NCBI GenBank assembly: GCA_921293015.1 | Contig: OV121091.1 | Location: forward strand, 27,078,839 to 27,142,838 | Length of the DNA: 64,000 bases | Source: Phorcus lineatus | Taxonomy: Eukaryota > Mollusca > Gastropoda > Trochida > Trochidae | Reading direction: 5' to 3' | Shown here: piece after piece, positions 1 through 64,000 of the stretch | Numbering within the stretch: position 1 is the stretch's first letter | Layout of the letters: each line of letters starts with the position of its first letter | Position numbers and translations under genes: made by a program | Notes under the pieces: model-generated | What the model saw: only the letters and a program-made list of their open reading frames with translations | Told to the model about the DNA's origin: nothing | The model's database searches: none

Positions 1-1160
1 TGTAATAGGATTTGAAGAGGTGCGTTTTGAGACTTGATTTAAAAGCTTGGAGAGATGGGTCATTCTTAATGGGAATGGGAAGACTGTTCCAAAGAAATGA
101 TGCTGCATATTGGAAAGATCTTTGTCCAAATTGCCTTAGATGAATGGTAGGCACTGATAGAAGATCTTGGTTCTGGGAGCGAAGGGAATGGGCTGGCATA
201 TAAGCTGATAGTGTTTCAGAGAGGTATGGTGGAGCTTGGCCGTGACGGCAGCGGAAGACAAGAGTAAGGATTTTGAAGTGGATTCTAGCTTCAATGGGGC
301 CAATGAAGACTCTGAAGAACGGGAGTAATGTGTGACCATTTGGATGTTCTACAGACAATTCTGGCAGCAGCATTTTGCACTTTTTGCAATCGAGAAAGGA
401 GATTATGTGAGAGTCCAAACAGTAGGCTATTGCAGTAGTCTATTCGAGAAAGGACAAGTGACTGGACAAGCATCTTAGCAGCATCAGGGGTGATAAGGTG
501 ACGCATATTTCCAATCGAATGGAGGTGGAAGTAGAACACTCTACAAAGATGGTTCACATGTTGCTCCATAGTTAGACATGGATCCAGATGAACGCCAAGG
601 TTCCTGACACTGGATGAAATCTTGATATCCGAGTGTGCCACTGATATATCTGAACAGTTGATCCTTTTCAGACGTTGCGATGTGCCAATTAACATAGCCT
701 CAGTCTTCTCTTCATTGAGCTTTAGCTCATTAGTCATCATCCAAGAACTGACAACACGAGTGCACTCACTCACTCTGGATTTGGCTATGTGCACATCCTC
801 AGATTTGAAAGAGTCAATCAACTGCAGATCGTCAGCAAATGAATGGTGATACAGTCCAAAATTGTTGATGATTTCCTCCAGAGGGTTTGTAAACAGTACA
901 AAGAGAAGAGGTCCAAGGACTGAGCCCTGTGGTACACCACATTCAAGGATGGTAGACTCAGACAAGCTATCCAATACCAGAACCACTTGACTCCTGTTGC
1001 TAAGATAGGAATGGAACCACGCCAATGCATGACCATCGATATTATAATCCTCCTGAAGCTTCTGATGGTTGACATTGTCGAATGCCGCTGAGAGGTCCAA
1101 CAGAAGGAGAAATGACACATTTCCTGAATCTGCCTGGATCCTCAGGTGATTTAACTGATT
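1..1160 (-). mobile_element. CR1/L2-type LINE, 5'-truncated, reverse transcriptase part
   Basis: This is the 3' part of a non-LTR retrotransposon read on the minus strand; its 3' end lies left of the window. Visible RT blocks are motif A (LLDLSAAFDNVNH, about 1070-1110), motif B (CGVPQGSVLGPLL, about 905-940) and motif C with the catalytic aspartates (SFADDLQL, about 820-842). The thumb and C-terminal block typical of CR1/L2 elements follows (RLQKVQNAAARIV, then LHW, then LWNSLP and LKTHLF near position 10-85). The endonuclease and the RT fingers are missing. The 5' break coincides with the start of a CTA microsatellite. Clade is by motif style; related clades such as Rex1 cannot be excluded. 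Confidence 0.9.
291..1160 (-). pseudogene. LINE reverse transcriptase ORF fragment, frameshifted
   Basis: The open frame runs from the microsatellite (translated there as an Ile/Ser run that is not protein) through RT motifs A, B and C to a stop at 291, just after LQSLHWPH. The family normally has LHWLP here, and the expected continuation (IHFKILTLVFR, then SLRSQNQDLLSVP, then LWNSLPIPI) is found in another frame from about 290 down to position 1. A 2-base deletion near 293-300 explains this. The catalytic FADD box is intact, but the frameshift and the missing 5' half make it non-functional. An antisense ORF over 622-849 is a shadow. Confidence 0.85.
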
Positions 1161-1345
<185 letters not shown>

Positions 1346-1494
1346 TTAAATAGTAAATAGCCCTTAGAATGAATGACTCTCGCAATACGTGGCACTATAA
1401 CGAATGGCACTGTAACAAGATAGTTGAAAGACATTCAATGGGTCAGCATAACTCGTACATGTTTATTTTACCATATTCTACCATAACTGTGCTG

Positions 1495-2100
1495 GATACT
1501 TGATTTTTATTGGTTGATTTGCTAGATTCACAAGGCATCAGTTCCCGATTGAAGTTGCTCTGTTTACCCGAAATCTTTCACAATGCATTAATACATAAAC
1601 TGACGTGCTTTTGACTGAGATCAATCTATTTTCTAAAAGAAATTTAACCGTGTTTTATTTCGTATTTTGATATGGAATTGTTTGAAGTATATGTCATATT
1701 TTCTTCAAAATAAGTAGTTTGAGTGATCAATCAGCGTAGACTGAGCTTTCCACCAACGGGCATGCAGCTGGATTTCTTTGAATACGGCAAGAATACAATG
1801 ACGTCATTTCGCGAGCGTTTCTGACGTCATAATGCTTATTGCGACGTCATGTTGTTTTTCTTTTAGAGTCATCTATTTGCTTCATAGGGATGTAGTGTTT
1901 TTTGTAATCTATTAAAAGCAGAATTTGTTCTCGGATGTCGGGACCTTTTACCCGTGCATTTCGCTAGGACAAAGATATCATAATTAAAATCGTCAAGGTA
2001 ATATGAAGATAAACCTAGTGTGTTTGAAAATCAGAGACATGTTATACTTGATAAAAAGCGAGCACATTTTGAATTGAAACCTCACGCTACGCGCTCAATA
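1495..2100 (-). repeat. Dispersed repeat with CRE-like palindromes (copy 1)
   Basis: Most of this stretch matches 25060-25720 in inverted orientation: the CCAATCAG-like end, the AGCAACTTCAAT block, the GTGGAAAGCT block, and the block around TGACGTCA. A terminal part (about 2015-2090, starting GTGTTTGAAAATCAGA) instead matches 24985-25060 in direct orientation. Two perfect TGACGTCA palindromes lie at 1799-1806 and 1822-1829, with a near-copy at 1842. No ORF, and no clear target duplication. Confidence 0.7.
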
Positions 2101-2111
2101 ACTTCAATAAC

Positions 2112-3350
2112 CGTTATATTATAGACATTTATAACGCTGACAAACAGGTGGAATTGTATCACACTGATCTTTCAGAAATGTGTAACGCTGACAAGCAGGT
2201 AGAAATGTATAACGTTGACAAAAAGGTAGAAATGTATAGCACTGACCTTTCAGAAATGTATAACATTGAAACCTTTTAGAAATGTATAACACCGACCTTT
2301 CAGAAATGTATAACACCGACAACCTTTTAGAAATGTATAACACTGACAACCAGGTAGGAATGTATAACACTGACGACCATTACAAACAGGTAGAAATGTA
2401 TAGCGTTGACCTTTCAGAAACGTATAGCACTGACCTTCTAGAAATGTATAATACTGACCTTTCAGAAATGTATAAAACTGACAACCAGGTAGAAATGTAT
2501 AACACTGACAACTTTTTAGAAATGTATAACGCTGACCCTCAAGAAATGTATAACAGTGACAAACAGGTAGAAATGTATAACACTGACAACCAGGTAGAAA
2601 TGTATAACACTGACAACCAAGTAGAAATGTATAACACTGACCTTTCAGAAATGTATAACACTGACAAACAGGTAGAAATGTCTAACACTGGCAACCAGGT
2701 AGAAATGTATAACACTGGCAACCAGGTAGAAATGTATAACACTGACAAACAGGTAGACATGTATAACACTGGCAACCAGGTAGAAATGTATAACACTGAC
2801 AAGCAGGTAGAAATGTATAACACTGACAAGCAGGTAGAAATGTATAACACTGACAAGCAGGTAGAAATGTATAACACTGACAAGCAGGTAGAAATGTATA
2901 ACACTGACAAGCAGGTAGAAATGTATAACACTGACAACCAGGTAGAAATGTATAACACCGACAACCAGGTAAAAATGTATAACACTGACAACCTTTTAGA
3001 AATGTATAACACTGACAACCAGGTAGAAATGTATAACACTGACAACCAGGTAGAAATGTATAACACTGACAAGCAGGTAGAAATGTATAACACTGACAAG
3101 CAGGTAGAAATGTATAACACTGACAACCAGGTAGAAATGTATAACACCGACAACCAGGTAAAAATGTATAACACTGACAACCTTTTAGAAATGTATAACA
3201 CTGACAACCAGGTAGAAATGTATAACACTGACAACCAGGTAGAAATGTATAACACTGACAACCAGGTAGAAATGTATAACACTGACAACCAGGTAGAAAT
3301 GTATAACACCGACAACCAGGTAGAAATGTATAACACTGACGACCGGAGAA
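2112..3350. repeat. 27-bp minisatellite (about 45 units)
   Basis: Tandem units of 27 bp (core AGAAATGTATAACACTGAC plus a variable AACCAGGT, AAGCAGGT or AACCTTTT lead), mixed with some 24-bp units, especially before 2700. Because the period is a multiple of three, several frames stay open. The plus frame 2282-3391 reads as repeats of NQVEMYNTD, and two minus frames are open for 228 and 265 residues. A seven-unit block is duplicated at 189 bp spacing (the AAAAATG variant at 2971 and 3160), showing block amplification. I see no signal peptide or unique protein sequence, so translation is unlikely but not excluded. Confidence 0.93.
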
Positions 3351-4258
3351 AAACGATAATACTGACAACGAATCTTATAAAAATTAACTGATTTTATTTT
3401 TAACAAATGTGCATGCATTTTCAAAGTACGCAATAACCTTTTAGCTGACTTTCTCATTTTTTTATAATTTCCCTTCCATTTTCTATGATTGAAATTAGGA
3501 CAAAATAAGGCGAATACATAAATATCAGTTAAGTCTCAAGTCTGTTATCTTAGCACAAAATTGTAAATCTACGGGTATGTAAACCCAAGAAATCAAGGTT
3601 ATCTGAGCACATAACTGATTTTGATATTTCAATTTAAAGAGATGTAAAATTCTTTTTGCGTTCAGTTTTTATAGAATATATGTCCTGCACAAGATTACAG
3701 TTTAAGCAACTTAACGAAAACGCAGTGCTCATGTAGTGCCTTGTGAACTCATAATCAAAGGTCAATGTTTCTCTGATACGATTTCTTTAAACTTTATCAA
3801 CTTACTAAGCGTCAGAACTTTTGCGTTATCTGTCTCAGAGAAGTGGTTTGGATTTATGGTTCTGGAAATAAAGCTGAATTTCATTACGTGACTTAATGGG
3901 TTTTTTTCATATCGTTTCATCATAGCCTTCACAAGTAAATTCAGCAAAGAGGCGGTACATGCAATAGTGTAGTGTTAGCCTGAAGATGTGTATTTCTTCT
4001 TAATGACTTCTAATAACAAAGCACTTTACATAGGCAGTATTGTGCATTGACAAATACTTGTTCAAATCATGTCTAACCTTTTGGAGATACAATGGTTTGG
4101 ACTCGCACTTAGCCGTCTCTTTTGCTGAAGTATTCAAATAAAGAAAAAAGATTTAAAAATTGTACGTTCTGTTGTAATATAGCCTGACATGGCATTTACA
4201 TTTTGTAAGAATGATTTTCAGGATTAGCACTTACTCTTATCTACATATTCACAGAGCT
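3351..4258. other. AT-rich sequence, nothing recognised
   Basis: No convincing ORF, RNA gene or repeat structure seen. A 61-codon minus frame near 3762-3947 has no recognisable features. Confidence 0.5.
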
Positions 4259-4367
4259 GGGTCTGAATATTCGAAGCTGTCTTAGTGCTAAATTAGTCAT
4301 AAGTGTCATACATTAACATAGGCTTATGATTGTCTTAGCACTAAAAGAGCTTCGAAATTCCAGACCC
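4259..4367. mobile_element. 109-bp foldback MITE (copy 1)
   Basis: An almost complete inverted repeat. The left arm begins GGGTCTGAATATTCGAAGCT and the right arm, complemented, GGGTCTGGAATTTCGAAGCT. Both arms continue through a CTTAGTGCTAA-like block to a central CATACATTAACATAGG loop. The copy at 6387-6495 has exactly the same length, arm layout and loop. No ORF; superfamily not assignable because the target duplication is unclear. Confidence 0.85.
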
Positions 4368-5087
4368 TGGAATTGTCTCATGTAGTTAGTTTACTGTTGA
4401 CAATGATGATTTAATCTTTGCTGGGAAGGACCTTCACAAGGCACAAGGTAACTCTCCACCTAGTTACACTGACATTGGGCAATTTCAATCAGTGTTGTTA
4501 AGTTTGAAACAGAACTCTTGAGTTTCTAAGAAGGGTCGTACAAGGACATGAACGGTCGTTTAGGAGAAAAAGACATTGTCAGTGGAACAGAAAGGTTTAG
4601 GATACTTAATGAACATCATTGATTGGGATATTTTGTTGAGCACATTGATGCTGGGTCAATACATCCTGCAAACAAAGAGTGCTTCATTTGTTAATGCAAC
4701 ATGATTTTCAAGAGTGCACTGCCACTTTTATTTTGTTAAAAGGCAGGCTCTGCCATTTTTCATCTTTTAATGAGTCTCTGGTGGCCCATCCTCTCTCGTT
4801 CGGACGACTCAACAAATCATACTGCATTTGATTTGGCCGTCGCATATGCCGTAGGGAGATGCCAATTGGTATAGAAGACCAAACAGTTTTGATTTGCTTT
4901 CTTCTTCAAAACATTAAGCTCTGATTTTATGCTTTCATTTAGATCTTCTAAATCCTTTAACGGAATTTATAAAGAGATTGAATGAGAATACCAAAAGTAA
5001 TGTAAGGTTTTCCTATAAACGTGTTTTTTCACTCACCAGAATCTTTATGACCTAAGTGTCAGTTGGTTAAGTTGTTATACCTATACC
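4368..5087. other. AT-rich sequence, nothing recognised
   Basis: No ORF, RNA gene or repeat found by eye. Confidence 0.45.
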
Positions 5088-5122
5088 AGAGGGGTGGGGG
5101 AGGGGGAGGGGGAGGGGGAGGG
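5088..5122 (+). repeat. (GGGGGA)n run, possible G-quadruplex
   Basis: Five consecutive G-tracts of five or four Gs separated by single A or T bases, directly upstream of the SINE head. Such spacing meets the usual four-tract rule for quadruplex folding. Confidence 0.8.
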
Positions 5123-5418
5123 GACGAGATAATGCAACGGTTAGTGCGTTTGTCTGCAGAGGTCCGGAGTTCGAATCCAGCCCGGGGCCCTATAATTTTG
5201 TCTGCAGTAGAGAACTGTTCTACACAGCAAGGTTTGGGTGCAATGCTACACTGAATTAAGGGCCGTTCCACTCATTGTTTGCTAGTCCTTGGCAATGGTC
5301 GCAGGTTTTACCGCAATACATAGCCACAATATTGTTGCGGGCTTTCTCCCTGCAATAATACTAGCAGTCGTGTGATGAGTGAAATACTCTTAAAAGCGGC
5401 TTTAAATACCAAATCCCC
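5119..5418 (+). mobile_element. tRNA-derived SINE (copy 1, diverged)
   Basis: The head looks like a tRNA: an A-box-like segment at about 5132-5150 (TAATGCAACGGTTAGTGCG) and a B box at 5168-5178 (AGTTCGAATCC). The body (GTCTGCAGTAGAGAAC, then GGTTTGGGTGCAATGCT, then GCCACAATATTGTTGCGGGC, then AATAATACTAGCAG) aligns throughout with the SINE at 42910-43213. The tail AAAGCGGCTTTAAATACC corresponds to AAAGCGGCATTAAACCCC there. No target duplication survives, so this is the older copy. Pol III transcription is expected for the family. The head is not a functional tRNA gene. Confidence 0.88.
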
Positions 5419-6386
5419 TCATGGCGCCATTAAATGGCTGATAAGGGACTGTACATGTTCTGGAGCCTAATGAACCCAAATCTTTCCAAATTGCCGTCGT
5501 CCTCCCGGCTCTCCATCAGCTATTACTACCTCCTTACACTAATTGACGAGTGACGCTTCTACTGAAGTGCTTGGGGACAGTTTTTGTCTGTTGCAGGATG
5601 CTTATGTCACCGAAGTATAGGATGATGTACCCTGTGTGCATTTTTTTGCCTTTACTTGTTCAGATAATGCAAAGGAATTCTATTGTTTCTTTTTCACTGT
5701 ATTTTGTTATCTAGCGGTATGTAAAACCACTTTCAAGAATAAAGTTGACAATTTGTTTGTCAAATTAAATCATATTTTAAAATATCTTATACAAACTCTG
5801 ACTTAAATATTGCTGGGTTTTTTTTAAGAAGCTTCAATTTAAAGAATTATATTATCTTATTAACACCTTTGTTGACAGGAATGACTATGGTGTGAAACAT
5901 TTCCGATAGATTGGATTGTCTCTAAAGGTTTGTTATCAAATCGTCTGTTGTCATATATTACTATACATCAACTGTCGTTGCCGGAATTCCAAAAATTTAT
6001 TTTTAAAATCTCAAATTACAGAGCTCTTTCAGTGCTCAAAAAGATGCAATAATGTCGACCAACGCTACTACTTCATTCATATGTCCTAACTGAAATTCTG
6101 TCCATAGGACTCATATACATGAATATACACGGTCGATTTGATATTCAAAACTATTTCAATTTATAAAAAAATACACAATTTTTTCTGGCAAAAGCTACCA
6201 CAAACTATCTATAGTTGAAAAATACATTTCTTTTCATATTATTTATCAAATTCAATTAGGAAGGGCTAATGGTTTTGCTTATTGAATTAGACGTGTGTCA
6301 ATTTCCTGATCAATAATGCTTAGAAAACATATTGGGTTTCTGGAATAATACTGGCTACAGGTCAGTAAGTGAATTATTATTAACCA

Positions 6387-6495
6387 GGGCCTAGATTTTC
6401 GAAGTTCTCTTAGCACTAAGATAATCGTAAGTACCATACATTAACATAGGGTCAAGACTATCTTAGCGCTAGGAAAACTTCAAAAATCTAGGCCC
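6387..6495. mobile_element. 109-bp foldback MITE (copy 2)
   Basis: Arms start GGGCCTAGATTTTCGAAG and, complemented from the right, GGGCCTAGATTTTTGAAG; CTTAGCACTAAG-like inner arms enclose the loop CATACATTAACATAGG. It sits inside duplicated copy A. Copy B continues from GTGAATTATT to ACATCATCG near 19930-19970 without it, so B preserves the empty site. Confidence 0.88.
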
Positions 6496-7978
6496 AGTGT
6501 TTTATGCTTCATCACCATAGTTGAAAACCACCAACTACCTTGCGGGATCGGACCTTCTGAAGATTAGGGAGAATGTGCAACCCAAGGATCATTGGCGAAC
6601 TGGTTCAGAAAGGGGAACTCCATCCTTTCGTTTTCCCCAGCTCCTCGTTCCAAAACGCAATATCCACATTCAAGATAACTGTGCAATTGGATCTGACGTT
6701 GTGCAGATATATTATGTAATACTATCATTAACGCTTTAAATCAATGTACAAGTTCACTGAAAATTATAATAATTTAATAATTAAATGCATTTAAGCATAC
6801 GATCAACATGGAATAAAGAATAAGTTTTTACCAACAAGTATGCTGGAACGTTGCATTGTATAATGTGTCAATTATGACACGACAGTCAAACTATGAATAT
6901 ATGCATGGCATCTTAGAGAATACTATCAGGCGTTTCACAAGAGATTGAACTTGCTTCAGAGAATCCTTTTACCTCTTTCATTGAGATTATTGACCAAAAG
7001 TGCTTTCCAATAATCAATAACTTATGTTGAAATTAACAATAACGATATGTGATATTTCTACAACACGTACATGCTATAAAACACAGAAACTCGCAAAAAA
7101 TATCATCTATCTGTCATGGAATGTTTTTCTAGAAAGTAGGTTTGATAAGGTATATCGGATTTCTTTTAAGTAAGACAGAAGACCCAGATTTGTATCATTG
7201 ACAGCACACCAAGGTGGCTGTCAAAAATTTGTAAATTTCTGATAAAGTCTTATTTGTTAATGCCATCATTGCAGCTAATGAAAAAATCTGTAGATTGATA
7301 ATCCCCTCAAGAGCAAGATTTAGTAAGTATCCAAAATTGCTTGAATCACTTTCCTCCGTAACTAAATCACAAGGAAGAAACTGAAATATTTCGAGATTAA
7401 AAGCTGCTTTGTTTTGCCCATTTGTCCTAATGAAACGGTATCTATATTCACAATGGACAGTATATAGATCTTTTCGGATAATAAAGTACTATTTGTTATT
7501 GTTTTTTTAGATAACTGACATTGATAGTATTACATTAATGTGTTCAGATGCAGGATTCGTACTGAACGTAATATTTATCATGTGTAAATAATGATAATTT
7601 TGTTATCTCGTTTCCGTTGGAAAAAGTATAGAATACCAAGGAAATACAAATTGTAAAAACCAGTTTAAAGTATTTAGCAGAAAACGAATAATTTAAGTTA
7701 TTTTTGTTAGTTTTTGTTCTTGAAGTCCTGTACACTAAACATATGAATAACGCTATTGAATGACTCCATTATTTCAGTTAATCAATAAATAGTCAACTGT
7801 TTTAGTTAACGGATGGAAACAGTTGCCCTTCTGTACAAAACTGAACTGCTTTTATTCCTATGTTTTAAACCATAAGAGGGCATTTTTTCTATGTTTCGTT
7901 AATTTTTTAGAATTTCAACATGTATGATACAACACGAAATGACTTTCATCGGTTTCCATTTATCTCAATCAACTGTAT

Positions 7979-7992
7979 CCCCCCCCCCCCCC
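7979..7992. repeat. C14 homopolymer
   Basis: Fourteen consecutive C bases in otherwise AT-rich sequence. Confidence 0.95.
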
Positions 7993-8429
7993 TCATTTTA
8001 GATACCGTGGAAATTCAAACATAACATCATACGAGGTTAGTGAGAATTTATTCAAAGTTTAATGATTTATGTCTTTTTTTGTCGTCATTTAATTTGAAAA
8101 TGTGATGTGGCATTTTACCTAAATTACTTATTTCTGACATATATCTATTCACAAATTAAAAACCTTCTTTATTCACTTGTACTGACGTCATTTCTACATT
8201 TGTGTGACAGTTTACATGTATCTTAATGAACATTAATACAACCTAAACTATTAACCATATAACAATATCAATCTTATTGTATGGTTGAGAATGTTTCAAA
8301 CGAAGGATACCATTTTATGGAATTAGAAATTGGTCTTGCATTACCAAAAATCGTGATTGACAACAGAGAACTTCTTTCCTAATCGCCACCTGCAATAAAT
8401 GTGCTGGCAGGAACGTGCGACATTTGCAA

Positions 8430-8890
8430 CTCCCGGCAAACAATGTTAATTATCGATTTTCAATTGAGTACACACAAGAGAGGGACTTCAAGGAAATTCA
8501 TTTAAAGCAAATATCCACAAGGTCGAAACGAGTGCTTTTTTCAGCGGCTCCTAGTTTCATATCACCCTATTGCAGTGATCTATTATGTGAGTACATTACA
8601 AACATAATCAACAAAGGTAAATGAAATGAATTATTTTTAAATATGATACTCCAAAATATCTGGATTTTCAAAATGGCATTCAAATGAATTTCAAAATTCT
8701 TTTTTCAATACAATATTGAAATAGAAGGACCTCCATTGATCAGACACATGCATCTTTCTTGGAGGCAGCTGGTGAATTTCGAAGCAATTTCAACTACACG
8801 AAGGTTTCTATCGATTTTCAAACGAGAGTTTCAGACTCCATTGAAATTGATTTAAAGTAAGCCGGCCTTGATGGCTTAACGAGTGTCTTT
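8430..8890. repeat. Short dispersed repeat, two units
   Basis: Two related ~100-bp units (about 8440-8540 and 8795-8890) share the order ATCGATTTTCAA, then GGAAATT or GAAATTGA, then ATTTAAAGCAA or ATTTAAAGTAA, then an AACGAGTG block. The same pair recurs in copy B at 21045-21150 and 21985-22085, and an inverted relative lies near 28630-28760. The role is unknown. Confidence 0.6.
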
Positions 8891-10162
8891 TTAAGATAAT
8901 CTTATTTTCCATGAACTCATTCTCAGCTAGTATTCTTCATGAAGTAAGAAAATACTAGTAATGGGGGTCTTCATAGGTAGAGTGAAAAAAGCTTTATGCT
9001 ATAATTTTCGGTCAATATTACCATATATACACCAATATTACGAAAATATAAATAATGTACTGATAATGAATATCTCTCAATATTACTAACAACCCCATAT
9101 ACAATTTCAAGCAAACTTATGACCAATCCACACTGTTTCTTGTCAAAATCAAATCGTCATTTAGTCGTGTTCTGTTTCTGTTGATTGCTTGAAACACTTC
9201 AAGTAACACACCTTTCAAGGAAATCAAATGACCTTTCCTATGTATTCCAAGCAAGAATGTTGTAGAACTTAAAATATTGAAATAAAATACTGTAAGCGAC
9301 AACGTTCTCATTTTGAAGGATAACAAATATACTCAAATGACACGAATTAAGTTTTATGACGTTTAAAATTTCATACTCTATGCACAATCTTCCATGCCGT
9401 ATTTAATTGGCATATAAGCAAAGGTTTTTAAGCAAACGTTGTTAACAAGCAGAATTCAAACTAGGCAGTTAAGCTGATCTGTATATTGTCAAATACCTTT
9501 TGCAATTATAACGCAAATCCTTTATAAAAACAAAGAACAATATCACTGAAAACCTGATATACATGTTTGTATCCCATCTGCACAACCGATCTGATGAAAA
9601 GAGATGTTTAGCTTGAGTTTAGCATAACAAAGCTGCAACTCATTTAACTTCTCTCTCGCTGTCATCATCTATTTCAAAGTTGATATGAAGTTGTTAGATA
9701 CTATTTCTAAATATCGATATGTTTTTAAATTTACGCCCATAGAGAGTGTGATTGTTTACATGTTGAATATAGTGTAACATTGTTTAACTGTTCAATGGAT
9801 CAAACTTTTTTTTATTATGTTGGCTAGATTAATCAACAATGTTCCATGTGTAGAAAGTTTCTCCTTTCCATGTAATTACTGCTTTGAGATCTTTCTGGAA
9901 TTGGATAGAAATCTAGTAATCTATATATAAAGGCCAGGTATAAGAACGAAGGCAATCACAATTGAGCTACCTGGATTTCTACATTTAAATTTTACATCAT
10001 TCCGCTGCGCCATTATTCTACATGTTTTGCAACCGGATCCATCAATGAATAATAATCATCATCATCATCTTGACAACCTAAACGTTTCAACTGCTGTTTC
10101 ATTAAGGACATGGGGATATCATTTTTAGCTAGCCTTATCGACCCATTTGATATTAAGTTCCC

Positions 10163-10163
<1 letters not shown>

Positions 10164-10228
<65 letters not shown>
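10164..10228. repeat. (TA)n microsatellite
   Basis: About 30 uninterrupted TA units directly bordering the first hammerhead ribozyme. Confidence 0.97.
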
Positions 10229-10230
<2 letters not shown>

Positions 10231-10235
10231 TTAAA

Positions 10236-10300
10236 TTTAATCCGATACTAGTATTTCGTCAATCAATATAGTATTGACTCATCAGGGATGAAACGATATG
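10236..10300 (-). ncRNA. Type I hammerhead ribozyme (copy 1)
   Basis: On the minus strand all conserved core bases are present in order: CTGATGA, stem II, GAAA, a short stem III, then the cleavage triplet ATC. Stem II pairs GTCAAT with ATTGAC around a 9-nt loop. Stem III is four base pairs (AUAC with GUAU) closed by only two bases. Stem I pairs AUCC, just before CTGATGA, with GGAU, just after the predicted cut, and continues past a one-base internal mismatch with UUU/AAA. Predicted self-cleavage lies between 10244 and 10243. The very short stem III is typical of hammerheads in Penelope-like elements and animal retrozymes, which tend to act as dimers. Confidence 0.9.
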
Positions 10301-10549
10301 ATCGTTAACATCGCATTACAAGCGTTTTTATAACAAAATATACGTACAATGTACAAGGATATATTGTAAATTATGCTAATCAGGTGACATCATGGTTCTT
10401 CCTTGTTGGTCTTCTGATTGACACAATCACTCTCTTATGAGTTTACCCCTTGAGCAATATGTTAATGTGACATAATCTCTTTTGTGAATATATATATATA
10501 AATAAATATAACATACTTCACATAGTCGTTTGAAGAATCATTTTAATCC
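10244..10549 (-). mobile_element. 306-nt ribozyme-bounded repeat unit (retrozyme- or Penelope-LTR-like)
   Basis: The sequence between the cleavage sites of two hammerheads in the same orientation forms one complete monomer. A further partial unit continues from 10550 to about 10634, where the ATGATCGTTAACATCGCATT block seen at 10300-10330 recurs. No ORF. Both sides are (TA)n. A transcript of the minus strand would be expected to self-cut into a 306-nt RNA with 5'-OH and 2',3'-cyclic phosphate ends. Animal retrozymes and Penelope-like terminal repeats are built this way; which one applies cannot be settled without an autonomous relative. Confidence 0.75.
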
Positions 10550-10603
10550 GATACTAGTATTTCGTCAATAGTATTGACTCATCAGGGATGAAACGATATG
10601 ATC
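10541..10603 (-). ncRNA. Type I hammerhead ribozyme (copy 2)
   Basis: Same core as copy 1, but stem II is compact: GTCAAT and ATTGAC close a 3-nt loop. Stem III (AUAC/GUAU, 2-nt loop), the ATC cleavage triplet and the AUCC/GGAU stem I are identical to copy 1. Predicted cut between 10550 and 10549. It is followed on the plus strand by the same ATGATCGTTAACATCGCATT block as copy 1, confirming a tandem arrangement. Confidence 0.92.
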
Positions 10604-10637
10604 GTTAACATCGCATTACAAGCGTTTTTATAAACGC

Positions 10638-10676
<39 letters not shown>

Positions 10677-10768
10677 AAGAAGTATCAATCGTGGAGAAGT
10701 ATATATGAAAGTATTAAAAAATACAGAGAAGATGTAAATCAACTTTCACAATCATGACTTTATCTTTT

Positions 10769-10816
10769 TTCCAATATGCATATTTCTGCTTCTTGATTCG
10801 AAGCTTCTTCAGGGAA
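10769..10816 (-). ncRNA. Hammerhead-like motif, variant family (copy a)
   Basis: On the minus strand: UUCC, CUGAAGA (fits the CUGANGA core), stem II GCUUC/GAAGC, GAAA, stem III AUAU/AUAU closed by GC, then UU and GGAA. UUCC and GGAA form stem I. The layout is the same as the canonical hammerheads 200-500 bp away, including the 4-bp stem III with a 2-nt loop. Two deviations weaken it: positions 10.1 and 11.1 are A and A instead of G-C, and the base before the cut is U. It may be a slow or decayed ribozyme. Confidence 0.6.
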
Positions 10817-10895
10817 TATATATATATATATATGAAAGTATTAAAAAATATAGTGAATATGTAAATCAACTTTCAAAATCATGACTTTATCTTTT

Positions 10896-10943
10896 TTCCA
10901 ATATGCATATTTCTGCTTCTTCATTCAAAGCTTCTTCAGGGAA
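10896..10943 (-). ncRNA. Hammerhead-like motif, variant family (copy b)
   Basis: Same arrangement as copy a, 127 nt away. One stem II base differs (C to U) but keeps pairing as U-G, and the loop changes from GAAUCAA to GAAUGAA. Core bases, stem III and the UUCC/GGAA stem I are unchanged. Predicted cut between 10900 and 10899, giving a 127-nt unit with copy a. Confidence 0.6.
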
Positions 10944-11032
10944 TGTACATATGTATAAGCTTCTCCACGATTGATACTTCTTACATTTTCTATATATATA
11001 TATATATGTATAACATAATATACATAATATAA

Positions 11033-11037
<5 letters not shown>

Positions 11038-11079
<42 letters not shown>

Positions 11080-11081
11080 CT
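11038..11081. repeat. (TA)n microsatellite
   Basis: About 20 TA units closing the ribozyme cluster on the right. Confidence 0.95.
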
Positions 11082-11089
11082 TTACACTC

Positions 11090-11400
11090 TTAGTTTATCA
11101 TTGATTATATGGGAGTTAGTGAACGGATGAGTTTTGGTTTAACAATATTTCAGTCATTCGACAAGTGGATAAAAAGCATCCAAAAGAGAGTTGACAGATC
11201 ATGGAGAATAAGATTGAAAGGATGAAACAGACATAAAGTAGGCATGAGATAGACAGCAGGTTTTAGAACGACTTAAATTTGGTCTGGCTACTCGTCGACC
11301 TGTCCATCTTGGGTGCCCCAACTTGACCATTTTAGCTCCGACTGACTTAGCTTTCAGGGTGACCGAATCACTCAAACCACCACACCACGATAATTTATTA
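11090..11400 (+). repeat. Dispersed mollusc-type GAGTGAGTT repeat (copy 1, diverged)
   Basis: Begins near GTGAACGGATGAGTTTTGGTTTAAC. The block AAAAGCATCCAAAAGAGAG...GACAGATCA is shared with 52785-52830. The right end (CGAATCACTCAAACCACCACACCACG) resembles the ends of repeats common in gastropod assemblies, from memory only. No ORF. Confidence 0.55.
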
Positions 11401-12640
11401 ACTCAAGTGGCCGCTAGGTGAGATGTGAAGGATGTAACATACTAAATTTTAACAATACAACTGCGCGGTTAAATAATCATTTAACTTGGTTCAGTACGTT
11501 ATTATAAACAAATAGGGGCGATTAAATCACCTTCAAGGACAAACTGTTGTTGGCGTTTGATTAATAGTTGACATAGTTTTTCGTTAACACACCTGCCTCC
11601 TCCATGACTGACCGATATTGTTTCATTGTGACGGGTATCAAACATTACGTAAATTAATTCTTAAGTATTTGTTAGAATTTTGAAACAGAAAGCCAGTAGG
11701 ATGACTAATCGCAACATCGTATGGTCTCTATGGTATTTCACTGCAGATAACAGAGTTCGCAATGTTTTAGTTTACAGTATTAGTAGTCTTCAGTCTATAT
11801 GATAAAAAAGAAACTGTATTGATGTTACCATGGTTTTAAATATAATATGTAAGATTAAGGGAACATCCAAACATCAATTCATTACAAAAGGAACCGGCAG
11901 TGTGTAAATGACGTGAACTGAAGGTGACAGTCGATTAACACCTTCTTCAATCTTCAATATCAATGTCAGATAACACTACGCATTACATTCTGGAAGTTTC
12001 CGTAAACAAGACATATCTAATTAATTTGTTTCATTTCCAAGGACACTCTATAGTACTGTGTATTTGAAACACTGTTTCTCCTTGTTGTGTATTTGATGAT
12101 ATGAAATTAATAAACGCCAAATACGGTACCAACAATGTAAAAAAGATCGATAGTTCATTATCAACTAAATGTAAATGAAAACAATGTTGTAATAATATGC
12201 AAAAGAGATATTTTCGACGTTATAAACAATGTTTTTATTCTTCACACGGGAAACATTAGAGTGATTTGGGGAAATAGTGAAATACATTACTAGCGATAAA
12301 TTGAAATTTACAAATAAAGAATGTATTGTTCCACTTTTATGGCAGAAATAATAAGTTGATGCAAGTATTCTGCTTGAAGTGTGCAAAATAAAGAAAATCA
12401 AAACAAAATACATAATGATTTGAAATACATTGAGGGTGCTATCTTCTGGTACTTGTTTCATGAATTGACGGATAAGGCGCTGTTTTTAACTCCAAATGAC
12501 AGGGGCGAAATCAATTCATCACCCAGGATTACCTTTTAAACTCTGTTTTAAAAAAACATGATGTAATATGCCAATTTCGATTGCCATAACAGATTACACA
12601 TGTGAAAAGTTACGTAGAGTAAAGCATAATGCTCTGGGCT

Positions 12641-15170
12641 TACACTGTTTGTTTTTGCAGACATTTTGAATGTAACATTTTCAGAGGAATGCTGCAGGTG
12701 ACATTTGTATATAGAGTTAATATTCCACGAAAACACAGATATTACAGACGTTAAGTATAGACAACACATTTCAAATTCGTCCTTTTTTCCGTTACCTTTA
12801 TACCTATTGATTTAACTGAATGAAAATACTACATGAGAATATTAACACTTTCCTCAACTCACCAAGACAAACATATTCATGAAAATTCAAATGTTACCGT
12901 GTTCTACAGGGGAAAAAAGCATGCTTTGCGCCCCCCCCCCCCCCCCCCCCCCCCTCCACTAGAATCGTTTTGCGACAGATCATAACTTATCCTATTTGTG
13001 TCTTAAAGCAAGATATCCTATCCCAAGGATAATGTTGTGAATAAGATAGGGGACCTACTTTAGAAACTAAGATCAGAAGTCGGATATATCATTCATTCCT
13101 AACAAACCTTGTTCGAGTCATATCCTCCTACGCTAACCCCTGTTCAAGTTCTAACACTTTATGAGTTTTAGGCACATTTACACCGAGAGTTTAAAGGGAG
13201 CCCAAAGTCATGCAATAGGTTGTTTCAGTATATAACCTGTGGTGAAGGTTTGACGACGTACAAGCTATGTCAGGTCATTACCTCCAATGTTGAAAGTCTT
13301 CCTTGGTCGAACTGCCTTTGGACGACCCTTCACATGGTTGGTGGCAATAAATTCTGCTGCTTTCCTTCATCATGCCTGCTCTCCTCCCTTCCATATACAA
13401 TCAAACATCATGAATTCTACACCTTTCTTGTACACTGTTTATCACATATCATTTGAAAAAAGGTTTGGGTACCATGAATTGCATGCATAATTCCAGCTGT
13501 GTTCTTTACCAAAACCCCTCTTTAACACTAAAACAATTGATTGGGAACTCTGAAAAGTGACTATTTTGTAATAAACCTAGATTTTCTGTCCCAATGACTA
13601 TCCCATAAATCAAATAATGAATAATATCGTAACAATCCTGAGATATATTTGCATATTTTTCACCGCATGTGATGAAAAATAAATTTCACATCGAAAATAT
13701 TGTTTAACTTGAAAAAATTAAAAGCGGCTCTTCTGAAATAGAGGTCCGTTAAGTCATTTAAGTGTGAACATCTTAAAAATTAAAGACTGAAGATGAATCT
13801 CTGCATATCAATTCATTACCAACCGGTAACCAACCGAGTTCATCATGGTATAATACCTGTTTGTGCTACGCATGTAGCGTTAACAATGGCATGGCAAGGG
13901 ACGTAATTCATGAATTTTTCTGTATACGCTATAACAATAATAGTAGTACAGAATAGTAAGGTCTGATACATTGTCCATAAATGTTAAGTTGAAAAATGAC
14001 ACAATATGTTAATATTGCTGCTCCGCTATTCTTTCAAAACGGCAATCTACACATGCCAGATTATCATTTCCAAAATTTTCAAATTCTTCAAGACATTGAA
14101 ATGAGGCCAGCTTTGCCAATCCTTCTTCACATGACACGAGCGGTATTAGCTTCTAGGCGAAAGCGTATTGACAGACGGTGCACTTTTCGACAACTAGGAA
14201 CAATACACTGAAGAGGATGAAAAGGTTAGCACATCTAGTGTTAGATTTTTTGTAGTGGCTAATAGCTTTTTGTTTAAACACAAATCGAACATGTCATCTT
14301 TTTTTTGCCAGAGAATCAAAGGATCCCGTTTTCAAATTATTTTCCATTGACATACAGTTATTACTGTCAACTTTTCAAAATCGGATCTAACCTTAATTTA
14401 ACCTAAATTCAAAGCATAGTCGCTAACGATTTGGTAATAACTTCACACTTTGAAATAACATGGTATGATAAAGACATGAGAATCTGCTAACATTCAAAGC
14501 AAATGAGAGTAACATTTGAAATAATGACACCACTTCTAGTAATATTTATTACAATAAACACCTTTCGTGAAAAAACATTCCTTCAAAAATATCTTATGTA
14601 AATGAAAGGCGACAACAATACAGCACATAAATATAATTTTATGACACAATTATACATTGCTGAAAATGCTTATAAACCTAATATATGACACGGGAATTAT
14701 TTAGGAATTATTATTATGTATTATTATCATGTTGTATATCAATAAAACAAAGTTATTTCTGATTCTTTCACGGCTTTGGGTCAACAGAACGTCATATACG
14801 TACATTGTAGCATATATTATCAGTATATATGTATGATTAGGAACTCCAGGGAACAAACATTGTTTTCAAAGAAGTGATAACAAATATCTTATAAATGACA
14901 ATTAACATCGTGCGTCAGTGCCATTAGAAATGTAACTCGGGGTTACTCCGGGGTCCCTGACGCAGAAAACCTGACTGTATATTACTAACATGGCAATGAC
15001 AAACACAGGAGTGATAACATTTAAGCGAATGATAAGGGATGATGAAAAGAATCTGCTCCGAGAACAACAATATCATTATCCCTTGATTATTAACCTTGAT
15101 CAAAGCTGACTTTAACAAGAAATCGATCGGAGTGTGCACAATCAACAACGACCAACATGAAGAAATTGGA
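12641..15170. other. AT-rich sequence, C24 tract, nothing coding recognised
   Basis: Contains a C24 homopolymer at 12931-12954. Plus-strand frames at 13220-13490 and 13996-14211 are 67-78 codons long and have no recognisable motif. No RNA gene or inverted repeat found. Confidence 0.5.
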
Positions 15171-15174
15171 TTAA

Positions 15175-15637
15175 AGAGCCACTCCGTGAGTTGTCGGAGT
15201 CATATATGCCAAACTTAATCAATGGTGTCATTTGATCGCAAAGTATCGACTGTTACCAAAAAGACACATTTTAAAGCTTATTGTATTTTTACAGTGACAA
15301 TATGAAGGTAGAACGTCGCAATTATGATCGAAAACCGGACAGTGGCGCGCGTCAAATACTCAAACGTTATTTTGGAGACTTATCTAAAACAGTCAGGAGG
15401 GCAGTTAGGAGTTGATATTGTTTGTTAAGTTATATAACTAGTATCCATGTATATTGGATTTCATATCTACACCTCTGTGAATTTATAAGGCTGTTTTTAG
15501 ATTTTAATGGAAAACCAGTATTTGTCATATACATGAAGGTTGAAAAGTAAAGATCTTTTGATTTTATATCACCACATATGACATTTAGGTTTGAATCAAA
15601 GGTAAATAATATGTTATGAAAATCACGGAGTGGCTCT
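15175..15637. mobile_element. 463-bp TTAA-flanked TIR element (copy 1)
   Basis: Ends are the perfect 15-bp inverted repeat AGAGCCACTCCGTGA, and both flanks are TTAA (15171-15174 and 15638-15641). TTAA target duplications are made by piggyBac and Kolobok transposases. The AG start fits Kolobok better than piggyBac, whose ends usually begin CCC. No transposase, so it is non-autonomous. The interior (ATCGAAAACCGGACAGTGGCG and following) is highly similar to 46975-47423. Confidence 0.92.
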
Positions 15638-15834
15638 TTAAAGGATAATTAAACTACCGAGCACAAATCATTGTTGAAACTGACCTTCTGCGTGGTAACA
15701 GTATTAATTGGCTAGTCATAACAACACGTCACGTTTAGATAATAGTCAGTAAGCACAATGTTTACACATAAGAATGGTCGTAGAAGTAGCCGTCCAACTT
15801 CTTGTGAAATATTATGCCATCCCTGACTCAAGTT

Positions 15835-16290
15835 TCAGCTAACCATTTCTTCGAGACGAGTGTACGGGCTTCAGACGCGAGAAGCGATCGCTCTTTGGTG
15901 ATGTCATCTTTTATAGAGATCTTTGGTTTTCTGATCTTAGGTTAGGGATACCCTAAGTTAGTTCGCGCTTTTTCCTGCTGGGGCGAATTCTTGCTCCCGT
16001 CTACTTACTTGGGTCACCGTCCCTGTTGCTCCGCTCCAAATCTCCTTCATTCAACTTGACAACGATGTCATGAGTCATTTCATTAGTGTCTTCCCCCTTT
16101 TGTCATCAAACCCAACGATCCTCACATATATCGCCTACTGTACTGGTAAAGTTTGTCGATTTGCATGTTTTAGTGGCAGATTTTATTATCAAGCTCTTTA
16201 ACTTTTCTGTCCAGGGCTTTAATTTTGAATTGATTTTCCTCAAGAATATTAATAATAGGACTGAGTTGTCGTCAATGGTAGTGTTGATTT
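15835..16290 (-). pseudogene. LINE ORF1-like (L1-type transposase domain) fossil
   Basis: The minus strand, read across frameshifts and stops, shows the order typical of LINE ORF1 proteins with an L1-transposase/RRM fold. A coiled-coil stretch (ALDRKVKELDNK, about 16190-16220) is followed by NMQIDKLYQYSRRY (16127-16168; compare the usual LEQYSRRN), then LNEGDLERSNRDG (the usual DIDRSHRVG), then DITKERSLLASEARTLVSKK (about 15840-15902; the usual EDLT..R..LL.EAR). At least one stop and two frame changes occur, so it is dead. The protein normally binds RNA and chaperones LINE RNA. No matching RT lies nearby. Confidence 0.72.
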
Positions 16291-16299
16291 TGAGAGAAC

Positions 16300-18463
16300 G
16301 ACACTAGCTGGGGACTTACCAACAGTATCAATAATCTGAAGGGATTTAAAGGCTTTATTATCTGAACTTTTAGACTGATATTCTTGAGACATCGGACATC
16401 ATCGTGAGAGTTAATGATCAGTTTTCACATTTATTCTTCAAAGTCCTAATATGTCCTTAGAAGCGTGTACACAGGCGTGAAAAAAGTAGGTACTTACTGT
16501 TATGAAGAAATGAAATGTCCGAGAATTGAATATGGCGTCTGTGCACTGCTATCATTGAATTTCACAGACTATACATCCGCCTTTCGAACTGAATTGTCAT
16601 CGGCTACGTAGTAGATTTATCTAAATGGACTTTAAATAGTATAAAGTATTCAGTTCATTAAGTTTAACCAGACTTTGCAACTTATTTCTGGCATAATTTC
16701 AACATAATTTCCTTAGTAAATAAACAGGGAAGGTCTACTTTACATGTGTATGTACTAGTTCATGCATAAATCGTGTAAACTGCTTAACAGCGTACGATAA
16801 ACTATCTTTCACAAGACGCTACATGGTATCAGGAAGTCATGGAACAAAAGGCGAGCAGATTAAAGGAGAAACATTAACGCAATGACAGGTGAATTACATC
16901 GTTTGATCCAAATTTTGCAATTGTTCCCCACATGCGACATTTGCATTTTGTGTGTATATATTACTTCATCAAAGTAGAATTTGATTAGATATATGTTCAT
17001 TGGAACAAACCTACTAAATTAACATACCAATAAATGCAAGTCATGGGTTGTTTAGTGCAAATTGTCACGCTATGACTCACAAAGTCTATTCCCATTACTA
17101 TAAACCTGGGATCAGTTGTCAAAGTCGAGAGAAAGGGAGAATTTAACATAAATATGTTATTGAAGGTGCCTCAAATTATTTCCCTCAACTTTGAACGCAT
17201 ATGAACTTATTTGTTGGAGATGTGCAAATCTTTACAAAGAATGAAACATTGAGTCAATATTAATGACACATGAAATCGGCTTTAGAAAACGTTTTAAATA
17301 CTTTGCGAATACCGAGAAAAACAATGAATTTGAAATTAACAGAACAATTAACAGACCCTTCTTTTGGATGAATGTATCACGAGATCTACATTACAAATCC
17401 AAGCTGAATATGTGTGGTATGCTGGATATAATTCTATCCCTCACCCAAAGGAGGCTTGGGATAAAATTGAAAACTTAATAATTTTCATATTTCTTCATTA
17501 TATATTCAAATTTAATTAATCACATTTCCGACAAACTGGTTCATGTAAAGGTTAACCTAATTGCACATATTACGTTATTTACATAGCATATTTTGAAATG
17601 AACATTTAATTAGAAAAGTTCAGCTTTCTCATTTTGGACTCCAGTGCAGTACAAATCCATGTCAAATGTGTTGAAATATGAATATGATATTTAAGTATGT
17701 GATAGGAACATAATCTTTCTTCATCTCCTCAAATATCTTATAAGGTGTGGCAGAAAGATAATTAAATGAGTCGGACTTGAGAACATCCATTTATATGATA
17801 TTTGCACTACGTTTGCAACAAATGTAACAAACGTTTGTTTAGCAACTGTACCAGGTATGAAGTGCTAAAGTTTTTGTCCAGACGTATATAACCGAACTCG
17901 AAAAACACCATTGGCCAATTACTAAGAGGTACACATTCTTTCATGGGTTTATCGGCATCAGCTTCTACTTATGTAAATGTATAACATAATGTACATGTTG
18001 TGAATGCATTAGACATTCGGCAGGTGAAATTGTGCAAGATGTTTCCAGTTGTAAATGAGAGACATTGTTCATACATTCGATAAGATGCATAAACGTGAGG
18101 GTCCAGCGAATATGTAATGGATTCCCAAATTCATATCTTCATGGTTCCTTATTATGGACCCTGTTTATAAACACGACTTATGAGAATAGCTAATCATAGT
18201 TTAATTCAAGCAAACTTAAGCTTGGTGAAACGTTGGATTGAATTCAGTGTGTAACTCCTGCTATATCAACAAGAGCAAGCCAGCCGTATTGACTGCATGG
18301 TGTCACGCAGTATTATCACATAGATATCTCTTTTCTGAAACTTGAAATGTTGGGTAATCTGGTTCACATCACATTGAAACGCGCGCCTTTTTAAAGTCGA
18401 TTTCGTTTTCACTTCAATATTGAGAACTGTCATTAATTTTCCATTGAGGACAACTCTCATAAC
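16300..18463. other. AT-rich sequence, nothing recognised
   Basis: Short frames only (for example a 71-codon plus frame at 17263-17478) with no family features. No RNA gene or long repeat noticed. Confidence 0.45.
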
Positions 18464-18580
18464 TGTTATGAGTGTGTGACTGTTTATAAGTTGAACATTG
18501 TATAATAATGTTGTATTGTTTAGTGGGTCACACTTACACTTGTTTTGATAGTCTTAGCTGGCAGTGTCTAGAATCATCTA

Positions 18581-18593
18581 TTCTAGAATATTC
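18581..18593 (+). promoter_or_regulatory. Perfect three-unit heat-shock element
   Basis: TTCtaGAAtaTTC: three alternating inverted TTC/GAA pentamer cores in exact 5-bp phase, the consensus for HSF trimers. It lies about 90 bp upstream of the TATA box. Confidence 0.8.
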
Positions 18594-18624
18594 TATCTAT
18601 TTCTTGATTGCTTGAGTTAGACAC

Positions 18625-18692
18625 TTCTGATTGGAGTTTGTCGTGGAACTTTAAAGAACATTCTGGAAGGTATCTAACCTATATATATATAT
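18625..18692 (+). promoter_or_regulatory. CCAAT box, second heat-shock element and TATA box
   Basis: CTGATTGGAG (inverted CCAAT) lies near 18628. GAAcaTTCtgGAA at 18656-18668 is another perfect three-unit HSE. TATATATATATATA at about 18679-18692 follows 10 bp later. The order and spacing resemble a compact heat-shock promoter. Transcription would start around 18715-18725 by TATA spacing. Confidence 0.65.
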
Positions 18693-18835
18693 AGTCTGGC
18701 ATTAGAACTCTCATTGTAACCTTAAACACTTTGTTTATTATTTGATTGATTAAATTGTAATTAATATACAATTGTCTTGTTATATTTTGCTGGTTTGACT
18801 GGGGACATTTTCCTATTCCAAATTCATTTGTAACA

Positions 18836-19535
18836 TAACACACAGGTATTTTCAATTATATCCTCTTGATAAATCAACAAACTCTGTGATGCAAACAAGG
18901 TATTTCCTTTAGATCAATTTTAAGGTAAATGAAACGAAGATATATAGATTTTATGACCTTGTTGAAACACACGAACACATGACATATTATTTGAACGTTT
19001 TCGTTTTTTTCATTCATTGAAAGAAAATGAATGTAATAAACTTCTTAACATATTATATCAGAGGCTTACCTATCAATTACAAAATATACATGCAAAAGGT
19101 TTAGCAGTTGTATATATATATATCGTTAACGTTCTGAATATCTTTTTTCTTGATCCAATGTTCTGTATAGGCATTTTCTTAATCAAATGAAGTCTAATGT
19201 GAGAGTTTATATAAACAAAAGCTCATTAAGTGTCATATCCACTGATAATCGAAGTCGACGATTGCATTAACCTTGATCATCTCTTAAATCCTCAGACCTA
19301 TCATTGCTATCTCTAACAGAGAACAGGTCTGGAGTTTGCGGTCTTGCTCCCTCAATTATAACAATCTTGCTTGATGTAAAAATCTTTATGCAAAAATCAA
19401 TCAAATCCTTTCCATTTATTAATAGATTTGATATCCGTTACTCTTTTGACTTCAAATACCAGATTATAATAGCTGACTGTTGAAAAATGAGGATTTAATC
19501 TCTTGGTTGAAACATTTACCTGGATAATAATGGAT
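18836..19535. other. AT-rich sequence, nothing recognised
   Basis: Between the LTR-like unit and duplicated copy B; no ORF or RNA gene. Confidence 0.4.
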
Positions 19536-19539
19536 GATG

Positions 19540-22500
19540 TAGCCTCATCAACCCAAATCTTATGATGTTCCAAATTTTGCCGTCATCCTACCGGCTCTAC
19601 ATCAGCCATTACCAGCTCCGTGCTCTAATGCACGAGTGACGCTTGTACTAAACTGCTTGGGGACTGTGTCATTATTTCTTTGAAGATACTTTGATAGGTT
19701 TTGATATCGAGGCGTTCTTTGTCGTGTTACATGACTTTAGAATCGATGTAGATACAATAATAATCAATGCCCAAAACTATTTCATTAAAAAATAATACAC
19801 AGTTAATTCTATCAAAGGGTACCACAAAGGCACTACTATTGTGTTGCTAATTGCAGTAGACGTGTGTAAATATCCACAATGATTAGAAAAAATATTGCGT
19901 TGTTGGAAAAATACTGGCTGTAGTGCATTCAGTGAATTATTCTTTTGTGGAATTAACATCATCGTGATTGAAAACCGAATGTGCTCCACAGGCCTTATAA
20001 CCTGGTGAAGATGAGGGTGAACGCATCAGGATCCCCTGGCTCATTGGCAAACTGGTTCAAAAAGGTGAAGTCAATATTTTCGTTTGTCTTTATCTTCATT
20101 TGTTAGAGCTTTCCGTTTTCAAATGTCAACTTTCACTCTCAAAATACCTGTGCGATTGAATGTGATGAACTGCAGACATATAATGAAATACTATCATTCA
20201 CACGTTGTATCAAAGTACAAATGAACTGCAAACTCTGTTCACGGATGTTTGTTTGATCATTATTTCAATGGATTTTACCATAAGATGCACATGAAGTAAA
20301 GCATATCTTTTGCTAAATTAGTATGTTGTTAATTTGTATGTGAAATGTGTCAATTACGACAACACTCATACTTCGAATATATGTATGAAATCCAACTGAA
20401 TACTAACATGCTTTTCAAAAGTTGTGCAGATGCCTTAAACAAGATTAAGTCTTTCCTTTTCCGGGAATCCTTCTACACCTCCCTCATCAAGATTATTGAC
20501 CAAGAATGCTTTCCGATCTTTGACATAAATTGTTAATAATGAAAACAAGAAAGATTCTAGTTTCAAGAAATAGAAACTTATGACAGAACAAACATACATT
20601 TTCGAAAAAAAAAAGAGAAAATTTACCAGAAGTAACCGTCTTTCATGTTTCTTTATCCGAGATTAAGGACGATGTATTCCAAGTATACTAATCTTATATT
20701 TCTTTTCCCTTCATCTAAAAACAAACGATAATCTTCTGTATATCAGTTCTTAATTGTGAAATTCACGTTCTTAAATTGCTAGTTTTTCACATGTATCTCT
20801 TCCCAGATTAAGATTCTTCTTAATTGTGCGTATTGTCCATTACAATGTATATAAATGGATATGAATACGACCTCAACTATACACCATGTATCAAACATAA
20901 ATCTAAATGATAGTTGAGAATATTGAATTAGAGACTGATTTTATTGCATTGCCTAAAATCATGCTTGGCAACGTCGAATATCATTTCCAATCGTCATCTG
21001 CATGTAATGTTCTGGCAGAAACAAGAAGTGGCTCCCGACATTGAATGTTTATTATCGATTTTCCAGTGTAATTATCGATTTTCCGTTTAGTGCACACAAG
21101 AAAGTGACTGTAAGGAAATTTAAAGCAAATATCCACAAGGGTGAAACGAGTGCTTTTTTCAACGGCTCCCCGTTTCAAGAACCCCGTTTCAGTAAGTGGC
21201 CATATTAATGTTAACGGTTGACAGAAAATTAGGCACGGGTGTGCTGTCATACATGAATTATAAACACTGTATCCACAAGTCCTTTAACTTTAACTTTGTC
21301 TGTTTGTTTGATATGAAGCTCAAATTAACTAGTATTATAGGTGCTCCAACCAGGGACAAAAATGCGTAAAAGACTTCTAAGGAATTTTACATATTAACTG
21401 CACTCTTCGCTGCTAGAAGAAGACGATCTTTTATGAGAATGATATATGATAAAGAAAATTACTTCATCTAATTAAAAAGATTATTCCTAGTCTAAACACA
21501 AACATGCAAGTCCATTACGCTTTACTATCACTTGTACATTTATACTTTTTTTATGAACATAGTCACGTTGATGTTGATATTGTTGACAATCTAGATGGTT
21601 AGTAAGGAACATAATTTTCAGATAGTTGTGAGGAAATTGAGACATGTATTCACAGTAAACTCAAAATATTGATAATATTACATATTCACTTTTTCAGTTA
21701 GAAATAATTGGTCATGTTAATCACTCATTGCCTTAAAAAAAGAATAGAGCGAGAGAACAATAGAATGAAGTCATTAGTAAAAAAAATAGCTTGTGAGTAT
21801 ATTCAGAAACTAAACCAACAAAGGTAAATGAATTATCTATTTCAGATATTTCTTCAAAATATCCGAACTAGATAATCAAAATGATCCAATTCATAACGGA
21901 TAAACATAAGAACCTCCACTGTGCAGACCTCTGCATGTTTGATGGAGGCAGTATCACCTGTTGAAGCGACATTCATTCCACGGTGCTTCCTATCGATTTT
22001 CAAATGAGTGCACCAAAAAGGAGGCTTCATGGAAATTTATTTAAAGCAAGCCCACTTAGATGGCTTAACCAGTGATTTTAGCAGATAATTGTGTTTTCCA
22101 TGAACACATTCTCAGCAAGTATACATAATGGGAATAAAATTTTAAGGTATAATTTGCTCCTTTCATTCTTATACAGAGCTTAACGTCATTGAAGGCAATA
22201 AATACCTTGTATTACCCAACAAGAATGAATTTCAGAATTTAAAATCCGAGTCCGACATTTACATCCATCCTATTCGACATGTCCTTTAGATGTTTGGTAG
22301 CTTGTTATGTTCAAATCTCTAGATATCCTCTTTATATCATCAGTTCTACATTTCCTGATAAAACATGCAAGTATGTTTCTAATCCTGTAATTTGACATTG
22401 TTTCTTCTTTATTTCAATTCTTTTCTAGTAATCGATGTATGGCGCAATTTCTAGGATGGAGCGAGATTAATTGCGATCGGAATTTGTCTTGTACATAGTA

Positions 22501-25500
22501 ATGCATGTAGTTTTTTCGTATTTAGGCCATGGCCCATGTGCATATACTTTGAGACACATATGTTCGAAAATTTCGAAAAGATAGTTACAATTGGGAATAT
22601 TGTACTTACTCCTTACATAAACTTACAATAAACATAGTAAAATAATTCTAGAACAGAATATCTTTGGAATCAATAAAACTTAAACACCATACAATATTAC
22701 TGGTTTAATTTCAGAGTCGAACCATAAAAGTAGAACAAATCCTTTTTAAGAAACTGTTCAATCAAAAATAGAACCCTATTACCTTTATCTCTAATGTATC
22801 AATGCACAATGACCAAAACAATTTGTTGGAAAACAAAGTACCTAAACAATTATTAGATACAAATCAGTTATCTCATAACTGAACCACGGGTTTACGTGAG
22901 CAAACGTTTCAACATGGTTGGGTTATTGCAGTGCAATATTCGTTTACGCGGTTTCAATCATGTCGTGTCAAACAATAATTATTTGGACAGGAAGAAAGAA
23001 TGAACAAATTTAGTTTAAAACCGACGGCGTTAGCCGGAGGTTTTAAACGCTTAAATCTGCGGGAGTTGAATAACAATGAATCCCGGAAATTTTACAAACG
23101 CAACTATTTATCGATATTGTAACATGACCGTTATTTATTAGAAGTTTAAGAGCGAACTCTGTTTTTGCGTACTTATTTTTGTGTGGAAAAGACTTTGCGA
23201 CTGTTCTATTTCTGTAAGATGTGAAATAAGGTCTAACTAATGTGAATTCACGGCATTATTTACATTACAAATATCGTTGTGATAATAGCAAATAGTGACA
23301 TTCGTAACAGTGAGACCTTACAACATACTTGTTTAATTTGAGACCGAAATCAATAATTATAACGCTCGTAGAAGAATATCGTAAAACCCCGTGTTCAAAA
23401 GTTTAAACTAGCCCACAACCATTGTGACAGCGTCGCAAACATTGTGACGTCAAAACGGTTGGCCTTTGTAACGTCATACCATGGGAACGGCATTCGAAAG
23501 AAGGCGGCTGCATGAAACTTTGCGGCAAACTTGGACTAAGTAAGCCAGTTGAAAATGTTTTCGTTCTACAAAAATAAATCATATTGAAGTGTATTTGTAA
23601 TATCTACCGGTAGACACAATCTAGAAAAGGACAAAGACAACTGTCAAATCGGAGTACGGCACGAATTTTCTAAGAAACTGGAAAACTTAAGTCGAGCCGG
23701 CAGTGATTCGCCTTTGCTAATTTGCGGGTATTCATTGTCATTCAACATAGGGTAATTTGTTCAAATCAACCAATCAGAATCGAGAATACAACGAAGTCAT
23801 GTTACAATAAATAATTGTTCGCCTTTACCAAATATATTTAAAAACATTTAAAGAGGTCTCGTAGCAACGTATGAGTTGAATAACTGGTTTTTTCTGTTTG
23901 TCAAAATCAACCATCTCACTTCAGATAACCAGAGGTTAGCATTGTGTTCTTTGTTACTTTTTTCCCAGCCACGGGTTCGACAGATAACAAACCCGGAGTA
24001 AGTCGGTAAGTATTATTGGTTTGTTTTAGTATCGCCTGTTCCATCTTAAGATGGGACAGAATCCCAAGTTGGGATCATACATATGTATTCGCCTAAAACC
24101 TGTGAATATTGATCAAACCTGAAATGTATTGTAAAGATGTATAGCTTGACTCACGAAACTTGTATTAACTTTACTTCTACTATCTCACTGTGATAATTTT
24201 AATTCAAGGTTTAATGCTATGTCCAGATTTTAAGATCTTTCAAGTTTTGTAAAACACATTTAAAACGTGCCAAATTGGTAGTCTTGTTTAGAATGGCACC
24301 ATTGGAATGCTGAAAAAATTAAAAGATTATTCAACAAGTGCTCTAAAATCCTCTGCTTCTCATCAGACGCTGTTAAGTTAGTCCATTTGACAGTACAATG
24401 TACAATTCAATGTCAATATAATATCATGTCATAATTAATAACGTACTTGAGAAGTAAGTAAAGGCAAGGTTTATAAAGCATTAAGTAATGTTATATACAC
24501 AAATTCGGCATTATGTATTTTAAGTGTTATACTTTCGAAATACCAGACTCTTTCACCGGTATCTTATTTCGGAAAAGAAATACAAGACGCACATTTTATA
24601 TTACTCATAAGGAGACAAAGGTCTACAATATACAACCTCAACTGAAAACCAAAAATACCCGTTGTTTCTCAAGAACATTAGGCATGAAGTGGTTCAATGT
24701 ATCCAATTTCAATCAAATAGTTCCAAATTGTACCTTTCTGGCAATACTTTAAAGAATTTCACCCTAGAATCCCGATGAAGAAAAATTAATCTGAATGTGT
24801 CAGATAACCGTGGGCTAGCTATTACAAAAATCTCTTTTGTTATACATAAGCAATTATTGACATATAGAAAAGCATAATTGATCACATATTACGTTGTAAA
24901 CTACTTAAATAAAATTAGTCTTCATTGTGTCTTATTAAATGTGCTAAAAGGTTGTACATGTATGTACAATCAGGAGATATATCTAGTGTGTTTGAAAATC
25001 AGAAACATGTTATACTGGATTGATAGCGAGTACATTTTAAATTGAAACCTAATGCTGAGCGCTTTTTCTAGCGAAATACACAGTCTAAAAAGTTCCGACT
25101 TCAGGAGACAAAAATAAACTCGTCTGTTTCGGGGATTTTGTGTCTTAGTTTTGAAAATAAATTAAACCGTTATCAAAGTTAAACCTAATACTGCATGTTG
25201 AGGAAATGGTTTTGTCATAGTACGAAGTACAAATGTAAATATCGAATCGTTGAAGAACTCTTTATTCTTGTTTTGATAGCAAACAAGGACCGCAACATCC
25301 CTATGCAGCAAATAGATAACTCTAACAGTAAACCACTATGACAAGGATTATGACGTCAGAAGCGCTCGCGATATGAGATCGTTGTTTTGTTGCCTTATTC
25401 GAAGGAATGCTGCAACATGCCCAGTAGTGGAAAGCTTAGTTTACACTGATTTATGACTCAAACTTATTTTGTACAAAATGTGACACTTAATCAAAACAAT

Positions 25501-28190
25501 TTGCTCTCTCCGTGTACACACACGAAAACAAATACGGCTAATTCCTTTTGGGAAGAGATTAATCTCACTTGAAAGCAGAATACCGACTCTGAAGTCGGAA
25601 GTCAATGAATGTATTAATACATTGTAAACTGATTTCGGATAAACAGAGCAACTTCAATCATGAATTGATACCCTGTGAATCGGACAAAACAACCAATCAG
25701 AATCGAGTATCTAGCACTTTCAGGTAAGAATAAACGATTCTTTTGGTTAAATGGAAATATATAAAAGTACTGAAACGTTACCTAAAACGATTTGTAAATG
25801 GTTAAAATGCAAGAAAAAGGTTCTATCATAGAAAGAGAATACAATTCGTGAAAAGAGTCTTGTTTCTTTTCAGACAAGTTTTGTTGGTGACCAAAACAGA
25901 TATTGCTTAACGTTTGTACGGAAGTTTATTAGATAGCTTTCAAAACGTCTGTTAACTTGATTGTTTCGACGGCACTCTGATTTTTCAGAACGGTATTTGT
26001 GCCTTCACGGTAATATAAAAAATGGCTTTAGATACAACTACAACATTGACTCATATTTTTATGTTTATCATACTGTCATTCAATCCATCCCACCTTAATT
26101 CCGTCACGTATTTTTTCTCAAAAACCGTAAACTATATCTCAACCAAACATTGCAAAAGTTCTATAAGCTTTTTTACAACTATCTAGAATTTCAATTTTTT
26201 TACGTTTCCGTGGAAACGCCTCTTTTTTTATTTGTGTAACGGCATAAAATGGGGCGAAACTACAAGAAACTATAAAAACTAGATGATCCTCTTGATCGAT
26301 TGCGAAAGTCGATTCCAATTTTTTTTTATGTGGATTTGATTGAACTTAAAATAGATCACAGGTTTTGGTAAAATATATTTTTACACACTGGTATATTTAG
26401 TATATAAAAGTTCACTTATGAATATCCTTATCCTTGTTTGAATTTGAAAACTGTTTGAATTTAAGGATTTTAACTTGCACATGGCTCTTTGCAAATAGCA
26501 AATTGTTGTGAGCAATGCTCACTTTTTTATGGTTCACATAGTTATTGTTAAACACAACTGGCTCGTTCATGAAAACTGAATTTCTTTTATAGTAATGGGT
26601 ATGAAAAGTGTAAAATTGAAAATTAATCATTAGATAAGTGAATTTTTAAACAGACGTAGGTAACGTTCAAGAAAAATAAGCCATCTTAATGATTAATCGC
26701 AAAATCGTATGGTTTCTATTTACAGAAAAGTGTTTACTTTGATGCACTACAGATAATAGAGTGCGTGACTTTATAGTTACCATTATTAGTATCCTTACGT
26801 CTTCAGTCTATATCGTACCATGTCTTGAGCGATATATTGTGTCATGTCGTTTACAGCTCAATCTAAGCTGTAGTATTGTTACCATGGCATTGGCACGCAT
26901 GTACACAGTTAAGTTCAGAAATAAGCATCAAAATATCATTCCGTTACAAAATTACGTGACATTTTGTATAAAAAGTGGTCGATGTATCAACTTCTTTGAA
27001 CAAGGCACACTACAGTCGTAATTAATCGTAAAAGTTCGCTCTTGAAGTTTCAAGATAGATGTTATTGGGTTTTGGTGAATAACAAAGACGAATTGGTGCT
27101 CTTTGTTTGATTTTAAACAATGTTTCTTACGGTTGTTTTGTTTGAGTATATTTGATAATAGATACGAAATAAATCATCAAATTACATTATCAACAATGAC
27201 AAATCGATCTCTAGTTAGTCACGAGCTGGTTTTGATAAGCGGAATGTTTCTCAAGACGAGAATAAGATAATTTGGTTTTAAGAAAATTATCATTGTAATG
27301 ATTTTTCTTATTTTACTTCAGCAAATTACTTTCACATTCTAAAAATAAAAACAAGTGTTAAGTCTTTGTTAGACAAATAACAAAGCTGTTTGCAAATTGC
27401 ATGAAAGTTGATAAATATTTACATAAACAGAAAGTATTGTTTATTTTTAGAAGTTGAAAAAGTAATCCTTTGCAAAACTAAAAACCTAATGCCTTTGTGC
27501 AGTAAAAATTCAGAACATCAAATTAAATTCTTAATTCAACAATTTGAAACAATAAGTTACATAAAGAAGCAGAATAATGAATCCAAAAATTTAACTAAGC
27601 AAGCTTCCATACATTAATGATTCAATCAAAATGGTGATGTATAATTTTAAATGTATGTGTATTGATGAACATTCATTCGCCATAGTGGGATTGTTGTATA
27701 CATCTAAACATTATGTAATAGCGTCAAGATAACGTGGATATTAATTTATTTAGTCATCAAGTTGGATGTGGGAAATGATAAAATAGGAAACACATATACA
27801 TTAATGCATAGTAAAGAAAGCATGTGCAAACCATCGAGGGAACTAGATCAGAAATTGTGAATATTAAAGTATATACAATGGGAATAAGCAACAAAACATG
27901 AGATGAGTGTTTACTTAAGAGGTCAAAATAAACAAGGGTCAGTATGATTCCTTTAGGTAGAAATTTCATGGTTATTGGAAACTCAGGAAGATTGAATATT
28001 CGATGAGTGTTTGTATTAAAAATAAACAGCTTACGTAATTCTGTTTTATGACTTCGAACCTAAAACACAAGAGCGAAATCAATTCATATACAACTCTCTG
28101 AAAATAAATAACTATGTTCCATGCCGTTTTTGATATGCCAGAACAGATAACCAATGTCAAGTGTTACGTACAGTAAAACCTTACACATAC
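19540..28190. repeat. Copy B of the old duplicated segment
   Basis: Partner of 5450-12640, same orientation, about 1.4 kb longer. It lacks the 109-bp MITE and the ribozyme cluster of copy A, and carries instead the CRE-type repeat at 24985-25720 and unique sequence around 22.3-24.9 kb. Short frames within it (20345-20536, 24513-24752, 26761-27021) show no family features and are not conserved as ORFs in copy A, which argues against coding. Confidence 0.8.
24985..25720 (+). repeat. Dispersed repeat with CRE-like palindrome (copy 2)
   Basis: Matches 1495-2100, mainly inverted, with the first ~75 bp in direct orientation. One TGACGTCA remains near 25347. It ends near ACCAATCAGAATCGAG, a motif also present at about 23770-23790. 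Confidence 0.7.
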
Positions 28191-29405
28191 TACAAGGGAG
28201 TTGAGAACGAAAATGAACAATTGTCCTTACACAAGGATATTAATATGTATCACTTTCTAAACTAAAACAAAAGGCAATGATTACGAATTCCTTTCGTTTC
28301 TCATCTTTTTACACATTCGATTGAAAGTGCCTTTTAAAATATGGGTTGCTAGCATGAAATTCATGCTCTTTTTTATGTTCTCACTCTTGGTTTAACAAAA
28401 ACTTCATATCAACTATGAACACCATTTAAAGACCAAAACAAATAAAAAGGTAAACAAATTCTCTCGAAAAGTTCAAAGAAAGATGGTTCCTCTAATAAAG
28501 ATACTCGTTTACTCATGTAGGTGTGAGTAGTGTGTTTAGTTTTCTCAAAAATTCTTACTTATGTGCTGTCCAATAAAAACATAAAGAACACGTCGTAAAA
28601 TGGAAGTTGCTGAAGAGCTTTCCAAAGTTCTGAAAGTGGTCATCTTGTGGTTTTTCGATGAGGCGTGCTTGCTTAAATCAATTGCTTTTTCAACATTTTG
28701 CGCACTCAATTGAAAATCAATGAAATCTTTATGGACGTGACTTAACCAGCTACTGCCTTTATTCCCAAGAGGATAAAGTTTTATTTTCAGTTTGCCTAAT
28801 GAAACATATTCTCACTTGTTGGGACTGATAGCAGCTCTTTTCAAATAGAAATTAGGCATTCAAAAGGCAATCGGCGAACGTGAGATGCTTGAGAATGGAG
28901 AGCGGCTAAAGAGGTAGTTAAATGACTTCTCATATTTGACTAGTTTTAGAAATTAACTAAGATTACTAGAACGAAATATACGGCCACATTTTTATAAATA
29001 ATATGTTTTAATATTGAATAAGATTTACAATAAGAAATTCGTAATAGAACTACTTCAGATGTAAATGTAAATCACCTCTCAAATAATTATAAGGACTTTA
29101 TTTATGTTTGAAGTACCAGAGTCTCTGTAGCTGAACTCAGAAGCAATAAGGTCTGGCTCATTGAAACTTAGTATGTAGAACAATCACAATGTTAAGTAGT
29201 GCCTTTTTTGGTTTTTGACGTCTTCAGAACTTTTGGGGGCTGTTCCCATGGAAACACATGTCATAAAACTGTTTCCATGATTGAACCTTAAAAAGTTAAT
29301 GCTAAACACTATGAAACTAAGGATCTTAAACAATCATCCCGTGAAGGATAATTGTATTACCTAATGATCTTCGAAGGTTTAAACTATTGTTCCATATATT
29401 TCACA
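28191..29405. other. AT-rich sequence with one dispersed-repeat fragment
   Basis: About 28630-28760 is an inverted relative of the 8430-8890 repeat (TCAATTGAAAATCAATGAAA region). Otherwise nothing recognised. Confidence 0.5.
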
Positions 29406-29414
29406 ATGTTTACA

Positions 29415-30770
29415 TTTGGCGGGGGATAACGATAACACTGTCTGCTTGTTGCTTTTTGCATTTCCCGAGGACGTTTTTCACATTTAGGACATGCTGATGT
29501 AAAAGGGAAATTAATCTTGTTTTCGATCTAATCTGCTTGTCAAAGAAATAGTGGGAAAGTAAATGAAATATGGTGCAGACGATGTATATTCCAAAGAACT
29601 TACATGTGCTATTACATTAACACTCTACTGAAATAACCAAGAAATCACAAGAACTCCTACCTTATAAATGCTCTTTTGATACGCAATGGATTCTCGAAAG
29701 AAAGATAGAGCCTTTAGGCCTGTAGCTAAACAGGCTACCTATAACCTATCAAAGTTGGGGGCCACAGAAACACCAACTCTATACATAATTATCCCCATCA
29801 GCTAAGCAATCTATGACAAGGGTACAACTTTTGTATATGAAGAAAAATATGAAAATAGGTTCTGAGGGCATGGCCCCAGTGACACTTATTAGGGATGAAA
29901 GGGTCACAATCCATAAATCATAATCTCCATCAGCTAAGGAGTCTGTATACAAGCTTTCAGCTTTCTACGTTATTTGGATCTGGAAAGATGAAAATAGGGT
30001 TTCCCCTGTGGTCCTTATCAGAAGTCAGAGGATCACCAATTCTGTAAATAAGAAACCTCATGAATCCAATAGTCTGTAGACAAAATTACAGATTTCCTGA
30101 ACCAATGGCTCTGGTGAAAAGAATATATTTTCGATCAGCTATGGAGTCTGTACATAAGGTTAAGGTTTATAGGGGTTTTGGTTGTAGGCAAGATATTTGA
30201 AAATAGGTTTTTAGGGAATGCATTGCCCCTGTAGCTTTTCTTATAGATGACAGAGTCGCCGAATCCGAAATTGTCGGCTTTCTAGGCCTTTCGCTTATGC
30301 CGAAGATGATAAACGTGTTTTAGGGCGAGGCGTCTGCTGCCCTTATTATAGATTACAGCTTCACTATATCTAGAAATTAAAAATTTCATTAGTCATTGAG
30401 TCTGTTCACAAGATTTCAGATTTCTTGAGTCAATGTTTCTGGAGCAATAGTCGAAAGAGTGAAAAGTTTACAGACGGATGAACGGACACCGAGCTCATAG
30501 TGCGAAAGCCAATTATGAATTGTTTTTTGACTGAGTTGTTGTCCTTGAATGTTTGATTGAACTTTGTGTAAATGTCAGGTCTGATTCACGAATCGGGAAA
30601 AGGTTTTTAACATTAACCGTTACTTAAAAAATAACAAGATTTCAAATTCGTTGAGTCAATGGTTTTTGAGTAGTCGAAAGAGTGAAACCTTTACAGGCGG
30701 ATGAACGCACGGAAACCGATTGCAAAGCCATGCCATAGGCTCATAAAGCCTTACAGGCCTGATGAGCTTA
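29415..30770 (+). repeat. Decayed ~130-140 bp tandem array headed by GGCGGGGGAT
   Basis: Starts with GGCGGGGGATAACGATAACACTGTCTGCTTG. Degenerate units share CATCAGCTAAGGAGTCTGTA-like and TGAAAATAGG-like blocks (near 29794, 29932, 30060, 30133 and 29852, 29991, 30198). It ends with GTCGAAAGAGTGAAA...TTTACAGACGGATGAACG at about 30440-30490, a segment repeated near 30670-30710. The same kind of head occurs at about 60917. Similar repeats are frequent in marine invertebrate genomes, from memory. Confidence 0.65.
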
Positions 30771-31018
30771 TTATCAGATAATTGAACGGTTACTAACGAA
30801 GAATCAACTCTTGTAATCTTGCTCAACACACGGAAGTGATGGTCTTCGATAGGTTTGAAAATAATGATCTCATCCGAGTTTTCCTGTGCCACGGGGCACA
30901 TATCAAACGAATAAAAGGTCAATTTTGGTTCATATTTTCGGACGCCAAATTCCAAATCTATGGACACAACGGCCTTCTTTGAGATGTCGTGGACGTGGGA
31001 CACGATTACAAACATCAA
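30656..31018 (-). CDS. Unrecognised 120-residue ORF, doubtful
   Basis: A single minus frame opens with MMFVIVSHVHDISKK and runs to a stop at 30656. The middle (FYSFDMCPVAQENSDEI, then VLSKITRVDSSLVTVQLSD) looks more protein-like than most frames here. The last ~30 residues are antisense to the GTCGAAAGAGTGAAA repeat of the neighbouring array. No signal peptide, membrane segment or known motif. It may be a chance frame, a remnant of the repeat, or an exon; no splice signal decides this. Confidence 0.2.
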   Translation of the reverse strand: MMFVIVSHVHDISKKAVVSIDLEFGVRKYEPKLTFYSFDMCPVAQENSDEIIIFKPIEDHHFRVLSKITRVDSSLVTVQLSDNKLIRPVRLYEPMAWLCNRFPCVHPPVKVSLFRLLKNH

Positions 31019-33755
31019 AGGCTAATGACTGACCAATTAAACTGTAGAGCCATTGGTCATAAATGATCCTCTGAACTACTGATATAAATTTTCAAAATTC
31101 CAATCAATTCTTGATATTTAGATCAATGATCAAAAGCAGAGAGTTTCAGGAAGGTTGATAAAAAATTATTTGAGTAGTTGATTTTGCAAGGCCAATACTG
31201 TTATTCGCAATTTGTTAAGTCAAGCGTTTTAAGTCAAGGGCAGTGACGCTGAAAACATCCATTGTCTCGTACCAAAAAAGCTATTAGTGCATCACTATTA
31301 TATATTCTAAACATGTGTAAAGAATAATTATAAATTGTGGGAAAGTTCATTTCGAAAGAAAGATACCATTATTTTGAATTTATAAAGTCAAACGCACTTA
31401 TTTGTATTGCATCGTATTAAATGCGATGTACGCATTACTTGTACAGCCTATTACATATCGTGTATATCATGTGATACGTTTCAAAAGGTTTAGGAATATT
31501 GAAAGACAGGCATCTCTTTCGGGACGTACGGAGGACGCCCCGACATAATCCCCTTCGGTTTGCTTGTTTGGTAAAAAACATTATCAAGAATGTAGTTAAG
31601 GAACATGTACCATTTTGAGACATAATAACGGACGTTACATAATTTCAGGGTTTTGACATACAGAAATTGATGAAATCACTATTCCATTACTTAAGCAGTA
31701 ATGAGGCCTCACTAAAATCACTTTTGTCTCTAAAGTCCGAAGAGGAAAGAAATTGACCAAATCACTAAGCCATGATTTATGCAGTAAACTAGAATCACTG
31801 TTGTCTTAAACATTTTTATAGGAGTGAGGCATACAATTTGACAGTTGAAATATGTAACAGCTTGGATAAATGAGCTGGAGAAGATGACAGTGATATGCAG
31901 AACTATAAGCATGGTTTCTATGGGAACAAAGCCAAATCAAGCAACCTTCCCAGTTCATTCAAAACGAAAAAGACAACTGCAAGTGTACCAGAGATGGTGA
32001 GTATGACAAGTACAGTCTCAACCTCATGATGTTATGGATGTCTAAATCTTCTCATTTAAGGACAGTTTGAAAAACATGATAAAGTGCGTCTTCCATTACC
32101 CAGTGCTTTCTTCATTACAGTTTCACTCCAAAGATGTTGATGAAAAGAGCTGTGATTGATTATCCTTTCTTCAAGTTTTGTAAAAATGTAAGAACATAAT
32201 ATGGGGATATAATTGAACAACTGGTTGTCAAAGCAAGCTTTTATGTGTCCATCTCTGTCATGGGTATTTACTCTTAAGATGGCACGTATCCCTGAAGAGA
32301 GACAATTAGCAACTTTTGAAGGTTAATGAAAAATTTACACTCTCAGTTAAAGCTAAACGTGGTTTGAATTTCTTTTGTTACATCGTCTCTCGCTTAAGAC
32401 ACCTTAGACTTAATAGGTGTCATTCACATCCTCCTTTAAAAGGTAGTGCCACTTGCAATGGAAGAACTTATTTCTCTTGTTCTCACATAGTTAACCAGAG
32501 CTTGTTTCCAGAACACTCACATCCATTATATTATATGTCAGCTCGAAGGGAACAACATTACCAATGGAAACGGTTTTCTGACGAAGAAACGGTTGGTTTC
32601 TTAACATGTGCTTAACATCGTTTCTGTAACAATGGAATTAACACTTGGCACTGCTCTGTAAATCTAAGGGCCGAACTAATATTTCCGGTAATGTTAATCT
32701 TGGTACCAAAGCTGTTAAAAAGTGAATTGTTGTGTATGATCACAACACAACTCAATATCAGCAACAGCATCAAAGTCAGCATGACCATTCAGATGTTACG
32801 TTAGTCGAGGCATTGAACATTCTGATTACGCCTTTGTAAATATTTTAAATTTTTTATTGCTTTCAAATATAGATTTGAACTCGGAAATGGTATGTGATGT
32901 ATGTACCTCTTGATACTTACCTACGAGTTATGCACTGTACGTCACCAACCTTAAATAACAAAAACATCGCGCCTTCAACAACAACATTGTCCCCAGCACG
33001 TCAGTACAAGCGTCACTCATCCATTAGGGCAAGGAGTCGGTAATGACGAGTAAAGAGTAAACAAGTTTGGGAGTAATGGGGGAAAATTCATTTAGCGTTC
33101 CCTATCGACCAGAAATGGTATATACCAAGCGGCATTTATTGATTACTCTCACTAAGTTACAAAACCGTAGGGTACCATAAGGTAAAGAGAAAACATGAAC
33201 TGACAACATGGCATTAAATTAACCTTCTTAAATCATATTGAATTTAATTTTATCGTAAGATGTAAAAATACAATTCAGAACAGGTTTCGTTTTGTTTTAT
33301 CCAAAATTGCTTTTTACAAAATGGATTTACATTTTCCCCTTACTTTAAACTCTCTGTATCCATGATTTTCATTTTATTTACAGCAGTACAGGATCAATCC
33401 TTACCGTTGTACACATAAGAATATGTATGAACATATAAGGTACATCGTCGCCATTTGTGGTCAAAGCTTTTAAAAGTTTTATTGATGATGAATTCCTTTT
33501 TTAAGGTAAATAATTGATCTTTTGATTAAATAAGGAGTTTTCAAATTCGCACGATTCGTCCCAAATGTTGGTAAAAAATAATCGGTATCAGTGGCAGTTT
33601 CGATATAGGCAGAAGGCAACACGAATTCACACAACCAAAATGCGAAAGTTATGCGAATGTATGTGCGATAGCGTGCCCGGTCGACAAGGGCTTCATTTTC
33701 GGAAACTCTTCACAAATCACACCTTGGAATCAGGAAGTACTTGATTCATAGGCCT
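31019..33755. other. AT-rich sequence with small repeats
   Basis: A diverged direct repeat of ~75 bp lies at about 31665-31740 and 31748-31815 (AAATCACT...TGTCT blocks). About 32985-33055 is an inverted fragment of the repeat seen at 5460-5580 and 19545-19670. A 99-codon plus frame at 32316-32615 has no recognisable features and I do not call it a gene. Confidence 0.5.
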
Positions 33756-33759
33756 TGAT

Positions 33760-34446
33760 TTGAATAAACCAATGAGATTGCCACGTCGATTGGACCTACG
33801 AGCCTCTCAAAAACTTTTACAACACTTTTTAGCCATGCTTTGATGAAACAGCGACTCAAGGGCGATGTGCATGTCGACGTCGTGCTGCGAATATATGACG
33901 TAAGGTTATACGGTCTGGTATTCTCTACCATTCTTCTCTAAGGACTTGGGCAAATTGTTGGAGGTTTTTTGGAACCACAGCTTTTGACCGGACTTCACAA
34001 CACAAATGGTCCCATAAATGTTTGATAGATGTTAGGTCAGGTGCAAAGATTCCTTGCAATATGGGCTAATTGTGGACGAACATCATCCTGCTGAAAGAAT
34101 GTTCTGTTGCGATGATGTAGAAAAGGTTAAACAAGTTGACTTAGAATCTGATGGATGTACCCTGCTGCGTTGAGATTCCCATCCACCACCGGAAGATCAG
34201 TCTTCCCTTGTCCGCTAATTCCTTCCGAGGCAATGGGTCACTGATTCGGTTACTGCCAGGAATCGGTTCCTAAGCTGAAAAATTCTCAAATGGCAGTCTC
34301 GTTTGCGGTAGTAACGCAGGGGCTAACACTACTTGCCCGTTGCGTCTCATCAGCCGGGTGTCGAAGCCCCGCATCGTAGCTACGTATACATGCGTTGGAA
34401 CCATGTGCAACATTCCAACCGTTTTATCTCCTTCTTGGGATAATCT
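33760..34446 (-). pseudogene. Tc1/mariner-like transposase fossil, centre missing
   Basis: Read on the minus strand across several frames. An N-terminal DNA-binding part (RLSQEGDKTVGML, about 34405-34446; then CVTTANETAI; then LRNRFLAVTES, about 34215-34260) is followed almost directly by the catalytic part: GKTDLPVVDGNLNA (about 34165-34215), TFFQQDDVRP (about 34065-34100), SIKHLWDHL (about 34005-34035) and RIPDRITLRHIFAARRR (about 33870-33925). The family has QQDNARPH and PIEHLWD, so the third catalytic acid appears changed from Glu to Lys. The region between the DNA-binding and second catalytic blocks is absent. Dead copy; inverted ends not identified. Confidence 0.8.
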
Positions 34447-36040
34447 TGCCAGATATTCTTGTTTACACGATGCAGTTGAAGTAGGGGTATGCATTTGAGT
34501 GATCCGACACAAACCAAAATGATGCACGTGCAACGGATGATTTTGGAGCATCAAATTCACGCTTATAATATACAATTTTCCGGAAACGGGTCGCCAGCAC
34601 TCAACCATTTCCGTACCACATATGGCTACTGAAATAAGGAAATCATTACAATGTCTTTTGCTTAAAATTTGAATATTCTGTTCATAAAATATGCAGTCAT
34701 ATATAAAAGTGATACCGTTGTTGTTTTCTAATGTACCTGACAATCCACAATTTACATGTATAAATTTTTCTACTACATATTCATCATGACATGTTTTTCA
34801 ATTTGTTGTTTTCCGGAACGGTATCAATATAAGAATTTGCTTGTTTACCAATACAGTTCCTTCTTTTAAGAAATATATAATTAAATCATTATTTGAATTC
34901 CTCAAAATCTAATATTTAATAGACACAGTGAGCATCGAAATAGAATCGCTAAGCAAACGAGTCATTCCTAAGATCTTCTTAAGACATGGTTTCGGCGTCG
35001 GTAATGTTTCTATAGCTAGGCAGCAAATTGGTAGGGAAAGTTTTGGAATGCCATAATGATTCTGATTCCTTGTACAAAGGTAATTACGTGTAAGTACGTG
35101 TCTTCATCTTACCTTTCGTACGACAATCGCCATTAATTCGTGGCAATGTCATATGATCATCGTTTGATTATCATCAGACATTATCAAATTCACATTTCCA
35201 TCTTTGGACAAATTCAGCACAGCCTGGTTTAGAAACTAGAACAATCCAAGAGTAGGTGTGTGTCGTCCACACGAAGTGTACTTTTCTTTACTTTTTACTT
35301 TACTTAACTCTGTCATCAGACCAACTTTATTGGAAGCATTTCGAAAGAACACTTTAAATTAGACAGATAGACTCATCAATGCTAAGCGCAAAGGGAAATA
35401 AAATACTCCCGATTCGTCTTCTTAATAGTACCGTTATTTGAATGCGATATTGAACTTTCTCTTGTGCCCATCACATTATTTCCATAACAGTCTTGCTCTT
35501 CATTTTGTTTCAGTCCCATGGACCTTGTAGCCTTTAAGGGCTGAATGTAATTATCAAATTTATTAAATCAAAGCATTCACCATGTTTACTACTATGGATG
35601 CAGAAAAGGTTTCTTTAAAGTTTCCGAAAAAACTCGCGGAACTTCAATGAAATCGTAACTCTGTTCTCTGCCACAAAAAAAACCCATTAAAAGTAGTAAA
35701 AAGAGCAGTTCATTTGGTAAGCCTTTCTTGAAGCTACAACTTAATATCCATGAAATTACACAAAGAGGGCCCGTCATGTTGATAAGTTGGTGAAGCTGGC
35801 ATAAGAGAAGCACATTTTTTCATTTAATGAGATAGCTTGGGAATTGGTATAAGAACCGATTCTCATATACAGGAAGTACATATATTTGTACATACTGTAG
35901 GGGTATTGGAAATATAGAGAACCTTTCAAATTGAAACTTCAAAAGATTATTCTTGGAGGGACAAGATTTATTGTTTGACGACGGTTAACGTGAATAAAGC
36001 GACAAACCTATTTTGAAGACACGTTTTGATTGTGTTCCAC
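34447..36040. other. AT-rich sequence, nothing recognised
   Basis: The upstream part of the minus frame 34270-34743 (before residue 100) shows no homology I can name. No RNA gene or array. Confidence 0.4.
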
Positions 36041-36044
36041 ACAC

Positions 36045-36330
36045 AGAGTAGGTTTCATGAATATTGTATGTTGCCTTTTAATCTCTTAAACGCGAAAATT
36101 ATGACATTTTCTTGTTTTCGATTGTAAGTTACAAACGGTCATATCGAAATTCAGTCGAATCCATTTACATGCATATTATCTAAATGACCTACTAAGTAAT
36201 AACAACCTATATTTCTCATTCTGCCTACTAAAAATAAATTTCCCAAATTACGTTTGAGTCATTGCCGCGCGTCACTGTCCGGTTTTCGATAATAAATATC
36301 GACTTTTTTCCTGTATATTGAAGTTTGACC
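36045..36330 (-). mobile_element. Fragment of the TTAA-flanked TIR element (copy 3)
   Basis: The stretch TTTGAGTCATTGCCGCGCGT and CACTGTCCGGTTTTCGAT (about 36252-36290) is the inverted complement of the most conserved interior of 15175-15637. Similarity fades on both sides and neither 15-bp end survives. Confidence 0.65.
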
Positions 36331-37190
36331 GATTTGACCCCTTTTATATAGCAGTTTTTTATAATTTTGTTTGAAACCCCTTGCAGTGATGTTCTTGAAA
36401 ACTTTCAGCAGGATGTAACGATTGATTTTCTCTTCAACTGTTGTAACGATAAGATTTTATAGGAAATTTCTTGGGAAATGAAAGCGCATTAATGCCAAAC
36501 CGAAAGCTTCCCTCCTTCCTATTTTCGTCAAGTGTTTAAATTCAGAAATAAATGACCAAGCTTCTAACAAACTAGTTACTCGTACATTATAAATTATGCA
36601 CATATTCCGTTTTAGATAAAATCAATAATTCCAATTTATTAAAGACCAGAAGCATTTTGAAAAGACATAGTCTATCAGTTAAAATATAAAATAAGTTGAA
36701 GGAAAAACGAAAATTATCTCTATGTAAGGACTTACCCAGTCATGTATGTAAAGATTATTCCATGTCACCATTTAAAAGTAAATCTTTTTGGATACAATAT
36801 TAGGATAAATTTCAGAAACATTACCGAGTGCTTGAAAGTTCACATCTACATAAAAGCGTGTTTCTAGTTGCAAAATAGGTACACCAGAAAAGAAAACAAT
36901 AGATCTAGGACAACAATACCACAATTTACTTAACATCAATGAGAACATTACAAAGAGCGACAACACCGAACCTTTAATCAGGGTAAAGTTTGATGAAATC
37001 ATATGACAGGTGATTTACATATTTCCCCTCAAAACTTACATTCTATTCTTGACATGGCAGTCTTATCGTACACACGTCATATTTTGTATACAAAGTTCGC
37101 CATAAATTCTCTAAATATTAGGCGCTTCCTACCCTTCGATATTAAGTTCCCAAAACAGCACTCTTATCAAAGTCATTTTGCAGAGGTTAC
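36331..37190. other. AT-rich sequence, nothing recognised
   Basis: Short unconvincing frames only (for example minus 36772-37002). Confidence 0.4.
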
Positions 37191-37194
37191 CTAG

Positions 37195-37591
37195 ACATGA
37201 CCCGATTCCGTCACTCTCCCCTGGCGGGATAATATTGCAACTTAAACTACCTGGCCATATATCAGCCAATGAAAACAACGAATGCATGAATAACATATTT
37301 GATGTCACACAGGCCTGTGCAATGAAACAGTCGGAAAATGTGGCGTTTGTGTTCTGTAAAGACGACTCAAAGTGCAAGGTGCATATTCGAATAAAGTTTA
37401 GGTTTTGGGAAGCTTACGGAAATAACATAGGCGATTTGAATGATAACTTTTGAAACGGCGTTGCTGATTGCACAACTAACTTTGATTGCATCCAATCAGC
37501 GTTCTACATTTCGTGCACAAGAAACCTTCGAATTAAGACACAGAGGTTGTGTAGAAATTTATGACGGAGCTACCTCTGTTGAGAGAGAATG
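37195..37591 (-). mobile_element. TIR element related to 52197-52650 (copy 2, one end lost)
   Basis: Interior blocks (TCAAAGTGCAAGGTGCATAT, then GATTGCATCCAATCAGCGTT) match the inverted complement of 52265-52420. The right end is an intact terminal repeat (TTTATGACGGAGCTACCTCT...GAGAGAATG, ending 37591). The left terminal repeat is missing or scrambled. The overlapping short frames on both strands are not genes. Confidence 0.8.
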
Positions 37592-37674
37592 AGTAGCCCC
37601 AAGCATCATGTGTTTTGAAAACTTATACAATTATGCCATTGTCTATTATAACGGCACCTTTTAAGTTAATATCC

Positions 37675-38960
37675 CCCGTTGCGGGGGTATTAATATTATT
37701 ACTGTCCGTCCGTTACACATTGTATCCGGCTCTCAACTTTGTAACTAATCAACCATTTCAGCTCAAATTTGTCATGGAAACTCAGATTTATGTAATGATG
37801 TCAAATCATTATGAATTACTTTGAATATATCTTCAAGATATTTTTGGTTTTGTATATAATCGTAAGGAAACTTTGTAGACTAATCATCTAATTTCATCAA
37901 ATTTGGTATTAACATGCATAATTGTATGAAGATTAAAATTTTTTTTAAATATGTTTGTAAAAATTAGATTTTTTTAATAAAAAAAAAGGAATTCTGCTAA
38001 ATGACTGTTTCAAATTCTGTCCGGCTCATACATCTAACATCTAAACTAATCATCGTCTTTTGATAAGATTTGTTAGTGAGATACACAATAACATGAAAAT
38101 GTGTCGTGTTTACCAATTATGATTTTTTTTCAAATCTTGCGGTTTATGTGGTAAGAAGCGGTGACTTTATTAGAAAACGGTCAAGTCTGGTTCATAACTT
38201 CTAAAGTAATCATCTGTTTTAAAGACTCACAATTACATGAAGCTTAAGGTAAGTCATGATTAACAATTCGTTTAATATGTTTGTAAAGTTTTGCATTATT
38301 TGACAAAAATTTGGGACTCTTTAAAAACTGTTACAAATTTTGCCTGACTCATAACTTTGAAACGAGTCATCTAATTTTGATCAAATTTGGTGTTGAGACA
38401 CATAATAACATGAAAGTGTGTCATGATCAATAATTGAGAAAAATTTTTTTTGTTCAATTTGAGTTGTATCGGTAAAATGTGGTGACTTTTAAAGGAAACT
38501 GTTTCAAGTCCTGTCCGGCTCATAACTTCTAAACACTCATTTAATATTGATCAAATTTGGTATTGATATAGAAAATTACATTAAAGTTTGTTATGATTGA
38601 CTGTTTTAAAAGAAAACGTTGTAAATTGTGCGTGTTTAGTATGAATTGTTGACAGTTTCGAGTTATTTCTGACTCTTAATTTAAAAAATAATCATCTTAT
38701 CATGATTTAAACGAAGATCTAAATTTACATGAAAGTATGTCATGATTTAAAATTGTTAAAAAAAATTGTAAACTGTTGCGATATTCATTAACGTTTGTTA
38801 CAAGTCCTTTCCAGTTTAAAAATTTCTTAACCAATCATCTGATTTTGGTCACATTTGGTATGAAAATACTGAATATATTAAGGTTTGTCTTTGAAACAAT
38901 TTTTAACATATTTTTGTTAAATTTAAGTTTTTGGTAAAAATAATTATGTATTTGGAAGAA
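37675..38960 (+). repeat. Decayed ~145-170 bp tandem array
   Basis: It begins with a hairpin ATCCCCCGTTGCGGGGGTAT and GTCCGTCCGT. About eight degenerate units follow, each with a TCCGGCTCATAACTT-like block and AATCATCTAATTTTGATCAAATTTGGTATT-like sequence, near 37733, 37877, 38030, 38190, 38345, 38515, 38670 and 38812. No frame is conserved between units. Confidence 0.7.
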
Positions 38961-40500
38961 CATTGTTGAGAGTCATTTAGATATTGACAATTTATGTCTT
39001 CATGAGTTCACCTCTTGTTGTCATAAGCGTGATTCTCTCTAGTCGGTTCATGTTCACACATCATGTTCAACAAATTGATTAATAACATGACATCTCTTTT
39101 GCGATTGATAAACTTTGAAATGAATCTTTTTATTTTCCTAACTACATCACCTTTTCAAAGAAATATTCTTACATCTTTGGACATTTGTTTCGTTGAATTC
39201 AAGTTACAATATAACAAAATTAGGTAGTTTTCAGGTTACACATTTTTTTTAAATGTAATACGGGAAAGTACGTGGTTGATTCAAGGTTTTCAAGGTAATG
39301 CTACTGATTAAACAGTTCACATACTTACTATCATTTCCATGTCCAGGTCTTGCCTAAGTGCCATTTCCCCATTTCCAAGATAAGTCTGGTAAGTTGGTCA
39401 CTGAATGATGCATACTTTGAATAGCTGCAAATTTCATTTGTAATTAGAAAGATACAATAAGTGAATTAACTAATCGACAATGAGATTTGATGTACCTGAA
39501 ATCAATTTACAATCATCATTCGTGTTCATAGTTTTTCATTCATAACCATAAGTAGTAATTTAAATTATTATGCATTGTGTCTGGATGAGCATGTTTGACC
39601 GCTGTCCACTAATACAAGAACTTGAACTTGCCTAATGGAAACATTGCATCAGACGTTACGCCCCTTAACGTTACGAGGAAAATACGCGTGTATCTTACAA
39701 AATCTTCAGAAATTTTCAGTGATGTCTGTCATTAACTTATTACCTAGTATGAGATACATGATCTGTATAATTGATCACTCGCTCTTAGAGCATAGTGCAT
39801 TGATTAATTATTTTTCAACTGGAAGACAACTGACAATATTTGCATCAAGCTATAAGGTTTCAGATGTGGCCGCGCGTATCTTTTATGATCATATATCGAC
39901 GTGTTCGCGAAAATAAAAATCATTATGCAGAGGAATCGGTAAAATAAACAAATACTTATCTAAACGTACATCCAACAATGTCATAAAACCCCTTAATCAC
40001 TTGAAGATTGACAGATTCTTGCCTTGAACTTGTATCTGTAGCTTTAAAGTGACACAGAGTATGTTTCAGACTTTTGAATGTTGCTTAATTAATAACCAAT
40101 ATATATGCAATAAAAATGCATTTTCATCACTTAAATGCGGGGGGAACACCCGAAAAGGAACTTTCTTTAATCTCCGGGTGGCATATAACCTCCCCACCAC
40201 GATTAGGTATTAATACGAGTGGTGGTAAGAGGTTTTAAGTTACATAACACCGGCATACACTTATATAAATACTTAAAAAGACTATCACACTGCCTGAATG
40301 AAACATCTCTAAATCTTTTAAAGTGCCAAATACAAATGAAAGAATGTTTCCAAAAGTTTATCTAGATGAAAAAAAATACACATAACCTTTGGCACATTTT
40401 GTTCGACCCAATCAAGCCGAGAAATCAAGCTAATCAGTAAAATATTCCCCAAATCTATATATAAAGGCCTACATAGATCGAGTTTATTATCTTCACGAGA
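38961..40500. other. AT-rich sequence, small hairpin
   Basis: A hairpin near 40190-40237 pairs CCTCCCCACCAC with GTGGTGGTAAGAGG. A 93-codon plus frame (39635-39916) has no recognisable features. AGTGACACAGAGTATGTTTCA at 40048 recurs inverted near 47915-47935. Confidence 0.45.
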
Positions 40501-40501
40501 A

Positions 40502-40953
40502 ATGAATGTTAAAAAGCGGTATCGTCTTAATGTAGCAGGGGCACATTTTGTACGCTACACCCACGCCACGCCTCTTTTAAAACAGCTTCACTGGTTGCCA
40601 ATAAAGACAAGAATAGACTTTAAAATTCACTGCCTGACCTTCAAATCTCTCAATGGACCCTACATATCAGAACTGCTTCAATCATATACCGCTTCACGCA
40701 CACTCCGATCACAGAACCAACATCTCCTCACTGTTCCCAAATACAAACTGTCAGCCTTTGGGAAACGGAGTTTTGCCGCATATGCCCCTGTCCTATGAAA
40801 CATTCTCCCAATGACTATAAAAGTTGCTGAGAGCATTGACAGTTTTAAAACAATGCTAAAAACACACCTCTTTTCAGTGCACTTCGAATAATCTTCTTCC
40901 AGTGAGCGCCATGAGCATACTTTAGTGGATATGAGCGCTATACAAATACGCAC

Positions 40954-40992
<39 letters not shown>
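40502..40992 (+). mobile_element. CR1/L2-type LINE, 3' terminal fragment
   Basis: The plus frame 40502-40798 carries the C-terminal block of a CR1/L2 RT: TPLLKQLHWLPIKTRIDFKI, then TFKSLNGPYISELL, RTLRSQNQHLL and FGKRSFAAYAPVL, then a stop where the family has Trp (LWN). The same frame continues as NILPM and then MLKTHLFS to a natural stop near 40890. A short 3' UTR contains GAGCGCTATACAAATA and ends in (ATT)n. The 5' junction is near 40525-40550. A pseudogene, 5'-truncated like most LINE copies. Confidence 0.88.
40953..40991. repeat. (ATT)n LINE tail
   Basis: Twelve or more ATT units forming the 3' tail of the LINE fragment. Confidence 0.95.
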
Positions 40993-40999
40993 AACAGGA

Positions 41000-42897
41000 A
41001 TAACTGCTTCTAATTGCAAGGCAATATTTTCAATCTAAAGAAGTAGTTTTAAAACGAACGTGACATGATCGGATAAAACTATGCGGTTCCATTTCACTTG
41101 CTCAAATGATCAATAGGGGTTGACGCAGAGTGGCCGAAAGTTGTTTTGCTTGAAAGTTGACTATTTCCTCTACGGCTACGGATGATGGGATTAAGTTACC
41201 TCTAAGATAATACAATTGGCTTAAAAATGGTTATTATTATTATTTATTATATCTAAAATGTGCCACTGTCCTTTCAATTATCCAAAGTTATGGTGTAAAT
41301 CTAGTGGTAATAGGAATAGGAAAGGTATTATATCTGCAGTCAAGAGGTGGAATATTACTATTCATGACCATAAAGTAAGTTATTTGGTGTATACCTATAC
41401 TTTGTACTAGATAAGTTCAACTGGTGTTTTTTATTTTCTTTGAATCTGTCAAATACATAAAATAAGTTTCAGTGGTGTTAAGGTTGTTAATGTCGGAATA
41501 CTTATCGTGGTGTGGTGGTTTGCTTCAGTGTACATGTACATTTATTCTAGGAAATAAATTTTTGAAAATATTCTGTAACACATCTGTGCTGTACTTTTCT
41601 TCCCAAGTACACACATCTTTGATACAAACGAACGTTATCTAGGTCATTTCAGATCTTCACATTTAGATTCCGTACTTGACATTCAGGTAAAGGAGATGTA
41701 CACATATTTATGCTTCAATTCAATTCTGACAAGACAACTTAAATGAACTTTCAAGAAGTACCTTTCTTGACGAGGTTCTTAAAAAAACACTCATTTGATC
41801 TTTAAAGAGTTCTTTCTTAACAACCAGTTTCTTTAAACCTCTTTCTTTTGTGCCCTAAATTGAAAATCGATAGGGAACAGCACGTAAAGTGAGCCACTTC
41901 AGGAGTCATCGCCTCCAAATAGCCTGCAGTGTCGGTCATAGAAGTGACTAATTTAATTGAATTTCACAATCTATTCTAACGCAATAAGACCTTTAAGTTC
42001 CTTGAATGTATTTTTCTATTTGAAACATTGATGTTTTCATCAGTCGTAGTTAGTATCAATTCCAAATTATCTACCTTTTCGGAAACACACCCATATATAT
42101 TTATTGGCTTTTGTGAAGAAATTTATGAACCATATGATGCTTTTGTCAGTTGAAACACTTAGTAGATGTTAAAATCAAATTGAAATGTAAATCCAAATGA
42201 GAGGTATGACGTGAATAAAAACGAGAAGAAGAAAGAAGACAGTAAACAAATTGTTACGTGAAAAATGAACGTTCCAGTTCATCTTCTACTCTAAAACTGG
42301 AAATATTAATTCGTATCAATGATTAAAGTACATCGTACAACTAACATTTTTATTGGAATGTCATGTTTTATTCAAAATGTCTGATAACTGAATTTGTATG
42401 ATTTTCGAACACAAATTCACAGACACACTGCAGCTTAAAATGTTGCCATTGACAGTAAAATATCTAACGTCGCGTATATCCACAACGTCGGATTATTGCC
42501 CTTCCGTCAGCTTTGAGCAATAGCATAGTCCAGATCGAACGTCACTCGGTTAGATTGGTTTTCGTCATGGCAAGGAAGAGTTAGATAAGTGGTTTTTAAC
42601 AGCAATTGATACAGATACTTTTCACATATCCAGGAGGTTTTGCTATGAAATATCATTCCGCCTGTTTGGATCAAGAGGCTCATGCATTTCCTCTGGGTTT
42701 TATATCGCGTGGGATACGTCCTCGAAGCCAAATCTAACACTGGAAAAAGGGAAATGATGATAATACTGATAACATTTTTAGGGACGTTTCTTTTGCATGT
42801 CGTTATGTATAAAAACAATAAACAAACACGTCGTCGTAATAAAGATTAAGAAATACTACACTCATATACTACAACTGTATACGATTTTAAGGTATCC
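41000..42897. other. AT-rich sequence, nothing recognised
   Basis: A 103-codon minus frame (42507-42818) has no recognisable motif. GAAAATCGATAGGGAACAG near 41865 is a fragment of a dispersed repeat also seen near 33100. Confidence 0.4.
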
Positions 42898-42909
42898 TCC
42901 TGTATAACT

Positions 42910-43213
42910 GGGGGCGGGATAGCGCAGTGGTGAGCGCGTTCGGCTTCGGATCAAGAGGTCCTTGGTTCGAATCCCGCCAGGGGCTCGGCACCTTTGTCTG
43001 CAGTAGAGAACAGTTCTACACGCAGTCAGGTTTGGGTGCAATGCTGTTTCAGCGCAGTACCACCCATGGTTCGCTAGTTCCAGCCGATGCTCGCAGGTTT
43101 CACCTCAATGCATAGCCACAATGGTGTTGCGGGCTTTCTCTCTGCAATAATACTAGCAGCCGCGATATAAGTGAAACAATCTTGAAAGCGGCATTAAACC
43201 CCAACTCACTCAC
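42910..43213 (+). mobile_element. tRNA-derived SINE, complete with target duplication
   Basis: The 304-bp element is flanked by a perfect 12-bp duplication, TCCTGTATAACT (42898-42909 and 43214-43225). The tRNA-like head has an A-box region TAGCGCAGTGGTGAGCGCG (42920-42938) and a canonical B box GGTTCGAATCC (42964-42974), the internal Pol III promoter. The body matches the older copy at 5119-5418. It ends AAACCCCAACTCACTCACTC, complementary to the GAGTGAGTTGGGGTTTAA heads of other repeats here. Mobilisation would depend on a LINE. Molluscan V-SINEs are a possible family; I cannot assign it surely. Confidence 0.95.
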
Positions 43214-43225
43214 TCCTGTATAACT

Positions 43226-43640
43226 TATAATAAATTCAGTAACCAGTGAAAGAATATGAATGTCATAGCTAAATCATCAATGGTTGGTTTAAAAGCCTGG
43301 TTTAAAGTCATTTTAGGTGTGTCCGAAATGCTGGAACACATATCAATCACGTTTTAGCAATAGATATTAAATTCTTTGTTTTTCAATTTCACTTAATCAT
43401 GTAATATGTCTTATATTGTGCCCAAATCTTATACATTTTTGTATCACGTTACCGACGTAACGGGCATGATCTGTGACAAAGGTTTTTTTCTTTGAAAAAA
43501 TTGAATCATTCGTACGTTTTGGTTGAATAAATACAGGTATTTAGTGCTGCAAAGCCAACGGTTTAATTTCTATTAATGTATTCGCATAATGATGTAAATT
43601 TAGTTCTAGTTTCTAGTTCATATAAAGAAGAACATAAGAA
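43226..43640. other. AT-rich sequence, nothing recognised
   Basis: No ORF, RNA gene or repeat seen. Confidence 0.4.
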
Positions 43641-43714
43641 CATTAATAAATAATAATAATAAAATAAAGTTAATATTTGTATAGCGCCAGTTCCAACATA
43701 TTGCTCAAGGGCGC

Positions 43715-44887
43715 TTAGGCAAAGGCTACTGTAAACAAGTGGGTCTTCAGCTGTTTTTTGAATATGGTGAGATTTTCACTGTCCTGAATGTTTTGAGGAA
43801 GCCTGTTCCATAGCGAAGGTCCAACTTTGGAAAAGGATCGATCGCCATAGTGTTTCTTCTTTGTCTTGGGAACATCAAGTGCTCTTGATGATCTTAACCT
43901 GAGTTCACGCTTTGGGGTGTAGATTGTGATGAGTTCACTGATGTACTCAGGAGCCAAACCATTCAGTGACTGGAATACAAAAACCAAGATTTTGTATTGT
44001 ATCCGTTGTCTCACTGGTAGCCAATGGAGATCTTGCAATATAGGGGAGATATGGTCTTGACGTCTGGTGTTGGTGATAAGTCTGGCTGCACTGTTGTGAA
44101 CTCTCTGCAGTCTGTCAAGTGAGTGTTCTGATGCCCCATACAACAGACTGTTGCAGTAGTCAATGCGCGAGGTGACAAATGCATTTATCAGGGTCTTAAT
44201 TGCCTCTGTTCCAACATGCTTCTTGATTAGACTGATGCTTCTTAGGTGGTAGTAGCAGGACTTGCAGACATTATTGACATGTTGGTCAGATGACAAAGAT
44301 GATTCAAACATCACACCTAAATTCCTAGCTTGAGAAGTAGGGACAACTTCACAGTCACCAAGTTTAAGTGGCGGGAATTGAAAACTGGTGAGCAAAGACT
44401 TTGAGCCAAAGATTATCAGTTCCGTCTTGTCGGCATTCAGTTGAAGAAAGTGCATGGACATCCAGCGCTGAATTTCTTTGACACAGTCAACAATGGTTGC
44501 CTGTGCATACTCAACTGATGATGGTTTGAGAGGTCTAAATCCCATGTAAATCTGCGAATCATCAGCATATAGATGAAATCCCAGGTTATACTTCCTAACA
44601 ATATCTCCTACAGGTAGAGTGTATAAGGTGAAGAGTACGGGTCCTAACACTGAGCCTTGGGGAACTCCGTATGCAAGCCTCTTTCTCTTCGATTCTTTTC
44701 CATCTATAATCACGGATTGGAATCGGTTGCTCAGGTAGGACTCAAACCATTTCAGGGCGTCGCCAGTAACACCGACACGAGTCTCAAGAAGAGATAGCAG
44801 GATAGAATGGTCGATGGTGTCGAATGCTGCTGATAAGTCAAGCAGCACTAGGGCAGCACCATGTTCAGAATCAACAGACATCAGCAA
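43715..44887 (-). pseudogene. LINE reverse transcriptase, C-terminal part of ORF2
   Basis: 390 codons after the in-frame stop. RT motif A is LVLLDLSAAFDTIDH (residues about 14-28), motif B AYGVPQGSVLGPVLF (about 72-86), and motif C HLYADDSQIYM with both catalytic aspartates (about 105-115). The thumb and C-terminal block follow (RIDYCNSLLYGA, RLQRVHNSAARLI, LHWLPVRQRIQYKI, SLWNRLPQNI, LKTHLFTVAFA). The Met given as start is internal; the true frame enters from upstream through SAYKLGHSTESALL. The enzyme would reverse-transcribe LINE RNA at nicked target DNA. All active-site residues look intact. Confidence 0.93.
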
Positions 44888-44944
44888 ATCATTCTGGACA
44901 CGTAGAAGAGCTGATTCCGTACTGTGACCGAGCTTGTAGGCTGA

Positions 44945-46372
44945 CTACATGGTCTCGTGTAAGTTGCCGTTCTTGAGATGCACCTGGAGACGACTAGCTA
45001 CAACTCGCTCCATGAGTTTAGACAGGAAGGTGAGGTTTGACACAGGCCTGTAGTTCTTTAAGACATCAGGATCTAGATTAGGTTTCTTGAGGAGAAGTCT
45101 GATAAGTGCCTCCTTCAGACATGGAGCAAGTTCACAGTGTGTCAGTGGGAGATTTACAATTTGTGTTATCGTTGGTACTATCTCATCAGTTGCCAGTTTC
45201 AGTAGCCATGTTGGAAGTGGGTCCAATGAGCAGGACTTAGTAGGACATTTCAAGAACACTTTCCTGATTTCATCGCACGAGGCAGGTTGAAAAGAGCTTA
45301 ATCTCAGAGTATCACAAGTTTTTTGATGATTTGAACCTGTACAATGCATATCAACGTCCCCTGTTCGAGCTTGAGCCTCCTCCAGTCTGGATCTAATCTT
45401 CAGAATTTTGTCATTGAAGAAAGAGGAAAATGTCTCAGCCAGGTTTTCTGCAGAGGAATGGGTTGGTAATGTGTTGTTCTTTTTCTGGAACATTAGATCG
45501 TTGCAAACACTGAATAATTCCTTCTGTGATTTTGCCTCATTTATGATGTTGTTGTAGTGTGATTGTTTTGCTTCATCCACAAGGCTATTGACCAGGTTGC
45601 GCTGAGAACAGTGTATCTGACGGTCAATAACAAGTTTTGACTGTCGCATTTTGTTCTCTAACCTCCTCCGTAGCTGCTTTGCTTGACGAATGTTCTCATT
45701 AAACCAGGGTGTTTTCGGGCGGAGACTTACAGTTTTTGTCTTTGGAGGTGCATGTGTGTCGAGAGTCTCTTTTAGAACCCTGTTGTATTCATTGACAGTA
45801 TCCGTAATGCTACTTGTGGTGCTTACAGATGCCATACCGGTTTCAATATCCTTCCTAAAGTCACTGACATCAATATCCTTCCATTTCCGACAAGTCACTT
45901 CCTTCTTCAATCGTCTGGGCTTATTCAAATTCACTGAACACATAATGCAAACATGATCAGACCTGACACTTTCATCATAGACAAAGTTCCAGAAATGAAG
46001 CTCGTCAGATCGTAAAAGAATGAGATCAATGGTGTGACCACTCGTATGTGTTGGATACAGCACGTGTTGAATGAGATTCCGTGAATCAAGAATTGAATAC
46101 ATTCTTCTTGCAGCTGAGTTGCTTGTCACGTCCATGTGAATGTTAAAATCGCCACATAGAAGTACGTTTCCAGCTTTGTTGTTCAGGTTGTCAAGAAACT
46201 CCTGAAACTCCAAAAAGAAAGTGTCAAGTAAGCAAGACTTTGGGGGTCTGTATAAAACATTTATGAGAAATTTCTCATTTCCCAAAACAGCCTCCACCAT
46301 CAGTAATTCAAATGATCCATATTGTGGGTATTTGTGAGTGATATCAGAACATTTTATATTGTCTTGAATCAC
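44945..46372 (-). pseudogene. LINE endonuclease C-terminal half and RT N-terminal part of ORF2
   Basis: 475 codons, same frame as the downstream part. The endonuclease portion has LLCGDFNIHMD (near residue 72-82), SGHTIDLILL (about 112-121) and SDHVCI (about 138-143) with the catalytic Asp-His. A linker rich in charged residues follows, then RT block 1, KNYRPVSNLTFLSKLMERVV (near 440-460). The frame stops at HETM followed by TAG, where relatives have a Gln before SAY, so one CAG-to-TAG change explains it. The start listed is GTG, not a real initiator; the 5' part of the protein is lost. Confidence 0.93.
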
Positions 46373-46390
46373 AATAGCACAATTAAGAAG

Positions 46391-46970
46391 CGTTTAATAA
46401 TTACGATGTTGGTATGGAGATCATTATTGTCTTTGCACATTTAATAAATATAGGTTATTATGGATAGTATCCTGTACTTCCACTTTTATCCGATAAACAC
46501 AGTTAATTTACATCCTCTTTCTGTAATTTAATTCCACCTACATTGAAATTTGATGAAATGAAATAAATAAAAATTAGAAAGTGTTAATTGCCATTTACCA
46601 TTTCAACAAGCAAAGGCGAACAACATTGCAAAATACTATAAAAAAACATCTCCCCCGCGGCGTCTGTACAGGCAGTACAAATCCATTAGGGCAAAGGGTC
46701 TGTAATGGTTTTCATGAGGGTGAAGAATAACAGCTACTTTGGAAGACTAGACGGATTGAGCGATTGGGAAATGAAATAAAAGTCCCATTATCAATGGGTT
46801 GCAAAACCAATAATAAAGTCGCCTGGTACGCTGCTGTTGACAATAAGGTATTAACAACAGCATAAGCATCGTATTGTTGAAGAATTCGATCTCAATATGA
46901 AGTTGAAAACCTTAAGGGAAAAATAGCAATGTCATTCGAGGAAACAAACTGGCCTTAACTTTAAAGAGCC
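46391..46970. other. AT-rich sequence with a repeat fragment
   Basis: About 46650-46712 is an inverted fragment of the 5460-5580 repeat (CAGTACAAATCCATTAGGGC). Nothing else recognised. Confidence 0.5.
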
Positions 46971-46974
46971 ACTC

Positions 46975-47423
46975 CGTGAGTTGTTGGAATCAAATATGCC
47001 AAACTTAATCAGTGGTGTCAAGTATCGACTGTTACCAACAAGAAACATTTTAAAGCTTATTGGGTTTTTTACAGTGAAAATATGAAGGAAGAACGTCGCA
47101 ATTCTGATCGAAAACCGGACAGTGGCGCGCGTCAAATAGTCAAACGTAATTTTGGAGACTTATCTAAAACAGTCAGGAGGGCAATTAGAAGTTGATAGTG
47201 TTTTTAAGGTTAAATGACTAGTATCTATGTATATTGGACGTGATATCTACACCTCTGTGCATTTATAAGACTGTTTTTAGATTTTCATGAAAAACGAGTA
47301 TTTGTCATATTTATGTCTTTTGGACATGAAAAGTTAAGATGTTTTGGTTTTAGGTCACCACCTATGACATTTAGGTTCGTATCAAAGGTAAATCATATGT
47401 AATGAAAATCACGGAGTGGCTCT
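46975..47423. mobile_element. 449-bp TTAA-flanked TIR element (copy 2)
   Basis: Same 15-bp inverted ends AGAGCCACTCCGTGA and the same TTAA flanks (46971-46974, 47424-47427) as 15175-15637, with a highly similar interior in the same orientation. A 14-bp deletion lies in the left part. Non-autonomous. Confidence 0.92.
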
Positions 47424-47434
47424 TTAACATAATA

Positions 47435-47566
47435 CATCCTGCTAAATCAGCGTATATGAATCCGCTAAGCTCCTTTCTATCAGATTAGGAAGGAGCTGAG
47501 CGGATTCATATCCTTACTTGTTGGGATGGAGCTGAGAGGATTCATTAACGCTGATTTAGCAGGATG
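47435..47566. mobile_element. 132-bp foldback element
   Basis: Outer arms of about 39 bp (47435-47473 and 47528-47566; ends CATCCTGCTAAATCAGCG) are inverted complements with few mismatches. A third arm inside (GGAGCTGAGCGGATTCATAT, 47490-47509) pairs equally well with the left arm, giving two alternative hairpins. It begins only 7 bp after the TTAA target duplication of the previous element. Confidence 0.85.
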
Positions 47567-49660
47567 AATGTAATAATGTATTTGGATTAAATAATATATG
47601 TCAAATGTTATCACAATTTTATTTCAGGGAGAAACATTTACTACTTCTAAAATAGCGGTGTCATGCTGGTAGATACAATGTGACAGTAATAGGGTTTTAG
47701 TTGTGTTTCCATAATAGAAACTCAATTTACCACGAGTTGTAGGCGTTAATGAGTCAACTTTCAATTTAAAACGTGACTACAGCAGACAAGGACGCTAGAT
47801 ATGGGGTTGTAGTGTTGCATATAACAAGTGCATATGTAAACTGTAGGGTTATTTTCAGCTACAGCACATATGAATGTTGGTCGAATTTCATTGAATAAGC
47901 TTCATGATCTTTATGAAACATACTCTCTGTTACTTTGTCAAGAATTTAAATTTCAAATACAATGATTAGATATCTCAGATAGTTATATTTGCTTACACGA
48001 AGTTCAATATCCGTAAAATCTCGACCATGATTATTTAGGTTACTGTGCAACCAACGTTTAGTAAAAGGTCATCGTTGTCTTCAAAGCAATATGCAGTGTA
48101 CAGTTCTACACTGCAGTCGTCTATAATAATTAATATCTAAAGACTATCATACTCCATGTGAAATGTGAAAAGTTCATGCTGCTCATGTACTGTGTATCCA
48201 TTAAAAACAAACCTTTTTGTCCATTTCAGAAAGTTTGTTAGTTTAATAAGTTGTGAATTTAGCACTTACAACTTTAATCAAAACAATCTTACTAATTTAA
48301 AATGTCTTCATTTCAATTTTATTATCTGTAATTAAGATGATGAAAACAAAAATCTTTACCTAGACTGAAAGGCTTCGTAGGTTTTATTTTTGAAGAGTTG
48401 AACATGACTTTCTCAACGTATCACATTGATTAGACGTTATTATGAACACTGCCATGTGAGGTCAAAGTTCAGACATCATGTAATCAGTAATTAATCGGAC
48501 GAACGTACTCTCTACAAGGAGAACTCTAGACTTTGCATTAAAGTCATATTACAATTTAGGTTATCATAAGGCAGTTTATTGGCTTAATTGTTTCGGAAAT
48601 CTATTAGATAGACTCTGGTATTCAAATGAAATTTCGCAATGAAAACTCTGTACACCTTATTTGTAGGGATTACCATTCATATTCTCAACTGGACTGAATG
48701 AGGAATCCCCTAAATTTAAAGTGGAGTTAAAATAGAACTAACAAATTTAATAAGAATCCTTCTTCATATTAAGTAGGCTCGTATATTTAAATTAAATTAA
48801 CCGTTTTCAGTTCTACAATTTACTGTATTGAACATTTAAAACACATTAAAAACAAAGTACACAAGACTAATCCATTACAATCGCTTGATGTCTTCTCTAT
48901 GTTGTCATTAGTAGTAGTATTAGTAGTACACGTGAAAACATTTAAGGATATAACAAGTAAGAACCAAATATGGATTTCATGATCCTGTGGCCCATATGGG
49001 CAACTCCTTAAGAACCTTTTTTTGTCTTCTCCTCAAGAAACTAAAGTTTAAGAAATCTGAAATCTTTAGGACAGACTGCTTGCCTAATGAAAATTGTTAT
49101 TTGTAGATTTGTCGACTAGGTTGCGCCTGAAAAAGCTTTTCGCTTCTTCTTCTATAGAGCAAAATGCCCTAGAAAGATAATGTAATCATGTGAACAGACA
49201 TTTTAAGCTGATGGTGATTATTTATATATATGATGACTCTGTAACCTATGTTTGTCTTCTTTTCTAGATGCATAGGCCTTTTAAGACGATTTCTTATGTA
49301 CACACTCTTTGGTTAGGTTTTTTTCCGACCAAGTGACCCTTCAAATGGTGCGCATGTTCCTCCAATCACTATTTGTCAGTGTGTACTATACAGTAGTCAG
49401 TAAAGCTTGTGACTTCTACAAAAACACTCACTTAAACTAAGGAATTATTAATAGGCATCTTCACAACGTCACGGCCGAAACGATATTGAAATTTTATTTC
49501 AAGAGGGTTCCTGCACGCACTAGAATGGCGCTGTTCTATTTTCTGATCCGTACATTAAAGTCAAATGAGAAAGCAGAAAATACACAGAAACGATAAAAGT
49601 CGTAAAGACATATGATGATAAGATGGGCCGTTTCCCGTTCCTTCTTAAACATATATATAT
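47567..49660. other. AT-rich sequence, nothing recognised
   Basis: No ORF above 60 codons and no RNA gene. An inverted copy of the AGAGTATGTTTCAT motif lies near 47915-47935. Confidence 0.4.
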
Positions 49661-49715
49661 ATATGAAAAGTTGAATTGGTTCAAACGCAAGGTCACATAG
49701 TCGTTTGCAGAATCA

Positions 49716-49772
49716 TTTTAATCCGATACTAGTATTTCGTCAATAGTATTGACTCATCAGGGATGAAACGAT
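49716..49772 (-). ncRNA. Type I hammerhead ribozyme (copy 3)
   Basis: Identical in core to copy 2: CTGATGA, stem II GTCAAT/ATTGAC with a 3-nt loop, GAAA, stem III AUAC/GUAU, cleavage triplet ATC and stem I AUCC/GGAU. Predicted cut between 49725 and 49724. The motif is bracketed by inverted CACATAGTCGTTTGCAGA (49694-49711) and TCTGCAAACGACTATGTG (about 49776-49793), which could pair over it. A (TA)n follows. Confidence 0.92.
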
Positions 49773-49797
49773 ATATCTGCAAACGACTATGTGAAGT

Positions 49798-49800
49798 ATG

Positions 49801-49886
<86 letters not shown>

Positions 49887-49890
49887 TATA
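49798..49890. repeat. (TA)n microsatellite
   Basis: About 40 TA units with one phase break near 49879, adjoining hammerhead copy 3. Confidence 0.97.
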
Positions 49891-52187
49891 TACACCATTT
49901 TAATCATTTCACCTATTAAAATTAAAAACTAAATATTGAAATTTGACAACGTAAGATCTTCACTCGGCCATCACATCATCTTAAAAGTTTTTTAAGATAA
50001 CTTTAACGAAATATCGATTTGAGACCAGTCCGATTACCGATTTTCTTACTTTCTTTCGAGAGCGTATATTTTCAAAGGGATAGATAAGAAGGATACTGAA
50101 GTACATTAATCTAAAGTGTCAAACATCAACTGTATTCTTTTCAAAGTCATGAAATATGGGTAAAGGACGATGTTAAGATACTTAACATAAACTTTTGCAG
50201 ATTTCTTAATGAAAAACGTTTATTCAGATTAAGCCTCTTAGGGTTTTACTGATTATTTTTCTAAATATATCTTGTATGAATTTAATCTTAAAGTTTCCAG
50301 AAAAATGCATTTTATGCAGTTAAAATAAGACCATTTAAGTTATTGAAATGAGATTTGTGATTTAAGTTCCATCACATTTTGATTTAACATGTCAGCTAAC
50401 ATTAAACAGCTTTTTGAAAAGTTCAAAGAACGCAGCATCAGTGTTATTTTGAGGGTCTATGGTTTTTGGACGTCAAACCAGATTATTTTAAAAAGCTGTT
50501 TTAGTTTCAATATTGTCAAGATAATTTCTGTCCTAGAAAGTTGAGAGATCTTTAAGACTTTAAAACCCACTGGAATTTCAAACGCCGGAGTCACGTCTTT
50601 TATCTCTCGTTTTTTAAACAACCCTGCTGACATTTTGTGTTCTATTTCACAATACCGGGTTTATATTTAAGACAAGGTTCATTTCCTGATTAAACAGCTT
50701 TATCATAAAAGCCTCGTGAATTTACAGATGTAATCAGGGAAAACATTTTGGGAAATAACTTCAACTAAAATCTAAATCAAACTTTATATCCAAAAGATTT
50801 TCTGTTAAAGAGTCTTCTTTAATTGGCCATTCATTATTTGAAAATCAGTTTCCTTCAAACTAAGTAGTTAAGTCAGGAATACCTTTAATTTAGATACACT
50901 TCTAATAAGACTATATTATGTAAATGATACTATGAACTTATCATTATTATAATTATCAACTTAACAATAGCGGATACAGAACAGTTTGTTGTAAATAATA
51001 TCATTAAAAATACAATTATGTACGTTAAATTAAACTCTGAAATTATAATTGTTGCTGTTCATTTAATTCGTTAGACTTCAAGTTTTCTTTGTTACTTGTT
51101 TTATTGAAAAATCAAAACATCAAATGAAAAATTTGCGAATCCACAGATGAAAAGATAATTAATAAGACGATAACAGTTTTCTTTCCTATAAAACATTAAA
51201 TTTGACACACACCTGAATATTGTCTTTTACATCTTGTATCGAGGGATGCAGAATTGAGATAAGGAACGTATTGAACCCTTATTGTCTTATGAAAGCAAAG
51301 ACTATGCAGAGCAAATGACATGCGACATAAGGCCAGTGTCACTGAGCAGTCAATATCTTGTGCAACATTTCCTAAGGAACAATATTTGCTATACCTTAGC
51401 ATCTATAGATTGTATGAGATGCGAAATGCACTATTTTGTTTATAATTTCTAATATTCTCTCCCAAGCCTCACAACTTAATTGACAAAGACTAATTACTCT
51501 ATTCGAGATGATTGTGGTCATTCAAAATCTTCCTTACCAAGGACTTAATTGTTGTTACCCAATCTCAATGAAATGATATCTACATTGCTACACTTCGTTG
51601 TACATGAGTAACGGAGAGTAGCAAATTAAAATTTTTTTCAATGAGATTGTTGTTACCCCGCGCTGAAACCGATACCAAAACTTGAGTAAGTACTCGGGAG
51701 CTTTTTAGATAGCCTTTCAATCCTTGTTTGTTAATGACCAGCCTTCAAATGGATATTTGCGTTGCTCTGCTGTTCTTCTGTTTTAGAGGCATGACTTGAG
51801 AAATCTTGAATGTGTGTCGCCGCAAAATTGGATATGGACCTGCAAGACTTGTTTCCCATTCGAGCTTAATTGGCATGATTAGGAAAAGCAGAATTGATTT
51901 TGGCAAAAGAAGTTCAATGTCAAAGGATTCACTCAAAGGATTGCCTGGTGAGAAGGTTCATCACGGACATACTCCTAAGTTCAACTTATGATCGTTTTTT
52001 AAAACACTAAGTTGAAAAATATTGGCTATGCTTTTAGTTTAAGAAATATAATGATAAACGTTACTTAAATAACTTAACTTGATTTGACTATGAGCAGAAG
52101 AAACTACAGCTGGGCTATTTTTAGCACGTGATTTCAACATAAACAGCAAAGCAACCTATCATAAATAATTGTTTTATGAATGTCATC
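49891..52187. other. AT-rich sequence, nothing recognised
   Basis: Short frames at 51196-51402 and 51745-51991 have no recognisable features; no repeats of note. Confidence 0.4.
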
Positions 52188-52196
52188 GATTACAAG

Positions 52197-52650
52197 CATT
52201 CTCTCCCCACAGAGGTAGCTCCATCATAAATTCCTATACAACCTCTGTCTTAATACGAAGGTTTCTCGGGCACAAAATGTAGAACGCTGATTGGATGCAA
52301 TCAAAGTTGTGCAATCAGCGACGCCGTTTCAAAAGTTATCATTCAAATCGACTACGTTATTTCCGGAAGCTTTACAAAAGCTAAACTTTATTCGAATATG
52401 CACCTTGCACTTTGAGTCGTCGTTACAGAACCCATACGCCTCATATTGCGACTGCATCATTGCAAGGGCCTAGTGACAGCATATATGTTATTCATGCCTT
52501 CGGTGTTTTCATTGGCTGAAACATTGCCAGGTAGTTTAAGTTGTAAAATTGTCCCGCTAGGGGAAACTGCCTGAAGCCCGAGAAACGTTGGTATTAAGAC
52601 AGGTTTTATAGGAATTTATGACGGAGCTACCTCTGTTGGGAGAGAATATG
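52197..52650. mobile_element. 454-bp TIR element with 9-bp target duplication
   Basis: Ends are ~75-bp imperfect inverted repeats running from ATTCTCTCC to TTTCTCGGGC (with ACAGAGGTAGCTCC inside). The flanks carry GATTACAAG on both sides (52188-52196 and 52651-52659). A 9-bp duplication points towards Mutator-like transposases, though other superfamilies are possible. No ORF. The interior holds CTGATTGGATGCAATCAAAG and CTTTATTCGAATATGCACC, shared with 37195-37591 and 63738-64000. Confidence 0.92.
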
Positions 52651-52737
52651 GATTACAAGTAAGACATTGTGTAACATTGTTTCACTGTTCAATTGGTCCC
52701 ACAGTTATTTGTTTTGATTCTGTAATATAGCTTAATG

Positions 52738-52870
52738 AGTGAGTTGGGGTTTAACGTGTTTTAAACAACATATCAGTTATTAAACACTGGGATCACAAGC
52801 ATCCAAAAGAGAGTAGACAGATCAGGGAGAAAGGGATAGACATGATGAGGGAAAGCTTAGTCGTACCATA
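52738..52870 (+). repeat. Dispersed GAGTGAGTT repeat (copy 2)
   Basis: Starts AATGAGTGAGTTGGGGTTTAACG, the complement of the SINE 3' tail, then shares AAGCATCCAAAAGAGAGTAGACAGATCA with 11150-11200. Confidence 0.65.
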
Positions 52871-54279
52871 TCATCATATTATTTTCCTACTAAGTTAATC
52901 CAAACATTTATACATACAATTTGTACATTTGAAGGGTACGTGAATCTTGTGTCAATAGCTTATGCAATAAAGGTGTTATACAATACTAATTTACTGGAAC
53001 ATATTTCCTTGTAATTGCTTTACAATTTTAGAAATCTTTCATGTAGTGACAATAAATTATTAAAATTTCGACTTTGTTTACGTTGTCACTTAACCAAATG
53101 TACTTCTTGGCAATGGTCTCTACGTTTAGACGAATGACAAACTATTGATAACATTAGTTTTGATGTATGTTACTCAAACAGCAGTTGGCAGTATGCACCA
53201 CATTTCAATGCCTTTAAGCATGCCACAGTCTAACTCGAACACCTGCCTTCCGGATTATGTGGGAAGCTTCTATCGTACATGACATGCATTTGTGATAAAA
53301 CATCCAAGTGATGTTATTGTAGTTACGCAGCGAATGAGTTTAATAATGCGAGAGTCGCATCTATTATTGTATCAAAACCTGAAATAAAAAACGTTTGGAT
53401 AGTCTATGGATTCTTGTGACACTTTTGAGTGGTCAGAACAGTGAATAATGAGAGTAATGCTCTTTGATATGCAAACCTCAACATCATGCCAGCACCTGCG
53501 TATAACCCATTGTCTATTGTTATCATGCACAGAGAAAAGTTAAGGAATTGTGTCATCTCCTGCTGTTAAGGACTCGCACAACAGCAGTCGCACCAGTTGT
53601 ACAGACAGCAAAGTTAAGGAAATGTGTTATCTCCTGCTGATAAAGACGCGTTCAGCAGCTGTCGCAACAGTTGCACAGACAGCTTAATGTATGTTCATTA
53701 TCGAGCAATCTACAATCTAAGGCTGTAGGTTATGTGAAAAATCTGTCTTCATTTTTTGTTCCCTTTGACTATTCAGATCCGTCGAAGCAGCCTGGACGAA
53801 AAGGACGGGAAACGCGGCAAGGCCTATCTTAGTAAGTGATTGGACCAACGCAAGAATAGGCCATTCGTGGGAAGATACAATATGGTATGAAGAGAATGAT
53901 GCATAATCCAAATCAGTATCAAGAACTGGCTACTGATTAACCGTTCTTTCTCTTCGTTCATTAAGTAATTAATTGTTTGAAAAATATCGTTGATTTTTTT
54001 CAAATTACAATAAGGCGAAACTCTTTTAAGAGACACAACATGCTTACATTTCTTAGTGAGGTACAAGACATGTTACTTGTGCAATACTCTGATCACGAGA
54101 TGTGATTATGAACATGGTACGTCAGGCAAAACACATTCCGATTACTGCATAAGTCTTTTAGTACAAAAAAATGTAATGTTTTGATTTCTACAGTACTCTT
54201 GGACAAATGGAAGCTGCGACTAAACAGGATGACACAATATCATTGTCCAACCGGTCAAAGTGTTTTCTTAATGTTAAAG
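52871..54279. other. AT-rich sequence with a 74-bp tandem duplication
   Basis: AAAGTTAAGGAA...ATCTCCTGCTG...CAGTCGCA...GTACAGACAGC at about 53536-53609 is repeated at 53610-53686 with roughly a tenth of the bases changed. Minus frames near 53717-54066 are unconvincing. Confidence 0.6.
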
Positions 54280-54363
54280 ACACGTAGTTCATTACTCTAG
54301 ACACGTAGTCCAATACTCTATACACTTAGTCCATTACTCTAAACACTTAGTCCGTTACTCTTG
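54280..54363. repeat. 21-bp tandem repeat, four units
   Basis: Four units of the form ACACNTAGTYCANTACTCTAN, exactly 21 bp each. Confidence 0.85.
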
Positions 54364-55887
54364 ACATGGCTCTGGCACATATGAATCTTTTTGCTGTTAA
54401 CAATTATTTTCGGAAAGGCACAATCAAAATTTATCCTTTTATGAAGTTCATACTTTAGAAACCAATAAGATCAAAGACCAATAATTTACCTCTAAGATCA
54501 ACTGTTAAATTGTGTTCGCATCTCTGATCGATGATCGATAAGTCACGATTCACTTTTCTCCAGTTTGATATTCAACATAAAAAGGATAATTCTCCAAACA
54601 AGCATCTATAAGATTATTGTTTTCTATTCTTCTTATTCACCTCTAAACATACCAAACATTTTGAAATGTATACATCATGTTTTCTCTAATGAAAATTAGA
54701 GCACACAATTCATTAAAAGCTGTAATAATAATTGAACAAAGTTAAAGCAGAAAGACAGGGAATATTGGATACGTTTTATTTAATTGGTATTGAGAGTCAC
54801 CTGCCTTGGTCAGAGCATTGCAAATCTAAACGTTAATGGCACAGTTTTTGTTCCAAACTCTACATGCCCAACGGCACCACTGATATCTTTAACGGAGATC
54901 CAGTGTTACAGGTAATTATACACATTAGAATCAAATTTCTTTTGTACAATATTGCCTTATAGTCCTCAAGCGAATGTTTCTTACGCTCCGAATTTGTGCA
55001 AAGAAATCAATCTTAACATTTCTATTTCAGTGCAAATAGGAAGAAAGAAACTGATTCATTGTGCTACATGATTGTAAATATCACATTATCTTTAAACATC
55101 GCCAAACAAGATTTGCGTTCCTGTCAATGACATTTTGAAAAAGTGAAATCAAGTCTGAAGTTAAAATATTTAATGGAGAATGTTTTACATTAGTGTGGTC
55201 TTACATTTTAATTATACACATTGATGATGACATTGCATAATGCGAGCCCTTCTTATACAAAGTGGCAATGTTGCGGGATCTGAGTAGTTATCATAGTGGG
55301 TGAATATGATCCCAAACGAAAGAAAAGTGCGTTGATGAATCTGAATCTGAGGAAATGTTACAGAACATGGCGACGACGTCATTAGGATGAACCGTTACTC
55401 AGATACAAATGTCAAAGGGTGCCCCGAGGCTACAGAAAGTAATATGATATGATAACTATTGAAGGTAACTTTGTTTAATGTATAACAATGCTTCTATTGA
55501 AAGTTTCAAATGTGTTTTAGACGTTAAGAAGTTTTTTGGAACCGATTGTTTCATTTTCCTTGAATTATATCAATCGCAAAGTCAGACAGTCAGACTTAAG
55601 GGGGCCGTAGCACGTTTGTTCAGATGAATAAAGTGATCTCACGAAAACGAAAATAAATCTTTCCAACTGCTGTCTTTACATTGCTATGACTTTCTTTCTG
55701 CCTTTTACTTAATCATCTGTACAGTTTTTCTCTCAACTCATATCAATTACTCCCGTGGTCAAGCTTTTCACATGATCTAAGTAACGTCAAATATTGATTT
55801 TATAGAATAACATTGGGCGACAAATCTGACAACGACAAGTGTCACCACTTACACTCCGATAATTGCGAGGATGTTTTTTTCAAGAAC
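54364..55887. other. AT-rich sequence, nothing recognised
   Basis: No ORF over 60 codons, RNA gene or array seen. Confidence 0.45.
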
Positions 55888-55968
55888 AATCTAGTTAAAA
55901 CAAGCTGTAATGATCCGTAATTAACGGTCCATGGGACGTATTATATTTCAACTAGTTTTAACTAGATT
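55888..55968. mobile_element. 81-bp palindromic element
   Basis: AATCTAGTTAAAAC at the left and GTTTTAACTAGATT at the right are exact complements; pairing continues imperfectly inward. A MITE-like hairpin just before the 34-bp minisatellite. No copy elsewhere in the window. Confidence 0.55.
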
Positions 55969-56002
55969 AAGAAGGGCATACATCACGCCTAACTAAGATA
56001 TT

Positions 56003-57088
56003 TGGGTAGGGCCTATAGGTATATACATTTGTATGTAAGATTTTAGGGTAGGGCCTATATGTATATATGTAGGATATTAGGGTAGGGCCTATAGGTTTAT
56101 ATGTAAGATATTAGGGTAGGGCCTATAGGTATATATGTTAGATATTAGGTTAGGGCCTATAGGTTTATATGTAGGATATTAGGGTAGGGCCTATAGGTTT
56201 ATATGTAGGATATTAGGTTAGGGCCTATAGGTATATATGTAGGATATTGGGGTAGGGCCTATAGGTTTATTTGTAAGATATAAGGTTAGGCCCTATAGGT
56301 ATATATGTAAGATATTAGGTTAGGCCCTATAGGTATATATGTAAGATATTAGGGTAGGGCCTATAGGTATATATGTAGGATATTAGGGTAGGGCCTATAG
56401 GTTTATATGTAAGATATTAGGTTAGGCCCTATAGGTATATATGTAAGATATTAGGGTAGGGCCTATAGGTATATATGTAAGATATTAGGTTAGGGCCTAT
56501 AGGTATATATGTAAGATATTAGGGTAGGGCCTATAGGTTTATATGTAGGATATTGGGGTAGGGCCTATAGGTTTATTTGTAAGATATAAGGTTAGGCCCT
56601 ATAGGTATATATGTAAGATATTAGGGTAGGGCCTATAGGTATATATGTAAGATATTAGGGTAGGGCCTATAGGCATATATGTAAGATATTAGGTTAGGGC
56701 CTATATGTATATATGTAGGATATTAGTGTAGGGCCTATAGGTTTATATGTAAGATATTAGGTTAGGGCCTATAGGTTTATATGTAGGATATTGGGGTAGG
56801 GCCTATAGGTATATATGTAGGATATTAGGGTAGGGCCTATAGGTATATATGTAAGATATTAGGGTAGGGCCTATAGGTTTATATGTAAGATATTAGGTTA
56901 GGGCCTATAGGTATATATGTAGGATATTAGGGTAGGGCCTATAGGTTTATATGTAAGATATTAGGGTAGGGCATATAGGTATATATGTAAGATATTAGGG
57001 TAGGGCCTATAGGTTTATATGTAAGATATTAGGTTAGGGCCTATAGGTATATATGTAGGATATTAGGGTTAGGTATATAGGTATATAT
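56003..57088. repeat. 34-bp minisatellite with TTAGGG motifs (about 32 units)
   Basis: The unit is TAGGGTAGGGCCTATAGGTA plus TATATGTAAGATAT. Variants are TTAGGG-TAGGGCC versus AGGTTAGGCCC, GTAAG versus GTAGG, and GTTTATA versus GTATATA. A rare variant (TTATTTGTAAGATATAAGG) occurs at 56267 and 56573, 306 bp or nine units apart, showing block duplication. Most units hold one telomere-like TTAGGG, but in a 34-bp frame rather than as a telomeric array. Confidence 0.93.
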
Positions 57089-57703
57089 GTCTTTCTAAAG
57101 CTATTTCATAGCGATACACGTCCCTGTGGAGGCCTCGTCGTGTCAGGGGACACTCAAGGAGAGCACGCTCGTTAAATACTCAAGCCGGATACATCATTTT
57201 GTATTAAGATAGACTTGGAGTTCTCTTTTACACACTACAAAACAATCAATTTGGTTTACCCTTTACGATTGCTTTTTTGTATTTTATGAAATGAAGTGGG
57301 TTGAACATAAATATTACTGTTTATAGATATATTATCTAACGATATATAAATTAATCTTTCGAAATGATTCCTTCCTTATATTATATATTTTTATATTATA
57401 GTTTGTCTTTTGGGTTATTTTAAATTTGTTCTCTTTTCACCTTTAACAAAACACACTTTGCCTATTACTAAAAAATTGTTCAGTAAAGATCATAGGTACC
57501 GCCCATCCTTTATTCCGCAATAAAGTGAGTTCTTGAATGACATCCCAAAACATTGGCCCATTACGGCAACAAAAATAGCGTTATGACGTCACTAGTTATG
57601 GTGCATGTCGATGATTTTAAATTCACGGTTAAATTTACATTAATTCAGGTTAAAATCTATATTACAAGAGTTACAATCGACATACTAGAAAATAAAAAGG
57701 GTA
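57089..57703. other. AT-rich sequence, nothing recognised
   Basis: A plus frame at 57553-57843 (96 codons) ends inside the foldback element at 57704-57845 and shows no domain; I do not call it a gene. Confidence 0.4.
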
Positions 57704-57845
57704 GCCTCAACCATCTTGTGTTTTGCAATGAAGTTTATTTACCTGATTCCTATCAGCGTCTAACCACTCGGCCTTCGGCCTCGTGCTTTAACGATAATAC
57801 CTTTAGGGCAAAACAATACTTTAATGCAACACATGGTGGTTGAGG
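57704..57845. mobile_element. 142-bp foldback element
   Basis: GCCTCAACCATCTTGTG at the left pairs with CACATGGTGGTTGAGGC at the right, with further pairing of TTGCAATGAAGT and ACTTTAATGCAA. Near the centre is a second palindrome, CTCGGCCTTCGGCCTCG. No target duplication resolved. Confidence 0.7.
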
Positions 57846-57959
57846 CAACTTCAACTTTATGGCTTAAATAGAATGCATAATGAACAGATTTAAACTTGAT
57901 AATATCTTCTGCCAACAAATATTGGGAATTCGTATAAAGTTATTTTTGTCTTCTTAAAG

Positions 57960-58648
57960 CATGGGCCCCGCTAACAGAGTCCCCTATGTATAAACTATTG
58001 ACAGGGTGCTTCACCCGCCATCTTCGATCGACTCAAATTGCATTATGTAGTGATAGAACACATTCCCAGAGATACTCCGCCGCTAACCTTTCCTTCATAC
58101 TTATCGTTTTATTCCTGCTTTTAATCTTTCTTTCGCGAAGCGGTCAGGTCACATTTACCTAACCCGGAAGTTAACAATGGCTGCCGACATGGCCGCAGCC
58201 AACACGCTTCTTGAACCTCATTGGTTGATTAGTAGAATGCCATAAACACTTGAAATTCTAAATTTGTTCGCATGACATTTTTAACACGTGAGAGATAACA
58301 ACAATGCCAGAAGTCAACTTAACTCAGTGGTAATATTTTTTTAAAGACATTAATTTTACAATAACTCGTCATAAACAATAACTGGTCGACCGCCATTGAC
58401 AACTTCCGGGTGGGGTAAATGTAACCAGGCTCACTTCGCGAAAATTAAGTCAGAAATAGGCATTATTAAAAAAAAAATTAAGGTAAGATTAGCGGCGGAG
58501 TATCAAAGGATATATGTCCGATCATTTCGTGATATACTTTTAGTTTTTATTTGCGTTTAAAGAGCATTTTACACGCTAGAGTTCGAAGATGGCGGGTGAA
58601 GCACCCTGTCAATAGTCTATACATTATACTCTGTTAGCGGGGCCCATG
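57960..58648. mobile_element. 689-bp long-TIR (foldback) element, hAT-like target duplication
   Basis: Exact 8-bp duplications TCTTAAAG flank it (57952-57959, 58649-58656). The ends begin CATGGGCCCCGCTAACAGAG on both sides. Inverted arms extend inward about 250 bp, interrupted by indels, covering ACTATTGACAGGGTGCTTCA, ACTCCGCCGCTAA, TTTCGCGAAG, ACATTTACC and CCCGGAAGTT. An 8-bp duplication fits the hAT superfamily; TTAA in its centre leaves a TTAA-inserting transposase as a weaker alternative. No ORF. Each arm carries an AAGATGGCGG (YY1-like) and a CCGGAAGT (ETS-like) site. Confidence 0.9.
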
Positions 58649-58656
58649 TCTTAAAG

Positions 58657-59560
58657 TACGGAGCAGTAATTTTGTGATTTCGACAGAATATACCTATCAT
58701 CAGATCGGTCTAGACCGAAGCTGTAACATTTAGTTAACCCATTACCACAATGAATTATTTCTGATTGGTGCTTTCATGTTAGATTGGATCAGGAGTCAGA
58801 TGAGCTTGTGAATGTCTTATTCGCATGTTTTGCAATTTGATTCAAAATTAACAACTGTCAGTTGTAAAAGGAACAAATTAACTTCACTACATCTATCGAT
58901 CGCCAGCAATTATGTCCTTGCAGTTGATAAGATAACCATTTTCGTGTTTGTCCGCTTCTTGAACGTCCCAACCTAGGTAGTTCGGATCAAAAACAGAAAA
59001 CCATAGAAACCTAATTCTTTTACTTTTTCCTGATAAAAAAACAACTCATCAGAAGACAGCTAACTGTTTTCCTCAAAATTCGTAGGGGAAACGGACTTTA
59101 TTGCCCCAAAACGCCTTTACTGTTAGCTGTTGTTTTGATCTTCGGACAAGAGCTTAGCCCCACCTCTATATTAGTTGACCCTTATCTGCATATTCAAATA
59201 TGTGTGTCAGACTTACCGCCCCTGAATATGAGAGGAACCAGTCATTTTAAAGTGTTAAACTCTTTTAAAATTAAACAGTTGTAACGCGAAGCATTCGAAA
59301 AATAACCACTTTTAACAAAATATTTTAGCAATTTATCATGCATACGATAAAAAGCTGTTCTTTTGTTTCATTTAGGGTTCGTATGCAAATAACTCAAGCA
59401 CAATTCAATTTCTAATATCTTTCTTCCATATGAAAAAAATCATAGACAACCATGCCCAATTAAATAGTGGTATCAGCATATCGATAACGTAGCTAAAACA
59501 ACACAACTCTCCATTTTCGTTTGTGTAAACTATGAGTATTTTGAGCTTATCTTTGGTACC
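58657..59560. other. AT-rich sequence, nothing recognised
   Basis: No ORF over 65 codons, RNA gene or repeat seen. Confidence 0.45.
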
Positions 59561-59562
59561 AT

Positions 59563-59586
59563 TACACATACACACACACCCATGCG

Positions 59587-59637
<51 letters not shown>
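59563..59637. repeat. (CA)n-(TA)n microsatellite
   Basis: CA units with CCCATGCG interruptions, then about 20 TA units. Confidence 0.95.
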
Positions 59638-59641
<4 letters not shown>

Positions 59642-59975
59642 TTATAACAGACAAGCAAATTAATTAACAATGTTACCATTAATGGCAAGTTCTATATTTC
59701 TTGTGCTACTCTTAAGATTGCAAAGACATCGTAGAAGGAATCCACAAAACAACTTTTTAGCGCACAGTACTAAAGACTATTTAACATTCGATACCAATTT
59801 GGCCTTCGTACATAAACTTAAATAAATGAAATGAGATATTTTACGACGACTCCCGAACTTTTATTGATCAACTGACTCGCTGTGCATTGTTAAAAAATTG
59901 TTGGTCCCTATCCCATAATATTTCTTCAAAGAAAAAACAAAACATTATTAATGCTGTCGCTAGTTATCGGGACGG
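59638..59975. other. Unremarkable AT-rich sequence
   Basis: Nothing recognised between the microsatellite and the palindrome. Confidence 0.4.
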
Positions 59976-60046
59976 ACGGACGGAGACCATTTCAATATCC
60001 CCCACCTACTACGTAGGTGGGGGATATTGAAATGGTCTCCGTCCGT
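59976..60046. repeat. Perfect palindrome, 34-bp arms and 3-bp spacer
   Basis: 59976-60009 and 60013-60046 are exact inverted complements around TAC (ACGGACGGAGACCATTTC outward, ATCCCCCACCTAC inward). Part of the right arm, GGGGATATTGAAATGGTCTC, is repeated again at 60056-60075 before a GTCC run. Strong cruciform or hairpin potential. Confidence 0.93.
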
Positions 60047-60076
60047 ACGTTGGGCGGGGATATTGAAATGGTCTCC

Positions 60077-60842
60077 GTCCGTCCGTCCGTCCGTCCGTCC
60101 CGATAATGTTTCCGGACCACAACTCCAAAACTGTGAGACCTAGCTCGACAAAACTTGGTATGTGCAACGGGCATCATGTGGAGATGTGCCTTTTGGGGTT
60201 TTCAACTTCTTTGCATTTTTATTTTTACCCGTTTCCATGGAAACGTAACATAGGATTTTGTTTCCGGAGCACAACTCCAAAATGGTGAGACCTATCTCGA
60301 AGAAACTTGGTATGTGCAACGGGCATCATGCGGAGATGTGCCTTTTGGGGTTTTCAACTTCTTTGCATTTTTATTTTTACCCGTTTCCATGGAAACGTAA
60401 CATAGGATTTCGTTTCCGGACCACAACTCCAAAACTGTGAGACCTAGCTTGACGAAACTTGGTATGTGCAACGGGCATCATGCGGAGATATGCCTTTTGG
60501 GGTTTTCAACTTCTTTGCATTTTTATTTTTACCCGTTAATGTTTCCGGAGCATAACATCAAAACGGTGAGACCTAGCTCGACGAAACTTGGTATGTGCAA
60601 CGGGCATCATGCGTAGATGTGCCTTTTGGGGTTTTCAACTTCTTTGCATTTTTTCCGTTCGTCCGTCCGTTCGTCCGTCCGTCCCGATAATGTTTCCGGA
60701 GCACAACTCCAAAACGGTGAGACCTAGCTCGACGAAACTTGGTATGTGCAACGGGCATCATGCGGTGATGTGCCTTTTGGGGTTTTCAACTTCTTCGCAT
60801 TTTTATTTTTACCCGTTTCCATGGAAACGTAACATAGGATTT
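60077..60842 (+). repeat. (GTCC)n and 152-bp tandem array, five units
   Basis: Units start with TGTTTCCGGANCACAACTCC at 60107, 60259, 60411, 60540 and 60691, giving spacings of 152, 152, 129 and 151. Shared blocks include GAGACCTAGCTCGACGAAAC, GGTATGTGCAACGGGCATCA and TTTCCATGGAAACGTAACAT. The third unit lacks the last ~23 bp; the fourth ends in a new (GTCC)n. Frames of 60-90 codons follow the repeat and are not independent genes. Confidence 0.93.
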
Positions 60843-61568
60843 CTTAAAGGTTGTTTGTAGAAAAACAACATGATCACTGTTCAATATTCCACAACTAGTA
60901 TCCTTAACTACCCTTTCCCTTTGGCGGGGGATATAGCTGACTCTGTCTGCTTGTTTGTGTTGCTCTTAATAGGACACATCATGATCGTGTGACACAACAC
61001 TTTCTAAAATATATCCCCCTAAAGTTACCCTGACCCTCAATCCAATGTGTCACGTAAAATTGTGTGATCGCTGCGTTCAGAACCAACAGATGCGGGATGG
61101 GTGGACTTCAACACTTTTGATATTCATTTAGATGATTTACAGTATTCATCCTAAATGCATACGACGAATATTCGACCAGCGCACAAGGAAGCACATATGC
61201 ACGTGTGGGAGAGTATTGCATATCATTAGATGACGTCATCAAGATCAAGTTTTCTCTGACAGTAGTATATGCGCATTAGAACTCCGAACTACCTATTGTA
61301 ACGCTTTATGATATTGTAGCTCTCTATGAAACACCATCGAACATTAAATAAATCAAGGTAGAGGAGATATTGGTCACTATTTTCCTAAGACGCTTCGTTG
61401 CATTATACTGAACGCAAATATACACGTCATAGGGACTATATGTCACATAACATTTAATGATCACTTGAATAAGGTGTAGTTCTAAACGAAACAGGGTACC
61501 TAAGGAAGGAAAAAGTCACACTGATTAATGATGTGTTCGAAACCACGACCATTTTAAGCACATGAACA
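60843..61568. other. AT-rich sequence with a GGCGGGGGAT repeat head
   Basis: GGCGGGGGATATAGCTGACTCTGTCTGCTTG near 60917 matches the head at 29415 but has no array behind it. Confidence 0.5.
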
Positions 61569-61570
61569 TT

Positions 61571-61690
61571 GCTGACCAAAACGCAACATTGTGCACAACG
61601 CACAGCCGAAACGACGTGGATGAGTGAGTTGCTGACCAAAACGCAACATTGTGCACAACGCACAGCCGAAACGACGTGGATGAGTGAGTG
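61571..61690. repeat. 60-bp perfect tandem duplication
   Basis: GCTGACCAAAACGCAACATT through GACGTGGATGAGTGAGTT is repeated exactly with a 60-bp period (61571 and 61631). It ends in a short (GTGA)n. Confidence 0.93.
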
Positions 61691-61748
61691 AGTGAGTTAT
61701 TGTTTAATGCCGCTTGGGCAATAGTTCAGCCATTAGCGGCGTTACGAC
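61680..61748 (+). repeat. Dispersed GAGTGAGTT repeat fragment (copy 3)
   Basis: GTGAGTGAGTGAGTTATTGTTTAATGCCGCTTGGGCAATA-type sequence, related to the complement of the SINE tail (GTTTAATGCCGCTTTCAAG). Confidence 0.6.
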
Positions 61749-62290
61749 GTGGATGAACTATGCCACGCATTGAGCATTCTCCCAATCTAGTTAGTTATAA
61801 TTCTATACGTCCCGAGGTCAGTTCTCACATCAAGAGATTTACACGTTTATTCCGTCTCGCGAAGGCGCGAACATCGGCCAATCAGCACGAATCGTGAGTC
61901 AATGCGATTGTTTTGCCGTTCTTAAGCACCTCGATTACAAAATCCGATAGCAACATGAATTCTATGCAGTTATTTTGCAAATGTAAATTAACAAATCAGG
62001 TTAGACAATCACGTGCACAAAAACGATTTAAGGATAAATGTTGACAAACGTAGGGCAAACATCAGCAAGTGACATTAACCAAAATGATAAAGAAGATCTT
62101 CTTTGATTGGTGACATCCTAACCTCGGTTTAAAGTTCGTCAAAGGTCAGCTGAACAGCTGAATCGGTAATTTCAAGATGTTATATCGTAATGACGGATCA
62201 TCACAGTTAGTTTAAAGGAGATTTGCATCATCTATACCCTAATCCATTAAAACAGACAGAGGAATCAGGCTAAAAGGGTCCCCAGGAAAC
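61749..62290. other. Nothing recognised
   Basis: No ORF or repeat identified before the Tc1 fossil. Confidence 0.4.
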
Positions 62291-62294
62291 ATCG

Positions 62295-62835
62295 GATGTT
62301 GTGGTTGCCAACAGCTGGTAGACAAAACCTTTTCAGACAACCGGAAGAATCGCAGATAGCCCTCGGTCCGGGGCGCCTATTTTTCCACTTATTTTACCTC
62401 TGAGAAACAGGGTCCTGATCGACACTTTGGACGGCAATTCAAGGATAACGATTTGGACAAGGAGACGCCACGTCAGCAAGTTTACAGTTGGCAGACATCT
62501 TTTATACAACATCCGGTGCCCTGATCAACATGGCGGTTGTGTTCGGTTTTTGTCCACCAACGCTCGTCCAAAAGTTACATAGGATTGTTTTGATAAAGAA
62601 GATGTTCGGGCGAAGGATTGGCCGTCATTTTCTCCCGACATCTATCCCGACGAATATTCGTTAGATGAATTCGGTACTAGGTTTCGAGACCAAACTGTGA
62701 AGCCAAGGACAATTACGGAATTAACATAGGGTTTTGAACAACATTGCTTTATCATTCCATAACAATAACTTCCTATGTGCCGACGGCTGCAAGCATGTCT
62801 GAGAGTACAATGAGGACGCACACTACACTCACTCA
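62295..62835 (+). pseudogene. Tc1/mariner-like transposase fossil, centre missing
   Basis: N-terminal DNA-binding remnants are TGRIADSPRSGAP (62340-62378; compare the family's TGSVADRPRSGRP) and LRNRVLIDT (about 62400-62430). The catalytic C-terminus then appears in one frame with a single stop: TNARPK (62556 on; family QDNARPH, Asp lost), DWPSFSPDIYPDEYSLDEFG (62616-62675; the family's SPDLNPIEHLWDELG, Glu retained), PRTITEL, and finally CRRLQACLRV (about 62775-62810; family MRRRLQACI). Sequence for the first catalytic Asp region is absent. The minus-strand frame 62642-62890 is a shadow. Confidence 0.8.
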
Positions 62836-63737
62836 AACCCACTCCTCCTACTTCGTTTTGTAGTGCGTAACAGATGTCGATTTTGGTCAAAGATTATCCG
62901 ACGGTTCTAAGTACACATTGAACACATCTGGCACTGTTATCTGAGTATGTTATGATTTCAATTCATAAACATTGATAGGATTTCAAACTGCGTTTATATT
63001 TGTACATGGTCTATGTAATGTAACATCCATTTTGTCCGGCCACTTATTTCAGGAAATCAAATTGTTACGTTTGTATAGTGTTTGTATTGGTTGTGGGAGG
63101 AATGTGATTAATATTTCATCATCTCATTAAGGACGTGATTTATTACTCCAAAGCCTGGAGGGCCCAACTTACACGTACGTCTGGGCGTGTGATGAGGTTA
63201 AGAATTATCTAAATATATGATTAATGCTGAAAGGTCAAACGTAGTGATAGCGATGCAGGCAGAACAATTGACAGTAATGGATGTAGAATAAGTATTCAGT
63301 TTATTCAAGTAGTTGTTGGTTTAAAGCCAACATTTATTATTCATTGCTAATGGAGTGAAGAAAATTAAATTATAAACCATAAAATATATATTCCTAAACT
63401 TACTTACATAAATTTGAGATTTTATAAGCGCTTTCAGTGCACTTGGGCCCAACATGCCGTTGAAAAATATCCGAATTTTGACGCCGCTACCGAAATTTGT
63501 AATTCTGAAACTTTGTGCTTTGCAATGAGTTAAGTTAGAAGTAGGAATGGGAAAGGAAATTTGAGACAAAGCCGTAAAGAGAAGGACAATTGGTTGGGGA
63601 AATAGTGTTGTGTATGTTTTTAGAGACTTTGATGTATTTGCTAATGCAAATAGTACATGTTTGTTGGATTAAGCTTGTGTTAAGTAGTGTGAGTGTGCAT
63701 TGCGTTTAGTGTGGGTGTTATTGTTTCCAGGTGTGAA
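62836..63737. other. AT-rich sequence, nothing recognised
   Basis: A minus frame at 63321-63569 (82 codons) has no recognisable features. Confidence 0.4.
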
Positions 63738-64000
63738 ATACAAACTATTACAACCTATACAACCCCTGTTGTGATAAAAGCTTTTCTCGCTCTCGTAATG
63801 TAGAAGCCTGATTGGATGCAATTAAATTTAGTTGTGCAAATAAGCGACGACGTTTCATAAGTTATTTATTCCCATATGCTTTGAATTCGGAAAGCTAAAC
63901 TTTATTTGAATATGCACTTTTAACTTGCGTTTTCTTAGCAGAACATGTTACACAGTCGGCCAGCGATTGCGTCACTGCATAGGCATGTGTTATATAATAT
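63738..64000 (+). mobile_element. TIR element related to 52197-52650 (copy 3, cut by window end)
   Basis: Same orientation as 52197-52650: ACAACCTATACAACCCCTGT, then GCCTGATTGGATGCAATTAA, then GTTGTGCAAATAAGCGACGA, then GCTAAACTTTATTTGAATAT, then a GCGATTGCGTCACTGCATAG block. The left terminal repeat is diverged; the right end lies beyond the window. Confidence 0.8.

Follow-up and report, generated by a model that had tools for sequence, protein, structure and literature searches.

Three type I hammerhead motifs lie in the window

The window, by which we mean the whole 64-kb stretch of DNA analysed here, carries three type I hammerhead motifs, all on the minus strand (Table 1). They were found with our own descriptor scan for the core CTGANGA...GAAA...UH together with stems I, II and III, for which 0.027 hits per window are expected by chance (4 in 150 first-order Markov simulations). 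The first-pass annotation had described two of them, hammerheads A and B, as minus-strand motifs spaced by 306 nt in an element flanked by (TA)n, with a stem II that differs in length and retains its pairing. These features were borne out: the predicted cleavage sites of A and B are separated by 306 nt, (TA)n tracts flank the pair, and stem II of copy B is 6 nt longer than that of copy A and still able to pair. This longer stem II allele has a single genomic occurrence at up to 2 mismatches (958 Mb). Hammerhead A has stem I AUCC/GGAU and stem III AUA-CUAG-UAU in addition to stem II, and copies A and B have a 66-nt stretch in common with zero differences (repeat D4). The third hammerhead, at 49.7 kb and of the same family, had been overlooked; the insertion enclosing it has a long tail end at 49665 (minus strand) and a short tail end at 49806 (plus strand), with (TA)n beyond.

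Table 1 Features of the hammerhead loci in the window, in order of position
Feature	Position	Strand	Basis or remark
(TA)n tract beside copy B	10163..10228	.	sequence
Tail of copy B	10229..10243	-	by eye: short tail with internal deletion
Hammerhead B, with stem II extended by 6 nt	10240..10289	-	descriptor scan; predicted cleavage 10244/10243
5'-truncated PLE end region (3' untranslated / pseudo-LTR) up to hammerhead B	10290..10485	-	genome match
TA-rich spacer	about 10486-10505		after hammerhead A tail
Short-type tail downstream of hammerhead A, entering TA-rich spacer	10506..10549	-	tail comparison
Hammerhead A, type I	10546..10589	-	descriptor scan and sequence; predicted cleavage 10550/10549
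Truncated pseudo-LTR piece upstream of hammerhead A	10590..10633	-	within 66-nt identical stretch (repeat D4)
(TA)n tract beside copy A	10641..10671	.	sequence
Head-to-head insertion enclosing third hammerhead	49665..49806	.	tail comparison
Third hammerhead, same family as A/B	49721..49764	-	descriptor scan; predicted cleavage 49725/49724

The window also holds other repeats. At 10672-11015, a pair of 127-nt direct repeats, 93% alike, sits in TA tracts and is enclosed by an inverted repeat; at locus L002, a sequence resembling them by eye comes after the (TA)n that adjoins a PLE tail. LINE-like remnants with RVT_1 and endonuclease/exonuclease/phosphatase domains lie at 291-1394 and 43715-46393 (minus strand), as seen in a domain scan that covered 8 of the window's 30 ORFs with 90 aa or more. 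Tandem repeats are present at 2119-3391 (27 bp steps, with long open frames on both strands), 55994-57090 (a satellite repeating about every 68 bp) and 60076-60843 (period about 152 bp), and GC skew reaches 0.32 in 56001-58000.

The hammerhead end region adjoins RT and GIY-YIG sequences

The window lies at G000:C17:27078839-27142838 of the genome searched (958 Mb, 74 contigs). Molluscan haemocyanin domains matched this genome 16 times, in two clusters on a single contig, and matched none of 14 control genomes; the host is thus most likely a mollusc. The 24-nt 3' half of the motif has 643 exact genomic copies versus 0 for the reversed pattern, which places the motif beyond chance. The truncated end region leading up to hammerhead B matched 40 near-identical genomic places, covering query positions 156-405. 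At four related loci (L003 to L006), the hammerhead end region adjoins ORFs with a GIY-YIG endonuclease, and on the minus strand of L006 an RT segment and a GIY-YIG segment share one frame with a single stop between them. Pfam scored the L004 segment as GIY-YIG above the cut-off (E 8.4e-8, 32.8 bits) and the L006 segment as RVT_1 below it (E 1e-5, 25.8 bits; cut-off 29.6). The RT segment has at least 110 matches, from 109 scored among 2193 first-look candidates. For five of them, at 99% identity, the reading frame stays open over 787-789 aa and the match itself is free of stops. A search for PDB relatives of the RT segment found none at E up to 0.01.

Penelope-like elements (PLEs) are described as having RT and GIY-YIG in a common ORF, together with a hammerhead, tails and a preference for AT-rich targets (PMC11167929). 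The present family has RT and GIY-YIG in a single ORF, carries its hammerhead in the pseudo-LTR end region and has two discrete ends downstream of the hammerhead, corresponding to the optional PLE tail, while the window copies are without coding sequence. By its linked RT and GIY-YIG domains, as predicted from the sequence, we show here that the hammerhead family is a Penelope-like element. The earlier suggestion of a link to Penelope terminal repeats was correct, and the Penelope RT with the same ends that it had proposed to search for was found in the related loci, with RVT_1 below the Pfam cut-off. L029 (about 2011, minus strand) and L090-L093 revealed a second PLE family, whose hammerhead differs from that of the first and has a minimal stem III; it has 351 genomic matches at up to 2 mismatches.

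Compensated stems support the hammerhead where Rfam and folding do not

The motif has the conserved core and stems I, II and III of a type I hammerhead. The covariance-model search proposed in the first-pass annotation gave no hit in the window that reached the Rfam gathering threshold: the best score for hammerhead A was a weak Hammerhead_3 match (16.7 bits, threshold 48.5, E 1.4), hammerhead B had no Rfam hammerhead match, not even a weak one, and six related loci had none at E up to 1. We rejected Rfam as a decisive test because its hammerhead models score the present form weakly or not at all. Single motifs folded no better than shuffles (z-scores near 0), and their hammerhead state lay at -1.9 and -2.7 kcal/mol versus minima of -9.1 and -10.7. 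Folding was rejected as proof of a hammerhead since the predicted state lies well above the energy minimum. The ten nucleotides of stem III form a palindrome, so that one copy could pair with another there (duplex -9.6 kcal/mol). A double hammerhead drawn with 10 bp in stem III was computed at -19.5, and the joined double-hammerhead string had its minimum at -24.3, with the 10-bp stem formed and stem I absent. Dimeric hammerheads that pair through stem III between copies have been published (PMC6155905, PMC7761336).

Folding alone fails to show the ribozyme; covariation with the second PLE family provides the better evidence. That family has an identical hammerhead core with other stem letters. 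When stems I and II were compared between the families, 8 of 10 pair positions form in both, and 5 of these 8 are changed on both sides. Such compensated stems support a putatively functional ribozyme. In the loci examined, and leaving aside 10 partial places, 44 of the 82 distinct first-family places are identical across the whole motif, while in several of the rest the core or a stem is disrupted. This pattern is as expected of young copies that are decaying. In the lizard PLE, hammerhead cleavage occurred only upon protein addition, and in vitro insertion persisted in hammerhead mutants (PMC11167929).

The internal junction of the 306-nt unit occurs once in the genome

The first-pass annotation had taken the spacing of the hammerheads to define a 306-nt monomer, organised as in Penelope-like terminal repeats and animal retrozymes, from which the locus could make a circular RNA, and had suggested looking for longer arrays. 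The sequence joining the TA spacer to copy B matches the genome exactly at a single place, in the window itself. At up to 3 mismatches there are 22 matches, the window and 21 with 3 mismatches, and the latter were rejected as relatives of the junction: 18 of the 21 share the letters of another repeat (seen in five examined), and L041 is a divergent copy of the first family in which the first stem I pair is broken. A descriptor scan found no hammerhead at L040-L048.

The 100 places listed out of 643 include 13 pairs of neighbours no more than 5 kb apart. Of these first-family pairs, 11 are head-to-head (104-3163 bp), one is tail-to-tail and one is same-strand at 593 bp. The same-strand pair (L071, G000:C1:76336100-76339800) was rejected as a second direct dimer, its two motifs being 593 bp apart with the flank duplicated too, and is a segmental duplication. 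No further pair with the 306-nt spacing and orientation was present among the 100 of 643 places listed, and no longer array was seen. For the second family, the 100 matches listed out of 351 include 14 pairs this close, 12 of them head-to-head and 2 same-strand at about 3 kb. At L029, the window's layout is built from two different PLE families, with motifs 470 nt apart. Since the junction is unique, the longer stem II private and the neighbours mostly head-to-head, the supposed 306-nt 'monomer' shows no sign of multiplying as a unit; the proposal of a retrozyme-like monomer is thus not upheld, its end region being PLE-linked, and among the places listed no common unit recurred in tandem or across the genome.

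Head-to-head copies mostly combine a short and a long tail

Past the hammerhead, many copies have a tail of one of two lengths, short (about 50 nt) or long (about 87 nt), after which they often enter (TA)n. At least 12 nt of TA lay within 150 nt in 49 of 75 sampled copies (part of the 100 listed out of 643 places), compared with 109 of 5000 positions drawn at random from the window and 11 of 560 positions at locus edges. By our own reading of the 75-copy sample, 14 of the 15 head-to-head pairs with both tails classified combine one short and one long tail, the exception (L063) having an ambiguous tail assignment; L013 was left unclassified, and in L020 and L050, where another tail lies close by, the assignment of pairs was a matter of choice. 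Given 45 short and 34 long ends, which are not fully independent, at least 14 mixed pairs out of 15 would arise by chance with a probability of about 0.0004. Outside the sample, tails were also mixed in L003, L007, L008 and the 49.7-kb copy of the window, and L004 was left unclassified. The tail-to-tail pair L064 likewise has one short and one long tail, as does one head-to-head pair of the second family. The direct pair A/B of the window, with two short-type tails, departs from this rule.

A rotifer element in which just one of the two inverted pLTRs bears a tail has already been described (PMC3846280); the mixed-tail count therefore quantifies a known tendency. Each insertion may prime reverse transcription on both cut strands, with the two halves of a protein dimer using different start sites, an idea that we put forward tentatively. 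Possibly, though with no greater confidence, the joint reading is a fixed two-site mechanism and not two independent choices.

Discussion

Two 5'-truncated PLE copies of the same orientation, adjacent in a TA microsatellite and each with a hammerhead-bearing end, are very likely what lies at this locus. Most simply, the pair arose by two successive insertions, and the two copies are probably inert remnants. We base the two-insertion reading on the copy number, the two tail ends, the TA association, the unique junction and the RT/GIY-YIG linkage, and the two-family layout at L029 was counted in favour of separate adjacent insertions. Adjacent insertions on one strand are unusual, because same-strand neighbours are otherwise rare in the PLE family. 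By analogy with the lizard PLE (PMC11167929), the endonuclease would cut AT-rich DNA, reverse transcription would start internally, a short way downstream of the hammerhead, at either of two sites, the choice of start site would leave a short or a long tail, and copying that stops short would result in 5' truncation. The RNA of the element itself would be the substrate of the hammerhead, which perhaps works as a dimer or with help from the protein.

A single PLE insertion with two tandem pseudo-LTRs, in which an internal deletion of the body left 306 nt between the hammerheads, would agree with the description of PLEs as tandem or partial-tandem repeats (PMC11167929) and with the co-orientation of copies A and B and their 66 identical nt. 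We nevertheless regard it as unlikely, because the sequence past hammerhead A ends like independent short tails, in TA repeats and with no continuation into longer tail sequence, and because L029 gives the same layout from two families.

An animal (non-LTR) retrozyme, that is, a 306-nt non-autonomous unit spreading as a small circular RNA cut by two hammerheads, was weighed on the strength of its type I hammerheads in direct repeat, the longer kind of stem III, a length inside the 170-400 nt given in PMC7229834, and a 306-nt RNA whose folding beats 99 of 100 shuffles (z -1.81). With the internal junction found once in the genome, no array, a pair spacing absent elsewhere among the 100 of 643 places listed, and PLE-derived sequence between the motifs, this origin is highly improbable, though the locus might still give rise to a circular RNA. 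The chance that the hammerheads are accidental or non-functional look-alikes inside a repeat is smaller still and close to negligible: the missing Rfam gathering hit and folding not above shuffles would suit such look-alikes, yet they are opposed by the low number of hits expected per window and by the second family, which keeps the core while 5 of the 8 shared stem I/II pairs are doubly changed.

PLEs fit on the features tested, with reservations as to the RT score below the Pfam cut-off (25.8 versus 29.6 bits) and the long stem III; also against the PLE reading, the window copies are without coding sequence of their own. Hammerheads in pseudo-LTRs are known from Poseidon PAc of Anolis (PMC11167929) and from rotifer Penelope families (PMC3846280). 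Like known PLEs, the present family has RT and a GIY-YIG endonuclease, a hammerhead near the element end, two tail lengths, an AT-rich target, inverted head-to-head copies and 5' truncation. It differs from the Anolis and rotifer elements in its unrelated sequence and host and in the (TA)n microsatellite that is its usual neighbour, and its 3-bp stem III exceeds the 'minimal' form described in PMC7761336 as usual for PLEs. With animal non-LTR retrozymes, in which a single unit is repeated, whether just twice or in extended arrays (PMC7229834), it shares direct-repeat type I hammerheads a few hundred nt apart and low GC; unlike them, it has no shared repeated unit, no arrays were seen, and its intervening sequence comes from a coding PLE. 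Its palindromic stem III, pairable between copies, resembles that of amphibian satellite hammerheads that act as dimers (PMC6155905, PMC7761336), from which the family differs in having no satellite array and a dimer activity that is putative.

What is new here is the PLE family in its host and the tail count. A candidate circular-RNA element is thereby replaced by a recently amplified PLE family that records where insertions start and end. How Penelope elements begin copying on both strands was left open in PMC11167929, and tail counts over many natural insertions could test how Penelope copying starts on both DNA strands.
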